In this document: positions 1-64,000 of the stretch, in pieces | Layout of the letters: the number at the start of each line of letters is the position of its first letter | Numbering within the stretch: the stretch's first letter is position 1 | NCBI GenBank assembly: GCA_029246505.1 | Contig: JAQWNC010000010.1 | Span: 1 to 64,000, forward strand | Direction of reading: 5' to 3' | Length of the DNA: 64,000 bases | Source of the DNA: Arenicellaceae bacterium | GTDB lineage: Bacteria; Pseudomonadota; Gammaproteobacteria; Arenicellales; Arenicellaceae | The notes under the pieces: model-generated | Database searches by the model: none | The model's input: only the letters and a program-made list of their open reading frames with translations | Told to the model about the DNA's origin: nothing | Translations under genes and position numbers: made by a program

Positions 1-1
1 A

Positions 2-145
2 GGCGCAACGATCGAGTTTGTTCTTGAAGACCCTGAGTACATCGTCGGGTCACTATCTCATTCGCGTGAGATGATCTTTGCACCACAAATGACGCTATCT
101 CTCTTCGATTGTGACGTGGAGTCGACCGGTCGGTTCGTGCCGTAA
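2..145 (+). CDS. 3' end of an unrecognised gene (partial)
   Basis: An open frame enters from the left edge and stops at TAA 143-145, giving 47 residues that end in ESTGRFVP. The stretch LEDPEYIVGSLSHSREMIF resembles the C-termini of small exported proteins of unknown function from proteobacterial and acidobacterial genomes, in which a 'DPEYI..P....RE.IY.P' pattern comes before a Cys. I recall this pattern only loosely, so no function is assigned. A perfect hairpin lies 53 bases after the stop and may end its transcript. Confidence 0.5.
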   Translation, partial: GATIEFVLEDPEYIVGSLSHSREMIFAPQMTLSLFDCDVESTGRFVP

Positions 146-198
146 TAACAATTAATTGACATATCAACCTCTCGAACGGCACATTATCTCTAACATTA

Positions 199-232
199 CG
201 AATGACCGCTTTGAGTATATAGCGGTCATTCG
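199..232. terminator. 12-bp perfect inverted repeat, possible terminator
   Basis: CGAATGACCGCT at 199-210 is exactly complementary to AGCGGTCATTCG at 221-232, with a 10-base loop. It follows the partial gene ending at 145. There is no T-run after either arm, so it is at best an imperfect intrinsic terminator. A protein-binding palindrome is the alternative. Confidence 0.4.
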
Positions 233-576
233 TTGCGTGCCAAGAGGGCTTCGGTTTTAAGTCTTGCTAAGTGATGAATAACTGCTTTGCGTATGTAGCT
301 GACATGTGAGTGAACCAACTAGTCGCTTTTCAGGCGCCCGGCGCAGAGAACTCGAGGTACATTGCTATGTAGTTACTACTAATCACTGTATATCTCTGAG
401 ATTTTTAAATGAAATCGCTTTTGTTGTCCAGTTGATGGAAAGGGCACTATTACACCGTCATTAATAACATCAAATCCTTCTTCGAGTAGCGGCTTTGTTC
501 TGCCGCCTTGGTGAACCACATTGCTGCAATGCTTCGCTATATTTTTGCATTCCAGACCGTCGGTATCGTTAGGTAA
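233..576. other. Gap with no recognisable gene
   Basis: All frames are broken by stops and nothing here matches a family I recognise. It lies between the hairpin and the recombinase remnant, and may be eroded sequence of the same former element. Confidence 0.4.
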
Positions 577-951
577 ATATCTTGTTCGTTACCCAATACA
601 AATTTTCTTATATACACTGTAATAGACAATGTTATTAATCAGATTAAATCCCTGCCCCGCCCCATTGGGTCAATGTACCTATTTTGTACTCGCAGAGGAA
701 AGCCATTTATACAAGCTGACAAGTCCTGTAGTGCGTTTAAATCCATGTGGCAACGCTGGCAGACGAAAGCCCTAGCTGAGGGATTGGTTGAGTGGAAGTT
801 TGCGGAGCGATATTTAAGAAATGCTACAGCCTCGGCAATGGACACAACGGAAGAAGCGCAGAAATTATTAGCTCATTCGAGCCCTAAAACAACTCAAAAA
901 CACTACAGAATTCACCCTGAAAAGATTCAACCATTCATCAATAAAAGATGA
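577..951 (+). pseudogene. C-terminal remnant of a tyrosine recombinase (phage-type integrase)
   Basis: The frame is open from 577, but the first ATG is at 673, so the N-terminal arm-binding and core-binding domains and the first catalytic Arg box are missing. What remains is the end of a phage-type integrase: IDNVINQIKSLP, then LFCTRRGKPFI, an eroded second box (RYLRNATASAM, Arg retained), LLAHSSPKTTQKHYR with the box His and the probable nucleophile Tyr, and a short tail. Intact relatives are about 300-400 residues. It points towards the 3' end of the tRNA-Arg gene 88 bases away, the usual setting for integrases that target tRNAs. It is likely the last trace of an integrated element. No duplicated tRNA 3' end (att site) was seen in the first kilobase. 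Confidence 0.75.
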
Positions 952-1038
952 ATCTATGGGGGGATTGTCATTCTATGGGGGGAGCTATAAATCACATGAA
1001 GTTACGTCCGTTGTGACCCTATGTAATATAAGGAAAAA

Positions 1039-1115
1039 TGGCGCGCCCGGAGAGATTCGAACTCCCGACCCCCTAGTTCGTAGCCAGGTACTCTATCCAG
1101 CTGAGCTACGGGCGC
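1039..1115 (-). tRNA. tRNA-Arg (anticodon ACG), CCA encoded
   Basis: Read on the minus strand this folds as a standard cloverleaf. The acceptor stem is GCGCCCG/CGGGCGC, the D arm is GCTC..GAGT, the anticodon stem is CCTGG/CTAGG with loop CTACGAA (anticodon ACG), and the T arm is GGGAG-TTCGAAT-CTCTC. The discriminator is G and CCA is encoded. A34 is normally deaminated to inosine by TadA, so this tRNA should read CGU, CGC and CGA. A T-run follows the CCA, consistent with an intrinsic stop. A possible promoter upstream (TTGCAA, 16-base spacer, TTAAAG) is weak. Confidence 0.96.
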
Positions 1116-1224
1116 GTGGGTGGCGAACTTTAAGGAAACACTCCAGGTTTTGCAAGCCATTTACAACAACATATTCTGATGTTGCTTACACTTTTCCTTA
1201 GAGCTCTATATCTGACCATATCTA

Positions 1225-2835
1225 CTAGACACGACCTGGAATTTGTGGGATCGCACCCAATAGATCTCGTGTATATGGCATCTGTGCAGAAGTAAAAATT
1301 GTTTCTGTATCACCCTCCTCTACCAACTCCCCTAATTGCATTACTAGTGTCCGATCACACAAATATCGCACCACAGACAGATCGTGCGATATAAAGAGCA
1401 TGGTTAGATTTCTATCTTTAACGAGTTCTATTAATAAATCGAGAATTTGCGACTGTATCGTCACATCTAGTGCCGAGACAGGTTCATCGGCAACAATAAA
1501 TTCTGGCTTACAGGCAATCGATCTGCCAATAGCAATTCGTTGTCGTTGGCCTCCAGAAAATTCATGAGGATATTTTCGAATGTACCGGCGCGCCAAGCCC
1601 ACATCATCCATTAGCTGTAGAACTTTTAGGCCAATATCTTTACGGTTTGCTACCTCGTGATACAACATCGGTTCGGCTAAAGCATCATAAACGGTCATAC
1701 GCGGGTTCAACGAAGCGTAGGGATCCTGAAAAATCATTTGTAAATGACGGCGGAGCGGTTTCATCTGTACTCGAAGCAATTCCACCAAATTTTGACCTTG
1801 GTAGATAACTTCGCCCGAGGTAACCGGAACCAACTTAAGAAGGGAACGACCAATGGTAGATTTACCCGAACCTGATTCTCCGACCAAGCCAAGAATTTCG
1901 CCATGCTGAATATCGAACGAAACTCCGTTTACCGCCTTAACGTACTCGCCCTCAACACTATTTCGATCTTTAAACCAGGTATGTAAATCATGAACCTTAA
2001 TAATTTCGCTGCTATGGCTCCCCTCGGTTTGGATCATGATATTGGGCTTGCTACCGCTCGGAATACTGTCAATTAATCGTCGCGTATATTCTTCTTTAGG
2101 TGTCGTGAACAACCGCTCGGTTGTTCCGGTTTCGACTACCTGCCCTTCTTTCATCACAAGTACCCTATCGGCAATACTGGCAACCACACCCAAATCGTGG
2201 CTAATAAAAATCACACCAATATCGCGTTTCTTCTGCAGTTCAGCAATTAATCCCAGAATCTGCGCCTGAATAGTTACGTCCAGAGCCGTAGTTGGTTCAT
2301 CGGCAATGAGTAACTTCGGCTCGTTGATTAACGCCATAGCTATCATCACCCGCTGGCGCATACCACCCGAAAATTCGTGCGGATAACTATCAAATCGATC
2401 AGCTGCTTTACGAATCCCAACTTCATCGAGTAGTTCTTTGACGCGAGTTCGCGCTTCTGAGCGACTGTACTGGCGGTGATATATTAATGGCTCAATAAGT
2501 TGTTCGCCTACGGTCAGGAACGGATTCAAACTAGTCATTGGATCTTGGAAAATCATCGCAATATCGTCGCCGCGGATATCTCGGAGCGCTAACTCACCAC
2601 AAGCCAGTAAATCATTGCCTTCAAACATGGCACTACCACACTCTATTTTACCCGGTGGCTGCGGAACCAGGCCCAACAAACTATAGCAACATACAGATTT
2701 ACCCGACCCTGACTCACCCACGATACCTAGAATTTCACCCCTGTCGACGCTAAAACTGACGTCATCAACAGCGGTTATCACTCCATCACGAGTGTAAAAC
2801 CGGGTAGTCAGATTATTTACTTCTAATAAAGCCAT
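1225..2835 (-). CDS. Fused oligopeptide ABC transporter ATPase (OppD-OppF type)
   Basis: This 536-residue protein carries two complete ABC ATPase domains and supplies the energy for the adjacent peptide importer from the cytoplasmic side. Domain 1 has Walker A GESGSGKS at 40-47, signature SGGMRQR at 156-162 and Walker B LLIADEP at 175-181. Domain 2 has Walker [10 protein letters not shown] at 319-327, signature SGGQRQR at 427-433 and FIVADEP at 446-452. Each is followed by the oligopeptide/dipeptide C-terminal extension. In E. coli oppD and oppF are separate genes. A fused layout is known in YejF and GsiA. The linker at about 255-280 is continuous, so this is a real fusion and not a frameshift artefact. 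It is last in the operon, 15 bases after oppC. Confidence 0.93.
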
Positions 2836-2850
2836 CTATTATTTTACGGC

Positions 2851-3744
2851 CTAGTCTTTTGACGCTTTGGGGTCGAGAGCATCGCGCAAACCATCGCCCA
2901 AAAAGTTAAGCGAGAACAACGTTATCGACAATGCCAAACCGGGAAATATGAGCATCCACGGATAATCCTCCATGGTTTCCGCCCCATAAGAGATGAGTAG
3001 GCCCCATGATGACTGCGGTGGCTGAATCCCCAAGCCCAAGAAGCTTAAAAAAGCTTCAAGCAACATCACCTGCGGAATAGTTAGCGTAGCGTAGACAATA
3101 ACCGGACCCAACGTGTTTGGGATAACGTGGCGTCGTAAAATAGTTGGTGTGGATAACCCCATCGACAAGGCAGCCTCAATATATTCCTGCCTGCGTATAC
3201 CCAATACTTGCCCACGTACTATTCTAGCCATGGTTAACCACTCGACCGCTCCTATGGCCATAAACAACAACAGCATGCTCCGCCCAAAGACTACCATTAG
3301 TAAAATGATAAAGATGATAAATGGTAAGGCATAAAGAATATCAACGATCCGCATCATTACTATATCGATTCGCCCACCTAGATACCCCGAAATAGTGCCC
3401 CAGAGCACACCGATGAACAGTGCCACTGAAGTGGCTATAAAACCAACCGTTAATGAAACCCTTCCCCCATACAAAACACGAGTTAGCAGATCACGTCCAA
3501 AAACATCGGTGCCAAACCAGTGCGCTATGGATGGCGGTATTGCGCCTAAATTAAGGTTCTGTTCTTCGTAGCCATAAGGTGAAATCCAAGGTGTGAGCAC
3601 ACAAAGTGTAATTAACGCCAGCAATACATACAGACTGGCTATCGCCATCTTGTTCTTTTTTAATCGAATCCAAGCATCTGCCCAAAGAGAGGTACCTTTC
3701 TCAAACTGTTTGACTTGAGAGCTTTCGTTAGTGGCCCTACTCAC
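2851..3744 (-). CDS. oppC: Oligopeptide ABC transporter permease OppC
   Basis: Inner-membrane permease subunit of the peptide importer. It matches E. coli OppC along its length: SLWADAWIRLKKNKMA before the first membrane span, then FGTDVFGRDLLTRVLYGGR, the EAA loop (EAALSMGLSTPTILRRHVIP) that contacts the ATPase, and the typical end FLGDGLRDALDPK. An ATG exists at 3789 but would overlap oppB by 46 bases. I prefer GTG at 3744: it shares one base with the oppB stop (TAGTG), has CAGGGAA about 8 bases upstream, and gives 297 residues, close to the 302 of E. coli OppC. The arrangement implies translational coupling with oppB. Confidence 0.92.
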   Translation of the reverse strand: MSRATNESSQVKQFEKGTSLWADAWIRLKKNKMAIASLYVLLALITLCVLTPWISPYGYEEQNLNLGAIPPSIAHWFGTDVFGRDLLTRVLYGGRVSLTVGFIATSVALFIGVLWGTISGYLGGRIDIVMMRIVDILYALPFIIFIILLMVVFGRSMLLLFMAIGAVEWLTMARIVRGQVLGIRRQEYIEAALSMGLSTPTILRRHVIPNTLGPVIVYATLTIPQVMLLEAFLSFLGLGIQPPQSSWGLLISYGAETMEDYPWMLIFPGLALSITLFSLNFLGDGLRDALDPKASKD

Positions 3745-4679
3745 TAACGTTTCCCTGAGACTTGTTGTCGCAAGCGCGGATTCATCCACATGGCCAGCAT
3801 ATCAGACAGCAGATTAAACATTACGATCAATACTGACAGAAAGATCGTCGTACCTAAAATCATTGTATAGTCGCGATTGAACGCTGCTTGAACATAAAAC
3901 CGCCCCAGACCCGGAATTTGGAAGATGGTCTCAACTACGAACGAACCCGCCAACAACCCGGCAAAGGCAGGGCCCAAAAATGTGACAACTGGAATCAAAC
4001 CACCCCGCATAGCGTGTTTGATAACTACTACACGTTCAGGCAGGCCTTTTGCGCGAGCGGTTCTAATATAGTCTTGCGACATTATTTCCAACATTCCTCC
4101 GCGAGATAATCGCGCCACATAAGCAGCGTAGGCGGCTCCCAAAGTAATCGACGGCAAGATTTTATCGCCGGGAAGGTCGCCCCAGCCTGATATCGGTAAC
4201 CATTCTAGATGAATCCCGAATAACAACACCAACAACGGACCCAGCATAAATGTAGGCATACAAATACCAATCATCGCCAGCGACATAGGAATATAGTCTT
4301 GCGCCGTATTTGGTTTAAGCGCGGCAATAACTCCAGCGATCACTCCGACCGCTAAAGCGACTAATAGCGCGTAAAAACCTAACTCTGCGGTAATAGGCAA
4401 ACCACTTGCGATAAGATCTTCTACCTGCCAACCGGGATATTTAAATGAAGGCCCCATATCCCCTCGAAATAAACCAGCAATATAAGATACGTACTGTTCC
4501 CACATCGATTGATCAAGATTATATTTGGCCTCCAAAGCTCGCTTTACCGAAGGTATGACTGGCTTCTCAGCATCAAATGGCCCACCTGGAGCTTTTCGAA
4601 TCAAGAAAAATGTCGCTGTAATTACAACAAAAATAACCGGTATTGCTTGAAGCAACCGAATCCATATAAATCGCCACAT
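3744..4679 (-). CDS. oppB: Oligopeptide ABC transporter permease OppB
   Basis: Inner-membrane permease partner of OppC, 311 residues against 306 in E. coli. It starts with a short cytoplasmic segment and a membrane span (LLQAIPVIFVVITATFFLIR), then RKAPGGPFDAEK, GDMGPSFKYPG, and the EAA motif region RTARAKGLPERVVVIKHA before the last spans. All of this is diagnostic of the OppB/DppB family. The ATG directly follows the oppA stop (TAAATG), so the two are translated from one message. OppB and OppC form the pore through which OppA-bound peptides enter the cytoplasm. Confidence 0.93.
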   Translation of the reverse strand: MWRFIWIRLLQAIPVIFVVITATFFLIRKAPGGPFDAEKPVIPSVKRALEAKYNLDQSMWEQYVSYIAGLFRGDMGPSFKYPGWQVEDLIASGLPITAELGFYALLVALAVGVIAGVIAALKPNTAQDYIPMSLAMIGICMPTFMLGPLLVLLFGIHLEWLPISGWGDLPGDKILPSITLGAAYAAYVARLSRGGMLEIMSQDYIRTARAKGLPERVVVIKHAMRGGLIPVVTFLGPAFAGLLAGSFVVETIFQIPGLGRFYVQAAFNRDYTMILGTTIFLSVLIVMFNLLSDMLAMWMNPRLRQQVSGKR

Positions 4680-6347
4680 TTACTCGCCGCCCTCAGCCTG
4701 CATCTCATCCTTTTGTGCAATCTCCGCTGGTTTAGCTTGAAGCGACATATACTTATAATTGTAGTGATCCATCACGTTAGAGGGCATACCACGTACACTC
4801 TCGTGGATCAGGTGTTTACTGGAATAAGTATAAATCGGCAAAATCGGCATATTCTTCATGAGCAGTGACTCTGCAGCATTGAATTTCGCAAACCGAGCAT
4901 CTCGGCCAGCTGCTTTCGGTGCTTCAATTAGCATCAAACGGTCAAACTCTGGATCGCCCCAGCCTGTCCTGTTTACGCCACCATCGGTAATCCACATATC
5001 CAGGAAAGTATTGGGATCAACATAATCACCAATCCATCCGGCACGTGAAAGATCAAAATTTGCAGTACTTTCATTATCCAGATAAACCTTCCAGTCACGA
5101 TTCTGCAAAACAATATCTATATTTAGCTCTTTCTTCCACATCTGCTGAATAGCAACGCCGATCTTTCGGTGTTGATCACTAGTATTAAACTGCAATTCAA
5201 TCTTCGGAAACCCGTTACCATTTGGGAAACCTGCGTCAACAAGTAAAGCGCGCGCGCCCTCCGGGTCATATTTAAACAGCGTCGGCGGCTGATAACCTAG
5301 AATTCCAGGTGGAGTAATCGAGTATGAAGGGGTGACGATTCCGTCGAGCACACTAGCAATTAGTAAATCTCGATTTATAGTCATTGCAAGTGCGCGCCTG
5401 ACACGCACATCCCCAAAAGGCTCTCTTCTAGTATTTACGCGATAAAAATAAGTACCGTTATAAGCTGCAATATGCAGTAATTCTGGCATGTTGTCTCGAT
5501 ACCAGGCAATTCGCTCTATCGGAATATTTTCAGTTCGGTGCAGCTGTCCGGCCCGAAACATTCGCTCTTCAGTTGTGAGGCTATCGATAGGGTAGAACTT
5601 AATTCCGTTTAACTTAACCTTATCAATATCCCAGTAATTCTCATTCCTGGATACCGTGATATGACGATTAAGCGACCACTCATCAAGAACGAACATCCCG
5701 TTACCAATAAAGTTTTCTGGTCGAGTCCACTGGGTATAGGAATCGCTGGCCTTGCCGTGCGCCTCAATGGTGGCCCGATGTACTGCAAACATCGAATAGT
5801 GATCGATTAACTGTAAAAAATAAGGTGTTGGATTAGCCAGCTCTATTCGTAAAATATTATCGCTTAGCGCTTTAATGCCAACTTGCGAAAAATCTTTTAT
5901 TTCCTCTCTGAAGAAAGCCTCCGCGTTCTTGATCGGAAAATACATAAACACATATTGACTGCCGAGTGCTGGCTGCAACGCTCGCCACCAGGACCACTCA
6001 AAATCCTTGGCTGTTACAGGTTCACCGTTTGACCACTTCGCTGTCTCACGAAACACAAACTCATATACCCGACCGTCCTCAGATACTGTCCAACTTTCGG
6101 CAACGCCTGGCTCAACCTCCAGTGTATATGGATTCTTGTTGACCAGGCCTTCAAATAAGGCGTACATGAGGTGATTCTCAGGCACCCCGGTGACCACATG
6201 CGGATCAAGCCCTTGCACTTCGGTCCCATTTCCAAAATGTAGTATTCCATCTCTGTTCCCGGAATCAACATTACTTTCTTGAGTGCCACACGCAGCGATG
6301 GTGCTCGCCAGTAACAGCACAATAATCCCAGCTAGTTTAATTGGCAT
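4680..6347 (-). CDS. oppA: Oligopeptide-binding lipoprotein OppA (SBP family 5)
   Basis: Peptide-binding component of the importer, probably anchored in the outer leaflet of the inner membrane. I place the start at ATG 6347, giving 555 residues, and not at an upstream in-frame ATG at 6452. It begins with a lipoprotein signal peptide (MPIKLAGIIVLLLASTIAAC) whose lipobox IAAC ends at Cys20. The body is a family 5 solute-binding protein: LDPHVVTGVPENHLMYALFEGL, AESWTVSEDGRVYEFVFRE, and WIGDYVDPNTFLDMW near the C-terminus. E. coli OppA is periplasmic and has 543 residues, so a lipidated form is a small difference. It is first in the operon oppA-oppB-oppC-oppDF and is divergent from the POT carrier. 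Confidence 0.93.
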   Translation of the reverse strand: MPIKLAGIIVLLLASTIAACGTQESNVDSGNRDGILHFGNGTEVQGLDPHVVTGVPENHLMYALFEGLVNKNPYTLEVEPGVAESWTVSEDGRVYEFVFRETAKWSNGEPVTAKDFEWSWWRALQPALGSQYVFMYFPIKNAEAFFREEIKDFSQVGIKALSDNILRIELANPTPYFLQLIDHYSMFAVHRATIEAHGKASDSYTQWTRPENFIGNGMFVLDEWSLNRHITVSRNENYWDIDKVKLNGIKFYPIDSLTTEERMFRAGQLHRTENIPIERIAWYRDNMPELLHIAAYNGTYFYRVNTRREPFGDVRVRRALAMTINRDLLIASVLDGIVTPSYSITPPGILGYQPPTLFKYDPEGARALLVDAGFPNGNGFPKIELQFNTSDQHRKIGVAIQQMWKKELNIDIVLQNRDWKVYLDNESTANFDLSRAGWIGDYVDPNTFLDMWITDGGVNRTGWGDPEFDRLMLIEAPKAAGRDARFAKFNAAESLLMKNMPILPIYTYSSKHLIHESVRGMPSNVMDHYNYKYMSLQAKPAEIAQKDEMQAEGGE

Positions 6348-6484
6348 ATTGATTTCAATATTTATAAAACCGTTAGAATAGTAGATCGGGTTATGATCAA
6401 CGAACGCAGAAATTGAACGTACTATTGTCATCACCTGCGTAGTATCCAGCAAGATTGTGCTTACGTCTATGACCGAGGTTTAAT

Positions 6485-7969
6485 ATGAATTTTTTACCGC
6501 TCGCGGGACACCCAGATGGCCTGAGCAATCTGTTTTTTACTGAAATATGGGAACGTATGAGTTACTACGGCATGCGTGCCATGCTCGTTTTATTTATGGT
6601 GAGTACTGTACAGGACGGTGGCCTTGGATTCACCGATCGAACGGCGACCGCAACTTACGGTATCTATACCGGTGCAGTTTACCTAATGGCGCTACCCGGA
6701 GGCTGGATAGCAGATCGTTTGTTGGGGGCACAGCGAACGGTAATGCTAGGCGCAATAATAATTACCGCTGGCCATTTTATTCTGGCGATCCCCGGTATAT
6801 CTACATTTTTTCTGGGCTTACTACTGGTAGTAATCGGTACCGGATTACTAAAACCCAATATTAGCGCTATAGTAGGAGAGCTTTACCAAGGCGATGATCC
6901 GCGAAGAGATGGTGGGTTCACCTTATTTTATATGGGCATCAACCTTGGCGCTGCGCTTGGCCCATTAGTATGTAGCACGCTTGGCGAAAGTGAGCATTTT
7001 GGTTGGCATTGGGGTTTTGGAGCTGCCGGGGTTGGTATGCTCATCGGTGTTATTCAGTTTCATTTAGGCAAACACAAACTTGGAAATGCTGGTCTTGCAC
7101 CGCACAGCCCGAGCCCAACAAAAACTAGACATTGGGCGCTAATCGCTTCAGGCGCGGCCTTATTGTTTGTATCTTTAATCTTATCTCTCTCTGGGCTAAT
7201 AGTAATTGATGCCAGCGCAATGGCCGTTAATATGGCTTTTCTTGTTTCTTCAGTATTTTTTATATATTTCGCCTACGTATTATTATTCGGAGGACTAACG
7301 TCTGACGAGAAGCGACGCTCCATTCTGATTATTATTTTGAGCCTTGCATCGGCAGTATTCTGGGCTGGTTTTGAACTAGCAGGGTCTTCTCTAAATCTAT
7401 TTGCAGAACGTTACACCCGGCGAGAGTTTGGTGGCTTTGAAATACCTGCCGGCTGGTTTCAATCACTCAACGCGGTGTTCATAATTACCCTGGCGCCATT
7501 TTTTAGCTGGCTGTGGGTCTGGCTAGCCAAGCGTAATCTTAACCCTTCTCATCCTGTAAAATTTGCACTAGGCTTATTTCAGTTAGGATTAGGTTTTGCC
7601 ATCATGATTTTGGCAGCAAATATTGTGGTCGCGGGCAATCCTGCAATGCCGTATTTTTTAATACTTACTTATCTACTGCACACTATGGGTGAATTATGTC
7701 TTAGCCCGGTGGGCTTAAGCGCAGTCAGTCGGTTAGCACCTGGAAAGTATGTTGGTCAAATGATGGGCTGTTGGATGCTCTCATATTCATTTGGGAATAT
7801 ATTTGCCGGAATTATCGCTGGTGAATTCGACTCTAAAAACATAGAGGATATGCCAAGCTTATACACTCAAATTACCATTACCAGTATTTTAGCCGCGATT
7901 CTATTTTTTGCTATTGCGAAGCCATTAATGACGTGGAGTTTTGCGAAACCTACGGAAGATACTTTATAG
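6485..7969 (+). CDS. Proton-dependent oligopeptide transporter (POT/PTR2 family)
   Basis: Inner-membrane proton:peptide symporter of the major facilitator superfamily, 494 residues. The POT signatures are present: FTEIWERMSYYGMRAMLVLF in helix 1 (the ExxERxxYYG proton-coupling motif), GGWIADRLLGAQR after helix 2, and a long conserved segment around helix 5 (FTLFYMGINLGAALGPLVC). The C-terminal half has LLHTMGELCLSPVGLS, typical of bacterial Dtp proteins. It starts 137 bases from oppA on the opposite strand, so both peptide uptake systems may share a control region. The substrate is expected to be di- or tripeptides. DtpA/DtpB orthology cannot be settled by eye. Confidence 0.93.
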   Translation: MNFLPLAGHPDGLSNLFFTEIWERMSYYGMRAMLVLFMVSTVQDGGLGFTDRTATATYGIYTGAVYLMALPGGWIADRLLGAQRTVMLGAIIITAGHFILAIPGISTFFLGLLLVVIGTGLLKPNISAIVGELYQGDDPRRDGGFTLFYMGINLGAALGPLVCSTLGESEHFGWHWGFGAAGVGMLIGVIQFHLGKHKLGNAGLAPHSPSPTKTRHWALIASGAALLFVSLILSLSGLIVIDASAMAVNMAFLVSSVFFIYFAYVLLFGGLTSDEKRRSILIIILSLASAVFWAGFELAGSSLNLFAERYTRREFGGFEIPAGWFQSLNAVFIITLAPFFSWLWVWLAKRNLNPSHPVKFALGLFQLGLGFAIMILAANIVVAGNPAMPYFLILTYLLHTMGELCLSPVGLSAVSRLAPGKYVGQMMGCWMLSYSFGNIFAGIIAGEFDSKNIEDMPSLYTQITITSILAAILFFAIAKPLMTWSFAKPTEDTL

Positions 7970-8085
7970 TGTGATAGTTATATGAGTGTCAAATATTGTA
8001 AACACTAGGGCGTATGATATTCAGTACATATGTGTAAAATACGCAAAAATTTAAACCATAGATCAAATCATTAAGCGGAGTTTTT

Positions 8086-8889
8086 ATGGGCTTTTTAGCA
8101 GGCAAAAAAATACTAATCGTTGGCGTAGCAAGTGATCGTTCTATCGCCTGGGGTGCAGCAAAGGCGATGCATCGAGAGGGTGCTGATCTAGCGTTTACCT
8201 ATCAAAACGAAAAGCTCAAACCCCGAGTAGAGAAATTTGCCGCGCTATGTGATTCTGATATTGCCTTACCTTGCGATGTCTCCAGTGACGAAGAAATAGA
8301 GAACGTATTCAGCGAACTTAGCAAGCGCTGGAATGGTTTGGATGGCATTGTGCACGCGGTAGGTTTTGCCCGACGTGAAGAACTTGAGGGCAACTATCTC
8401 GATACCGTTACCCGAGAAGGTTTTAAGCTCGCGCATGATATTAGCTCCTACAGCTTTGCAGCACTGGCTAAAGGCGGTCGCGCGATGATGCAAGGGCGCA
8501 ATGCAGCAATGGTAACGTTAACTTATATTGGCTCGGTTCGCTCTATGCCCAATTACAACGTAATGGGCCTCGCAAAAGCGTCGCTGGAAGCTAATGTGCG
8601 ATATATGGCACAAAGTCTTGGCGCAGAGGGTATTCGAGTTAATGCTGTTTCGGCGGGGCCAATACGCACTCTGGCCGCATCCGGTATCAAGAATTTCAGG
8701 AAGATGCTTAGCCACTTTGAAAAAACCGTACCGTTAGGCCGTTGCGTAAATATTGACGAAGTTGGAAATGCCTGCGCATTCCTAAACTCCGACCTAGCCT
8801 CGGGTATCACCGGAGAAATTACTTATGTAGATGCCGGATTCAATATGGTCGGCATGAGTGCAAACTTTCTTGATCCAGAGACAGAATAA
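8086..8889 (+). CDS. fabI: Enoyl-[acyl-carrier-protein] reductase (NADH) FabI
   Basis: Catalyses the last step of each fatty-acid elongation cycle, reduction of trans-2-enoyl-ACP. The 267-residue sequence has the FabI nucleotide-binding start ([18 protein letters not shown]) and the catalytic pair Tyr157 and Lys164 in YNVMGLAK, with the second active-site Tyr at 147. [14 protein letters not shown] is the flexible substrate-binding loop and site of triclosan contact in the family. Length and motifs match E. coli FabI (262). CGGAG lies about 6 bases before the ATG. It appears to be a single-gene unit, because the next 870 bases hold no intact gene. Confidence 0.97.
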
Positions 8890-8957
8890 GCCTATCTGAC
8901 AACGGTCTGCCATGATTTGTTAGCTAGCAATCAACTCAGTGACGTTCTGCAACATTC

Positions 8958-9690
8958 ATGCCGCGCTTCTATGACCAGGGTAACTCTGTAAAAGTTTTAC
9001 GCTTAATTGCTTGGTTGAGCTTCGTGTTGTGTTCAGTTGCCTGACCACTGGCAGGCAAATCTGAAGCAAACTGATTTTTGAGCCGGACGAATTATCCACT
9101 TTAACTGAACGCAACTACTATTACTTATGTAGACACCCCTTCCAGCTGGCAAGATATAAATCAAATTAGCAAATATGAGGCTATTCGGAATCCCTTAAAC
9201 CTCTTTAAGCCGCCGGCAGTTTTGCCTGGTCTGTTCAGCATTATCTCATCTAATCCGCGTCATGCACTAACAAAGTACGAGCCTCGCATTACCTCTTTAA
9301 ATAAATACTATCAAGATCCTGGCCTTAGAGTTTTTCTCGCCCACGAAACTCATCCATACATTTTTGAATGTAGCGAATGAGGAACATTCCGAGTCTCCCC
9401 AATCACTTTTTAAAGCACATCTCAGCCTTAGCGATAATTCGAGCGGCATTGGCATTGAAGCTCAATATTGTACTGGCCTAGCAAAGTATGCCGCTGCTTA
9501 CGCGGAAAATTTTCCAAACAAAATCCGATGTGTGTAATTCAATAAAAGATTAAAAATTCGACTACGCCTTGGGCAAGCTCACTCCCACCTGCAACTCATG
9601 CGCATTATTGATCTTTTGAACCACAACCCAAAAGATACTTGGATCCGTTCACTCAAAAATCAATCTGAATCAACCAGTAATTACGAGTGA
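8958..9690 (+). pseudogene. Decayed gene of unknown family
   Basis: The gap after fabI contains consecutive open fragments in different plus frames that look like one broken gene. ATG 8958 opens a signal-peptide-like segment (RLIAWLSFVLCSVA) that hits a stop. A frame from about 9104 to 9380 includes WQDINQISKYEAIRNPLNLF. The next frame, 9379-9537, includes SSGIGIEAQYCTGLAKYAAA. A last one ends at TGA 9690 with SHLQLMRIIDLLNHNPKD. The junctions overlap by only a few bases, as expected for frameshifts. I do not recognise the family. It may have been an exported or lipid-anchored protein of roughly 230 residues. Confidence 0.45.
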
Positions 9691-9760
9691 ATATACGCTA
9701 AAATCCCCTATCAAAATATTATTCTGATGCATCAAATTTACGTGTCGGTAAGTAACAGTT

Positions 9761-10831
9761 ATGACTAAAAACACAAATAGTTTAAGCACCAAAAACCGCG
9801 GCGACCCAACTAGCCATTCGCAAGACTCCCTGCCCGACCCATCAAGTTCTTCTGAACCTTATCTGGTTTGCGCATTTTATAAGTTCGTAGAATTATCCGA
9901 CTATAAAGCGCTGCAGCCCAAATTAAAGGAGCTGATGCACCAACATCAGGTGCGCGGAACTATCCTACTTGCTGAAGAAGGAATCAATGGCACGATTTCC
10001 GGTCGTGCAAAGGACGTCGGACAGGTAATGGACTGGCTGCGCACCGATACCCGCTTAATCAATATAGACGCTAAAACTTCATTGCATCACGAACCACCCT
10101 TTTTGCGCACAAAAATAAAACTCAAAAACGAAATTGTCTCGCTGGGGGTTCCAGAAGCAAACCCGACAAAGTACGTTGGTACTTATATTGAGCCAAAAAA
10201 CTGGAATGATCTAATATCCGACCCCGATGTTTTGTTAATAGATACGCGCAACGAATACGAAGTTCAAATCGGCAGCTTTAAGGGGGCGATAAACCCGGCT
10301 ACCGAAACATTTCGGAATTTTCCACAATATGTTGAAACGCAGTTAGCCCTGCACAAAGACAAAAAAATTGCCATGTTCTGCACTGGTGGTATCCGCTGTG
10401 AAAAGTCCACTTCCTTGTTAAAAACTCGTGGCTTCGGTCAGGTCTACCACCTTAAAGGTGGAATACTTAATTATCTCGATAAAGTCCCCAGTGAAAACAG
10501 CCTATGGCAAGGTGAGTGCTTTGTGTTTGACGATCGGGTCGCAGTAGATAAAAACTTAAAAAAAGGACAATACGATCAATGTCATGCTTGCCGTCGACCA
10601 ATAACCGAAGAGGATAAGTTACACGCAAGCTATATTGCCGGGGTTAGTTGTGTACATTGTGTTGAACACACCACTGATGAGCAAAAAAAACGCTATACCG
10701 AACGACAAAAACAAATGCAATTCGCACTCAAACGGGGGCAACAACATATTGGTGGTGAAGTGCAAAAACAAATTATTGAAAATCGAGCGCTTAAATTAGC
10801 TCGCAAAACGGAGAGCCCTCAAAAACCTTAG
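9761..10831 (+). CDS. trhO: tRNA uridine(34) hydroxylase TrhO (rhodanese family, YceA)
   Basis: Catalyses oxygen-dependent hydroxylation of wobble uridine in certain tRNAs, the first step to cmo5U-type modifications. The 356-residue protein has the N-terminal UPF0176 acylphosphatase-like part (RGTILLAEEGINGTISG, about 65-81). A rhodanese domain follows with the active loop CTGGIRCEK at 207-215 (Cys207). The C-terminus carries Cys pairs (CHACRRPI, CVHCVEH) typical of the family. The first 33 residues, rich in Ser, Asn and Asp, are a poorly conserved extension, so a later start is possible but no better ATG is visible. Its neighbours are gene remnants, so context adds nothing. Confidence 0.93.
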   Translation: MTKNTNSLSTKNRGDPTSHSQDSLPDPSSSSEPYLVCAFYKFVELSDYKALQPKLKELMHQHQVRGTILLAEEGINGTISGRAKDVGQVMDWLRTDTRLINIDAKTSLHHEPPFLRTKIKLKNEIVSLGVPEANPTKYVGTYIEPKNWNDLISDPDVLLIDTRNEYEVQIGSFKGAINPATETFRNFPQYVETQLALHKDKKIAMFCTGGIRCEKSTSLLKTRGFGQVYHLKGGILNYLDKVPSENSLWQGECFVFDDRVAVDKNLKKGQYDQCHACRRPITEEDKLHASYIAGVSCVHCVEHTTDEQKKRYTERQKQMQFALKRGQQHIGGEVQKQIIENRALKLARKTESPQKP

Positions 10832-10840
10832 CGGATACCC

Positions 10841-11190
10841 ATGAAAGAACTCCTGCTGCTCATGCTGTTATCAGTTTCCATTATTCTTAGTAGAATATGG
10901 CTACTGGAGCATTGCTTACTGCTTTAGATCAAAAGTTTCTGGAACGAATTACCGCCCCTGACACTGGCTGGTGTTTATCGTTACAAACTGCAAACGGGCT
11001 GACCGAAAGCATAGCTTACGAAATTCGATTACTCTGCGTAGGTCGAACTCAAGTACATAATTTTGAGGTCGCTGGCTTGGATTCTAACGAATGCTCTCGA
11101 TTTGATAGGTTATTGGGTATGGATTTTTTAAACATGTTCAGTTACACCATTGATAACAGTAATAACACCTTGATGTTGACGCCAAATTAG
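10841..11190 (+). pseudogene. Remnant of a retropepsin-like aspartic protease
   Basis: ATG 10841 opens a hydrophobic signal-like segment (MKELLLLMLLSVSIILS) that soon reaches a stop. In another frame, 10897-11190 encodes 97 residues ending LLGMDFLNMFSYTIDNSNN, the hallmark C-terminal half of the retropepsin-like clan AA proteases found singly in proteobacteria. The active-site triad normally reads DTGA. Here the aligned N-terminal residues are MATGA, so the catalytic Asp is absent or lost at the frameshift, and a TAG sits directly upstream in that frame. This is best read as an exported protease gene broken by an indel between signal peptide and catalytic motif. Confidence 0.6.
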
Positions 11191-11222
11191 TACTAGATTA
11201 CCGATAAAGTAATTTCTCTAGA

Positions 11223-11813
11223 ATGGAAATCTCTCTTTTCCCGCTAAATACAGTTTTACTGCCGGGGGGTAGTCTATCTCTGCAATTGTTTGAACCAAGA
11301 TATTTAGAAATGGCTGCGCAATGTCTTAAAACGGACTCTGCCTTTGGCGTAGTGCTAATCAAGCAAGGCCATGAAACGGGAATCCCAGCTGCTACTTTTA
11401 GCACTGGTACAACCGCGCATATTCAAGATTGGGGGCAGCTGGGGAATGGCATACTAGAAGTTAAGTGCTCCGGCGAAAATATTTTCGCTATTCAACACAC
11501 GCAAACCCAAAAGCTTAATCTACTGCGTGCAACGATAAAAATGGTTGAAGACGCGTCATCGGACCCCTTGCCTACCAGCTATCGAGCCTTTTTAGAGCTG
11601 TGGAGAAGGCTTCAATACACCGCAAACCTGTTTGTTCCAGCAGCCCCTTTAACTGCATGGGATGAACTCTATCGTTTTTGCGATGTGGTAAGTATCCCCG
11701 TCGAAATCAAACAACATGTTCTTGAAAGTTCTGACTTGGAGTCGACTGCAGACTTACTACTCGGAATTGCACAGAAGGTAGATATAAGTATCAACGATCA
11801 ATACCAGCAGTAG
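11223..11813 (+). CDS. Lon N-terminal (substrate-binding) domain protein
   Basis: A 196-residue protein consisting of the LON substrate-binding domain without the AAA+ and protease parts. The family start is clear: LFPLNTVLLPGGSLSLQLFEPRYLEM, then FGVVLIKQGHE and the helical C-terminal half. Stand-alone members are common in proteobacteria and are annotated only as LON peptidase substrate-binding domain proteins. Their function is not established. It is cytoplasmic, with no signal peptide or membrane span. A hairpin begins at its stop codon. Confidence 0.88.
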   Translation: MEISLFPLNTVLLPGGSLSLQLFEPRYLEMAAQCLKTDSAFGVVLIKQGHETGIPAATFSTGTTAHIQDWGQLGNGILEVKCSGENIFAIQHTQTQKLNLLRATIKMVEDASSDPLPTSYRAFLELWRRLQYTANLFVPAAPLTAWDELYRFCDVVSIPVEIKQHVLESSDLESTADLLLGIAQKVDISINDQYQQ

Positions 11814-11833
11814 TATCGAAGATTGGCGATACT
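11812..11833 (+). terminator. 7-bp hairpin at the end of the Lon-domain gene
   Basis: AGTATCG at 11812-11818 pairs exactly with CGATACT at 11827-11833 around an 8-base loop, starting inside the stop codon. No T-run follows, so intrinsic termination is doubtful. The next 298 bases before the Sel1-repeat gene hold only a 37-codon frame (12014-12127) with no clear ribosome site or known homology. Confidence 0.3.
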
Positions 11834-12131
11834 CCATCGAAATGACATAAACCAAATACAACTTTCATTAAACATTCTGTATTATTTTCGTCGGATGTAG
11901 TCATGCTAACATTGCTTAGAGGATAAGCTAAAATCTACATAAAGGGCCTAAGTCTATATTCTAGGCGTAGATCCTTAACGCAGAGGTCAATTGAGCGATA
12001 ATAAATGCCCTTAATGAATTTTTTCACAATACCACTGGTCAAGGATCTCAGTAGCTTTCTAGCTAGATGTTGGCGTGATTATTCATTCGTTAGCTTTAAT
12101 AGCCATTCAGATTCAGAAAGTAAATAGACCA

Positions 12132-13925
12132 ATGAGCTCTGACGAAGACCCGATTCGAAGTGTGACACGAGCCGATATAGAGTCTCGCGTTGGTGCAAGT
12201 ACCCAGCAGGGTAAATCTAAGAATTCAGACGGACGTGCCTCGCGCAGCAACAATTTGGCACATACTGTAATTGGAACAGCACGAGAAACTCGGATGCTCG
12301 GTGGTCAGCTGGGTTCAGTATCCAATAAACGTAACGCAATACAAAGTAGCAAACTTACCTGGTGGATTCTTGGCGCATTTATTGTGCTTATCGCAATTGC
12401 CCTGATACTTCCTAATCCGGGTGCGGACCTAACTATTTTAACTACTATTAAAGGCAAACTTCCTGGTGTCCCTGAGCCTGACGCTATATATCGTGAATCC
12501 AGCGTAGATGAAACCGTCGAGACAACCTATCAACCAGAAACGAGCTTTGTACGCCCAGACGATCTTGGCCGTGCACAAGCCTATGCAGAACAAGACCGTA
12601 TTACGACTGCTATTCAGAACTTGTTGACGCAAGCTCAGGAATTTGAAAATGCAGGGAACTTAGATATTCCGGCTGATAATAATGCTGCGGCTATGTACCA
12701 AAAGATTCTTGTACTTGAGCCTTCAAACAGTGAAGCGACTCAAGGGATCAATCTGGTACTTGCCACTCTGCTTAACAGTGCCAGTGCCGCATTATCTGAG
12801 GATGATAGAGCGACAGCACAAGGAATCCTGCAACGAATGCAAAGAATTGATGGCAAAAACCGTCGCACGCTATCCCTAGAAAATGCCCTGAATCAATATC
12901 AGAACCAACAAGATGAGCAGGCTACAAATATCACGACACTGTTGCAGTCTGCTGATACTTCACTTGGTGAAGGTAAAGTAATTAGGCCAACTCGTGATAA
13001 TGCTCTCTTTTACTATAAAAAAGTGTTGAATATAGACCCCGCCAATGCGCTGGCTAGCGGCGGCATAGAGCGAATCATTATTCAACAATTAGAATTGGTT
13101 AGTCAGTCAATATTGGCAAGCGACCTTGATGCTGCGGCCAACCGATTGAATACGGTCGAAACGCTATCGCCGGATAACCCTTCGTTAGCACTACTACGCG
13201 CTCAAATTAGCGCCTTGACGGCAATACTGCTGGAAGCTCAAGCAAATTCTCGCGCAGAAACAACTCTGCCCGAAGTCGATACTGTCCAGAACGTCACCAC
13301 TACTGAGAATATTACTGAAATCAAGTTTAATCGCACCCAAGAACAAATAGTCAACGTCGAGATTCAGCCCGAAAATAACTCAGAGATTGCGCTCGTGGAG
13401 GCAAGAGTTGTAGATGAACAAACCAGTACCGCTCTGACTTTAAATCAAACTATTATGGCGACCGGCTTACAACACTATTATCACGGTCGTTACAATGAAG
13501 CCTACCAAACCCTAAAACCGCTAGCTGATCGTGGCGTGGCGCGAGCGCAATTTCGCCTTGCGGTTATGCAGCAGTTAGGTCGCGGAACGGCAAAAAATGA
13601 AGCCGTAGCTGAGGACTTATACCGCCGCACGCTGCCTGCAATTCGCACTAGCGCCGAGGCAGGAGCTGGTTGGGCGCAAGCAGACCTGGCCTCACTATAC
13701 GAAGATGGTATGGTCGTAGGGCAAGATATAGAAAGAGCATTCTCGTGGTATTTACGCTCTGCAGAACAAGGTTACTCTGGCGCCCAAACTAACTTAGGTA
13801 CACTTTATTACTACGGTCGTGGAGTAGAAAAGAACCGCGAAAAAGCAATCGAATGGTACCGTTCAGCAGCCGATCAAGGCGATGCGGTGGCAAGAGATAA
13901 CTTAAGTAGACTTGGTGTTAAATAG
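12132..13925 (+). CDS. Membrane-anchored TPR/Sel1-repeat protein
   Basis: From ATG 12132 the protein has 597 residues (an in-frame ATG at 12075 lacks support). A hydrophilic cytoplasmic segment of about 75 residues comes first, then one membrane span at about 76-94 (LTWWILGAFIVLIAIALILP). A long helical region follows with TPR-like units containing 'AMYQKILVLEPSNSEA' and 'LFYYKKVLNIDPANALA'. At the C-terminus are Sel1 repeats such as GWAQADLASLYEDGMVVG and AQTNLGTLYYYGRGVEKN. The topology implies a periplasmic repeat scaffold tethered to the inner membrane. No enzymatic motif is visible. It may organise an envelope complex, but no partner is evident from context. Confidence 0.85.
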   Translation: MSSDEDPIRSVTRADIESRVGASTQQGKSKNSDGRASRSNNLAHTVIGTARETRMLGGQLGSVSNKRNAIQSSKLTWWILGAFIVLIAIALILPNPGADLTILTTIKGKLPGVPEPDAIYRESSVDETVETTYQPETSFVRPDDLGRAQAYAEQDRITTAIQNLLTQAQEFENAGNLDIPADNNAAAMYQKILVLEPSNSEATQGINLVLATLLNSASAALSEDDRATAQGILQRMQRIDGKNRRTLSLENALNQYQNQQDEQATNITTLLQSADTSLGEGKVIRPTRDNALFYYKKVLNIDPANALASGGIERIIIQQLELVSQSILASDLDAAANRLNTVETLSPDNPSLALLRAQISALTAILLEAQANSRAETTLPEVDTVQNVTTTENITEIKFNRTQEQIVNVEIQPENNSEIALVEARVVDEQTSTALTLNQTIMATGLQHYYHGRYNEAYQTLKPLADRGVARAQFRLAVMQQLGRGTAKNEAVAEDLYRRTLPAIRTSAEAGAGWAQADLASLYEDGMVVGQDIERAFSWYLRSAEQGYSGAQTNLGTLYYYGRGVEKNREKAIEWYRSAADQGDAVARDNLSRLGVK

Positions 13926-13984
13926 TAGACATTTCCGTCTCTGAATTGTTTGAATATAGCCCATTAGGTTAACGCCACTACAAT

Positions 13985-14845
13985 CTAACTGATTGAATCA
14001 ACAGTGTACTTGATGCTATCAAAGTCGGGGGCAGGATATTTAGGTTCCATTGACTCTAAAGTATCCAAAACAGCGCAATTAATCGCATAATCCCGGGCAA
14101 TTCGATTCTCAGCCGGAATGACAAACCAAGGAGCCGTCTCGGTACTGCAGTTATCTAACGCCTTGTCATAAGCCTCCATATACTGTTTCCATAATTTACG
14201 CTCACTAAGATCGCCGGGTTTGAACTTCCAATTTTTTTTAGGGTTTCCCAGGCGAGACTTGAATCGGTTAAGTTGATAGTCAGGCGATATATTAAGCATA
14301 AACTTAATTACTTTAGTGCCGCTACTTGCGATAAGTGACTCGAAGTGATTAATCTGCGTATATCGTTCTTCAATCGTCGATGGGCTTACCCAATCATGAA
14401 CTTTCACAATCAAAACATCTTCATAATGAGATCTATTAAAAATCACTATCTTACCCGTGGCTGGCAACTGTTTATGTACACGCCATAGATAGTCATGGCT
14501 TAGTTCCTCAACACTCGGCTTGCTAAATTTTGCTACCCGAACCCCTTGCGCATTACAGCGTTTATTAAGTTCCCGAATTGAGCTATCTTTACCGGCGGCG
14601 TCCATTGCCTGAAAAACTACTAACAAAGACTGTTTGTTTTCTGCATATAAACGCTCCTGAAACCGACCTATTTCTTTTTGCTGCTTTTTTACGGTATTAC
14701 CAATTTTTTTGTTAGATAATCCGAAATCACTATTGGTAGTCTTTCGCAATTGCTCGCTGGGCTGGCTCACAGTTACCTTTAACTGGTCAACTAGTGATTT
14801 GTTGTACATACTTTGCCTATTGATCGTTATTCGTTCAAAATTCAC
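13985..14845 (-). CDS. PPK2-family polyphosphate kinase
   Basis: Transfers phosphate between polyphosphate and nucleotides. The 286-residue sequence is a single PPK2 domain. Walker A is MDAAGKD at 81-87, the lid and base-binding segment is VEELSHDYLWRVHKQLPATG, Walker B is IVIFNRSHYEDVL at 133-145, and WKFKPGDLSERKLWKQYM comes near the C-terminus. This fits the shorter PPK2-related subgroup (about 270 residues). Nucleotide preference (AMP or ADP, synthesis or use) cannot be read by eye. It is divergent from mltA with 19 bases between starts. A second ATG at 14809 would enlarge the gap to 55 and may be the true start. Confidence 0.9.
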   Translation of the reverse strand: MNFERITINRQSMYNKSLVDQLKVTVSQPSEQLRKTTNSDFGLSNKKIGNTVKKQQKEIGRFQERLYAENKQSLLVVFQAMDAAGKDSSIRELNKRCNAQGVRVAKFSKPSVEELSHDYLWRVHKQLPATGKIVIFNRSHYEDVLIVKVHDWVSPSTIEERYTQINHFESLIASSGTKVIKFMLNISPDYQLNRFKSRLGNPKKNWKFKPGDLSERKLWKQYMEAYDKALDNCSTETAPWFVIPAENRIARDYAINCAVLDTLESMEPKYPAPDFDSIKYTVDSIS

Positions 14846-14864
14846 GCACTATATCACCACCTTA

Positions 14865-16031
14865 ATGAGTTCTCGCAACAACCCTATCCACATATTTCAT
14901 AAGCTATGCATATCAGCATTGCTTATGAGTCTCGTCGCCTGCGCCATGGGTCCAAAAGCTCCACCAGGTATTGGACCAGCAATAAGTTGGCATAAAGTAC
15001 CGGGCTGGTCGCTAGACAAACACGCCGAATCTATACCGGCGCTGTTAGTAAGCTGTCAAAAATTGAAATCACGCTCTAGCGATTGGGAGAAGATCTGTTC
15101 AGCAGCATCTGAGATAAAGGCCGATGACGATTATGGTGCCAGGGAATTTTATGAATATTGGTTCTTTCCCCACGCGATACTCAACGAACAAAGAAACACC
15201 AAGGGACTATTAACCGGGTATTATGAACCCTTGCTGCACGGTAGCCGTCAGCAATCGGCAAGGTATTTTGTGCCTGTATACGCTAAACCTGCCAATCTTA
15301 TCCGCGTGGAATTAGGCGATATTCATCCTGAACTCAGTGGATTGCGGATACGTGGCCAAATAGTAGGTGACCGTCTAATCCCATTTCCTGACCGGCAAAG
15401 TATCAACGATTCGAAATTATCAAATGCTAAAGTATTGGCTTGGTTAGACGACCCCTTTGATCTTTTCTTTTTACAAATTCAAGGCTCAGGGCGATTGGTT
15501 ATGGATGATGGCACGACTATCAGACTTGGCTACGCTGACCAGAATGGCCATCCCTACCACGCAATTGGTCGAGAACTGGTTGAACGTGGAGAACTGGAAC
15601 TTGAAGAAGTGAGTATGTTTAGCATTCGGGACTGGTTAGATTCTAATCTGGATCAGGCAGAAACTATATTGAACACAAACCCAAGCTACGTTTTTTTTGT
15701 AGAACGGGAAGCTTCGGTAAGTAATCAAGGTAGTGAGCTAGGTCCAATCGGATCATTTAACGTGAATTTAAGCCCAGAAAGAAGTTTGGCTATTGACCCA
15801 GACGTGATTGAGTTAGGGTTACCCGTATGGGTGGATACAACTCTACCTACTGCCGCGCAAGAACCGTATCAACGACTAATGCACGCACAAGATACTGGTG
15901 GCGCAATAAAAGGATATGTGCGCGCTGATGTGTTTTTTGGGACTGGGGAGCGTGCAGAACAGCTTGCTGGATCAATGAAGCAACTCGGCCGTCTCTATGT
16001 GCTTAAGCCAAAGCCAATCGAAGCCTTATAA
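14865..16031 (+). CDS. mltA: Membrane-bound lytic murein transglycosylase A
   Basis: Outer-membrane lipoprotein that cleaves peptidoglycan glycan strands to 1,6-anhydro products. I start it at ATG 14865, giving 388 residues. It begins with a lipoprotein signal (LCISALLMSLVAC, lipobox Cys26). The MltA domain follows (TGYYEPLLHGSR, LFFLQIQGSGRLVMDDG, RLGYADQNGHPY). The C-terminal 3D domain (AQDTGGAIKGYVRADVFFG) holds the catalytic Asp motif. Longer upstream frames overlap ppk2 on the other strand and lack a signal peptide. The gene is convergent with the LptD-N-like gene. Confidence 0.95.
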   Translation: MSSRNNPIHIFHKLCISALLMSLVACAMGPKAPPGIGPAISWHKVPGWSLDKHAESIPALLVSCQKLKSRSSDWEKICSAASEIKADDDYGAREFYEYWFFPHAILNEQRNTKGLLTGYYEPLLHGSRQQSARYFVPVYAKPANLIRVELGDIHPELSGLRIRGQIVGDRLIPFPDRQSINDSKLSNAKVLAWLDDPFDLFFLQIQGSGRLVMDDGTTIRLGYADQNGHPYHAIGRELVERGELELEEVSMFSIRDWLDSNLDQAETILNTNPSYVFFVEREASVSNQGSELGPIGSFNVNLSPERSLAIDPDVIELGLPVWVDTTLPTAAQEPYQRLMHAQDTGGAIKGYVRADVFFGTGERAEQLAGSMKQLGRLYVLKPKPIEAL

Positions 16032-16050
16032 ACTGACTTTCAATTATCTA

Positions 16051-16932
16051 CTAGTTAAACAAACTCTTATAACCCGCATATTCACTTGGATCGACCACGA
16101 CAACCCGAGAATTCACTCCTTTACGATTTCCGTTAAGTAAATCGACAGTCATGGAATCGGCAGTAAACCTCAGGTCTGACTTATTATCCAGACAGGTAGT
16201 GACAATAACGTTGTGAAGCACAACGTTATTTTGGCCTATAAATTCTAGTGATTCGGCACGACCATAAGCATTGATCGCGCGATCTTCTCCCACATGAACT
16301 GGGGAGTTGGCGTCTCGATTTGCAAATAGAAATTCAGCAGGGCCAGATTTTACCGCTTCCCCCTCAAGGCCGTACTGCATACCTTCGGCATTAATAAAAT
16401 CGCCATTAGTAGTAATCAGCCTGACATCACCATCTGCTCGCGCGGTCTGTGAAGCGATGTCATAAAACAACTTGCTTGTTTGTATAACATTTCCTCCGGT
16501 GGAACTCAGCTGGACCATCCCACGAGCTTCTACTATTTCACTCACTTTGTCGTATACAAGTTCATCTGCGGTCACTCGATTACCATTTTGTGAAAGGCGC
16601 GTAAAACCTGTTAGGTAAACAATATTTCGATCCGGAAAATCAATTGCGTCAGCGTCAACTTGAACAATCGAGGAACTACCAAACTCATCATCCAGTTCTA
16701 CACTATTTATTTCGGCTTCGCTTAATTGTTCAATTTTTATATTAAGCTTGGATGCATTTAACATCCCGCATTGTAATTCGGGAAATATCCAATTTTCTTC
16801 AATGTTAACTTGATTAACATTTACCGCCGCTATCGTGCTTTTCTGGGCGGTTACCCCACCAGAAAAAATGACCAACAGTAATGTTGTGGAGGCAACACGT
16901 AAATTTATAAACTTTTCAAACCGATTCATCAA
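16051..16932 (-). CDS. Stand-alone LptD N-terminal (OstA-like) domain protein
   Basis: A 293-residue exported protein with a signal peptide (VASTTLLLVIFSGGVTA, cut near residue 29). The rest resembles the periplasmic beta-jellyroll of LptD and LptA: VQVDADAIDFPDRNIVYLTG, VTADELVYDKVSEIVEARG, FINAEGMQYGLEGEAVKSG. It then continues to the LptD-specific Cys region (VIVTTCLDN, Cys247, followed by FTADSMTVDL). LptD normally continues into a 500-600 residue outer-membrane barrel. Here a stop follows YKSLFN and mltA lies beyond, so no barrel is encoded. LptA proper lacks the Cys segment, so a truncated LptD paralogue is the better reading. A role in LPS transport is inference. Confidence 0.65.
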   Translation of the reverse strand: MMNRFEKFINLRVASTTLLLVIFSGGVTAQKSTIAAVNVNQVNIEENWIFPELQCGMLNASKLNIKIEQLSEAEINSVELDDEFGSSSIVQVDADAIDFPDRNIVYLTGFTRLSQNGNRVTADELVYDKVSEIVEARGMVQLSSTGGNVIQTSKLFYDIASQTARADGDVRLITTNGDFINAEGMQYGLEGEAVKSGPAEFLFANRDANSPVHVGEDRAINAYGRAESLEFIGQNNVVLHNVIVTTCLDNKSDLRFTADSMTVDLLNGNRKGVNSRVVVVDPSEYAGYKSLFN

Positions 16933-17106
16933 AACAGTAACTCCCGTGAGTCGTTAGATACTAAATTAAACTACATCACTGTTACAAAACCCGAAATTGT
17001 GAGTTCCTCTCTACTGAGACCCAACATTATGTCAAAATCTCTCTACGTACCCAAGGGTCCTAGTTGAGATTTATTCATATTTAATAACATTTCAGGTGAA
17101 CAGAGC

Positions 17107-17241
17107 ATGAATGAGATTGATTCTCTTCGCGTGCTTGCCCATAATACGCGCCCAATTCGTATTCAGCCAGTTTTAAACAGGAATGCGTCGTCAATAACTG
17201 CCCCCATATTTGTTACATTAGTTTGTTCAGCCCATAACTAA
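17107..17241 (+). CDS. Possible small protein (44 aa) before the radical SAM gene
   Basis: ATG 17107 is preceded by CAGGTGA about 7 bases upstream, a plausible ribosome site, and opens a 44-codon frame ending at 17241, 13 bases before the radical SAM gene. The peptide starts MNEIDSLRVLAHNTRPIRI and ends VTLVCSAHN. It contains one Cys and no recognisable leader, signal peptide or repeated core. It could be a small protein, a leader or chance. The rest of the 320-base gap shows nothing else. Confidence 0.3.
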   Translation: MNEIDSLRVLAHNTRPIRIQPVLNRNASSITAPIFVTLVCSAHN

Positions 17242-17254
17242 ATAACTGAGTACA

Positions 17255-18256
17255 ATGAATAACCCAATTACCTCTGCAAGCTCATTTCTCTGGAAAGCAT
17301 TGTCTTCCAGTTACAATCCCTTGCTAGCACAAATGGTCGTGACTCGTCGTTGTAATCTTGCGTGTGGCTACTGCAATGAGTATGACGACTTTTCTCCACC
17401 GGTTTCGACTGAGCTTTTGCTGGCTCAAGTTGACCATTTGGCGGCCCTTAAAACTGCTGCGATCACATGTACTGGGGGCGAACCTCTGCTGCACCCTGAT
17501 CTGGAGCAGGTCATCGCTCGGATACGTTCGCATGGCAGCATCGCGACTATGATTAGCAATGGCTATCGACTTAATGTGAAGCGCATAAAGCAGCTAAACG
17601 ACTGTGGTCTACAAGAAATGCAAATCAGCATCGACAATCTTAAGCAGGATGATGTTTCGATGAAAAGCCTTGATCATGTCGAAAATAAACTGGAATTATT
17701 GGCCGAACATGCTGAATTCAAGATTAATATAAATTCAGTTCTTGGCGTTACAGATGACCGAACCGAAGACGTTATGGTAGTCGCCAGAAAAGCCAAAGAC
17801 TTTGGTTTTTTTCATACAGTTGGTGTGTTGCACGACGAAAGTGGGACATTAAAACCACTTAGTGACAAGCAACTCGAAGCCTATAAGCAGTGTGCCGATC
17901 TATCTGGCTCGCTCACCCACAAGCTCAACTATAAGCTGTATCAGAAAAATCTAATTTTTGGAAAACCCAATGACTGGAAGTGCCGTGCCGGAGCACGGTA
18001 CTTATATATTTGTGAAGATGGCCTGGTCCATTGGTGCTCTCAACAACGCGGTTACCCAGGTATCCCTTTGTTGGAATATACGAAAACCGACATCAAACGG
18101 GAATTTCATACCGAAAAAGGCTGCGCACCACTGTGCACTTTATCGTGTGTACATCAAATGAGCATGTTTGATGAACTCAAACGAAAGCAAGATATTAGCG
18201 ACCCGACCCCGGCCCTCAATAACGGTATTTCCGGAATCCCAGTTTCAGTCGAATAG
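17255..18256 (+). CDS. Radical SAM protein with C-terminal Cys cluster
   Basis: A 333-residue radical SAM enzyme. The 4Fe-4S/SAM motif is CNLACGYC (Cys33, Cys37, Cys40), followed by TGGEPLLHPD and a TIM-barrel core. The C-terminal part has Cys243, Cys253 and Cys261 (CRAGARYLYICEDGLVHWC). Cys290, Cys294 and Cys298 follow (GCAPLCTLSCVHQ). These suit one or two auxiliary Fe-S clusters in a SPASM-like layout. I recall close relatives in many proteobacteria and acidobacteria with the phrase CSQQRGYPGIPL, but no established reaction. The convergent flippase 80 bases away may be only a neighbour. Substrate and product are unknown. Confidence 0.85.
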   Translation: MNNPITSASSFLWKALSSSYNPLLAQMVVTRRCNLACGYCNEYDDFSPPVSTELLLAQVDHLAALKTAAITCTGGEPLLHPDLEQVIARIRSHGSIATMISNGYRLNVKRIKQLNDCGLQEMQISIDNLKQDDVSMKSLDHVENKLELLAEHAEFKININSVLGVTDDRTEDVMVVARKAKDFGFFHTVGVLHDESGTLKPLSDKQLEAYKQCADLSGSLTHKLNYKLYQKNLIFGKPNDWKCRAGARYLYICEDGLVHWCSQQRGYPGIPLLEYTKTDIKREFHTEKGCAPLCTLSCVHQMSMFDELKRKQDISDPTPALNNGISGIPVSVE

Positions 18257-18336
18257 ATCCCGTCTAACCGAACAGCCCTGAGCTACCTTATTAGATAGTC
18301 CAGAACAGACAGCCCTGAACAAGAGGTCCTGAAAAG

Positions 18337-19839
18337 TTACTCAGGTGACTTTATCGCACCTCGCAGCACCCCACCCAACTTTTGTCTGATCCAGTTGCGT
18401 TCGTCGCTAGTAGCCGAAAATTGATAAGCTGTAGCGACATAACAGAAGGTGATTAACAGTACGCTGAGCATCTTGGGAGCACCCAACGATAAGCTAAAAT
18501 AACCCACTGACATACCAACCACTAGCGAAATGAGTGGTTTAAAAGTCGTAAACTCAAACGGCCATACGGAAAATAAGTGTCGGATCAACAAGGAAGAAAA
18601 AATTGCACCGCACACATGGGTAAGTAACAATGCCATTGCTACCCCTATTGGCCCAAATTTGGGAGCCAAAACGTACGCAGACTGAGCGCAGATACCCAGT
18701 AATATCAGGACAATCGATAAATTCCGCGATGGGTGACTGTAAACAACTGGCAGATCATTACACATAAAGGCACTTTGCACGGCGACAGCACACACAAGAA
18801 TCCACATAATATGTTCGCCAGCCACAAATTCTTCGCCAATTGCACTGAGCATGTCGCGCCCGAAAAGAACAAACAGCACGACTAATAAAAATTCAATAGA
18901 CATCACCCATCGAACAATTTTTGCTAACTGATGCTGTAAATGTTCGCCACTACCCCGGTTAGTCAGTTGCGCAACTACGGGGGCTAATATGGGTTCAAAC
19001 CCGGCCCCTATCTTGTTGAGCAAGGTAGTGAATTGCACCGCAGCACCATAAACACCGGTAACCGATTCAGAAAAAAAGAAAGTCACTATTATAATATGTA
19101 ATCGGTCCAGCACCATTTTCAGGAACTCATATATACCGGTAGGTGCAGCACGACGAAGCAGCGCTATTGCTGTTGAGAAAGCAGCAAAGCTAGCAAATTC
19201 TAGGTGTGTATAGCTTTTGTGAAGACCGTAGGCCGCAGCAGCACAAGTTGCAGTCAGGGCTGTTATATATGCGTAAAGAAGACCACTCTCGGTAAAACCA
19301 AGCAAGTATAAAATGATCGCGGCAAGGGTGAGCACTACCGGCTCTGTCATGCTGCGGGCAATTACTTCATAACGAACTTTTCTACGAAAACGACAGCCAC
19401 TCAAAAACAGGTCGATGGTGACAATTAGTGGTAACGCCCAACACAGGTAACGCAAGGCGTGAGCTACCTCCGGCGAATTCAACCATACCGCGATTGATTT
19501 CGCGAATATAAAAACTACACCAGCGCACCCCATTGCCGCTATCAAGGTTAATTTCCAGCAAGCCGTCAACAGTCTTGCCGCCTCACGAGGATCGTCATAG
19601 ACCTCTGATTCTTCAAGAAACCCAAAAATTGAACGCTTAAACCCTAAGCAACACAGGACGCCAATGGCTTCGATAAAGGATGTAGCGAAAATATACTCCC
19701 CATAATGCTCGGCACCGAATAGCATTCCCGCTAAAAATAAAAACGGCAGGCGCACGCTAAGACGAAATAAGAATCCACCATAATTAGCAGCAGCGCCCAC
19801 TGCAATATCTCGTTGATTTCTCTTATGATCTATAGACAT
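18337..19839 (-). CDS. Oligosaccharide flippase-like membrane protein (MOP superfamily)
   Basis: A 500-residue polytopic inner-membrane protein with about 12-14 hydrophobic segments and the Wzx-type start NYGGFLFRLSVRLPFLFLAG. Features such as a C-terminal half with repeated hydrophobic helices and GPIGVAMALLLTHVCGA are typical of polysaccharide and lipid-linked-sugar flippases. The substrate cannot be inferred, as no glycosyltransferase or polysaccharide locus adjoins it. The gene is convergent with the radical SAM gene. The 281 bases upstream contain no further gene. Confidence 0.78.
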   Translation of the reverse strand: MSIDHKRNQRDIAVGAAANYGGFLFRLSVRLPFLFLAGMLFGAEHYGEYIFATSFIEAIGVLCCLGFKRSIFGFLEESEVYDDPREAARLLTACWKLTLIAAMGCAGVVFIFAKSIAVWLNSPEVAHALRYLCWALPLIVTIDLFLSGCRFRRKVRYEVIARSMTEPVVLTLAAIILYLLGFTESGLLYAYITALTATCAAAAYGLHKSYTHLEFASFAAFSTAIALLRRAAPTGIYEFLKMVLDRLHIIIVTFFFSESVTGVYGAAVQFTTLLNKIGAGFEPILAPVVAQLTNRGSGEHLQHQLAKIVRWVMSIEFLLVVLFVLFGRDMLSAIGEEFVAGEHIMWILVCAVAVQSAFMCNDLPVVYSHPSRNLSIVLILLGICAQSAYVLAPKFGPIGVAMALLLTHVCGAIFSSLLIRHLFSVWPFEFTTFKPLISLVVGMSVGYFSLSLGAPKMLSVLLITFCYVATAYQFSATSDERNWIRQKLGGVLRGAIKSPE

Positions 19840-20120
19840 TCATATCAGCCCACCTATTACCTTTAGGCCCAGAGTGCAAAGGTGATTCACTTCACTCAGT
19901 TTAGCTGATTTAGCTGACGAAAACGGGTTTTAAGCCTCTGGTAATGGTAAAATTTCTCACCGATACATTGGATACCGTAAAGCACTTGGCCACCCACTAA
20001 GCCCACCACACTATTTCTACCCTTATTATTCAATACCTTTTTACCGACTTTTCTACGTTGCTCTTTTACCTACTCCTGCTAATTTATCCAGCGATATAGT
20101 CCAAACTTAGCCGAAACCCT

Positions 20121-20768
20121 ATGCAAGACCCGATATCAGAATCAATACCGGAACTGCAAGTTATCAATGCAGTTGTCACGCGTGGAAATGCTGTATTGTT
20201 CAAACCTGTTAGCTTTAGCTGTTTGAGCGGGCAAGCAATTCATCTCGTGGGAGAAAATGGTGTAGGTAAAACTACCTTAATGCGATCGATTTGTGGTTTT
20301 CGGTCACTCAATTCGGGACAAGTTTTGTGGAATGGGGCAAGTATCAACAATAACGAAAACTTCTACCTGAATAGTGCCTATTTGGGACATCGAGATGCAC
20401 ACTCACCTTTGCAATCTGCCTGGGAAAGCCTCCACTTCTACCAAAAGCTTTATACGCCAGATGCGAATCACGAAGATATTGACCCGCTACTCAATCAGTT
20501 GGGCTTATTACCGCAGGCTGGCGTTGCAGTTGAGCGCCTGTCATTTGGCCAAAAACGCAAACTTGCCATCGCAAGATTATTACTCTCCAAACGGCAGCTT
20601 TGGCTGCTTGACGAACCCTTTTCCGGTGTTGACCGAGCGGGTCAGGAGCTAATCGAAAATATATGTCTACAGCATATTGCATCGAACGGTATGATGATTT
20701 TTACCAACCATGGCCAGCTAAAAAATGTTGCATTACTGGAGAATATATCAGAGGCTGAGCTTCGGTGA
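20121..20768 (+). CDS. ccmA: Heme exporter ATP-binding protein CcmA
   Basis: ATPase of the CcmABCD complex, which releases holo-CcmE during cytochrome c maturation. The 215-residue ABC domain has Walker A GENGVGKTT at 44-52, signature LSFGQKRKLAIARL, and Walker B LWLLDEPFSGVD. This spacing and the short length are characteristic of CcmA (about 205 residues). It is the first gene of the ccm operon and overlaps ccmB by four bases. Confidence 0.95.
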   Translation: MQDPISESIPELQVINAVVTRGNAVLFKPVSFSCLSGQAIHLVGENGVGKTTLMRSICGFRSLNSGQVLWNGASINNNENFYLNSAYLGHRDAHSPLQSAWESLHFYQKLYTPDANHEDIDPLLNQLGLLPQAGVAVERLSFGQKRKLAIARLLLSKRQLWLLDEPFSGVDRAGQELIENICLQHIASNGMMIFTNHGQLKNVALLENISEAELR

Positions 20769-21475
20769 GTAGATCTAACAAAAATTCCCACGCCGATGGT
20801 TCCCTATTGGCCACACTGGGACGCTTGTTCTTGCGAGATTGTAAGCATCACCTACGCAAACAAAGTGATATTCTTAACCCGATTTGCTTTTTTGTGATTA
20901 TTTGCAGCTTGTTTCCATTGGGGCTTTCTGCAGATCGCGAACTGCTCAACACTATAGGCGGCGGCATAATATGGGTGTCCGTCCTACTTTCATTGATGAT
21001 GGGATTAAATCAGCTATTTCGGGACGACTATGAAGCAGGCGTACTGGAACAGTTTTTATTTACACACACATCACTAACTCAGGTGGTCCTTGCTAAAATT
21101 GCGGCTTATTGGTGCCTGAGTGCACTACCGATGATAATACTGTCACCCATTGTTGGCACTGCTTACCATCTAACGGGTGATCAAATTTGGGTGTTGGTAA
21201 TAGGCTTGGCACTTGGTAGTCCCACGCTTGCACTGCTAGGTTCCATCGGCTCAGCGCTAACATTGAACTTAAAGAACGGCGGCGTATTATTAGCGATACT
21301 AATTTTACCGCTATTTGCGCCAGTATTAATTTTCGGTGCCGGGATGGTAAATGCTATTCACATAGGATTACCGGTTAACGCGCAGTTATCAGTACTGGGC
21401 GCACTAATGTTTGGTTCTTTAAGTCTGGCACCTTTTGCGACAAGTTTTGCACTGAAGAATAGTCTGGATTATTAA
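20765..21475 (+). CDS. ccmB: Heme exporter membrane protein CcmB
   Basis: Membrane subunit that partners CcmA, 236 residues with about six spans. Family features include FLRDCKHHLRKQSDILNPICFF near the N-terminus and FRDDYEAGVLEQ (the Q-rich FxxDxxxGxLEQ motif). The start is GTG 20765, inside the ccmA stop (GTGA), which indicates translational coupling. The N-terminus carries about 15 extra hydrophilic residues compared with most CcmB proteins. A 136-base gap follows before ccmC, without a recognisable gene. Confidence 0.94.
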   Translation: MSRSNKNSHADGSLLATLGRLFLRDCKHHLRKQSDILNPICFFVIICSLFPLGLSADRELLNTIGGGIIWVSVLLSLMMGLNQLFRDDYEAGVLEQFLFTHTSLTQVVLAKIAAYWCLSALPMIILSPIVGTAYHLTGDQIWVLVIGLALGSPTLALLGSIGSALTLNLKNGGVLLAILILPLFAPVLIFGAGMVNAIHIGLPVNAQLSVLGALMFGSLSLAPFATSFALKNSLDY

Positions 21476-21611
21476 GCCATAGACTAATGAAATCCAATGG
21501 TAAATCGAACCCGCGAGCGACTGACACCATCCGCAACAATTGAGCCAATGAGTTAAACGACAAGCTTAAAATTAATTATGTTTTAACGTTGAATAGCATC
21601 GATAGAAAAAT

Positions 21612-22370
21612 ATGAATGTGCTTTTAAAATTTTATCACCGGCTGGGCTCGCCAAGAGAGTTTTATGAAATTAGTGGCTCTCTTATCCCATGGTTTGGAAC
21701 AATAAGTCTAATTTTAATATTGACCGGAAGCTATCTTGGCTTAGTGGTTGCACCGGCAGATTATCAGCAAGGTGAAAGCTACCGAATAATATACGTGCAC
21801 GTACCTTCAGCATGGCTGTCTATGCTTATCTACACTGTGCTTGCAGTGTCTGCCATGATTGGTTTGATCTGGCGAATGAAAATGGCCTATGTAGTTATGA
21901 TATGTTCTGCCGCACCCGGTGCATGGTTCACGTTAGTGGCGTTAATCACTGGCTCGTTATGGGGTAAACCTATGTGGGGAACGTGGTGGCAGTGGGACGC
22001 GCGGCTTACTTCAGAACTACTCCTGCTATTTCTTTATATCGGTATTATTGCTTTGTATAACTCGTTTTACGAAAGGCATTTGGCAGAAAAATCGGCAGCC
22101 ATTCTAGCGGTTGTAGGGGTTATCAACTTACCGATCATTCACTACTCTGTAGAGTGGTGGAACACATTACATCAAGGTTCCACGGTGATACGCAGTGACG
22201 GCCCATCTATGGATGTTAGAATGTTGTGGCCACTACTTATAATGGCTGTCGGCTTTAATTTTTATTACGGTTTGATTCTGATGCTACGAGCACGTAATCA
22301 AGTGCTTATTCAAGAGGCCCGGAATAGCTGGGTTGCAGAACTAGTAGTTAACAAAGGCCAGGCATCATGA
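21612..22370 (+). CDS. ccmC: Heme handling protein CcmC
   Basis: Delivers heme to CcmE in the periplasm and needs no CcmAB for this step. The 252-residue, six-span protein has the tryptophan-rich heme-handling WWD motif WGTWWQWDARLTSELLL. Conserved periplasmic His residues lie in YVHVPSAW and the WWNTLHQGSTV segment. It overlaps ccmD by four bases (ATGA). The 136-base space before it may hold a secondary promoter, but I see no strong consensus. Confidence 0.96.
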   Translation: MNVLLKFYHRLGSPREFYEISGSLIPWFGTISLILILTGSYLGLVVAPADYQQGESYRIIYVHVPSAWLSMLIYTVLAVSAMIGLIWRMKMAYVVMICSAAPGAWFTLVALITGSLWGKPMWGTWWQWDARLTSELLLLFLYIGIIALYNSFYERHLAEKSAAILAVVGVINLPIIHYSVEWWNTLHQGSTVIRSDGPSMDVRMLWPLLIMAVGFNFYYGLILMLRARNQVLIQEARNSWVAELVVNKGQAS

Positions 22371-22552
22371 GTTTTAACGAATTTCTTGCAATGGGTGGCT
22401 ATGCCCAATACGTTTGGTCATCATGGTTATTAACATTATTGGTACTACTCTGGAATGTGATTGCACCAAGATACAAACACAAAAAGTTACTTCAACAAGT
22501 AGAAATACAGACAAAACGCGAACAACTTAAAAATAGCACTAATAAAATATGA
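22367..22552 (+). CDS. ccmD: Heme exporter small subunit CcmD
   Basis: A 61-residue single-span protein beginning MSFNEFLAMGGYAQYVWSSW, the conserved CcmD start, followed by one membrane helix and a basic tail. It stabilises the CcmABC-CcmE complex and is needed to release holo-CcmE. It overlaps both neighbours by ATGA (ccmC upstream, ccmE downstream). Confidence 0.94.
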   Translation: MSFNEFLAMGGYAQYVWSSWLLTLLVLLWNVIAPRYKHKKLLQQVEIQTKREQLKNSTNKI

Positions 22553-23025
22553 CACCCAAACAAAAAAGCCGTATGCGCTTAGTCTTATTGGTACTCGCGG
22601 GCCTCGGCATAACTTCCCTACTGGCCCTAAACGCATTCCGTAGCAATTTAATGTACTTCCTTACCCCTGCCGAAATGGTTGCGGGTGATTACCCCGAGCA
22701 AGGTATGTATCGACTCGGAGGAATGGTTGTCGAAGGTAGTATTAATCGGCTAGAGAACGGCATCACAGTTGAATTTGATCTTACAGATTATGAACAAACC
22801 ATTACCGTCCGTTATACCGGTATTCTTCCTGACCTGTTTCGAGAGGGACAGGGAATCGTTGCACACGGCCGAATCGAAAATCAATTATTCACCGCTGAAG
22901 AAGTGTTAGCAAAACATGATGAGAGCTATATGGCGCCGGAAGTTGCTGAAGCGATGAAAAATGTCGACATGAGTAAAGCCATTCCGGCAAGCGCAACCAA
23001 AATACCTGCAGGTACTACGCTATGA
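22549..23025 (+). CDS. ccmE: Heme chaperone CcmE
   Basis: Periplasmic heme chaperone anchored by one N-terminal helix (about residues 10-28), 158 residues. It binds heme covalently through a His in LAKHDESYMAPEV (His123, with Tyr127 as candidate axial ligand), the standard H-x3-Y form. The OB-fold region reads YRLGGMVVEGSI. It receives heme from CcmC and passes it to CcmF/H. It overlaps ccmD and ccmF by four bases each. Confidence 0.97.
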   Translation: MTPKQKSRMRLVLLVLAGLGITSLLALNAFRSNLMYFLTPAEMVAGDYPEQGMYRLGGMVVEGSINRLENGITVEFDLTDYEQTITVRYTGILPDLFREGQGIVAHGRIENQLFTAEEVLAKHDESYMAPEVAEAMKNVDMSKAIPASATKIPAGTTL

Positions 23026-24995
23026 TTCCTGAACTCGGTCATTTAGCGCTAATCATGGGCTTCATTGTTGCGATAATTTTGAGTATCGTACCGTTGGTGG
23101 GTGCGCATAAAAGATACGTAAACTGGATGAACATCGCACGGCCAGCAGCGCTTATACAGTTATTGTTTGTCTGTTTTGCCTACGCCAGCTTAACCTCATC
23201 ATTTATAAATTATGACTTCTCGGTAGCTTATGTAGTGCAAAATTCAAATTCCTCTTTGCCACTAATGTACCGAATATCTGGGGTCTGGGGAGGGCATGAG
23301 GGCTCATTATTACTCTGGGCCTTAGTGCTTGCCCTGTGGACGGCAGCGGTTGCTGTGTTTAGTCGCGATATGCCACTCACCATGATTTCCCGAGTACTAG
23401 GTGTGATGGGTTTGATCAATATCGGGTTTTTAGCCTTTATGCTATTTACCTCTAACCCATTTGAAAGAGTTATTCCTGCACTTTTAGAAGGTCGTGATCT
23501 TAATCCAGTACTACAGGATCCCGGGCTAATTATCCACCCACCCATGCTGTATATGGGCTACGTTGGGTTTAGCGTAGCGTTCGCATTCGCCATTGCGGCC
23601 ATGCTCGAAGGCCGTTTAGACTCTGCTTGGGCTAAATGGTCACGCCCATGGACGACTATTGCCTGGGTATTTCTAACTGCCGGAATAACCTTGGGCAGTT
23701 GGTGGGCATATTACGAACTCGGATGGGGCGGTTGGTGGTTCTGGGATCCGGTCGAAAATGCTTCCTTTATGCCATGGTTAGTTGGTACCGCATTGATTCA
23801 TTCTTTAGCAGTCGCAGAAAATCGATCTGCGTTTAAAGCCTGGACCGTGTTACTAGCAATCACCGCGTTCTCACTGAGTTTACTAGGCACATTCCTGGTT
23901 CGTTCCGGGGTACTAACATCGGTTCATGCCTTCGCAACCGACCCGGCGCGTGGCTTATTTATTCTGGTTTTCCTGCTGATCGTTGTAGGTGGATCACTAT
24001 TTTTATACGCCCTCCGGGCTTCACAGGTAAAAGCGCAAATAGGCTTCGAATGGTTCTCTCGTGAGTCGCTGCTGCTAGTCAACAATATTTTACTAGTGGT
24101 CGCCGCCGCGATGGTATTACTAGGTACTTTGTTTCCATTACTAATGGATGCAATTGGTGCCGGAAAGTATTCTGTCGGCCCACCCTACTTCAACGCAATG
24201 TTCGTGCCATTAACATTGCCTTTAGCGTTGCTCGTTGGTATTGGCGCAGTTTCCAAATGGAAAAAAGACGACCCAGCTCGCTTTAAGCCATTAGCTATCC
24301 GCTTTGCCATAACTTCACTCTTGCTTAGCGCTGTTTGTACGTCGATATTAGCCAACGGGTTTAATATTATCGCGGCGGCTGTATTGGCAATCGCCTGGTG
24401 GGTAGTATGTTGGTCCACATGGGCGGTATGGGATCGCTTACGATACAAACAGAACAAACTCCATTCGATACGTAGCATTCCAGCATCTTTCTGGGGAATG
24501 CTTTTAGCACACATTGGTATCGCCGTATTTATTGTTGGGGTAAATCACATTAGTGCTTACAGCGTTGAAAAAGATGTACGCATGGCACCTGGGGATTCTG
24601 TAGAACTCGCGTCTTACGATATTACATTTTTCGGTTCACAAGTGATGAACGGCCCGAATTACAGTGGCAACCGTGGGGAATTCTCGGTCTCTCGCAACGG
24701 CGAGGAACTGTTTAGACTTGAACCAGAGAAACGATTCTATCCAGCAAGCCAGAGCCCGATGACAGAAGCAGCGATTAATGGTTCGCTGCCACGAGATATC
24801 TATATATCGCTTGGTGACCAGTTAGATGATCGTGCATGGACTGCACGGCTATATTACAAATCATTTGCCGAATGTATCTGGCTTGGTGGATTAATGATGG
24901 CGCTTGGCGGCCTCATCACTATGTTCGATAAGCGATATAGACGACGACGCAGTAGTAGTAAAACATTCATCGAAGAATTTACTGCTCGCGCCTGA
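23022..24995 (+). CDS. ccmF: Cytochrome c heme lyase subunit CcmF
   Basis: Large polytopic subunit of the cytochrome c heme lyase, 657 residues, close to E. coli CcmF (647). The heme-handling WWD motif is WGGWWFWDPVENASFMPWL. Conserved His residues occur in HEGSLLLW, HPPMLYMGYVG and HIGIAVF. A C-terminal periplasmic domain precedes the last span and basic tail. It reduces and transfers CcmE-bound heme to the CxxCH motif of apocytochromes with CcmH/I. It overlaps ccmE by ATGA. Confidence 0.97.
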   Translation: MIPELGHLALIMGFIVAIILSIVPLVGAHKRYVNWMNIARPAALIQLLFVCFAYASLTSSFINYDFSVAYVVQNSNSSLPLMYRISGVWGGHEGSLLLWALVLALWTAAVAVFSRDMPLTMISRVLGVMGLINIGFLAFMLFTSNPFERVIPALLEGRDLNPVLQDPGLIIHPPMLYMGYVGFSVAFAFAIAAMLEGRLDSAWAKWSRPWTTIAWVFLTAGITLGSWWAYYELGWGGWWFWDPVENASFMPWLVGTALIHSLAVAENRSAFKAWTVLLAITAFSLSLLGTFLVRSGVLTSVHAFATDPARGLFILVFLLIVVGGSLFLYALRASQVKAQIGFEWFSRESLLLVNNILLVVAAAMVLLGTLFPLLMDAIGAGKYSVGPPYFNAMFVPLTLPLALLVGIGAVSKWKKDDPARFKPLAIRFAITSLLLSAVCTSILANGFNIIAAAVLAIAWWVVCWSTWAVWDRLRYKQNKLHSIRSIPASFWGMLLAHIGIAVFIVGVNHISAYSVEKDVRMAPGDSVELASYDITFFGSQVMNGPNYSGNRGEFSVSRNGEELFRLEPEKRFYPASQSPMTEAAINGSLPRDIYISLGDQLDDRAWTARLYYKSFAECIWLGGLMMALGGLITMFDKRYRRRRSSSKTFIEEFTARA

Positions 24996-25037
24996 AAACC
25001 TATTACTGTAATGCTACTACTTTGAACGCTGCTTAAA

Positions 25038-25592
25038 ATGACTCAAGCCTCAAATTTACGAAAACCCATATTTTGGATTCCGCTGACATTTTTTATTGGT
25101 CTATGCGTTTTACTAGCGGTTGGATTAACGCTAAACCCGACAGAGCTACCATCTCCATTAATTGGAAAACCGGCGCCGGTATTTGCGTTACCGATACTAG
25201 GTAACTCTGAGCAAATATTTTCCACTACCGATAATTTAGGCAAACCATGGGTACTGAATGTATGGGCCTCATGGTGTGTTGCGTGCAGGCACGAACACCC
25301 GATCCTAAATGAATATGCGCGTAATAACAAAACGTTCGTGGTGGGCCTTAACTACAAAGACCCACCTGCCAACGGGCAAGCCTGGCTGGAACAATTTGGT
25401 GATCCGTACACGCTCTCGGTAATAGATTTTGATGGTAGAGTTGGAATTGATTGGGGCGTGTATGGTGTACCTGAAACGTTCGTTGTGGATGGCAATGGCA
25501 TTGTCCGCTACAAACATATAGGTCCGATAACGGTAAGTTCTTTACAAAACGAAATCGTACCGCTTCTGCACGAATTAAGCCTTGAAATGTAA
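25038..25592 (+). CDS. ccmG: Thiol:disulfide interchange protein CcmG (DsbE)
   Basis: Membrane-anchored periplasmic thioredoxin-fold protein that keeps apocytochrome c cysteines reduced. It has 184 residues: an N-terminal anchor (about 11-31), the family entry LIGKPAPVFALP, then the redox motif WASWCVACRHEHP (Cys80, Cys83). GVYGVPETFVVDGNG contains the cis-Pro. The CVAC dipeptide differs from CPTC of E. coli DsbE but is common in other bacteria. The gene lies 42 bases after ccmF. Confidence 0.96.
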   Translation: MTQASNLRKPIFWIPLTFFIGLCVLLAVGLTLNPTELPSPLIGKPAPVFALPILGNSEQIFSTTDNLGKPWVLNVWASWCVACRHEHPILNEYARNNKTFVVGLNYKDPPANGQAWLEQFGDPYTLSVIDFDGRVGIDWGVYGVPETFVVDGNGIVRYKHIGPITVSSLQNEIVPLLHELSLEM

Positions 25593-25682
25593 AACTTATT
25601 GGTGAATTGTAATGACCCACCGATCCACCATCCATCTGGCTGATACGTAGCTGAATTTAACCGTTTTCAACCAAAGCTTCAC

Positions 25683-26216
25683 ATGGAATTATCCACATCA
25701 AACATTACTCAAACTAATACAACGCAAATGAATTTGAATTCAAGCATAACACTGGCAAAAGTAACTTTGATACATGCGCTGCTAGCGGGCTTGCTGATCA
25801 CTTTTCATGGTTTCGTTTTTGCAGAAGTAGAACTTCGAGACTACCCTAACGAAGAAATTAGGGGACACTATTTGCGACTAATCGATGAACTCCGCTGTCT
25901 AGTGTGCCAAAACCAAAATTTGGCCGCCTCTGACGCAGACTTAGCAAACGATTTACGCGACGAAACCTACGAGATGCTGCTAAACGGGAAAACTGTAGCT
26001 GACGTCAAAGAGTTTATGGTTGCTCGCTACGGTGAGTTTGTACTGTACAAACCTCCATTCTCTCCGGCTACCTGGCTAATTTGGATAGGCCCTTTTGTGC
26101 TACTGGCCGTAGGCCTGACTATCGCTATTTCTATTGCTCGAAAATCCTCAAATACTGGGGCACGAAAGTTTAGCCAAACCGACGCAAAGCGTATAAATCA
26201 GCTGCTCGGTAAATGA
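25683..26216 (+). CDS. ccmH: Cytochrome c maturation protein CcmH (CycL)
   Basis: Membrane-anchored periplasmic thioredox protein that accepts reductant from CcmG and presents apocytochrome c. The 177 residues include a signal or anchor (about 23-47), the diagnostic LRCLVCQNQNL motif (Cys72 and Cys75 of this start), FMVARYGEFVLYKPPF, and a second span (WLIWIGPFVLLAVGLTIAIS). E. coli CcmH has an extra C-terminal domain, which here is the separate gene ccmI. The start is uncertain: ATG 25728 would also leave a complete signal segment. Confidence 0.95.
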   Translation: MELSTSNITQTNTTQMNLNSSITLAKVTLIHALLAGLLITFHGFVFAEVELRDYPNEEIRGHYLRLIDELRCLVCQNQNLAASDADLANDLRDETYEMLLNGKTVADVKEFMVARYGEFVLYKPPFSPATWLIWIGPFVLLAVGLTIAISIARKSSNTGARKFSQTDAKRINQLLGK

Positions 26217-26250
26217 GCCGCATCAGTATATTCACCTAAACTCCAATTAT

Positions 26251-27507
26251 ATGGTCATATTTATTTTTTTAGGCTGCATTATGGTTCTCGCGTGCCTACT
26301 AGCGCTGGTACTCCCCCTTGGCCGCAACAATGCGACTACCCCAGTAAATAGTGATGCGCACAATATCGAAATCGCTCGTGAAAAATTGGCTGATTTTGAA
26401 CTACAGAAAAGCGCCAGGGTGATATCTGAAGCGCAATTTATAAAATTATCCCAGGATGCGAAACGGGTACTCTTGCATGAATCAGAATTACACAATGCCC
26501 CTGCACTCGGACACGGTAACTCTCTATTAATTAGCGTTGTAATCGCCGCACTGGTTCCTATTCTTGCGCTAAGTCTTTATCTAACATTAGGATCACTCGA
26601 AGGCCTGCAACTTGACACTACAGCTCCTGAACAAGTTACCCAATCAGATCAAGGCATAGACAGCCTTTTACAAGACCTTGAAGATAAATTGGCTAATAAT
26701 CCAGACGATGCTGAAGGTTGGGCACTACTGGGCAGGTCCTATATGTCAATGCAACAGTTTGCTCAGGCACATAAAGCCTATAGTAACCTTCGACGCATCC
26801 TGGGAGACCAACCAACGGTTCTCCTCCAATTAGCTGACGCAGAAGTAATGCTCAATGGTGGTGCCTTTACCGAGAACACCAAACAGTATATAAGTGTCGC
26901 CTACGCAGCAGAGCCTGATAACATACAAGCGTTGTGGATGGCGGCAATGCTAGATACCCAAGAGGGTGATTTAGCCAGTGCCATTAGTAAATGGGAAAAA
27001 CTCGACACCCATTTGACTGGACAACCAGAGCAACAGGGGCGGATTAGAAATTTACTCACCCAAGCTCGTACCAAACTGTCGGAATCGGCATCGCCGTCAC
27101 TGGTGCCAATCTCAGCACAGACAATCACGGCGCAAGTAATCTCTTCAATTGAGGCAGACCTAGTTTCTGTAACCATCGAAGTTAGTCTCTCGAACCAGTT
27201 ACCTGCACCAATACAAAACGATATGCTGGTCTATGTTTATGCTCGTGCAGCTAGCGGGCCGCCTATGCCGTTAGCCGTCAAACAGCTTCGAGTGGCTGAC
27301 CTGCCTCGCACCGTCACGCTGACCGAAAATGATGCAATGATTGACGGCATGACATTAGCCCGTTTCCCCCAGATCATTCTAGGGGCGAGAGTATCAATAA
27401 CAGGAGAACCAACCGCACAACCCGGTGACATTCAGAGTGTAACTTCAGAACTAAGTTTACCTCTAGATAGCCCGGTAAAACTGGAAATTAAAGATCTAGT
27501 TGAATAG
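26251..27507 (+). CDS. ccmI: Cytochrome c maturation protein CcmI (CycH)
   Basis: Apocytochrome c chaperone of the heme lyase, 418 residues. Two N-terminal spans (about 1-20 and 86-108) flank a cytoplasmic loop with EIAREKLADFE, typical of CcmI. TPR units follow in the periplasm (DAEGWALLGRSYMSMQQF, ALWMAAMLDTQEGDLASA). The C-terminal beta-rich domain contains VYARAASGPPMPLAVKQL, where the family binds apocytochrome. It closes the ccm operon and is convergent with the MMPL gene 43 bases away. Confidence 0.94.
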   Translation: MVIFIFLGCIMVLACLLALVLPLGRNNATTPVNSDAHNIEIAREKLADFELQKSARVISEAQFIKLSQDAKRVLLHESELHNAPALGHGNSLLISVVIAALVPILALSLYLTLGSLEGLQLDTTAPEQVTQSDQGIDSLLQDLEDKLANNPDDAEGWALLGRSYMSMQQFAQAHKAYSNLRRILGDQPTVLLQLADAEVMLNGGAFTENTKQYISVAYAAEPDNIQALWMAAMLDTQEGDLASAISKWEKLDTHLTGQPEQQGRIRNLLTQARTKLSESASPSLVPISAQTITAQVISSIEADLVSVTIEVSLSNQLPAPIQNDMLVYVYARAASGPPMPLAVKQLRVADLPRTVTLTENDAMIDGMTLARFPQIILGARVSITGEPTAQPGDIQSVTSELSLPLDSPVKLEIKDLVE

Positions 27508-27550
27508 TATTTATTAGAATATGGAGAACACTACCAGGTGGTATTTTCGG

Positions 27551-30070
27551 CTAATTCGGCAACATTTTTCGGCTGTCCATAAGTTGGATAAGCGCCGGGA
27601 AAAAAGTTAACGAGGCAACAAGGCAGCAAAACAACCCGATACATGCTACCAATCCCAGAGATACTAGCCCCTTATTACCAGCAGAAAGCATTCCCGCAAA
27701 ACCAAACATTGTTGTCATGGTGCTCAGCATTGCTGCTATACCTGTGGTTCGAATAGCTTTCGAAATTCCGTTACGCCCTTCTTCATCGTAGCGATGGTAA
27801 ATATGAATCGCATTGTCTACGCCAATACCTAGAACGGTAGGCAATACCACCATATTAAATATATTAAGCTTAATATCCATAAACCCCATTGCCCCAAACA
27901 TTACGATCATACCGACAATTATCGGGGATAAGGCAAGTACAGCTTTAGACAATTGTCGGTAAACTAGCACCAGCATAATAAATAAAGTTACAAGCACTGC
28001 ACCTATAGACGTAACTGCTTCAGACTTCATCAAATTCAACATATCAACAAAGATCATTGCCTCGGTTGCCGGATAAAAGGTTTTTCCATTCGCGCTGATT
28101 TCACGAATATCGTCAACAAATTCTTGTGCATCAGCGAGCTTGGCAACACTCTTAGTATTGTAAATGTACACAAGATAGCCACCAGAGTCAGATACGCCGG
28201 TATAGACTAGTTTAAGTGCTTCGGGAAGTTCTTCCGGGGTCAACTCACCAATAGCAGTATAGGTCAAAAATTCCTGCAAGCTCTCAATTTTCTTTTGATC
28301 TTCTTCGTTAAAGTCTTCAAGTAAGCGAACCGATTCTTCGATTTGCTCCTCTATCAATACGATTTCAGCTAACCGAGCTTCTTGCTCTGCTTTATCCGGC
28401 ACCAAATCATAGATTGATTTAACGGCTTCGATACTTGAAACATCCACGCTCTGCTGCCGAATACTTTCCACTGCTTCGAGCACTGCAGCCACATCTTCCA
28501 GTGATTCTATAAACACTACTGCACGATCTGTTCGCAGCGGAAATACTTTATTGATATCGTCCTTTACTGGCTGTAGCTGAGGCAGATTTGCCCGTAGTTT
28601 ACTAAAATCATCTTCAAAACGTACTTGCGAGATTCCTACACTAGAAATCAAGCACATAATTATTGTCCCAATCACCCACACAAAAGGTTTAGACATTGGT
28701 TTGTTGGCAACCCTGTTTGTTACAAGACCTTCTGCCGCATTCTGATTTAGATCGCCTTTAGGGTTTTTAGGCTTGTATAACTTAACCTTCTCCGCCAACA
28801 ACATTAGTGACGGAAAAACCAAATACATAGAAATTAACGATAATAAAACACCGGTACCAGCGATAAAGCCAAATTCATAAAACGCTTTAAAGTTCGACAC
28901 CATCAAGGCATAGAATGCGATAACAGTGGTGATCGCGGCCATTACCGAAGCACGACCGGTTTTATCACAAACCATTAACAGTGCCTGACTTGGACTACCA
29001 CCACTACGGCGGATTTCTTCATATCTGAACAAGTTGTGAATACCAAAATCGATCCCCAGCCCAAATAAAATAATCACCAGAAAAATGGTGATCAAATTTA
29101 GACTACCCAGTACTACTTGAACGATTCCGAAGGTGCATAAAAATGCGACCACCAACGGTACGCCGATATACACCAGTGCAAATACGCGCCTATAAAACAA
29201 CAGCATTGCTATAAAGATCGCACCTATTGACCAAAATGCGCTACTTTTCAAATCATTGATGACGGCATCAAATTCCTCAACACGGTTTCGTATTCGACCG
29301 CCGATCTTAACCGTCATTTCTGAATGATAAGAGGGCAAATCAAACGACGCTACTTTATCCTCTACTTCATCAAGCAATCGTCGACTATGTCCCATTCCTG
29401 TAGTGGAACCACTGGGCAAAATATTTAGTATTGCAAGTTCACCAGTCTCATCGGTAAATATTTTTCGGGCGGCATTCGGGTCATCAGGGTCCGACGTATC
29501 GGCCCCATACTTTTCCTGGATATCGGTAAAGTCTATTGAAGGTGGTATACCTCTGCCCGCACCACGAATTCTTATTCGGACATTGGTATCATCAATTTTA
29601 AAATCAAGGTTTTTCTTCTCATATTCAATACGATTACCAAACCGGGATCGTACTTCTCGTAGGTCTTCAACATCAACATAAAGCAATTGGTGCTGCTGAA
29701 ATATTTCTATGTCTTCAGCATACTCGGCGCTACTGACCCAATCCCATTGCAGAACGGACTCACGAAGATCTTCTAGAAACTGAATATTATTATCCGGATC
29801 AGGTGAATTAACCACCACCATAATCGAACTATAGCCACCGGTTTTCTCGACCACCTTTTCAAGGTTTTCAACACTCGCAATGCCATCCGGCATTAACGAA
29901 GTTATATCTGTGTCCAGCCGCATGTTCCTAGCTCGATCAAAGCCTACGTATGCCAGAGCAAAGGCTAGTAATAGAATGATCAGATAACCGCGCTGGATAC
30001 AATTCACTAGTGCACGAACAAACACAGGAGCCTGTGCCAATTCGCTATTCATATGACCGCTTTCATTCAT
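27551..30070 (-). CDS. MMPL/RND-superfamily exporter
   Basis: An 839-residue inner-membrane exporter with the duplicated RND layout. A first span lies at about 30-46, a periplasmic loop with MRLDTDITSLMPDG follows, and a membrane block at about 275-425 contains GLGIDFGIHNLFRYEEIRRSGG. A second large loop has an acidic coiled-coil-like part (about 550-620). The last membrane block contains GIGVDNAIHIYHRYDEEGR. Both blocks keep the Asp of the proton relay in the 'G-hydrophobic-D' motif. Relatives (COG1033 type, including HpnN) export lipids or hydrophobic molecules. It is last in the operon with the SPT-like gene and 6 bases after the lipocalin-like gene, which suggests a lipid substrate. ATG 30052 is an alternative start. 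Confidence 0.85.
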   Translation of the reverse strand: MNESGHMNSELAQAPVFVRALVNCIQRGYLIILLLAFALAYVGFDRARNMRLDTDITSLMPDGIASVENLEKVVEKTGGYSSIMVVVNSPDPDNNIQFLEDLRESVLQWDWVSSAEYAEDIEIFQQHQLLYVDVEDLREVRSRFGNRIEYEKKNLDFKIDDTNVRIRIRGAGRGIPPSIDFTDIQEKYGADTSDPDDPNAARKIFTDETGELAILNILPSGSTTGMGHSRRLLDEVEDKVASFDLPSYHSEMTVKIGGRIRNRVEEFDAVINDLKSSAFWSIGAIFIAMLLFYRRVFALVYIGVPLVVAFLCTFGIVQVVLGSLNLITIFLVIILFGLGIDFGIHNLFRYEEIRRSGGSPSQALLMVCDKTGRASVMAAITTVIAFYALMVSNFKAFYEFGFIAGTGVLLSLISMYLVFPSLMLLAEKVKLYKPKNPKGDLNQNAAEGLVTNRVANKPMSKPFVWVIGTIIMCLISSVGISQVRFEDDFSKLRANLPQLQPVKDDINKVFPLRTDRAVVFIESLEDVAAVLEAVESIRQQSVDVSSIEAVKSIYDLVPDKAEQEARLAEIVLIEEQIEESVRLLEDFNEEDQKKIESLQEFLTYTAIGELTPEELPEALKLVYTGVSDSGGYLVYIYNTKSVAKLADAQEFVDDIREISANGKTFYPATEAMIFVDMLNLMKSEAVTSIGAVLVTLFIMLVLVYRQLSKAVLALSPIIVGMIVMFGAMGFMDIKLNIFNMVVLPTVLGIGVDNAIHIYHRYDEEGRNGISKAIRTTGIAAMLSTMTTMFGFAGMLSAGNKGLVSLGLVACIGLFCCLVASLTFFPALIQLMDSRKMLPN

Positions 30071-30076
30071 ATCACT

Positions 30077-31318
30077 TTATTTAAGCGTCATAAGGTCGGC
30101 TAAACCTTGACCTATTAAATGCACACTAGTTCCATTCGCGGTATACGTTAAATCGTACGATAATCGAAATCGCGCACTAATAGGTGTTTTAAACATGCGC
30201 ACGAAAAATCGCTCAAATGGCTTCAATTCATCGACAACATCAAATTTTTGAACCTGTTTATCTAAGCTAATTGTGCCATCTAGGTTGCCGGTGCCAGCAG
30301 CATTAAGTGCTATTACCGAACAACAATCGGCTCGACTATCTTCCAATAGTGAACTCTCGGTTTCAAAAGATAGATCATCTATTACCGAACCTTTAGCGTC
30401 TAAAAGACGAACATTTGCCTTGGTCCTGCCATTCTTTAACTGCCGCATATCTATAATTGGACTGAGTTCATTGTTCGAGGAACTGCCCGATGCAAAAGCG
30501 CGCAGCCAAGCTCTGGATGCCTCACCCATAGCAGAGCTGGTAATATGCCTTAAGCCATGACCAACCCCGTGGCCCAGTGTTTGGTACGCCTGCACAATCC
30601 CGCTATCTTCATCCTTTATCCGGTATTGACCCGACACCATCATTCTCGGTGCAAAGATATTGACGTATTGATAACCTGCCTTTGCTCCAGACCAAACGAC
30701 ACCTAAATTCAATGGCTCGGTAATCGATTCAGCCACTAAATTAATATCACCGGACGGGTGCGAAAATCGAAAATAAAATGTATCACCGTCTTTCCAAAAA
30801 TGGTGCTGTGCAATTTGATAATCAAACTCATCTTCATGTTTAAACCAGTCAGAACGTCCGCGTCCATTCTTTAGCGTTACCTCCCGACCACTTGGTTCAG
30901 TAAGTTTAACCAGCACCAACATTCGATGATTACCTGAACCAAAGTTGCTGACGACTATTTGCGCGCTGATAATTGTTCCATCATCAAAATCGAACACAAA
31001 ATCCCAGCCTTCCGAATATGTGCCGCCGTTTAAATACGCAGGCGAAAACAAAGGTGCTACGTTATCGCTCCGCTCCCACGTGACGTCTTTATCTATAGTT
31101 TCGGGGTGGCTTACATCTGCATAAACCGCCTCTGCAGATCGAAATTGATCCAAATCCAAAATAGATTCTTCTTGCGAAATTGCCGACGCGACAGAGATTT
31201 CCGCTTCCGTCGCCGCGAAAACCGCCGCAGTAAAGAATACTGCTAAAGCTGTAGTTAAAGCTATAGTGGGAGCAGTCAGCAAGCTAAATGGCAGGCTGAA
31301 ATATTTTACGTGGTTCAT
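30077..31318 (-). CDS. Exported lipocalin-like protein (AttH/CrtC/Svf1-like)
   Basis: I start at ATG 31318, giving 413 residues, because the longest frame begins with GTG and reads into a signal peptide only from here (MNHVKYFSLPFSLLTAPTIA, cut near AVFAATEA). The mature part is beta-rich. The pattern GWDFVFDFDDGTIISAQIVVSN, HRMLVLVKL, IAQHHFWKDGDTFYFRF and FAPRMMVSGQYRI recalls the double-lipocalin AttH/CrtC/yeast Svf1 fold, whose members bind lipids or carotenoids. Similarity is by pattern only, so the fold is a hypothesis. It lies between the SPT-like gene (86 bases) and the MMPL exporter (6 bases) and would suit a periplasmic lipid carrier. Confidence 0.55.
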   Translation of the reverse strand: MNHVKYFSLPFSLLTAPTIALTTALAVFFTAAVFAATEAEISVASAISQEESILDLDQFRSAEAVYADVSHPETIDKDVTWERSDNVAPLFSPAYLNGGTYSEGWDFVFDFDDGTIISAQIVVSNFGSGNHRMLVLVKLTEPSGREVTLKNGRGRSDWFKHEDEFDYQIAQHHFWKDGDTFYFRFSHPSGDINLVAESITEPLNLGVVWSGAKAGYQYVNIFAPRMMVSGQYRIKDEDSGIVQAYQTLGHGVGHGLRHITSSAMGEASRAWLRAFASGSSSNNELSPIIDMRQLKNGRTKANVRLLDAKGSVIDDLSFETESSLLEDSRADCCSVIALNAAGTGNLDGTISLDKQVQKFDVVDELKPFERFFVRMFKTPISARFRLSYDLTYTANGTSVHLIGQGLADLMTLK

Positions 31319-31403
31319 AAACATACCGTGTTCAATGCACACAAATGCTGGTTGAGATGTTCTTTCAGCAGTGCTTGCAAGACGTACGTGAACTCACGCA
31401 TGC

Positions 31404-32681
31404 TCAACTATTGTTTATAAGACCGAGTTCCTTTCCAGCACTTGCAAATATATCAAGCGCTCTGTCAAGGTGCTCCGGCCTATGACTTGCCATCACACTG
31501 GTTCTAATTAACGCTGAATCCTTCGCGACACCCGGGTGAATAACCGGAGTTACGAACAAACCACCATCAAACAGCTTACGCCAGAACTGTAAAGCCTGCA
31601 TGTCGTCCCCTACAAATACAGGTACTACGGTAGACTCTGTATTGAGTGTATCAAAACCCAAATCTGTTAATCCGTTTCTAAGATGATCAGCATTAGCCCA
31701 AAGCCTTTCACGACGTTCAGGTTCGTTTTCAATAATATCAAGCGCGGCCAAGGCAGAAGCCGTGTTTGCGGCTGGCAAACTAGCTGAGAAAATCAGAGGC
31801 CGGGCATTATGTTTCAAGTAGTCCATGGTGTCGGCATCACCGGCTAAACAACCTCCGATTGTAGCCATAGATTTACTGTAGGTGCCCATTATTATGTCCA
31901 CCTTATCTTCTACCCCAAAGTGCTGTGCCGTACCGGCTCCTTGCTTACCTAAAACTCCAATACCATGCGCATCATCAACCATTACTGCGGAACCAAACTC
32001 ATCTGCTAACTGGGTGATTTCTGGTAATCGTGCTATATCTCCTTCCATGCTAAAAACACCGTCTACAACGATCAGCATAGACCGGCCCTGGTGTTCTGTT
32101 AACACCCGACGCAGGTCTTCCATATCGTTATGATCATACTTGCGTGTCTGTCCATACGACAAACGACAACCATCGTAGATACAAGCATGGTTGGAGCGAT
32201 CAATAATTACTACATCACCTTTACCAACCAAGCCAGCAATACCGCCTAAATTAGCTTGAAACCCTGTTGGGAATACAATTGCAGCCTGCTTGGAAAAGAA
32301 TTTCGCCAGTCTGGCTTCGAGTTCTTCATGTAACGCCAAGGTACCATTTAAAAAACGAGAACCCGCACATCCGGTTCCAAATTCGCGTGTCGCCTTAATC
32401 GCCGCTTCAACAACTTTGGGATGACTAGTCAAGCCAAGATAATTATTGGAGCTAAGCATAACCATATCGCGGCCATCGCAGCGGACTTCAGGTTCTTGCG
32501 CAGACTCCAGAGCTTTAAAATACGGATATATATCTGCCGCACGCATATCTTCTACGCGCTGATAATCACGTACTTTTTTAAAAATTGGGGGGCGTACCCG
32601 CGCAGGAATAGCTTCGGAGGCGCTTACAGTCGGTTCAACCAAGGGTTTGGTTAAACCGCTCGCCAAATTATTATTTTTCAT
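31404..32681 (-). CDS. Serine-palmitoyltransferase-like alpha-oxoamine synthase
   Basis: A PLP enzyme of the alpha-oxoamine synthase family (fold type I), 425 residues from ATG 32681. It joins an acyl thioester and an amino acid with loss of CO2. The PLP Lys is in GTYSKSMATIGG (Lys270). The stacking His is in RSNHACIYDGC (His165) and the pyridine-N Asp in MVDDAHG. The glycine-rich acyl-CoA region is GTGCAGSRFLNGT. SHAxIYDGC and the GT(Y/F)SKS loop are closer to bacterial serine palmitoyltransferase than to BioF or Kbl, but substrates are not proven. The start overlaps the reductase stop by ATGA, so both are co-translated. No acyl carrier gene is adjacent. Confidence 0.8.
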   Translation of the reverse strand: MKNNNLASGLTKPLVEPTVSASEAIPARVRPPIFKKVRDYQRVEDMRAADIYPYFKALESAQEPEVRCDGRDMVMLSSNNYLGLTSHPKVVEAAIKATREFGTGCAGSRFLNGTLALHEELEARLAKFFSKQAAIVFPTGFQANLGGIAGLVGKGDVVIIDRSNHACIYDGCRLSYGQTRKYDHNDMEDLRRVLTEHQGRSMLIVVDGVFSMEGDIARLPEITQLADEFGSAVMVDDAHGIGVLGKQGAGTAQHFGVEDKVDIIMGTYSKSMATIGGCLAGDADTMDYLKHNARPLIFSASLPAANTASALAALDIIENEPERRERLWANADHLRNGLTDLGFDTLNTESTVVPVFVGDDMQALQFWRKLFDGGLFVTPVIHPGVAKDSALIRTSVMASHRPEHLDRALDIFASAGKELGLINNS

Positions 32682-33724
32682 AACCAATTATTTCGCCGGT
32701 ACCAAGATACCAGCTCATTGATGGCGGTCGGCAGCGGATGCAATGTTACATGCCGCAACTCATTCGTCGCCTTACTCACATCAAGCGACCAATCTGGTTG
32801 TAAGAATTCGTCAAACCGCGTGCTATTTAAAAACACTGGCCAATTACTAAATCGGCTGATCAACTGGCCCATCCTACCTGCCAACTTTAATATTTTCTGA
32901 CCGAATCGTATGCGTCTAGGTTCAACCTGCATTGCCAGCGCCGCTAGGCGTTCGAATTCACTCCAGCAATACGGCTCTTGATCAGCAACGAAGAAAGTAC
33001 TGCCATTATGTACTTCTACAGTCGCCGAGCGGGCCATCAATCTCACCAAATCATTTACATGACAAAGACTTATAATTCGATCTACGGACCCTAATTGTAT
33101 CAGGTATTTATGCTTCAACAGTTTAAATATAGGTAAAAACTCCTTATCACCAGGGCCGTAAACCGCGCTAGGCCGCAACACGATATAAGGCAAGTGGGCC
33201 GATTTACTGGAGAGAAACTCCTCAGCTTCGAGCTTCGAGCGGCCATACGCAGTTATCGGGTTAGACACATCGGTTTCACGCCGTGGTTGACCAGTACTAG
33301 GGCCTGCTGCAGCCTGGCTAGATACAAACACAAAACGCTGTAATGGCGGTTTTACAGCTGATACTGCATCAACCAAGTTGCGTGTACCCATAACATTATG
33401 AAGATAGTAATCTGCCTCACTCGATGCACTCGTGACTCCAGCAACATGAAATACGTAATTCGCGCCTGCAACTCCGACCCGCAAAACATCAAGATCGTGC
33501 AAATCTCCAACGACCTCGGTCACACCCACAAGTTCACTGAACTCTGAGGGCAGTACGCGTCTTACCAAGCATCGAACTTCGAAGCCCTGGGCAACTAGCT
33601 CAGGCACAAGGTGTTTACCTACAAAACCACTTGCACCGGTGACAAATGCTAGTTTTCCGACACTCTCCCCCGATGCTGAACCTGAATCTGTGTTTAACTG
33701 AGATTCAGCGTTTACTTTAGACAT
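32678..33724 (-). CDS. NAD-dependent epimerase/dehydratase-like reductase (CerR-like)
   Basis: An extended short-chain dehydrogenase, 348 residues from ATG 33724 (sharing one base with the hflD stop, TGATG). It has the Rossmann motif TGASGFVG, the catalytic Ser region FVFVSSQAAAGPS and the YGRSK dyad (Tyr160, Lys164). The fold is that of NAD(P)-sugar and 3-beta-hydroxysteroid-type enzymes. In Caulobacter an enzyme annotated in the same way (CerR) acts as ceramide reductase beside spt. Here the partner directly downstream is an SPT-like gene, which makes a keto-sphingoid or ceramide reductase role plausible. A sugar or steroid substrate cannot be excluded from sequence. Confidence 0.8.
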   Translation of the reverse strand: MSKVNAESQLNTDSGSASGESVGKLAFVTGASGFVGKHLVPELVAQGFEVRCLVRRVLPSEFSELVGVTEVVGDLHDLDVLRVGVAGANYVFHVAGVTSASSEADYYLHNVMGTRNLVDAVSAVKPPLQRFVFVSSQAAAGPSTGQPRRETDVSNPITAYGRSKLEAEEFLSSKSAHLPYIVLRPSAVYGPGDKEFLPIFKLLKHKYLIQLGSVDRIISLCHVNDLVRLMARSATVEVHNGSTFFVADQEPYCWSEFERLAALAMQVEPRRIRFGQKILKLAGRMGQLISRFSNWPVFLNSTRFDEFLQPDWSLDVSKATNELRHVTLHPLPTAINELVSWYRRNNWL

Positions 33725-34359
33725 CAATTGGTAGCCCCAGTTGTTAACAAATCGCTTGCAGCGGATTGATAGGCTTTACGTCTCAACAGCATCTCAAAAC
33801 GACCACCGCCTAACTGCTCCCAAAGCACCACGCAGCGAATCCCTGCCAGTAACATTGTCCTAATCTTATTACTAACCTCTTCCTGCTCCAGAAACCGCTG
33901 CTCTCCCTGCACGTAGACCCGCGGTTTTAAGGGGCTAACAGCCTCTAAATATAGCTCCGCGCAACTGGTAAACAACTCTTTCTCATCGAGTGTTTTAATC
34001 CAATCCAGCCGATCAATAACTTTCTGCTGGGCGACTGAATTCGCAAACAAAGATTTCTTTAACGATATCAAGGTATTCATGTATCGATAAACATCCATCG
34101 CCGTAGCATCAGTCGCTTGCCCAATACCACCAGCCATCAGGCCTAAACCTTTGGATAATCCTAATCGATCACCAAACACAGAAACAACATCTGGAGCATC
34201 AATCATCTTGATCGAACGCACCAGACACTGCAACGAAGCATCGTCAATTTGCCCACTCGACGCCAAAGACTGAACGGCGGAACAAGCCTCAAGTGTCCCC
34301 GCTAAAGAGAGCACACGCTGATAAAGGCTGTCTGAGTTAACTTGGTCATTACTAATCAT
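33724..34359 (-). CDS. hflD: HflD family protein
   Basis: Peripheral inner-membrane protein; in E. coli HflD modulates lambda CII stability and lysogeny. From ATG 34359 (preceded by GGTGAAG) it has 211 residues, like E. coli HflD (213). The longer frame to 34422 adds an unconserved start. Family features are LAGTLEACSAVQSLASSGQID, YLEAVSPLKPRVYVQG and the C-terminal IRTMLLAGIRCVVLWEQLGGGR. In many gammaproteobacteria hflD follows mnmA. Here it follows an S9 peptidase gene and couples to lipid-type genes downstream. Confidence 0.93.
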   Translation of the reverse strand: MISNDQVNSDSLYQRVLSLAGTLEACSAVQSLASSGQIDDASLQCLVRSIKMIDAPDVVSVFGDRLGLSKGLGLMAGGIGQATDATAMDVYRYMNTLISLKKSLFANSVAQQKVIDRLDWIKTLDEKELFTSCAELYLEAVSPLKPRVYVQGEQRFLEQEEVSNKIRTMLLAGIRCVVLWEQLGGGRFEMLLRRKAYQSAASDLLTTGATN

Positions 34360-34439
34360 TTCTTCACCGCTAATATTATTACGCGCTTTAAATAGGCAGC
34401 GCTGTACTGAAATCTCTAGCACATATTGAGGGGACTGAC

Positions 34440-36413
34440 TTACGTTACCAAAGCAGCACTATAAAAATCTAATTCTCGCTGCAACGCATCACTACTATTT
34501 TTCGGGTTTCTAAATCCGTGCCCTTCACCTGGATACTCGATGTATTCATGAAAAATACCTTTTTGCTTTAATACCGCTACAAGATTATGTGCTAAGGACG
34601 GAGGAACAACGCGGTCTTCACTACCTTGAAAGACAATCACAGGGCAACACATATTATCCAGGAAATTAACTGGTGAGCGATCATAATACGGATCACCTGC
34701 TTTAGAGGCATTTTTAGCGTCATACACTCGACCTAGTAGTTGCTCTGAATAACAAAACTCAAATTTATGAGTATCTTCGGCAAGAACCGCCAAATTCCCT
34801 ATACCGTAGTAACTAGCACCGGCAGCAAAATATTCACCGTATTCCGTCAACAGTCGTAGCACGGCATAGCCACCAGCACTTTTCCCGCGAACAAATATTT
34901 CATCACTATTAGCCCAATTTTTTGAGATAACGTAGTCGATCGCATCGATAACGTCCTCTATATCTCTCTCACCCCAACGGCCTAATAAAGACTGGCGAAA
35001 CTCACGCCCATAGCCAGAGCTACCACGATGGTTAACATCCAGTACAGCGTAACCATGCGTAGTCCAAAACTGCTTGAGTGGATCGTATAGACCATTCGTT
35101 TTTGAAGTAGGCCCACCATGTATCATCACCACCAATGGGGGAATACGGTGGGGTTTATCTTCACAATTAGAGGGGGGATAATAATACGCATAAGCCCGCA
35201 TTCCATCTCTGGTCGGGTATGCAAAATGCTTTGGTCGTGAAACGCAATCGCTAGGCAATACCGATTCTGGTCCCGTGATCCGTTGCCACAGATTTTCACC
35301 GTGGGCGGAATCATCACTATACGACCAAATTCCTAACGGTTGGTCCGCTGAACCCGCCAGTGCGCAAAAATATCCCCCGTTATCGCTTAATAATTGCTGC
35401 ACAACATCGAACTGACTGCTGCCATTGATAGATGTGCCCACGAGCGGCAAAGCCGCCTGCTCAATACCCACGATGCTATCGTAACCATTACTGGAGCGAA
35501 TTGCGCCAAGCCCCCCTGTAAAATTAGCCAATCGATACTCACCGAAAACCCAAAAAGGTGCTCCGTATTCAGCATCATCAAAAGATAATCGTTCAAATCG
35601 ATTATCTTTCCAAAGCATTAATTGCCAACTCTCCAACGAGGTGTTCGTAGTGCTACTTAAATTATCATCGCCCAGTTGCGGCGCCTGCCCATCAATTGCG
35701 AACACCAAAGCCCCATCCGGCGTAAAATGTGTTTGGCATACAGACGTATCGGGCAAATCAATCAGCACCTGCGTGTCGCGCAAGCCCATTGTAAGCTGCT
35801 CTGAATATTGTGCTATTACCAGACGCGATGAATCCCATGGCATGTGTGGGTGGTCCCACTCAAACCAAGCTATTTTCTGCCTCGGGACATCAATTACCAG
35901 GCCTGCATAAAAATCTGCACCACTTACCAACACGGTGAACGGAGCGACGACATTGTCCACATGCAAATTAACGCCAACAATCATGTTTTCATTGTTGGCA
36001 CCGTCGACGATGCGCTCGGCTACACATACTAAATACCCCCCATCAGTAGCCAATAAAAACTCAGTATACTTAAATTGGACATCATTACTTAGTCGCAGTA
36101 ATTCACCAGTTTCAATGGTGAGACGATAAATCTGTTGGTCCGACGCATTAGCAAAAAACACATACTCTCCAGAAACCAAATACGAACGGCCTCCATATTC
36201 ATGTACCTTGGAATTTGGTTCCATGCCTGGTGGAGAAACCAGTTCGGGCTTTGCGCCCCTTACAGATAAATCAACAGTGTATAGCCCCGCCGCGCCACTG
36301 CGCTCCAGAACCGCCTGAAGCCAATAAAGTTTTTCGCCGCACAACTGTGGGAAAGATGGCTGGAGATTGCCATAAAAAACATCTTTCGATGATATTTTGC
36401 AATTTTTATTCAA
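34440..36413 (-). CDS. S9-family prolyl oligopeptidase-type peptidase
   Basis: A 657-residue serine hydrolase with an N-terminal beta-propeller region (about 1-390) and a C-terminal alpha/beta-hydrolase domain. The oxyanion region is VVMIHGGPTSKTNGLYDP. The nucleophile is Ser512 in GKSAGGYA. Asp600 (FQGSEDRVVPP) and His632 (YPGEGHGF) complete the triad. This matches the S9C acylaminoacyl-peptidase/dipeptidyl type. No signal peptide is visible, so it is probably cytoplasmic and trims peptides, which would fit the two peptide importers in this window. It lies 80 bases upstream of hflD on the same strand. Confidence 0.92.
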   Translation of the reverse strand: MNKNCKISSKDVFYGNLQPSFPQLCGEKLYWLQAVLERSGAAGLYTVDLSVRGAKPELVSPPGMEPNSKVHEYGGRSYLVSGEYVFFANASDQQIYRLTIETGELLRLSNDVQFKYTEFLLATDGGYLVCVAERIVDGANNENMIVGVNLHVDNVVAPFTVLVSGADFYAGLVIDVPRQKIAWFEWDHPHMPWDSSRLVIAQYSEQLTMGLRDTQVLIDLPDTSVCQTHFTPDGALVFAIDGQAPQLGDDNLSSTTNTSLESWQLMLWKDNRFERLSFDDAEYGAPFWVFGEYRLANFTGGLGAIRSSNGYDSIVGIEQAALPLVGTSINGSSQFDVVQQLLSDNGGYFCALAGSADQPLGIWSYSDDSAHGENLWQRITGPESVLPSDCVSRPKHFAYPTRDGMRAYAYYYPPSNCEDKPHRIPPLVVMIHGGPTSKTNGLYDPLKQFWTTHGYAVLDVNHRGSSGYGREFRQSLLGRWGERDIEDVIDAIDYVISKNWANSDEIFVRGKSAGGYAVLRLLTEYGEYFAAGASYYGIGNLAVLAEDTHKFEFCYSEQLLGRVYDAKNASKAGDPYYDRSPVNFLDNMCCPVIVFQGSEDRVVPPSLAHNLVAVLKQKGIFHEYIEYPGEGHGFRNPKNSSDALQRELDFYSAALVT

Positions 36414-36498
36414 TTACTTACGACAACATATAAACGCAACATGACGCTGCTATTTTTAATCTGACAATCTAATATGACTAACTAAAAGCCCAATGCTC

Positions 36499-36996
36499 TT
36501 ATGGCATTAAAAGTACTCTATCTCCAATCTGTATTCCATTCTCCTGATAATACCCTGGAGCTGTTTCAAGTGCCGCCCAGGCAGGCGATGGCGGTGAATA
36601 AAGGTTTTGCTTTAAGGAAACCAAACTATTTGGCTTCATTCTTTGAATTGAAATTATCCGTTTGGCATCATCTATAAATGCAATATCTAAATCCGTATAT
36701 ACATTTCGCATATGAAACGAACTAATAAACGAACGCTCAAATTGAAAATATATCGGGTAGTCAATCGCCGCTTGAGCGCAAACATGTTGAAACCCGGCCG
36801 CTCGCTCGTAAGGATCATCTGCAACTCGGATACTTACTTCAATATTTCTAGCCTCAATCGCATCACTTGTTTGTTTCTCAATTACTATTTTCTGAATTTG
36901 CATCCTGTCAATTTCCAGTGTACTTGGCGTGCACGCTGCGTGTACAGAAGTAAGTAACATAAATCCTACCAAGGGAATCCAAAGTAATAGTTTCAT
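36499..36996 (-). CDS. DUF192 domain protein, exported
   Basis: A 165-residue protein with a signal peptide (LLLWIPLVGFMLLTSVHA, then ACTPS). The DUF192 core reads VRVADDPYERAAGFQHV-like near its start, then FHMRNVYTDLDIAFIDDAKRI, and ends with LETAPGYYQENGIQIGDRV. The family has no settled function. Many members are exported and sit in envelope or stress contexts. It overlaps the Gfo/Idh gene by ATGA, so the two are co-translated. Confidence 0.88.
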   Translation of the reverse strand: MKLLLWIPLVGFMLLTSVHAACTPSTLEIDRMQIQKIVIEKQTSDAIEARNIEVSIRVADDPYERAAGFQHVCAQAAIDYPIYFQFERSFISSFHMRNVYTDLDIAFIDDAKRIISIQRMKPNSLVSLKQNLYSPPSPAWAALETAPGYYQENGIQIGDRVLLMP

Positions 36997-37934
36997 ATCT
37001 GTAGGCCCGACAATTGCTTTTGAATCATTTCCACAACTTCGAGGGCGCGTAAGCCTTGCGTGACCGTCACTTTTGGCAAGACCTCCCCCCTTACTACTGA
37101 TGCAAAGTGGGTAAGTTCTGCTTGGAGCGGACGCTCTCCCGTAACATGCTCATTCTCTATCTTTAGATCATCTATTGATTTACCCCCTTCAGGCATGCAC
37201 ACAGAGTCCAGAACCTGATCGGTAAAATTCACTGCGAAATACCCTTCTGATCCAAATACTCGCATACGACGGAATTGTTTTTGTGACACTCGGCTAGCGG
37301 TAACGTTCGCGACCGCCCCGCATGGAAATTGTAATCGAACATTGGCAATGTCGGTGCGTTCAGTAATCACCGGTGAACCTACCGCATCCACCCTAATCGG
37401 CATTTCATCAACAATCGAAAGAATTATATCAATATCGTGGATCATCAAATCGGTAATCACATCTACATCGGTCGCTCGACCAGTAAATTTACTGAGCCGG
37501 TGCACCTCAATGAACCGAGGGTTACTAATTTTTTCATCCAACGCTAATAGTGCAGGTGCATAACGCTCCACATGGCCAATTAAAACCTTTGACGCATGCG
37601 CATCTACCAAATCAACCAGATTGCGCGCCTGCTGAACCGTCGAAGTAATCGGTTTTTCAATTAGCAGTGCCTTGCCAGCTTTAATAAATGGTTCGGCAAC
37701 TTCATAATGTAGCGAAGTAGGTACCGCAATGCTCACCGCATCGATTTTCGGTATCAATTCTTCCATACTGAATGCCCCGATAGAGCCCACCTCCCCGGCC
37801 ACACTAGCAGCAAGTGAGGCATCTATATCATAAATACCTACCAACTCGACGTTAGACATCTCGCTATAGATGCGCGCGTGGATAGAACCCAAATACCCGG
37901 CACCAACCACACCAACTCGGATATTATTGGTCAT
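36993..37934 (-). CDS. Gfo/Idh/MocA-family NAD(P)-dependent oxidoreductase
   Basis: A 313-residue sugar-type dehydrogenase. The Rossmann start is VGVVGAGYLGSIHARIY. The catalytic Lys is in LLIEKPIT (the EKP motif). The second domain has GHVERYAPALLAL and VITDLMIHDIDIIL, with the active-site Asp and His. Family substrates include inositol, glucose derivatives and UDP-amino sugars. GnnA, which oxidises UDP-GlcNAc at C3 for lipid A, belongs here, but no GnnB-like aminotransferase lies beside it. AGAGGA precedes the ATG. It is first in a two-gene unit with the DUF192 gene. Confidence 0.85.
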   Translation of the reverse strand: MTNNIRVGVVGAGYLGSIHARIYSEMSNVELVGIYDIDASLAASVAGEVGSIGAFSMEELIPKIDAVSIAVPTSLHYEVAEPFIKAGKALLIEKPITSTVQQARNLVDLVDAHASKVLIGHVERYAPALLALDEKISNPRFIEVHRLSKFTGRATDVDVITDLMIHDIDIILSIVDEMPIRVDAVGSPVITERTDIANVRLQFPCGAVANVTASRVSQKQFRRMRVFGSEGYFAVNFTDQVLDSVCMPEGGKSIDDLKIENEHVTGERPLQAELTHFASVVRGEVLPKVTVTQGLRALEVVEMIQKQLSGLQI

Positions 37935-38345
37935 TAAATCCTCTAAAAATCATATCACTCATCAAAAAAGATAAAACTCAAATACCACTAAATAGAGTGT
38001 TAATTAAAGTGGACGCTCTACATAAGGTTAAATTATAAACCAGCCGCTGCTTATTTGCGCACTACTTATTCTGCTCATATAAACCATTAAATCGGTATAC
38101 GTGCATGAGTCCTATTAGAGCAATTTACGTAAGGTATATCAGATGCACGTTCGAAAGAGCGAATGTAAAACTATATAGTTTTTGCCAGCGTCGACACTCG
38201 AAGTGCGATCATATGGAAGTAAACCCAACAAGCAACACTCGTTTTTCAGGGTATATTAAGGGACAGACAGTTTCCATAATCGATTGTCTCATTCGTAGTG
38301 CCAGAGCAATTATCTCCATAGCTTTACTTTATAAGGTGCAATCTG
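37935..38345. other. Gap upstream of Gfo/Idh, no gene seen
   Basis: AT-rich sequence that should hold the promoter of the Gfo/Idh-DUF192 unit reading left. A 90-codon plus-strand frame is present but looks like chance (Cys- and Arg-rich, no motif). It leads into the beta-barrel remnant. Confidence 0.4.
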
Positions 38346-39065
38346 ATGAAACTCGCATTGGTACTCGTGGCAATTAATGGTTTAACTAGCTTCACTTTAC
38401 CCACTTCTGCGGAATGGGTATTTAACACCGGTGAATCAGTGACGTATCTGCGTAGCGAAACTGTTGGCGCTCGCCAGGGAATCAAACGACCAGAACAACC
38501 TCCAGCCTATACGTTGACGATATGATTTAGGAAACTATGCTGGCTCAAACTTTAAACGAAGCACGAATAAGCCAGCAATGGTAAAATCCCGGCCAGAATA
38601 GTTCACCCCAAGACTATGCGAATAAGCAGTCGGCGCAATACGTTAAGAATAACACCGACCAGAACAATATTGGTCAAACCTACTATCGACGGCAAAGCAA
38701 CCAAACCACTTCACGAACAAGTATGAACTTTGACCCGATACGCCTAAAGTTCGACTTCCACTTTTTACCTGGGCAGGTGATGGCGAACTTGAATGGACAC
38801 ACAGCTCCCGCGCCTCAGAACCGGCGTTTGGTGACCCAACGCCTCGACTTAATTATTCTGGTGCCAGCAGTTCGATTATAGATTTGAGTGTAGCGGTCGA
38901 TATCACAAATCGTTTTTATGCCGAAATACGTTACGGTACTAGTGAAGTTAAGTTTTTGACGAGTCGGGTATTAGCGGATTTGGAACGAAACTAAATAATA
39001 TTCATATTAAACGCGATGGTATTACCGCTAGTTTTGGTTATAATTTCGAGGGTAGGCCTCTATAA
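38346..39065 (+). pseudogene. Broken exported beta-barrel-type protein gene
   Basis: ATG 38346 opens a good signal peptide (MKLALVLVAINGLTSF...SAEW) but stops at 38525. Further fragments in changing frames follow. One carries WAGDGELEWTHSSRASEPAFGDP and then PRLNYSGASSSIIDLSVAVDI plus RFYAEIRYGTSEV. A later frame gives ISGFGTKLNNI and ends ASFGYNFEGRPL at TAA 39063-39065. The GDPT-(x)-L-Y phrase and alternating hydrophobic strands are typical of outer-membrane barrel proteins. Several frameshifts are needed to join the parts. The original function cannot be named. Confidence 0.6.
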
Positions 39066-39198
39066 TTACCATTGAAACACAAGCCGGGCATAATAAAATT
39101 GGACCCATCTATGCTGGAAAACAAACTCAATAGTTTCTACCCCAATGAAAAATAACTAATGAACCGTGGTAACCATAACAAGAATTAGGGTAAGAACT

Positions 39199-39657
39199 AT
39201 GAAAAATATTACTCGTTTTATACTTTTTAGCATCATCAATACGAGCTGCGTAACTGCCCTATATGCTCAGGAAGTTGATAAAGATAGCGAAGATACTCAG
39301 GCAATATTTACCCTGATTGACAAGTACGCAGAGGCTCGTGAAAAAAAGGATTTACTTCTTCTGGAAGCTGTGTTTGCCATAGATGTAGACCAATTAACGT
39401 CTTCTGGTGAATGGAGAGCTGGCAAACAAAACTCGATTGATGGTGTAATGAGAAGCTCTGCCGCACGCCCTGGAGCCCGCACAATCAATGTTGAGAAAAT
39501 CCGCTTTCTTAATTCCGGCAGCGCAATTGCCGATGCCCGCTACGAAATAAAAAACGGGGACGGAACGTCCAGAAATATGTGGAGCACTTTCATAGTGGTT
39601 AACGATAGCAGTAGTTGGAGAATTAGCGGTATCCGCAATATGCTTCCCGCTGAATAG
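39199..39657 (+). CDS. Exported SnoaL-like/DUF4440 protein
   Basis: From ATG 39199 (AGGG 8 bases upstream) the protein has 152 residues: a signal peptide (ITRFILFSIINTSCVTALYA, cut before QEVDK) and an NTF2-like domain. The helix IFTLIDKYAEAREKKDLLLLEAVF is followed by beta strands with STFIVVNDSSSWRISGIRNM, the usual end of SgcJ/EcaC/DUF4440 proteins. The fold is used for many enzymes and binding proteins, so no function can be given. It is convergent with htpX. Confidence 0.8.
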   Translation: MKNITRFILFSIINTSCVTALYAQEVDKDSEDTQAIFTLIDKYAEAREKKDLLLLEAVFAIDVDQLTSSGEWRAGKQNSIDGVMRSSAARPGARTINVEKIRFLNSGSAIADARYEIKNGDGTSRNMWSTFIVVNDSSSWRISGIRNMLPAE

Positions 39658-39720
39658 ATACTGCCAGTTGAATAGTTATTGATAGACCAACCTGCCAATA
39701 AACTACTAGTGATTAGCAAT

Positions 39721-40602
39721 TTACATTTGCGTGCTGGACTTCAAAACCGCAATACGCTCATCCAAGGGAGGATGACTCATCAACAATCGCTTCCAGCCAG
39801 CTTGTTTAGCTCCAGAAATACCGAAGGCCGCTAATTGATCCGGTAATTGAGCTGCATGACCGGACTTAAGCCGTTCCAAGGCATCAATCATTTTTTGCTT
39901 TCCAGCCAGGTGCGCCCCACCTGAGTCTGCACGGAACTCGCGTATACGACTAAAATAAGCCACTACCATGGAGGCTAGCGCGCCAAATACCATTTGAGAA
40001 ACGATCATCCCCACCCAAAAGCCTATGCCGTGACCATTTGCATTTTTAAATATTACTCGATCGATAAAATACCCAACCACGCGGGAGAAGAACACTACAA
40101 AGGTATTCACAATCCCTTGAACTAACGTTAGCGTTATCATATCGCCATTTGCAACATGACTAACTTCATGCCCCAACACAGCTTCTGCTTCATCTCGACT
40201 CATGCTGCGCAGCAAGCCACTACTAACCGCGACAAGCGCATTATTTCGACTGGCACCGGTTGCAAAGGCATTTACATCTGGTGAATCATATATCGCCACC
40301 TCAGGCACACCAATGCCTGCACCCTCGGCTTGACACTTTACAGTTTCAAGCAACCACTGTTCGGTTTCATTGGAGGGTTGTTCTATCACCTTGGCACGCG
40401 TAGATCGCTTGGCCATCCATTTGGATAGAAACAAAGAAATAATCGAGCCTGCCATACCTACTATAAAGGAAAACACCAACAAACCCTGATAGTTAATACC
40501 ACTGCCCTCAAGGTATGAACCAATGCCAAATATCTGCATCACAATATTCAACACGAATATCACGGCCAGATTGGTTAGCAAAAAATAAAAAATACGACCC
40601 AT
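39721..40602 (-). CDS. htpX: Membrane zinc metalloprotease HtpX
   Basis: Inner-membrane quality-control protease of family M48, 293 residues as in E. coli (293). Two N-terminal spans lie at about 5-24 and 40-60. The zinc motif is HEVSH (His145, Glu146, His149), and the third ligand Glu222 is in [11 protein letters not shown] further pair of hydrophobic segments at 160-215 is present. It degrades misfolded membrane proteins together with FtsH. In E. coli it is induced through CpxR; no Cpx box was recognised here. Confidence 0.96.
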
Positions 40603-40815
40603 GGTAATTAATCCGTGTTATCTGAATATTGTGAAGGCCAAACAAGCAATTTAATGCCTGCTTGATCAAAATTCATAGTACTAATATGCGGCTAGATCAT
40701 ATAAATTTCAACAATGCAATTATAACAAAACAGTAAAACAATGCTATCTAGCTGGTGATCGGTACAGAATTTTCTCACTCCGCAAGAACCTAAACGTTAA
40801 ACGGCTATCCAAAAA

Positions 40816-41259
40816 ATGATTAGCACTCTCAAAAATCTTATTTACGGTGATATCTCCAAAAACTCTGACAAACAAGACCTCCAGCTTGACACTGTTGCAG
40901 CCGCACTTATTTTCGAGGTTATACGAGCCGACGGAAAGATTGACGATTCTGAAATGCAATCGTTGACAGATATTCTAAAACATGACTTTGAGATCAACAA
41001 AGACGAACTTGATTCAATGCTTAACGAAGCAAAAGAAACAAGTAATCAAACGACTAGCGTGCAACACCTCACGAGTAAAATAAACCAGCATTGGTCCAAC
41101 GAAGAACGACAAAACTTGCTAGTACATTTATGGAGAATAGCAATGGCCGACGATCACATAGATACGCACGAACGGCATATTATTCGTCGAATAGCGAACC
41201 TCCTGTATCTAACCGAATCGCAAATTTACTCCGCGAAAGAGCTCGCAAAGCAAATCTAG
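40816..41259 (+). CDS. TerB-like (TerB/DjlA-type) cytoplasmic protein
   Basis: A 147-residue all-helical protein with the acidic TerB pattern. AAALIFEVIRADGKIDDSEM is followed by LVHLWRIAMADDHIDTHE and RIANLLYLTESQI, two D-G/H-x-I-D/E units that bind divalent metal in TerB. It lacks the rest of a tellurite (ter) locus and any J domain. Single TerB-like proteins are common and of unknown role. The 213 bases before it are AT-rich and non-coding. It is convergent with ssb, 185 bases away. Confidence 0.85.
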   Translation: MISTLKNLIYGDISKNSDKQDLQLDTVAAALIFEVIRADGKIDDSEMQSLTDILKHDFEINKDELDSMLNEAKETSNQTTSVQHLTSKINQHWSNEERQNLLVHLWRIAMADDHIDTHERHIIRRIANLLYLTESQIYSAKELAKQI

Positions 41260-41444
41260 ACACCTGCGCTAAGTTAGTGGCAAGCGTTAAAGCTGTGCAA
41301 CAAACCCTTTCGATACATAGAGCGGTTCTTCAAACGGCAAATCGGTGCATTTGCGCCGAAAACGACCAAATTCAATTCAGTGGAAAACATAAACACTAGC
41401 ACATGCATATCCGGGGTTACCATTCTCAAAATAACGCTTAAGGT

Positions 41445-41930
41445 TTAGAACGGGATATCATCATCAAAGTCACCGCCAGCTGGGCTCGCCGCAGGAGCCG
41501 GTGCCGCACCTGAATCACTAGCCGGTGCTGCAGGCTGTTGTGGAGCCGACTGGTCATAACTGTCATTTCGACTCGCCCCGCCTCCATCGCTTCGACTACC
41601 AAGCATTTGCATATCATTGGCCACAATTTCGGTGGTGTATTTGTCCTGACCGTCCTTATCTTGCCACTTACGCGTTTGCAGTTTACCTTCAATATAAACT
41701 TGTGAACCTTTCTTCAAATACTCGCCGATTATTTCGGCTAGTTTTCGATAAGCGACAACGCGGTGCCATTCGGTCTTTTCCACCTTTTCACCGGAGTTTT
41801 TATCATTCCAGCTTTCCGATGTTGCGATACTAAAATTCGCAATCGCGCTACCATTTGATGCGTATCTTATTTCAGGATCGCGCCCCAGATTACCTAATAC
41901 GATTGCTTTATTAATACCCCTGCTTGCCAT
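41445..41930 (-). CDS. ssb: Single-stranded DNA-binding protein
   Basis: A 161-residue SSB: N-terminal OB fold ([59 protein letters not shown]), a Gly/Ala/Pro-rich linker from about 115, and the acidic tip DFDDDIPF that recruits replication and repair partners. It coats single-stranded DNA as a tetramer. The ssb, MFS, uvrA neighbourhood is a known gammaproteobacterial arrangement. Confidence 0.97.
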
Positions 41931-42111
41931 GTGCTTATCCTCTATCTTAAAATTATCTATACATGATACCGGCCTTCATCCAATGCAAACACAAAATATT
42001 GCAATATTTTGGCGCAGTCTCACAATCCATGCGCATAGACCAACAATCTGTCTACAGTAGAGTATAACGCCACCTCTGCTAATGGGGAAGCTTGCCGCTG
42101 TACCTGATTAA

Positions 42112-43326
42112 TTATTTTGGCAATAGAATTAGTAGCCACATGCATAATAAAGCGATACAGGCGATAAATACTGATGCCGCGCCCAACCCACCATACATCC
42201 AACCCGAAGCTGCGCCACCAACGAACACGCCAAAAAATTGACAGGTATTATAAATACCCACGGCTCCACCCCGTTGTTCTTCGGGGGCGGCGCGAGTAAC
42301 TTCAGCGGGTAAGGTTGCTTCAAGAACTATGAAACCAAAAAAGAAAATTGCCATTACTATAAGCATTTGCGAGTAAGCACCGATATACCAAACGCCTATA
42401 GTTTCGCTCACTGCCACCAGCGCTACGCACATAGCGACAGTAAGTACAAAAACGGCCATACACATCGTACCGCGAGTATTCTCCAAGCGATGTGAACGTT
42501 TGAGAACCAACACCATACCGATGATGGCTGCCATCATCGCTGGTAAATACAAAACCCAATGCATATCGGCTGACAAAATTCCGCCTACTAAAATCTGCGG
42601 TATGCATACAAATATAGCCGCCAGAATAGCGTGCAACACGAATATTCCGAAATTCAACTGAAGCAACTCAGGCATTTTTAATAGTACTGCCAGGTTACGT
42701 GGTCGGCTGGCAATCGACCTGTTACTCGATGCGGTTGGCTCAGGTACCATCACCAACATTACCAACATCGCGATTATCGCCAAAGCCGCCGCAAGCCAAA
42801 ATAATCCATCCAGGCCAACACGAGCTGCAACCAGCGGTGCAACAACAATTGATATACAGAAGAATAATCCAATGGAAGATCCAATAATCCCCATAACTTT
42901 GGCACGTTGTGCAGGGCGACTCAAATCGGAAGCAAGTGCGATAGTTGCTGCAGAGATAGCTCCAGCTCCTTGCAAGGCTCGACCCGTCAGCACTGCATAT
43001 ATGTGGTCACCATAGGTTGCCACCGCACACCCAACAACAAACACTATTAAGCCAAAAAAAATAACGGGCTTACGTCCAATTCGGTCTGACGTCGTGCCGA
43101 ACGGGATTTGAAAAACGGCTTGTGTCAGTCCATAGATACCAACCGTTAAGCCTAAATTTGTCGCGCTAGCGCCATCAAGGTCTGTCGCATATATGGTTAA
43201 AACTGGTAGTAACAGAAATAAACCGAACATGCGCAAACCTATGACGCATGCAAGAACAACACTTGCACGTAGCTCGAGTCGAGTTAGCTTGCTATTAGAG
43301 TCTGGCAAACGGATAAACTCAGTCAT
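42112..43326 (-). CDS. MFS transporter (YajR-like)
   Basis: A 404-residue, 12-span major facilitator. The N-terminal span block reads VVLACVIGLRMFGLFLLLPVL. The family motif A is FGTTSDRIGRKPVI between helices 2 and 3, and GRALQGAGAISAATIAL lies in helix 4. This start is typical of the MFS protein encoded between ssb and uvrA in many gammaproteobacteria. The C-terminal YAM domain of E. coli YajR is absent. The substrate is unknown; drug efflux is the usual guess. It is divergent from uvrA. Confidence 0.9.
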   Translation of the reverse strand: MTEFIRLPDSNSKLTRLELRASVVLACVIGLRMFGLFLLLPVLTIYATDLDGASATNLGLTVGIYGLTQAVFQIPFGTTSDRIGRKPVIFFGLIVFVVGCAVATYGDHIYAVLTGRALQGAGAISAATIALASDLSRPAQRAKVMGIIGSSIGLFFCISIVVAPLVAARVGLDGLFWLAAALAIIAMLVMLVMVPEPTASSNRSIASRPRNLAVLLKMPELLQLNFGIFVLHAILAAIFVCIPQILVGGILSADMHWVLYLPAMMAAIIGMVLVLKRSHRLENTRGTMCMAVFVLTVAMCVALVAVSETIGVWYIGAYSQMLIVMAIFFFGFIVLEATLPAEVTRAAPEEQRGGAVGIYNTCQFFGVFVGGAASGWMYGGLGAASVFIACIALLCMWLLILLPK

Positions 43327-43365
43327 CTATACAATGTTTATATGTGAGAAATTCGCTGGGCAAGG

Positions 43366-43371
43366 TATAAT
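43366..43371 (+). promoter_or_regulatory. Candidate -10 element for uvrA
   Basis: A perfect TATAAT lies 29 bases before the uvrA ATG, in the 74-base gap shared with the divergent MFS gene. No good -35 hexamer sits 16-18 bases upstream. No CTG-N10-CAG LexA operator is present in the gap, although uvrA is SOS-regulated in E. coli. Confidence 0.4.
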
Positions 43372-43400
43372 ATCAGGTTGAACATTCGGCTGGAATCACC

Positions 43401-46256
43401 ATGGATTTTATAACTATTCGAGGCGCCCGAACGCACAACCTCAAGGACATCGACCTCGAATTACCGCGTAACAAGTTAATTGTAATTACAGGACTTTCCG
43501 GTTCAGGAAAATCATCTCTGGCGTTCGACACAATCTACGCCGAAGGGCAACGACGCTACGTTGAATCACTTTCAGCGTATGCGCGTCAGTTCCTCTCGAT
43601 AATGGAAAAACCAGATGTCGACATGATTGAAGGGTTGTCCCCCGCCATATCGATTGAACAAAAAGCCACCTCACATAATCCACGTTCCACCGTTGGAACG
43701 ATTACCGAAATTTACGATTACTTGCGGTTACTTTACGCAAGAATCGGCGAGCCCTGCTGCCCAGAGCATGGCACAACACTGGAAGCACAGACGGTTAGTC
43801 AAATGGTTGACCTGATAATGGAGCTCCCGGAGGGCACTAAAACACTACTACTCTCCCCTATTATTCAGGGTCGCAAAGGCGAGCATCGACAACTGCTGGA
43901 TGAACTTTATACACAAGGTTTTGTCAGAGCACGAATTGATGGAACTATGTACGAACTGTCTGCTATACCTGAACTCGAGAAGAACAATAAACATGACATT
44001 GAACTAGTCGTTGATCGCCTGGTAATTCGAGAAGGACACCAACAGCGACTTGCTGAATCACTTGAAACTGCTCTTGCCCAATCTGATGGCGTAGCGAGCA
44101 TTGTTACGCTGAATGAAGATGGTGGTGATGCCGATAGTAAAGTTTTTTCAGCAAAATATGCTTGCCCGCAATGCGGTTACAGTATTGCAGAGCTTGAGCC
44201 TCGAATTTTCTCGTTCAACAATCCGTCCGGTGCCTGCCAGACTTGTGATGGGCTAGGCATACACCAATACTTTGATCCTGAACGTCTAATATTTGATAAA
44301 TCGCTCGCCCTCTCTCAAGGTGCGATCCGGGGCTGGGATCGTCGCAGTTTGTACTATTTCAGCATGCTCGAAGGTGTGGCCGAACACTATAAATTTGATA
44401 TCGATCAACCTTGGGAAAATTTAAGCAAGCAGCATCAGAAAATAGTCCTATACGGCAGTGGTAAAGATAAAGTTGAATTTCTTTACGTTCGCCGAGGCCG
44501 CAGAAATATGCGCCGTAAACATGTGTTCGAAGGCGTTATCAAAAATATGGAACGACGCTATCACGAAACTGATTCTGGCCATATGCGTGACGAATTAGCC
44601 AAATATATTAGTAAACGACCTTGCCCAGATTGTGACGGCAGTCGTTTACGTCTTGAATCTCGCAACGTATTTATCAATGACACACCGTTACACCACATTA
44701 CCAATCTATCTATTAGTGACTCGCTCGATTTTATTCAAAATATGAATCTCACGGGTAAAAGAGCCCAAATCGCGGAAAAAATCGTTCGTGAAGTGAGTAA
44801 CCGACTTGGGTTTTTAGTTAATGTCGGATTAAATTATCTCAGCTTGGGCCGCGCTGCAGACAGCCTCTCCGGGGGCGAGGCCCAACGTATTAGATTGGCA
44901 TCACAAATTGGTGCAGGTCTGGTTGGAGTGATGTACGTACTTGATGAGCCCTCCATTGGTTTACATCAGCGCGATAACGCCCGCTTGCTAAATACCTTGT
45001 TTCATCTACGCGACCTGGGAAACACCGTTATTGTTGTCGAACATGATGAAGATGCCATTCGTAGTGCTGACTATCTTGTCGACATCGGCCCCGGCGCTGG
45101 AGTACATGGCGGCCAAATTATCGCCGCAGGCACAATAGATAATGTGCTTGCTGCAAAGGGATCTGCAACTGCCGATTTTTTAACCGGTGCGAGAAGAATT
45201 GAGATTCCCGCAAAACGGGTTACACCCAATGCGAAATACCAGTTGAACATTCTGGGAGCCACCGGCAATAACCTTAAAAATTTGAACGTAAGCATTCCTG
45301 TGGGTTTGTTTACCTGTATTACCGGGGTTTCTGGTTCGGGCAAATCAACACTGATAAATAATACCTTGTACCCCGCGCTCGCCGTTCATTTAAACCGAAG
45401 TCGTCTGGAACCAGCAGCATACAAAGCCATCACCGGACTAGAACACTTCGATAAAGTTGTCGACATCGACCAAAGCCCGATCGGCCGAACCCCCCGCTCG
45501 AACCCAGCAACCTACACTGGATTATTTACTCCAATACGAGAGTTACTTGCACGGACACAAGAAGCTCGTGCCCGAGGGTACAAAGCCGGCCGGTTTTCGT
45601 TTAATGTAAAAGGTGGTCGCTGCGAAGCCTGTCAAGGTGATGGATTAATTAAAGTAGAAATGCACTTTTTACCCGATGTATACGTGCCTTGTGACGTTTG
45701 TAAAAGCGATCGCTACAACCGCGAAACACTGGAAATCAGCTATCGAGGTAAAAATATCCGCGACATACTCAGCATGACGGTAGAGGATGCTGCGGAGTTC
45801 TTTGATGCCATTCCTGCGATAAAGAAAAAACTAAACACACTATTGGACGTCGGTCTTGGGTATATCAAGTTAGGTCAAAGTGCAACAACTCTATCTGGTG
45901 GTGAGGCCCAGCGGATTAAGTTAGCTAAAGAGTTATCCAAACGAGATACTGGCAAAACTATATATATTTTGGATGAACCGACAACTGGTTTGCACTTCCA
46001 TGACATTGAGCAATTGCTTGTCGTGCTGCATCGCTTACGAGATCACGGCAATACTATAATTGTAATTGAGCATAATCTGGATGTGATAAAAACGGCAGAT
46101 TGGCTAATTGACCTTGGCCCTGAAGGTGGCGACGGCGGTGGACAAATCACCGCATTTGGCACCCCGGAAGAAGTAGCACAAAATAAAGAATCTCATACTG
46201 GACAATATCTGGCTCCTATCCTTGAGCAGCCGTTAGAGCGAAACACTGCCACCTAA
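43401..46256 (+). CDS. uvrA: Excinuclease ABC subunit A
   Basis: Damage-recognition ATPase of nucleotide excision repair, 951 residues (E. coli 940). The first ABC module has Walker [10 protein letters not shown] at 31-39, interrupted by a zinc finger ([14 protein letters not shown]...CQTCDGLG) and the signature [16 protein letters not shown]. The second has [10 protein letters not shown], the zinc module [14 protein letters not shown]...CDVC, and [15 protein letters not shown] with [13 protein letters not shown]. All three zinc-binding CxxC sets expected of UvrA are present. It forms UvrA2-UvrB complexes on lesions. UvrB and UvrC are not in this window. Confidence 0.98.
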
Positions 46257-46318
46257 ACCAATTTCTCATCTGAAACTATTTTATTCTCTCTTTTAAGTAG
46301 TCAAACACCCTGAAAATA

Positions 46319-46347
46319 GCGACAGCCATGTATTTCAAACGTATAAT
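46319..46347 (+). promoter_or_regulatory. Candidate sigma-70 promoter upstream of lipA
   Basis: GCGACA at 46319-46324, a 17-base spacer and a perfect TATAAT at 46342-46347 lie 84 bases before the lipA ATG. A second TATAAT at 46392-46397 has no good -35. The short gap after uvrA has no visible terminator, so readthrough is also possible. Confidence 0.45.
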
Positions 46348-46430
46348 TTCGTACGCGCAAGTGATACTTAAAGTGCTTCTGTTTTCACCGATATAATTAC
46401 CTCAACCTTGAACTAAAAACCTTTCCCAAC

Positions 46431-47417
46431 ATGGATCAATTACAAACACCAACGCCTAATTGTAAACGGCCGAACAAAGTCACACCTGGAGAAAAACTTC
46501 GAGGTGCAGATAAGGTCGCCCGCATTCCAATAAAGGTCGAGCCCACGGTTACACCGTTGAAAAAACCTGCATGGATCCGGGTACGACTACCATCTGGCGG
46601 GCAAGTAGAAAAACTCAAGGAAACTTTACGTGAAAATCGCTTACACACCGTTTGCGAAGAAGCCTCCTGCCCCAACCTACCGGAATGTTTTGGACGCGGG
46701 ACAGCTACCTTTATGATCATGGGTGACATCTGTACCCGCCGCTGCCCATTCTGTGATGTTGCTCATGGCCGCCCGTTGGGTCTGGATAAGGACGAACCAA
46801 AGCATCTGGCAAGCACTATTCGGAAAATGAAGCTAAAATATGTCGTCGTCACCTCGGTAGATCGGGATGATTTGCGCGATGGCGGAGCTGGTCATTTTGT
46901 TGAGTGCATTCAGGCGATTCGTGCCGAATCACCACAAACAACCATCGAAATATTAGTACCTGATTTTCGTGGTCGCATGGATATTGCCCTGGAAATCATG
47001 CACAAATCCCCACCTGACGTTTTCAACCATAATCTGGAAACCGTACCCGAGCTTTACCGAAAGGTTCGACCGGGATCAGACTACCAGTGGTCTTTAAACT
47101 TAATAAAGAAATTTAAAGCTCTGCACCCTGACATTCAAACCAAATCCGGTTTAATGTTGGGCGTGGGAGAAACGATTGATCAAATTAAGCAGGTTTTGCG
47201 CGATCTAAAGGCACACGATTGCGACATGATTACTCTTGGACAGTATCTACAACCTAGCCTCAATCATCTAGCCATTGACCGTTATGTGCATCCTGATGAG
47301 TTTGATGAACTTCGGCTCTACGGTGAACAACTTGGTTTTAATAATGTAGCTTCAGGGCCAATGGTTCGTTCTTCTTACCATGCTGACAAACAAGCGGCAG
47401 GCGTCAACATCGATTAG
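46431..47417 (+). CDS. lipA: Lipoyl synthase
   Basis: Radical SAM enzyme that inserts two sulfurs into octanoyl groups on lipoyl domains. The 328 residues show the auxiliary cluster motif [12 protein letters not shown] (Cys75, Cys80, Cys86), whose iron-sulfur cluster is the sulfur source. The SAM cluster motif CTRRCPFC (Cys101, Cys105, Cys108) follows. [17 protein letters not shown] and the C-terminal [11 protein letters not shown] (RSSY cluster Ser ligand) complete the family set. LipB, its usual neighbour, is absent here. Location just before aceEF-lpd suits supply of the cofactor to the AceF lipoyl domains. Confidence 0.97.
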
Positions 47418-47526
47418 TAGAATATTTTAATTTTTCGTATAACAGTATATAAATAAGTTTCAATAACATCCTCCGTCATTGCGATGGATAACCTTGAAAG
47501 TAAACCCAAGGACGCAACTAGTAATA

Positions 47527-47703
47527 ATGAATAATAATCCAGAATTATCATTATGGCACTTCCACGAATACCCGAGCGCAGATAAAATTCGTATACAAGC
47601 TACAAAACCAATGACCAATCAAAGGGGTTTGGCGCTAACTTACTCAACTAGCATCGCAACTCGTTGTAAAAACGAATTGGTAGATATTAACTGGACAATT
47701 TAA
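47527..47703 (+). pseudogene. N-terminal remnant of an NADP-type malic enzyme (MaeB-like)
   Basis: The frame from ATG 47527 gives 58 residues with LWHFHEYPSADKIRI followed by ATKPMTNQRGLALTYS. This matches the N-terminus of proteobacterial malic enzymes (LDFHEFP..GKI.V..TKP..tQRDLALAYSPGVA). It then diverges at TSIATRC and stops at 47703, 35 bases before aceE. Malic enzyme needs 400-760 residues, so only the first helix region is left. No further malic enzyme sequence follows. Alternatively it may be expressed as a small protein, but nothing supports a function. Confidence 0.7.
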
Positions 47704-47738
47704 AAGGTACGTGCAATTAGCAAACGAGATTTTTTATT

Positions 47739-50423
47739 ATGAGTACTGATAATCAACAATTAGTTGAAAGCAGCGACATAGATGAACAGGAAACTAAGGA
47801 GTGGTTAGAAGCTTTGGATGCGGTTATTCGAGAGGAAGGGCCTGACCGCGGACACTTTATTATTGAGCAATTAATAACCAAAGCCAGGGAGTCAGGTGTT
47901 CACCTACCGTATAAGTTAACCACCGCCTATATAAATACTATTCCTACGCACAGGCAACAAGCTATTCCAGGCAACCAAGATATGGAATGGCGTATTCGCT
48001 CAATTGTTCGATGGAATGCAGCTGCTATGGTACTGCGCGCAAATAAAATTAGCAGTGAATATGGGGGGCATATTGCAAGCTATGCATCTGCAGCAACCTT
48101 ATACGATGTTGGTTATAACCACTTTTGGCGGGCTCCAACCAAAAATCATGGTGGCGACTTAATTTATGTACAAGGACATTCTGCACCTGGCATTTATTCG
48201 CGGGCATTTTTATTGGACCGGCTAAGCGAAAATCAACTCGACAAATTCCGCCAGGAGGTCGATGGGGGGGGATTGTCATCCTACCCTCACCCTTGGTTAA
48301 TGCCAGATTTTTGGCAGTTTCCTACGGTATCTATGGGGTTGGGGCCAATAATGTCTATTTATCAGGCACGCTTTCTCAAGTATATGATGTACCGCGATCT
48401 GCTCCCTACCCAAGATAGAAAAGTTTGGGCGTTTATGGGTGATGGGGAGATGGATGAACCAGAGTCTTTAGGGGCTATCGGATTAGCCGGTCGCGAGAAA
48501 CTGGACAATCTGGTATTTGTGATTAATTGCAACCTACAGCGACTTGATGGGCCAGTGCGTGGTAACGGTAAAATCATTCAAGAGCTGGAATCTAACTTTC
48601 GAGGTGCGGGCTGGAATGTTATCAAGGTTGTGTGGGGATCATATTGGGACCCTCTACTTGCCAAAGACACAAAAGGCATCTTACAAAAAGTCATGGAAGA
48701 AACAGTGGATGGTGAATATCAAAACTATAAATCCAAAGATGGCGCCTTTGTTCGCGAAAAATTCTTTGGCAAGCATCCGGAATCAAAAGAAATGGTCGCC
48801 AATATGAGCGATGAAGATATCTGGCGCTTGAATCGTGGTGGGCATGACCCCCACAAAGTGTTTGCAGCGTACCATGAGGCAGTAAATCACAAAGGTCAAC
48901 CGACGGTTATCCTCGCAAAGACTATTAAAGGATATGGTATGGGCGATGCCGGCCAGGGTCAGAACACCACCCATCAAGCTAAAAAAATGGACATAGAGTC
49001 ACTCAAAGGATTCAGGGATAAATTTTGCATTCCGATTAGCGACGATGATATTGAGGAAGTTCCTTACTATAAACCTGAAGCTGATAGCCCTGAAATTAAG
49101 TACATGAAGGAGCAGCGCGATAAGCTAGGCGGGTTTTTGCCGGCACGTCGCCGAGAAGCAGCCGCATTGGAAATACCGCCTTTAGAAGCCTTTAATACTC
49201 AGCTCGAAGGAACTGGAGATCGTGAGATCTCCACTACTATGGCATTTGTTAGAATCCTAACAAGCTTGGTCCGAGACAAAAAAATTGGTGATCGTATAGT
49301 ACCAATAGTACCTGATGAGGCTCGCACATTCGGAATGGAAGGCTTGTTTAGACAAATTGGTATTTGGTCATCTTCCGGCCAACTTTATGAGCCGGAAGAT
49401 TCCGACCAACTAATGTACTACCGCGAAGATCAGAAAGGTCAAGTGCTTGAAGAGGGCATCAACGAAGCAGGTGCATTCTCTTCCTGGATCGCCGCCGCCA
49501 CGTCATACACTAATAATGACGAACAGATGATTCCGTTTTATATCTATTATTCGATGTTTGGATTCCAACGGATTGGTGACTTAGCCTGGTGCGCCGGTGA
49601 TATGCAAGCCCGGGGATTTTTGCTCGGTGGCACAGCTGGACGAACTACTTTAGCTGGCGAAGGCTTGCAACACCAAGACGGTCATTCACACTTGTTGGCA
49701 TCAACTATACCCAATTGTGTATCTTATGATCCGACATATGCTTATGAGCTTGCCGTTATCATCCATGATGGAATGCAGCGCATGTTTGTCGAACAGGAGA
49801 ATGTTTACTATTACATCTCGGTGATGAATGAGAATTATAGTCACCCTGCAATGCCAAAAGGCGTCGAAGACGGCATTATAAAAGGTTTATACAAAATCTC
49901 AGATAGTGAACGTGCCGATGGAAAAACTCCCGAAGTTCAACTAATGGGCTGCGGCACTATTCTTAGAGAATGTATAGCAGCTGCAGAAATTCTGGAAAAA
50001 GAATATGGTGTTGCAGCCAATATATGGAGTACAACAAGCTTTAACGAATTGCGTCGAGATGGTTTATCAATTCAACGCTGGAATATGCTTCACCCGGAGA
50101 GTGACCCAAGAATTCCATACGTTACTCAATGCCTTGATGGAACTAAAGGTCCAGTAATCGCAGCAACTGACTATATGAAGATATACGCCGACCAAATTCG
50201 CGAATATGTGCCGAATAGGTTAATAGTATTGGGTACTGATGGTTTTGGCCGCAGTGATTCAAGGGCGCAGTTACGCAAACACTTCGAGGTTGATGCATCA
50301 AGTATTGTCATCTATGCACTTAAGGCATTATGTGACGAAGGTGATATCGATGCGGCTATAATTACCAAGGCAATTAAGATACTTGGCATCGACCCGGAAC
50401 GTCCTGACCCGGCTACCCTATAA
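47739..50423 (+). CDS. aceE: Pyruvate dehydrogenase E1 component (homodimeric)
   Basis: Thiamine-diphosphate enzyme that decarboxylates pyruvate and reductively acetylates AceF lipoyl groups. The 894-residue protein matches E. coli AceE (887): DMEWRIRSIVRWNAAAMV near the N-terminus, the ThDP motif GDGEMDEPESLGAIGLAGRE-like segment, GLSSYPHPWLMPDFWQFP, then YPIYYSMFGFQR-type and TAGRTTLAGEGLQHQDGHS in the catalytic loop. The C-terminal FGRSDSRAQLRKHFEVD is characteristic. It is first of the aceE-aceF-lpd unit. No clear PdhR operator was found upstream. Confidence 0.98.
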   Translation: MSTDNQQLVESSDIDEQETKEWLEALDAVIREEGPDRGHFIIEQLITKARESGVHLPYKLTTAYINTIPTHRQQAIPGNQDMEWRIRSIVRWNAAAMVLRANKISSEYGGHIASYASAATLYDVGYNHFWRAPTKNHGGDLIYVQGHSAPGIYSRAFLLDRLSENQLDKFRQEVDGGGLSSYPHPWLMPDFWQFPTVSMGLGPIMSIYQARFLKYMMYRDLLPTQDRKVWAFMGDGEMDEPESLGAIGLAGREKLDNLVFVINCNLQRLDGPVRGNGKIIQELESNFRGAGWNVIKVVWGSYWDPLLAKDTKGILQKVMEETVDGEYQNYKSKDGAFVREKFFGKHPESKEMVANMSDEDIWRLNRGGHDPHKVFAAYHEAVNHKGQPTVILAKTIKGYGMGDAGQGQNTTHQAKKMDIESLKGFRDKFCIPISDDDIEEVPYYKPEADSPEIKYMKEQRDKLGGFLPARRREAAALEIPPLEAFNTQLEGTGDREISTTMAFVRILTSLVRDKKIGDRIVPIVPDEARTFGMEGLFRQIGIWSSSGQLYEPEDSDQLMYYREDQKGQVLEEGINEAGAFSSWIAAATSYTNNDEQMIPFYIYYSMFGFQRIGDLAWCAGDMQARGFLLGGTAGRTTLAGEGLQHQDGHSHLLASTIPNCVSYDPTYAYELAVIIHDGMQRMFVEQENVYYYISVMNENYSHPAMPKGVEDGIIKGLYKISDSERADGKTPEVQLMGCGTILRECIAAAEILEKEYGVAANIWSTTSFNELRRDGLSIQRWNMLHPESDPRIPYVTQCLDGTKGPVIAATDYMKIYADQIREYVPNRLIVLGTDGFGRSDSRAQLRKHFEVDASSIVIYALKALCDEGDIDAAIITKAIKILGIDPERPDPATL

Positions 50424-50482
50424 GATCAATCTTGTAATCAGCTAGAACTCTATATTAAGTTTTAATAAAGGCTAAATGAACA

Positions 50483-52594
50483 GTGCTTAGATTTATCGAA
50501 ATTGAAACACCTGATGACGAACGCTTCAGGAATTCTGAAATCATTAGTATCGAAGTGCTTGAAGGTGAACGAGTCAATACTGGCGATGTATTATTTATTG
50601 TGCGAAAAGATACTGAAACTCATGAGTTACCGGCCCCGTACGATGGCAGAGTTGCTGAATTTATTGCCAGCCTTGGTGACCGTATTACTGCACGAACACC
50701 ATTACTGTGGCTAGAAACGCTCATCCTGGCCGACGACCCAGCACTGGTTAACCAAATAACGAAAGCCCATCCGAATTCTGATCTTCTGATAAATAGTCCA
50801 TCAAAATCAGGGGCAGAACCGGAATCGGTTTCTACATCGAAGGACTCTAAAACTGCTGATGGCGAAATAGAGAAGCTCTCAAAAACGAAACAGCTTGAAC
50901 TAGCGGATACATTCACTATGGCAAACATAGACCTAAAAGTCCCAGACATAGGCGAAGCAGAAGATATCGAAGTGATCGAAATTCTGGTAGCCGTCGGCGA
51001 TAAGGTATCGATAGAAGACCCACTAGTTACTTTGGAAACGGACAAAGCTAGTATGGATGTACCCGCAAGCGAAGCAGGTGAAGTTACAGAAATACTTGTT
51101 AATGTAGGCGATAAAATTTCTGAAGGGAGCACTATCGTTCGTTTAATTGGTGCCGTAGCTACCACGGACGTCGCGTCAGCCGCCAAAATACTAGAAGCCG
51201 AAAAAGCTAAGCAAGCTGATACCTTCCCAGAACCCGCCCCAACCCCAATTCCTACCCCAAAAAATCGCGACTCATTAGTAACAGTGATGGTCCCCGATAT
51301 TGGTGGTGATTCCAGCGTGGATATAATTGAAGTATTAGTTGACGTCGGAGATATTATCGCTGTCGAAGACGGCTTGATCACTCTGGAAACAGATAAGGCG
51401 TCGATGGACGTCCCAAGTTCTGTGGCAGGTGTTGTTAAAAGCATTCTGGTTAAAGTTGGTGACACGGTCTCTCAGGGGACGGAAATCGTGGTTTTATCCG
51501 AGACTAATAGCCCAGAAAAAAAACCTGTAGAGAAGTCGGTAGAAGCCGCTAAAGCAGAAGGCATTGATGAGAGCCCCGTGGATAGCGCCGTGACCACATC
51601 AGCAAGCAAGGAGCCTGCTCAAGCCGACTCACCTATTATATTACAAGCAACTATAGCTACGCCCGCAAACAACACCATTAGCGCGCATGCAAACCCTTCG
51701 GTACGTAAATTTGCACGCGAGCTTGGGGTTGATCTAAAGGCGGTACCAGGGTCAGGCCGGAAAGGTCGGATCACCAAAGAGGATGTACAGAAATTCGTTA
51801 AAGGAGTCGTCCAGGTTGCCAGCTCTAGCGGCACTTCCTTGAATCTTACTCAAGGATCCGGGATCCCACCAATTCCTGCTGTAGATTTTAGTAAGTTTGG
51901 TGATACCGAAGTTTCACCATTGTCAAAGATAAAACGCCTCACTGCAGAAAACTTACATCGGTCATGGGTAAATATTCCCCACGTTACGTATAGCGATTAC
52001 ATCGATATCACTGAATTGGAAAAATTTCGCGGTGAAATGAAAGCTGAATTGGCTAAACAAGGCATTAAAATTACGCCGCTCGCATTTCAAATGAAAGCAT
52101 TGGCTTCAGCTTTAAAAGCATTCCCTACGTTTAACTCATCGTTAGAACCTGGAGGCCATAACCTCATTCTTAAAAAATACTTTAATATTGGTATTGCAGT
52201 GGATACACCGGCAGGACTTATGGTACCGGTTGTAAAAGATGTAGATCAAAAGGGTATAGTAGAATTAGGGAAGGAGGTTGGGGAATTGGCACAGCGAGCA
52301 CGCGATCGCAAGCTCAAGCCTATAGAAATGCAAGGCGCCTGCATCACGATATCCAGCCTCGGTGGCATCGGCGGTACGTCTTTCACCCCAATTGTGAATC
52401 CACCAGAAGTTGCTATATTAGGGGTTACCCGCTCGGAAATGAAACCCGTTTGGAATGGTAGCGAATTTATCCCTAGATTGATGCTACCAGTTTCACTGGC
52501 ATTCGATCATCGAGTAATCGATGGTGCCGAAGCCGCCCGATTCGTAAACCATGTTGCTGCGAAATTATCTGATATTCGCCGCCTAATGCTATAA
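50483..52594 (+). CDS. aceF: Pyruvate dehydrogenase E2, dihydrolipoyllysine acetyltransferase
   Basis: Core acyltransferase of the complex, 703 residues starting at GTG 50483 (AAAGG 11 bases upstream; the nearby ATG hits a stop at once). In order: an N-terminal lipoyl-like domain at about 1-80 in which the modified Lys position is Thr44 (VRKDTETHELPAP), so it probably cannot be lipoylated. Two normal lipoyl domains follow with ETDKASMDVP (Lys188 and Lys305). A peripheral-subunit-binding domain lies at about 403-439 (NPSVRKFARELGVDL). The catalytic domain holds DHRVIDGAEA (His676). E. coli AceF has three active lipoyl domains. Two Pro/Ala/Glu-rich linkers give the swinging arms mobility. Confidence 0.97.
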   Translation: MLRFIEIETPDDERFRNSEIISIEVLEGERVNTGDVLFIVRKDTETHELPAPYDGRVAEFIASLGDRITARTPLLWLETLILADDPALVNQITKAHPNSDLLINSPSKSGAEPESVSTSKDSKTADGEIEKLSKTKQLELADTFTMANIDLKVPDIGEAEDIEVIEILVAVGDKVSIEDPLVTLETDKASMDVPASEAGEVTEILVNVGDKISEGSTIVRLIGAVATTDVASAAKILEAEKAKQADTFPEPAPTPIPTPKNRDSLVTVMVPDIGGDSSVDIIEVLVDVGDIIAVEDGLITLETDKASMDVPSSVAGVVKSILVKVGDTVSQGTEIVVLSETNSPEKKPVEKSVEAAKAEGIDESPVDSAVTTSASKEPAQADSPIILQATIATPANNTISAHANPSVRKFARELGVDLKAVPGSGRKGRITKEDVQKFVKGVVQVASSSGTSLNLTQGSGIPPIPAVDFSKFGDTEVSPLSKIKRLTAENLHRSWVNIPHVTYSDYIDITELEKFRGEMKAELAKQGIKITPLAFQMKALASALKAFPTFNSSLEPGGHNLILKKYFNIGIAVDTPAGLMVPVVKDVDQKGIVELGKEVGELAQRARDRKLKPIEMQGACITISSLGGIGGTSFTPIVNPPEVAILGVTRSEMKPVWNGSEFIPRLMLPVSLAFDHRVIDGAEAARFVNHVAAKLSDIRRLML

Positions 52595-52613
52595 GCCCGT
52601 CATAGGAATAAAA

Positions 52614-54080
52614 ATGAGTGAAGAACGAAATGCATCCGGTAAAAGTAGTTTAACAGACAACGGTGATTTACACGCCGATGTCGTCGTTCTCGGCGCAGGC
52701 CCAGGCGGCTATAGTGCCGCTTTTCGGGCCGCTGATCTTGGCCTAAACGTTATACTAATTGAACGAGAAGCGAGGCTGGGCGGAGTATGTTTAAACGTTG
52801 GTTGCATCCCATCTAAAGCCCTGTTGCACGCAGCAGCCGTGATCGCCGAAGCTCGCCACATGGAGAAAAACGGGATCAGTTTTGGCAAACCTAAAATCGA
52901 TATCGATAAACTACGGGGTTTTAAAGATTCAGTTATTGGCAAGCTAGCAAGCGGCTTGACAGGGCTAGCGAAGCAAAGAAAAGTTACTGTCGTGCATGGG
53001 GAAGGTAGCTTTACTTCACCAACCTCACTAGCAGTAGTCGGCGAAGATAGGCAAAAAATGGTTAGCTTCGACAAATGCATCATTGCCGCAGGCTCCCGGG
53101 TCACCATATTCCCCACTTTTGTAAGTGATGATGAACGCGTCATTGATTCTACTGGTGCGCTTAAATTACGAGACATCCCTAATACTATGTTGATCGTCGG
53201 TGGTGGAATAATTGGGCTGGAAATGGCCACCGTATATGCCGAATTAGGGACCAAGGTCACCATTTGTGAACTAACCGATCAATTAATTCCTGGCGCAGAT
53301 AAGGACTTAATCAGGCCACTGGAAAAGCACCTGCGCGGTATCTGTAAAGATATCCATCTCGGTACCTCGGTCAGGGAAATCAAAAGCCTTAAAAGCGGAA
53401 TCAAAGCCAGTTTTGGCGGAGATAAAGCACCAGAACCCAGCACTTACGATTATGTGTTGGTTGCCACGGGTCGTCGTCCAAATGGTGATCTCATCAATGC
53501 AGAAAAAGCTGGCATAAATGTAGATGAACGCGGCTTTATTTCCGTCAATGACCAAATGCAGACCAACGTGGCCAATATTTTTGCTATAGGCGATTTGGTT
53601 GGACAACCTATGCTGGCCCATAAAGCTGTGCATGAAGGGCATGTAGCTGCAGAAGTCTGCGCAGGTGAGAAGAGCGCTTTTTTGGCAAAAGTAATTCCTT
53701 CAGTAGCCTATACTGACCCGGAAGTAGCATGGATAGGAGAAACTGAAGTCAGTGCCAAAGCTAATGGCGTGAAATACGAAAAATCGAATTTCCCTTGGGC
53801 TGCAAGTGGGCGCGCACTTACAATTGATCGACCTGAAGGAATGACGAAACTCCTGTTTGATCCGGAAACTGATCGAATAATCGGTGCTGGTATTGTCGGC
53901 CCAGGTGCCGGTGATCTAATCTCGGAAGTCGCACTTGCAATAGAAATGGGAGCAGATGCCGAAGATATTGCTCTGACAATTCATCCTCACCCAACAGTAT
54001 CCGAAAGTGTTGGTATGGCCGCTGAAATATTTGAAGGAACAATAACGGACTTATACGCACCAAGAAAAAAGAAAGCTTAG
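52614..54080 (+). CDS. lpd: Dihydrolipoyl dehydrogenase (E3)
   Basis: FAD flavoprotein that reoxidises dihydrolipoyl groups of AceF with NAD. The 488 residues show an FAD site VVVLGAGPGGYSAA, the redox disulfide GGVCLNVGCIPSK (Cys59, Cys64), an NAD site VGGGIIGLEMATVYAELG, and the interface catalytic HPHPTVSESVG (His459, Glu464). It lacks the N-terminal lipoyl domain found in some E3 proteins. The gene starts 19 bases after aceF and completes the operon. Confidence 0.97.
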   Translation: MSEERNASGKSSLTDNGDLHADVVVLGAGPGGYSAAFRAADLGLNVILIEREARLGGVCLNVGCIPSKALLHAAAVIAEARHMEKNGISFGKPKIDIDKLRGFKDSVIGKLASGLTGLAKQRKVTVVHGEGSFTSPTSLAVVGEDRQKMVSFDKCIIAAGSRVTIFPTFVSDDERVIDSTGALKLRDIPNTMLIVGGGIIGLEMATVYAELGTKVTICELTDQLIPGADKDLIRPLEKHLRGICKDIHLGTSVREIKSLKSGIKASFGGDKAPEPSTYDYVLVATGRRPNGDLINAEKAGINVDERGFISVNDQMQTNVANIFAIGDLVGQPMLAHKAVHEGHVAAEVCAGEKSAFLAKVIPSVAYTDPEVAWIGETEVSAKANGVKYEKSNFPWAASGRALTIDRPEGMTKLLFDPETDRIIGAGIVGPGAGDLISEVALAIEMGADAEDIALTIHPHPTVSESVGMAAEIFEGTITDLYAPRKKKA

Positions 54081-54171
54081 ACCAGTTCGCGCACTTCACT
54101 GTGGGTATATAGCAGCGTTTAAAAAACTTATGAACGTCGCTTCGCCTAACTATGCTTGCATAGTGCCCAGA

Positions 54172-55602
54172 TCAAGAAGTGCCCTCAGCTAGTGTCCTCT
54201 TTACTCTAAAAAGCCCAATGCCAAGCCAAGCAAAAAAGATACCTATCAGCGGGTTTATCCAGTTCATTAATGCCCACTGAGCGTAATCAAGCGTAGGTAC
54301 ACCTAACGTCGCTGCGTAAAAAACACCGGTAGTGGTCCAAGGTACAAGCGCCGTCATAAGCGTACTACCTTCTTCAACGGAGCGAGATAAAACACATCGA
54401 TCAATGTCCGTCTCGTCAAATTTATTCTTAAATAACTGACCATTAATGATGATCGAAATATAAGATTCCGCCAGCGCAATATTGCTCATAAACGATGAAA
54501 TAATCGCGCTACTCACCAAACTCGCCCGCCGCTTAATATTTGCCAACAACGCATGCACTATTACGCTCAAAAACCCAGCTTGCTCCAAAAGACTACCTAA
54601 AGGGATGGCAATCATAGTTAGCGTGAACGTCCAGGCCATATCAGAAATACCTCCTCGACTAAGCAAAACATCCAGCGTCTCGTTTTCAGTTTGCACATTT
54701 ACGCCATCATATATGCTATTTATAACTTCGTTAACACTTGCCCCCTGAAATAGTATCGCAAATATCAGAGCTATTAACGACGCGATCAACATAGCGGCTT
54801 CGGCTGGAACCCGGCGAGCAGCCAATATCAATAACATCACCATCGGAATCAACATCAAAATGCTAATTCGATATTCCGCCGCCATGGCTTGCATTAGTTC
54901 CTGAATTTCTGTCGCCGGTAGTGCTTGATCCCGATAACCCCAACCAATCCAGCTAAACAGCAGCAAAGTGATTATGTAGGTCGGTACGGTAGTCACGAAC
55001 ATACTCTTAATATGATCGTAAAGATCAGTGCCGGCGGCTACCGCTGCCAGATTCGTGGTGTCCGATATTGGTGACATTTTGTCACCAAAGGATGCGCCAG
55101 ACACGACCATTCCCGCAACCAATGGTAGCGGCATCCCCATGGCACCCCCAACACTAATCAATACAATGCCGGCGGTTCCAACGGTGCCCCAGGATGTGCC
55201 CGTAGCCAGCGACATCAAACTACATAAAATCAACCCCACAGGGAGAAAATTTATTGGATCAAGAAATTTTAGCCCATAGTAAACCAGCGTCGCGACTGTA
55301 CCACTAAGAATAAATGAAGCGATTACCACGCCGATTAAAAGAAAAATAAAAAGTGCAGGCATAGCCCTTGCCATTCCTTTCATTATTGCAGCTCGAATAT
55401 TAGCATAACGATTTCCCAACCACAGGCTATTACAAATCACCCAGACCAAAGCAATCATCAGGACTCCGTGAAGCCCATCCTGTAAGTGCAAAATAAACAA
55501 TGTATATGCTATCCATGCCAACATAAAAATAAATGTCACTAGGGCATGCTTTACGCTCGGTTTACTCGCTGATTCAAACATACTCGGTCCTGGTGGCATC
55601 AT
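54172..55602 (-). CDS. NhaC-family Na+/H+ antiporter
   Basis: A polytopic inner-membrane antiporter, 476 residues with about 11-12 spans. The NhaC signature is clear: TGTSWGTVGTAGIVLISVGG, then VAGMVVSGASFGDKMSPIS and SDTTNLAAVAAG, plus a C-terminal RSVEEGSTLMTALVPWTT. Members exchange Na+ for H+, or couple sodium to malate/lactate in the MleN branch. Substrate choice cannot be read here. A sodium antiporter fits a marine or saline habitat, as a weak hint. It is convergent with lpd. Confidence 0.9.
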   Translation of the reverse strand: MMPPGPSMFESASKPSVKHALVTFIFMLAWIAYTLFILHLQDGLHGVLMIALVWVICNSLWLGNRYANIRAAIMKGMARAMPALFIFLLIGVVIASFILSGTVATLVYYGLKFLDPINFLPVGLILCSLMSLATGTSWGTVGTAGIVLISVGGAMGMPLPLVAGMVVSGASFGDKMSPISDTTNLAAVAAGTDLYDHIKSMFVTTVPTYIITLLLFSWIGWGYRDQALPATEIQELMQAMAAEYRISILMLIPMVMLLILAARRVPAEAAMLIASLIALIFAILFQGASVNEVINSIYDGVNVQTENETLDVLLSRGGISDMAWTFTLTMIAIPLGSLLEQAGFLSVIVHALLANIKRRASLVSSAIISSFMSNIALAESYISIIINGQLFKNKFDETDIDRCVLSRSVEEGSTLMTALVPWTTTGVFYAATLGVPTLDYAQWALMNWINPLIGIFFAWLGIGLFRVKRTLAEGTS

Positions 55603-55681
55603 GATTTTGAATGCAATGGCCTAGATCGCATTTGTAATACTTACTAGCGCCCAAATCGCCCTCTTTGCTGTGTCACGCTAA

Positions 55682-56526
55682 TTAGCCCTCGTGGTATCGC
55701 AGATGGACGCAAATGTCAGCGCGTTGAACCTTAATTAATACGATCTCGCCCACATTTCCTTTTATGATTAAATCATTTACAAATTTGCAAACTAAAAATC
55801 CGTGAACTATCGTATCATCAGATAACAAACCTGCACTCTCACTGGGTGAAGAGCTCATTATCGAACCTACCGTAACCACGATAAGTAAACCTCGAGCTTC
55901 CAAATAACGATCATAGCATTCATCGCCTATCCCAACGCGCACCTGTTGACTTGAAGAAAGCTCCGACGCTACCCATTATCATTATCAGCCAAACTTTGCT
56001 ACGATTCCAACCGCCTTTGATTATGATTATCTTATAAACTGCTCAACTAAATTTCTGATTTACGCTGAACAATCCAGGCAGCTTCATCCTCGGCTAATCG
56101 AGACTTAAACAACTGTTGTTGTTTGTAGTCCGGCTGCAGTCTCTCAGCTCGTTGTCCTTCTCATTGGGCTCGAACCGACTGAGACCCTGACCTTTCTGAT
56201 GCTTCAGAACCAACAATTACAGCGCTAATGCTATCGACCTGTCGCTGGTTTAGCTGCACCGTTGACCCACCATTGACAGAAGAAGAAACATCGTAGGCAC
56301 CACTAAACTCCTGCCTCACAGAACTAAATACAATCCCGGACTCCAGAAGTTCTTGTAAATCTAACCTGGTTTCAACTTCGTCTTCCAACAACTATTCGAG
56401 TTCTTCGATGCGGTTTAACATCGCCAATTGCCTCTGATCTCTAGTCTGTACCACCTGCCCTATAAAGCGTTGCGTCAGAATCGTTGATAAAATGGCCACT
56501 GCCAAAGCAACGAGTGCAACAAACAT
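55682..56526 (-). pseudogene. Broken membrane-anchored PDZ-domain protein
   Basis: ATG 56526 has a strong ribosome site (GGAGG about 10 bases away) and encodes a membrane anchor (MFVALVALAVAILSTILTQ) and coiled coil (TRDQRQLAMLNRIEELE). A TAG at 56392-56394 then interrupts it. The same frame continues to a TGA at 56161-56163 and onward through LFKSRLAEDEAAWIVQRKSEI to another stop. A shifted frame, 55942-55682, holds the PDZ-like end: YDRYLEARGLLIVVTVGSIM, SPSESAGLLSDD, GEIVLIKVQR. This order (anchor, coil, helical segment ending in WIV.R, PDZ) is familiar from proteobacterial PDZ proteins of unknown role. At least three lesions make it nonfunctional. Confidence 0.75.
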
Positions 56527-56688
56527 TAAATTTTTTACCTCCACCTAGCTATCCTATTCCATACTCGGAAATATAGCCTTAGCAGGCTATAACCTATGGC
56601 TAGCATAGCGCATCTCTTGAGAATACTTATTACACAGGCTTAATCTGGTATTCATGTCTCATTAGAAAAGCAAAATAACCTCTACTAT

Positions 56689-57220
56689 ATGGACAGCTTT
56701 TGCATTCATAGTTGTGTTTTTTTAAATCCGCTGCCCATAATGATATTGCTGAAGATAATCAGCTCAAGTTTGAAATTATCGACTTTGGACTATACCGTCC
56801 GGTGGAATTAATGGCATCGATAATACTGGAAACCTGATTGGTACTGATAATTCGAACCGGACATTCTACACGTTAGCGCAGCACACCGATGTTATTCCGA
56901 AAATCCCTCACACGTTATTTGGCTTCGAATGGTGCGCTGAAAAATACTCTCAAGTTATCCACAGACTGTATTTGGTTCTAGAGCATCCATCGAAGAACAA
57001 TGCTATTAAATCCAGATACGCAACTAAACGCATATACCGCCGCTCAAAAGCTAGCGTCAATGAAACTATAATATGTAGTACCGCAACCTGAGAAATGAAC
57101 GACGCCAATTTACTCACTGGTAAAATCTAGACCTTAGGCATATGGAATGAAGACCAGTCCTTAATAACCCGAGACTTCCGCTTTATTACGCAAGCCGACT
57201 ACTTTAAAGGCTTGGAATAG
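56689..57220 (+). pseudogene. Broken DUF3859-like exported protein gene
   Basis: Plus-strand fragments line up with the DUF3859 pattern. A signal-like start near 56689 is disrupted at a run of seven T bases. NQLKFEIIDFGLYRP follows (the 'EI.dyGiY' entry). A shifted frame has TFYTLAQHTDVIPKIPHTLFG (the 'qT..IPa..G..FG' core) and LYLVLEHPS. Another gives LGIWNEDQSLITRDFRF before TAG 57218-57220. Function of the family is unknown. The remnant lies back to back with the broken PDZ gene, and both fill the gap between nhaC and eno. Confidence 0.6.
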
Positions 57221-57316
57221 CAAAGCGGAAGATGATAGTGCCTACTGCTTTATCGAAAAATTATAGTTATTGATCAGCGCTAAATTTTATGCAAAACCAA
57301 CGGAATAGACCTAAAA

Positions 57317-58600
57317 CTAATTCGGTAATGCACTAAAACCTAGATATTTAGCTTCCATGCCTAATTCTTCTTCAATACGCAGAAGCTGATTATATTTCGC
57401 AACGCGATCAGACCGACATAAGGAACCGGTTTTTATTTGGCCAGCAGCGGTAGCCACTGCAAGGTCAGCAATCGTTGTGTCTTCCGTCTCACCCGAACGG
57501 TGCGAAATAGTTACTCGATACCCTGCGTCCTGTGCCATTTTTATAGCATCCATTGTCTCACTAAGAGAGCCAATTTGATTAAACTTGACAAGAATAGAAT
57601 TTGCTACTCCAAGATCAATACCTTTTTTCAGAATTTTAGTATTGGTAACAAAAAGGTCGTCCCCAGTTAACTGAATGCGATCCCCAACTCGATTAGTTAA
57701 ATCAGCCCACCCCCCCCAATCATCTTCAGCCATACCATCTTCAACCGTTAAAATTGGATACTTATTGACCCAATTTTCAATATACCCGGCGAAGTCGCCA
57801 GAATTCAAACTTAAACCCTCGGCATCCAAGCGATAGTAACCATCTTCATAGAACTCAGTACTAGCGACATCCAACCCAAGAACAATCTCCTTACCAGCTT
57901 GATAGCCTGCCTCATCAATGGCTTCTACCAAAATTGAGCAGGCAGCTTCATTAGAAGGCAAATTTGGTGCAAAACTACCTTCATCACCAACAGATGTATT
58001 CAGACCCTGTCCTTGAAGTACCTTTTTTAAGGAATGAAAAATTTCCGTACCAGCGCGCAAGGCTTCAGAGAACGAGTCAAATCCAGCGGGTAAGATCATG
58101 AATTCCTGAAAATCTATAGAATTATCGGCGTGCTCACCACCGTTAATAATATTCATTTGCGGCACCGGCAACAAAAGCGAATCATTACCAAACAAATTTG
58201 CGTAGTGCCGATACAGCGGAATTCCTACAGATACTGCAGCTGCCTTAGACGAAGCCAAAGACACCGCGAGAATCGCATTTGCACCCAGTTTACTCTTACT
58301 CTCAGTACCATCGAGATCGAGCATAATATTATCAATATTTCGCTGGTCCAAAGCATTCACATTTTGCAATGCGCTGGCCAGAGGTCCACAGGCGTTTGCT
58401 ACAGCCTTTCTAACTCCTTTTCCCTTATAACGAGCATCTTCATCCCGCAACTCCAAAGCCTCTAGAGACCCTGTTGAAGCACCCGACGGCACACCCGCAC
58501 GACCAAACGAGCCATCGCTCAATAAAACATCAGCTTCAATTGTTGGATTACCACGCGAATCTAAAACTTCGCGCGCTATTACAGATTTAATCTTAGACAT
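57317..58600 (-). CDS. eno: Enolase
   Basis: Interconverts 2-phosphoglycerate and phosphoenolpyruvate. I choose ATG 58600 ([20 protein letters not shown]), giving 427 residues; an upstream in-frame start at 58621 adds seven unconserved residues. Motifs: [38 protein letters not shown], catalytic base Lys339 in [13 protein letters not shown], and [18 protein letters not shown] short stem-loop (GTCAGA/TCTGAC, 58623-58639) lies just upstream of the start. The 221-base gap to kdsA carries repeated ACTATCTA units of no known meaning. Enolase also binds RNase E in relatives. Confidence 0.98.
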
Positions 58601-58821
58601 ATCTTGGGCCTTTACAATCATCGTCAGAGATCTTCTGACTTAGTACGTATATTTAACAATCTAGCCTATCTAGTTGAACCGCCTGACTGAACTATCTAAT
58701 TAAACTATCTAGAACCTTATTTAACCTTAACGATAAACTGAAAAATTAATTTGGTTTACGATCTATATTTGGCCGCGCAGGCTTCAATAGAATAACTTCA
58801 AAACGTCACGTTCAAAAATAC

Positions 58822-59637
58822 TCAATTCGATTTGGCGCAAAAATCTATATTTTTTAAAGTAGAGAGTAAACCACCTAATTGATCTAACGGCCAAGCATTG
58901 GGCCCATCGCTTTTCGCTTGTTTAGGATTTGGATGCGTTTCCATAAATATTCCTGCAATCCCGACAGCAACAGCTGCTCGGGCAAGCACTGGTACAAACT
59001 CTCGTTGACCACCTGAACTACTACCTTTTCCGCCTGGAAGCTGTACCGAATGAGTCGCGTCAAAAACTACCGGACAATTTGTGTCGCGCATAATAGCAAG
59101 CGAACGCATATCGACTACCAAATTATTGTATCCAAAGCTGGCCCCGCGCTCACATACAGAAACCCGGCCCTCACCACCTGCCTCAATTGCTTTTTCAACA
59201 ACTTGACTCATTTCGGGTGGAGAAAGGAATTGACCCTTCTTAATATTTACTGGTTTACCGCAAGCGCCAACTGCCTGGATCAAATCAGTTTGTCGGCATA
59301 AAAATGCAGGCGTTTGCAACATATCAACTACCGCAGCAACTCGCTCGACCTGCTCCGGCGTATGTACATCTGTCAGTACGGGCATACCCGCTCGGTCACG
59401 CACCTCAGCTAGAATATCCAAACCTTCCACAAGGCCTGGTCCTCGAAAAGATCTATTTGAAGTACGATTCGCTTTATCAAACGAAGACTTATAAATAACC
59501 GGAATATCCAGTTCACCGCAGATATCTGCAATTCGAGCAGATGTTTCAAGCGCAAATTTACGAGACTCTATTACACACGGCCCTGCAATAAGAAACATGG
59601 GGCGGTCATTTCCAACTTCGAAATCAGCAATTTTCAT
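58822..59637 (-). CDS. kdsA: 3-deoxy-8-phosphooctulonate synthase
   Basis: Condenses phosphoenolpyruvate with arabinose 5-phosphate to Kdo-8-phosphate for the LPS inner core. The 271 residues open with [19 protein letters not shown] and [20 protein letters not shown], the substrate-binding loops. [21 protein letters not shown], the [10 protein letters not shown] loop and [14 protein letters not shown] also match the family. The final part has FMETHPNP. The lack of an active-site Cys in the first strand suggests the metal-free class, as in E. coli, but this was not aligned. It lies 52 bases after pyrG on the same strand. Confidence 0.97.
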
Positions 59638-59689
59638 GGTATTTCAGTTGCTCGCAGATATTTTGAATATAGTTTTAATCGACTTCTGT

Positions 59690-61333
<1,644 letters not shown>

Positions 61334-61410
61334 CTAATTAGCCTAAGCAAAGCCACAATTACCCCTGCATTAACGTACGCAGGATGGGGTGAAACTCGTG
61401 AGACCAGTCA

Positions 61411-61432
61411 AAATATTCCGTCCTCCAGACGG
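61411..61432 (-). terminator. Weak intrinsic terminator upstream of pyrG
   Basis: On the minus strand CCGTC-TGGAG-GACGG (61432-61418) forms a 5-bp GC-rich stem followed by AATATTTTG. It lies after the stop of the decayed ridA gene and before pyrG, as expected for the old ridA terminator. The stem is short. Confidence 0.4.
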
Positions 61433-61496
61433 TAGTCGACACTAACAGAGCTGACACAAAGCAACAACAAAAGTTGTTACGATTATCAATGAATTT

Positions 61497-61910
61497 TCAC
61501 TTAACACTTGCGGTCACTGCTATTTCTAGCTTCATTTGTTGATCCAACAAACCGGTAACTATTATTATTTCTGCTGGACGAACGTTACCAAAATATTTTC
61601 CAGTATTGGCCAACAAGGTTTGAAATCAGCTCTGTTAGGGAAGATATCGCAAACACGTAACACTTGGTCGACAGCTTTACCAGCTTGCTCTAGAGCCAAC
61701 TCAATGTTTTGAAAACGGCTCTGCTTGTTCTAGAATATAGTTTGAAATCGACATTGCTTGATAATCAGAACCTGTATAACCAGAAGCAAACACATAGCTA
61801 TTATCAACGGCAGCCCTTGAATACCCCATTCTGGACTCAAACTCTGAACCGCTGCTAATTAACTTGCTAATAGCGTCATCTAATTTGTATATTTTGTTGG
61901 CAAAAACCTA
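61497..61910 (-). pseudogene. Broken RidA-family gene
   Basis: On the minus strand three frames together recall a RidA/YjgF deaminase: ESRMGYSRAAVDNSYVFASG (family start 'pysqav..g..vf.SG'), then ALEQAGKAVDQVLRVCDIF, then GNVRPAEIIIVTGLLDQQMK ending EIAVTA and a TGA at 61499-61497. At least two frameshifts separate the parts and no proper start remains. RidA hydrolyses reactive enamines from PLP enzymes. Whether another copy exists is not visible here. Confidence 0.75.
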
Positions 61911-62074
61911 CTGAAACATTAAACATACTGAAACTGCATTACCAAAATAACAGGAAATCTATTGATTGTGCTAATTACATTTAATCGGTTTTAGCTTGAT
62001 CAAACCTCTTTGAAATTAGCTATTATTCAAATTCGATGCCATTAACGCTTTTATGTTACTAAAAAGAAAAAACT

Positions 62075-62563
62075 ATGACCTCGCATTCGAAAGTCATTAT
62101 TGCTGATTATACCAACCCGCTGCATACAAACGATCTAATACTATTGCTTAACTACTATGCTCTTGACCCAATGGGTGACAATCAACCGTTAGCAGAAATG
62201 GTAAAGCAGAACCTCGTAGGTGAGCTGGCAAAAATTCCGAAGGCTTTCAGCCTACTGTGTTATGTAAATAACAAAGCAGCCGGGCTAATAAATTGTTTCT
62301 AGGGTTTCTCCACCTTTTAAGTGTAAGCCGCTTATTAATATTCATGATTTGATTGCCCATAGTAAATATCGTGGTCGGGGGTTTTCTAATCAAATGTTAG
62401 ACCACGTTGAACAAATAGCTACCCATCGTAGTTACTGTAAACTCACCCTCGAAGTATTGACTAAAAATTCTCCTGTTCAGCTGGTTAAACAAAATTTGGT
62501 TTTAGTCCTTATGTGTTAAACGACAAAAACAATCACGCTATATTTTTCGAAAAACCTCTCTAA
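62075..62563 (+). pseudogene. Broken GNAT-family N-acetyltransferase gene
   Basis: ATG 62075 encodes the first 75 residues (HTNDLILLLNYYALDPMGDN...LLCYVNNKAAGLINCF) and meets a TAG. Past that, a shifted frame continues with PLINIHDLIAHSKYRGRGFS, the acetyl-CoA motif A (RGxG), and KLTLEVLTKNSPVQLV. A third frame ends GFSPYVLNDKNNHAIFFEKPL at TAA 62561-62563. Joined, these give a normal GNAT protein of about 160 residues. One nonsense and two frameshifts inactivate it. Confidence 0.85.
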
Positions 62564-62706
62564 AAGAGCGCTAACACTGTTAACTGCTAAGGAATATTAA
62601 TTATTCGGTAAATAGCTTCCGGAGTTTGCCCACGCTCGCTATATTCACTGTGTGTTGTTAGGGACAACTAAGGAATGTTAAATAAAGTTAAAAACATTGC
62701 GCTGGT

Positions 62707-64000
62707 ATGATTGAGCGTTTCCAGTTTCGGTCAATGCTCTATGTGATATTGGGCCTAGCATTGATTGGTGTACTCCTATCCCAATATAAACCACCTGCTA
62801 GAAGCTTGGTTGACATTCAAAAATCTGGCGAGTTGCGTGTTCTCGCTACCGAAGCCCCAGGTGTATATACCTATGCAACAGGCGTTTCAATTGGATTTGA
62901 CTATGACGTACTCGAGCTATTCGCCTCCGAACTACAGGTAGAGCTAAAAGTAATAAATAAACCTCCTTTCCAGCTAATTGCTAGTTTGCAAGCTGGGTAT
63001 GGCGACCTAATTGTAGGGTCGTATCTCCGCTCCATCGAAGCGGTCGAAGGTGTTTCGCAAAGCCCAACGATCTTGCAGGTACCAACTGTTATTGCTTACC
63101 AGCGCGGTACCAAACGACCAACACGCAGGGATCAACTGCAATCCGCTTCTGTCGCCTACGAAAAACGGATACCCAACACGTATAGAAACGAGCTGATTGT
63201 CGGCGGCACAGCTTATTCAGATGGATACCAGATGCTGCAAGATCTTGTCGAGAGCAAAGTCTCCACTGCAATGACCACCGAAGACCGGCTAAACGTCGTG
63301 CGACGCTATTTACCAAAACTAAGTGTGGCTTTTTATCCCGGCAGCACGGTGGAAAAAGTTTGGTATCTGCCCCAGCGACCTGCATTCGATCTTTACACCA
63401 AACTCGAGAAATTCACTCAACATATTCGAGAAAGTGGCGACCTTAAACGTGTTGCAGAGCAACACTTTAAAACTGTAGAAAGCATGCACTATCTCGACCT
63501 TAGGGCCATTGAAGAAGCAGTGAGCGAGGTGCTTCCCACATACCTAGATCAGTTTAAAAAAGCAGCTGAACAAAACGGCCTTGATTGGGAACTTCTCGCC
63601 GCTGTTTCTTATCAGGAATCCCTATGGAACCCCGACGCCATCTCACCGACAGGGGTTCGTGGCATGATGCAAATAACTGAAGCAACAGCCGCCTCCTTAA
63701 ACTTAGATGATCGAACAGATGTAGAGCAGAGTATTAATGGCTCGGCAGAATATCTAGCAAACATCCTGGCTAACATACCGGACGATATCACCGAGCCTGA
63801 ACGAACCAAGTTGTTACTTGCAGCCTATAATTTTGGTCCAGAAGGAATAAATCAAGCTATCTCGAAAACCCGCGCCTCCTGGAATAAAAGCATCTACTGG
63901 CGTGAAGTCGCTAAACTTGGAATCCGCGAATACGCTCTTGAACGTCCATTTCCAACCAGCCAAAAAATATTGAATAGAGGTAAACAGGCGGAGGAATACG
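62707..64000 (+). CDS. mltF: Membrane-bound lytic murein transglycosylase F (runs off window)
   Basis: From ATG 62707 the frame is open to the right edge, 431 residues so far. An N-terminal hydrophobic segment (YVILGLALIGVLLSQY) may anchor or export it. A solute-binding-type domain (about 40-270: GELRVLATEAPGVYTYATG, FDYDVLELFASEL, YLRSIEAVEGVSQSPTI) comes next. The SLT domain follows with catalytic Glu304 in SYQESLWNPDA, GVRGMMQITEATA and LLAAYNFGP. This two-domain order is specific to MltF. E. coli MltF has 518 residues, so the C-terminal part is missing. It is the second lytic transglycosylase in the window after MltA. Confidence 0.93.
   Translation, partial: MIERFQFRSMLYVILGLALIGVLLSQYKPPARSLVDIQKSGELRVLATEAPGVYTYATGVSIGFDYDVLELFASELQVELKVINKPPFQLIASLQAGYGDLIVGSYLRSIEAVEGVSQSPTILQVPTVIAYQRGTKRPTRRDQLQSASVAYEKRIPNTYRNELIVGGTAYSDGYQMLQDLVESKVSTAMTTEDRLNVVRRYLPKLSVAFYPGSTVEKVWYLPQRPAFDLYTKLEKFTQHIRESGDLKRVAEQHFKTVESMHYLDLRAIEEAVSEVLPTYLDQFKKAAEQNGLDWELLAAVSYQESLWNPDAISPTGVRGMMQITEATAASLNLDDRTDVEQSINGSAEYLANILANIPDDITEPERTKLLLAAYNFGPEGINQAISKTRASWNKSIYWREVAKLGIREYALERPFPTSQKILNRGKQAEEY

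Follow-up and report, generated by a model that had tools for sequence, protein, structure and literature searches.

A conserved reductase-SPT-lipocalin-MMPL gene unit in an Arenicellaceae bacterium as a candidate operon for sphingolipid synthesis and trafficking

INTRODUCTION

The route by which bacterial sphingolipids reach the outer membrane is not known (PMC11324152), and no flippase or transporter has been identified for them (PMC11087976). In an Arenicellaceae bacterium (contig JAQWNC010000010.1), a minus-strand gene row places a serine palmitoyltransferase (SPT)-like enzyme and a reductase next to an exported lipocalin-like protein and an MMPL/RND-family protein. Do these genes make a sphingolipid, and could they also move it across the envelope? 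We address the question by gene comparison; 'the window' denotes the whole 64,000-nucleotide stretch of DNA that was analysed.

RESULTS

A four-gene unit conserved in related genomes

The genes of the locus are listed in Table 1. The initial annotation had described five minus-strand genes, their positions, two overlaps and a 6-base gap, and all of these held against the sequence and its open reading frames: hflD and the SDR gene overlap in TGATG, the SDR and synthase genes in ATGA, and 6 bases separate the lipocalin and MMPL genes. The spacing between synthase and lipocalin genes is at least 61 bases. Pfam and NCBIfam profiles name DUF489/HflD, an epimerase/3beta-HSD SDR, an alpha-oxoamine synthase and MMPL, and these gene identities are shown by comparison.

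Table 1. Features of the locus, in window coordinates
Product	Open reading frame	Start codon	Strand	Support
HflD (DUF489)	33724-34422	ATG at 34359	minus	PF04356, NF001246
CerR-type reductase, extended SDR (epimerase/3beta-HSD family)	32678-33727	ATG at 33724	minus	PF01370/PF01073
SPT-clade alpha-oxoamine synthase	31404-32687	ATG at 32681	minus	NF047600, PDB match, tree, motifs
Secreted double lipocalin (predicted AttH/CrtC-type fold), signal peptide	30077-31342	ATG at 31324 or 31318	minus	
MMPL/RND-family protein, HpnN/BstA relative	27551-30070		minus	PF03176 (3.5e-44)

The order SDR-synthase-lipocalin-MMPL is identical in 8/8 genomes of family f2, whose synthases are 62-64% identical to that of the window. 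Two genomes of f122, a distant family, keep the unit as well, with a CDP-alcohol phosphotransferase gene added just ahead of the MMPL gene. Because the order persists in all these genomes, the arrangement is not due to chance. The linkage check proposed with the initial annotation was thus met, and the linkage is shown by comparison. The SDR orthologue (40-43% identical) lies directly upstream of the synthase in 10 other genomes carrying this module, and the MMPL orthologue is 46-54% identical in 10 module genomes. Within the order, the lipocalin occurs in exactly the ten module genomes and in 0/44 of the other genomes searched. Outside its own genome, a search of 369 genomes of the class and 398 of the phylum recovered it only in two f122 genomes, in G709 and as one marginal match (E 8.6e-4), so that it is rare beyond the order.

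The five-gene layout first proposed failed in this comparison. A second genome of the window's genus (G001) carries the same block with hflD upstream, its contig stopping inside the lipocalin gene; hflD adjoins the module only in this genus and is missing from the f2 and f122 modules. A functional part for hflD in the module is rejected on synteny. The true unit consists of four genes, reductase, SPT, lipocalin and MMPL, with hflD merely a neighbour. The f2 genomes also contain a second SPT-clade synthase (loci L109-L111), without adjoining SDR, lipocalin or MMPL genes.

The synthase belongs to the SPT clade

The best profile of the synthase is serine palmitoyltransferase (NF047600), at 521 bits against a curated cut-off of 640, which it misses. 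The Nitrospirota and Rubrobacter enzymes linked to a bacterial ceramide synthase (bCerS) likewise fall below this cut-off (578 and 444 bits), showing that the curated SPT models are narrow. The best relative in the PDB is the Sphingobacterium SPT (433 bits), ahead of Kbl-type enzymes (at most 308), the cysteate acyltransferase 28eh (283), BioF (225) and CqsA (137). Similarly, the CqsA profile scores 225 bits (cut-off 428) against 521 for SPT.

In a maximum-likelihood tree of 61 proteins, the synthase falls inside a 43-row SPT group (support 100/99) that includes Sphingomonas and Bacteroides SPTs passing the curated cut-offs, and outside both the Kbl group (100/94) and the BioF group. CqsA, HemA and the Sphingobacterium SPT were left out of this tree. 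A grouping with Kbl, BioF or CqsA had been named as a possible refutation; the enzyme groups with SPTs and not with Kbl or BioF, and CqsA is set aside by profile score only. The motifs GSRFLNGT and GTYSKS also follow SPT, and the genome search gave only one further member of the superfamily, BioF, within a biotin operon. Membership of the SPT clade is thus shown by the tree, while condensation of serine with a long-chain acyl group is inferred.

A ceramide gene set split between contigs

The SDR is 32-37% identical to SPT-adjacent SDRs of Nitrospirota, Myxococcota, Rubrobacter and Aureispira and only 26-30% identical to alpha-type SPT-linked SDRs. In the nearest outside relatives of the synthase (Nitrospirota, Myxococcota) an SDR gene directly adjoins. 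ATGA coupling to spt together with relatedness to SPT-linked SDRs meets the criteria for a CerR-type enzyme; the reduction itself is inferred.

Two Nitrospirota loci (L005, L006) and one Zixibacteria locus (L013) encode a GNAT of about 370 residues immediately downstream of the synthase, and the gene rows read SPT-GNAT-SDR in Rubrobacter and SDR-SPT-GNAT in Aureispira. In Roseomonas, a GNAT of the same family sits between two LptF/LptG permeases on its upstream side and two nucleotidyltransferases on its downstream side, the location of CC_1154 in Caulobacter, a gene required for ceramide formation and proposed to encode an N-acyltransferase (PMC11324152). E. coli YghO is a member of this GNAT family as well.

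The initial annotation had stated that the window holds no bCerS. This is correct for the window, and one bCerS-family GNAT is encoded on another contig (G000:C24:70776-71930; 42% identity, E 1.7e-88), unlinked to the operon. With spt and the SDR in the window and this GNAT elsewhere in the genome, the ceramide gene set therefore looks complete, as shown by comparison. Strong bCerS matches (at least 50% to the genome's own copy) were found in 6/10 module genomes of the order, and the 51 other genomes of the order gave one match, at 24% identity. The f122 copies are divergent (25-27% identity). No bCerS was found in G039, G049, G057 and G060 (genus g19 and G060) despite the module, so that a criterion of bCerS presence in every module genome was not met.

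The search of the genome for acyl carriers gave three ACPs, one of which overlaps an AMP ligase in a polysaccharide region. Since none of the three is linked to the module, we claim no dedicated acyl carrier.

Another operon (G000:C23:74932-77062) combines genes for a PhyH dioxygenase and a fatty acid hydroxylase with one for a CDP-alcohol transferase whose closest relatives are cholinephosphotransferases. The sole solved relative found for the hydroxylase is the yeast ceramide hydroxylase SCS7 (E 7e-18); by inference, an SCS7-like ceramide hydroxylase elsewhere in the genome supports the sphingolipid reading. We consider ceramide synthesis well supported and likely on orthology and linkage, with nothing assayed. 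The earlier proposal that the SPT-like enzyme and the reductase make a ceramide-like lipid is accordingly upheld by gene comparison, their activity remaining inferred.

A predicted double lipocalin next to a lipid-type MMPL protein

The lipocalin-like protein has no family match by sequence in Pfam or NCBIfam. Its AlphaFold2 model shows two barrels (pLDDT 71, pTM 0.70) and matches 2ich, 7a0q, 7e5t and 9g2i with Z 19-22 over 273-288 residues. These fold matches comprise AttH, kievitone hydratase, Fsa2/CghA/Phm7 and 25-phosphosteroid lyase; unrelated folds score Z below 7. The model thus predicts that this previously unnamed exported protein is a double lipocalin of AttH/CrtC-type fold. We note that the AttH-type fold family includes enzymes too. 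The N-terminus is hydrophobic and signal-peptide-like, and the alignment contains 21 invariant columns, W, D, H, K and R residues among them.

The MMPL protein has two clusters of hydrophobic segments flanking periplasmic loops. Its scores for HpnN (280 of 752 bits) and BstA (198 of 1400 bits) are both under cut-off; profiles thus show a relative within the HpnN/BstA superfamily that is a member of neither family. In every f1, f2 and f122 module the lipocalin gene adjoins an MMPL gene of lipid type, and in G709 it lies near one. The role of the lipocalin as a periplasmic lipid carrier and of the MMPL protein as a lipid exporter is inferred, without binding data. Export by this pair, as first proposed, likewise remains an inference, there being no transport data.

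Putative inositol head-group genes accompany the lipocalin

On a further contig, unlinked to the operon, G000:C15:2244-5487 holds genes for myo-inositol-phosphate synthase (MIPS) and a nucleotidyltransferase, with a two-domain CDP-alcohol phosphotransferase gene convergent to them. The MIPS scores 402 bits to 1gr0, and the nucleotidyltransferase has its best PDB match in 2xme (CTP:inositol-1-phosphate cytidylyltransferase). The transferase model matches IPCT-DIPPS (4mnd) with Z 23.6 over 330 residues; as read from its sequence, the CDP-alcohol motif is intact and the N-domain lacks a nucleotidyltransferase signature. A complete CDP-inositol gene set, namely MIPS, cytidylyltransferase and a transferase with intact motif, is thus shown by comparison, its activity being inferred.

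MIPS is present in 13/13 lipocalin genomes and in 0/44 lipocalin-free genomes. By genus within the order, this corresponds to 4/4 versus 0/19 (chance 1.1e-4, a figure inflated by relatedness). The co-occurrence is shown by comparison, with the caveat that it partly reflects shared ancestry. MIPS and cytidylyltransferase genes are adjacent wherever the contig reaches, except in G709, where the cytidylyltransferase gene lies 2.4 kb from MIPS, beside the MMPL gene; three contigs end too early. In several families the MIPS pair is found near rpoA-rplQ.

The f122 operon contains a homologue of the C15 transferase, and in six f2 genomes (L101-L104, L106, L108) such a homologue adjoins the module; the G039 module neighbours a homologue 42% identical to the window genome's own transferase. 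In G709, a complete genome of another class, a stretch of about 13 kb holds the genes for MMPL, cytidylyltransferase, transferase, MIPS and lipocalin, and the SPT cluster, of alphaproteobacterial type, is far from this group. The MMPL, lipocalin and inositol genes therefore stay associated even where the SPT is of another type, and this favours a function downstream of ceramide, in transport and in adding the head group.

DISCUSSION

Proposed pathway

We consider it likely, with a probability of roughly 0.68, that the locus is a sphingolipid synthesis and trafficking operon whose product, an inositol-phosphate sphingolipid, is moved outward. This judgement is made without lipid data, none having been found for the source organism. 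SPT would form a 3-keto long-chain base by condensing a long-chain acyl thioester with serine or a different small amino acid. The C24-encoded bacterial ceramide synthase would N-acylate this base before the CerR-type SDR reduces the keto group to give ceramide. MIPS and the CTP:inositol-phosphate cytidylyltransferase would supply CDP-inositol, from which the DIPPS-like transferase (encoded on contig C15; f122 and most f2 genomes have it within or next to the operon) would transfer inositol phosphate to ceramide. The MMPL protein may then extract the lipid from the inner membrane, and the secreted double lipocalin may ferry it across the periplasm toward the outer membrane. The precise substrates, the identity of the product as an inositol ceramide, and what is transported in which direction are inferred.

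Against this main reading stand several points: the synthase scores under the SPT cut-off, bCerS is missing or divergent in some genomes, the AttH-type fold family contains enzymes, the co-occurrence is in part ancestral, and the inositol and bCerS genes are unlinked in the window's own genome.

A bolder reading, offered tentatively and not favoured over its denial, is that the MMPL protein and double lipocalin together are a transport system dedicated to moving sphingolipids from the inner to the outer membrane, as an alternative to LptC2/F2/G2. Its cargo would be inositol phosphoceramide, synthesised directly from ceramide and CDP-inositol, whereas the AUR1/BT_1522 route starts from phosphatidylinositol.

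Comparison with known systems

With the Caulobacter/Sphingomonas cluster (aasR, cerR, acpR, spt ... lptF2, lptG2, cerS; PMC11324152) the present system shares spt beside an extended-SDR gene, a bCerS-family GNAT in the genome and a CDP-alcohol phosphotransferase. It differs in that spt has no adjoining acyl carrier or acyl-ACP synthetase, bCerS is unlinked, the head-group genes are of inositol type, and the synthase is nearer to SPTs of Nitrospirota, Bacteroidota and Clostridia. Moreover, the MMPL protein and double lipocalin stand in place of LptC2/F2/G2, which have been suggested for sphingolipid transport in Caulobacter (PMC11324152).

The Bacteroidetes inositol clusters (BT_1522-1526, and an alternate one with MIPS, NTP transferase, CDP-alcohol transferase and HAD; PMC9246714, PMC8791184) similarly combine MIPS, a nucleotidyltransferase and a CDP-alcohol transferase in a sphingolipid maker, and the alternate cluster is the nearest head-group precedent (PMC9246714). 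However, no AUR1-like BT_1522 or HAD protein was seen beside the genes of the window's genome, transferases lie in or beside the spt operon (f122, f2), and direct transfer to ceramide is proposed. The Archaeoglobus IPCT-DIPPS and AF2299 (4mnd, 4o6m) also have an NTP-transferase-like domain followed by a CDP-alcohol transferase with intact D-x2-D-G-x2-A-R-x8-G-x3-D-x3-D motif, but in the C15 protein the N-domain has no nucleotidyltransferase signature, the active cytidylyltransferase is encoded by a gene of its own and the proposed acceptor is a lipid.

For transport, BstABC (sterols) and HpnN (hopanoids) likewise place a lipid-type RND/MMPL protein beside the biosynthesis genes of its lipid, and BstA has a periplasmic binding partner, making BstABC a precedent for an RND protein working with a periplasmic lipid-binder (PMC10942540). 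In contrast, the carrier here is a double lipocalin and not of BstB/BstC type, no outer-membrane partner was seen, and the MMPL protein is under both cut-offs. Yeast Svf1 has two lipocalin domains and is a proposed ceramide carrier between membranes (PMC10583516), but it is cytosolic and eukaryotic, and the likeness is architectural only. The window lipocalin has no Pfam match and no solved Svf1 was among its fold matches; this absence does not count against the resemblance.

Alternative explanations

The rival that best survives, and which remains possible, is that the inositol genes serve a di-myo-inositol phosphate solute or phosphatidylinositol, the sphingolipid having a different head group or none, and that ancestry or habitat explains the co-occurrence. 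In its favour, the transferase model most resembles IPCT-DIPPS, an enzyme that produces a solute precursor, followed by PI-phosphate synthases; the MIPS pair occupies a conserved spot near rpoA-rplQ; and a separate CDP-alcohol transferase accompanies the SCS7-like hydroxylase. Against it, homologous transferases are encoded inside the f122 operon and beside f2 modules, the G709 inositol genes are grouped with MMPL and lipocalin, and none of the 44 lipocalin-free genomes has MIPS.

Alternatively, ceramide is made but the protein with the lipocalin fold modifies lipid as a hydratase, lyase or cyclase, the MMPL protein moving the modified lipid or something else. The nearest solved folds (kievitone hydratase, decalin-forming pericyclases, 25-phosphosteroid lyase) and the conserved W, D, H, K and R columns speak for this. 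We regard it as unlikely: a cofactor-free enzyme could act where the secreted protein is found, yet a carrier answers a simpler need, and the gene keeps its place beside, or in G709 close to, a lipid-type MMPL gene.

It also seems unlikely that the synthase makes another long-chain amino-ketone, leading to a 1-deoxy-sphingolipid from alanine or a sulfonolipid from cysteate, handled by the same exporter pair. Alanine, and possibly further amino acids, can serve as substrates of SPT-like enzymes (PMC11334938). The cysteate acyltransferase 28eh is also among the relatives, but its score of 283 bits is below the 433 of SPT. However, the nearest solved and profile relatives are SPTs, and the bCerS and head-group genes fit a ceramide with the 1-hydroxyl needed by the phosphotransferase.

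Finally, the locus could make and export an alpha-hydroxyketone signal of the CqsA kind or another small diffusible compound. This is conceivable, since CqsA shares the superfamily of the synthase and many kinds of product leave the cell through MMPL proteins, but it is very unlikely given the lower CqsA profile score (CqsA itself being absent from the tree) and the retention of the synthase together with bCerS and inositol genes in several genomes.

Significance

With SPT-like genes in 38 phyla in a Black Sea survey (PMC11334938), an SPT by itself is no novelty. The premise of the initial annotation that sphingolipids are uncommon in gammaproteobacteria needs correcting in that spt-like genes are less rare than assumed. 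In the literature searched we found no description of a module with carrier and exporter or of the inositol pattern, and nothing relevant on MMPL proteins with bacterial sphingolipids. The MIPS/lipocalin co-occurrence is new here; this strict pattern joins inositol activation to sphingolipid genes in proteobacteria, and inositol sphingolipids are therefore predicted in the group. As no bacterial sphingolipid transporter is established, an operon tying SPT and a reductase to an RND protein and a secreted double lipocalin provides a concrete, testable candidate for sphingolipid transport.

Unlinked genes in the genome of the window

The genes for myo-inositol-phosphate synthase (MIPS) and a CTP:inositol-phosphate cytidylyltransferase lie close to rpoA-rplQ in the window's genus and in f2 and f122, two families with the module (the SDR-synthase-lipocalin-MMPL block, whose SDR is a CerR-type reductase). 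Their presence there in all three lineages suggests that this location is ancient and shared, rather than the result of recent transfer.

The carrier-ligase pair, whose neighbourhood includes nucleotide-sugar genes, could be an acyl-activation pair, although it is unlinked to the module. The closest relatives of the C23 CDP-alcohol transferase are cholinephosphotransferases, and its gene group may represent a second sphingolipid-tailoring operon. The LptC-like protein, encoded by a solitary gene, is possibly an additional LPS- or lipid-bridge protein.

Locations of the genes and clusters discussed
Feature	Location	Description
MIPS-cytidylyltransferase pair	G000:C15:2244-4138; also L193-L196, L198
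Carrier-ligase pair	G000:C17:6172-7963 (L130)	stand-alone carrier protein gene overlapping AMP-dependent ligase gene
Possible tailoring genes	G000:C23:74932-77062 (= L124:8433-10563)	PhyH dioxygenase, SCS7-like ceramide fatty acid hydroxylase, CDP-alcohol transferase; overlapping
LptC-like protein	window 16051-16932, minus	secreted, 293 aa; weak LptC and LptA/LptD-N similarity
Second f2 synthase	L109:10149-11387, L110:1634-2872, L111:9505-10902	SPT clade
Pseudomonas veronii plasmid cluster (L133)	LT599585.1, ~50-66 kb	SPT-clade synthase, 86-aa protein, SDR, YghO (bCerS family), YghR/S/T

Module genomes without detected bCerS

No bacterial ceramide synthase (bCerS) was detected in G060 or in three genomes of genus g19 (G039, G049, G057), despite a full module and MIPS. 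A different N-acyltransferase might perform N-acylation there; alternatively, these bins may be incomplete.

Other SPT-clade synthases

The second f2 synthase shares ~59% identity with that of the window. Its gene is divergent from an AraC-type regulator gene, with no SDR, lipocalin or MMPL gene beside it at the three loci.

At six Clostridia loci (L011, L012, L015, L016, L018, L019), an SDR gene divergently adjoins that of an SPT-clade synthase. The L012 SDR, the sole clostridial one tested, gave 3-ketodihydrosphingosine reductase (NF049977) as top profile (288 bits). Because of these pairs and this score, unexamined Firmicutes may produce sphingoid bases.

The plasmid of P. veronii, a gammaproteobacterium, also carries a cluster that includes a synthase of the SPT clade. 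The gene make-up of this cluster suggests that the enterobacterial ygh genes are part of a sphingolipid locus.
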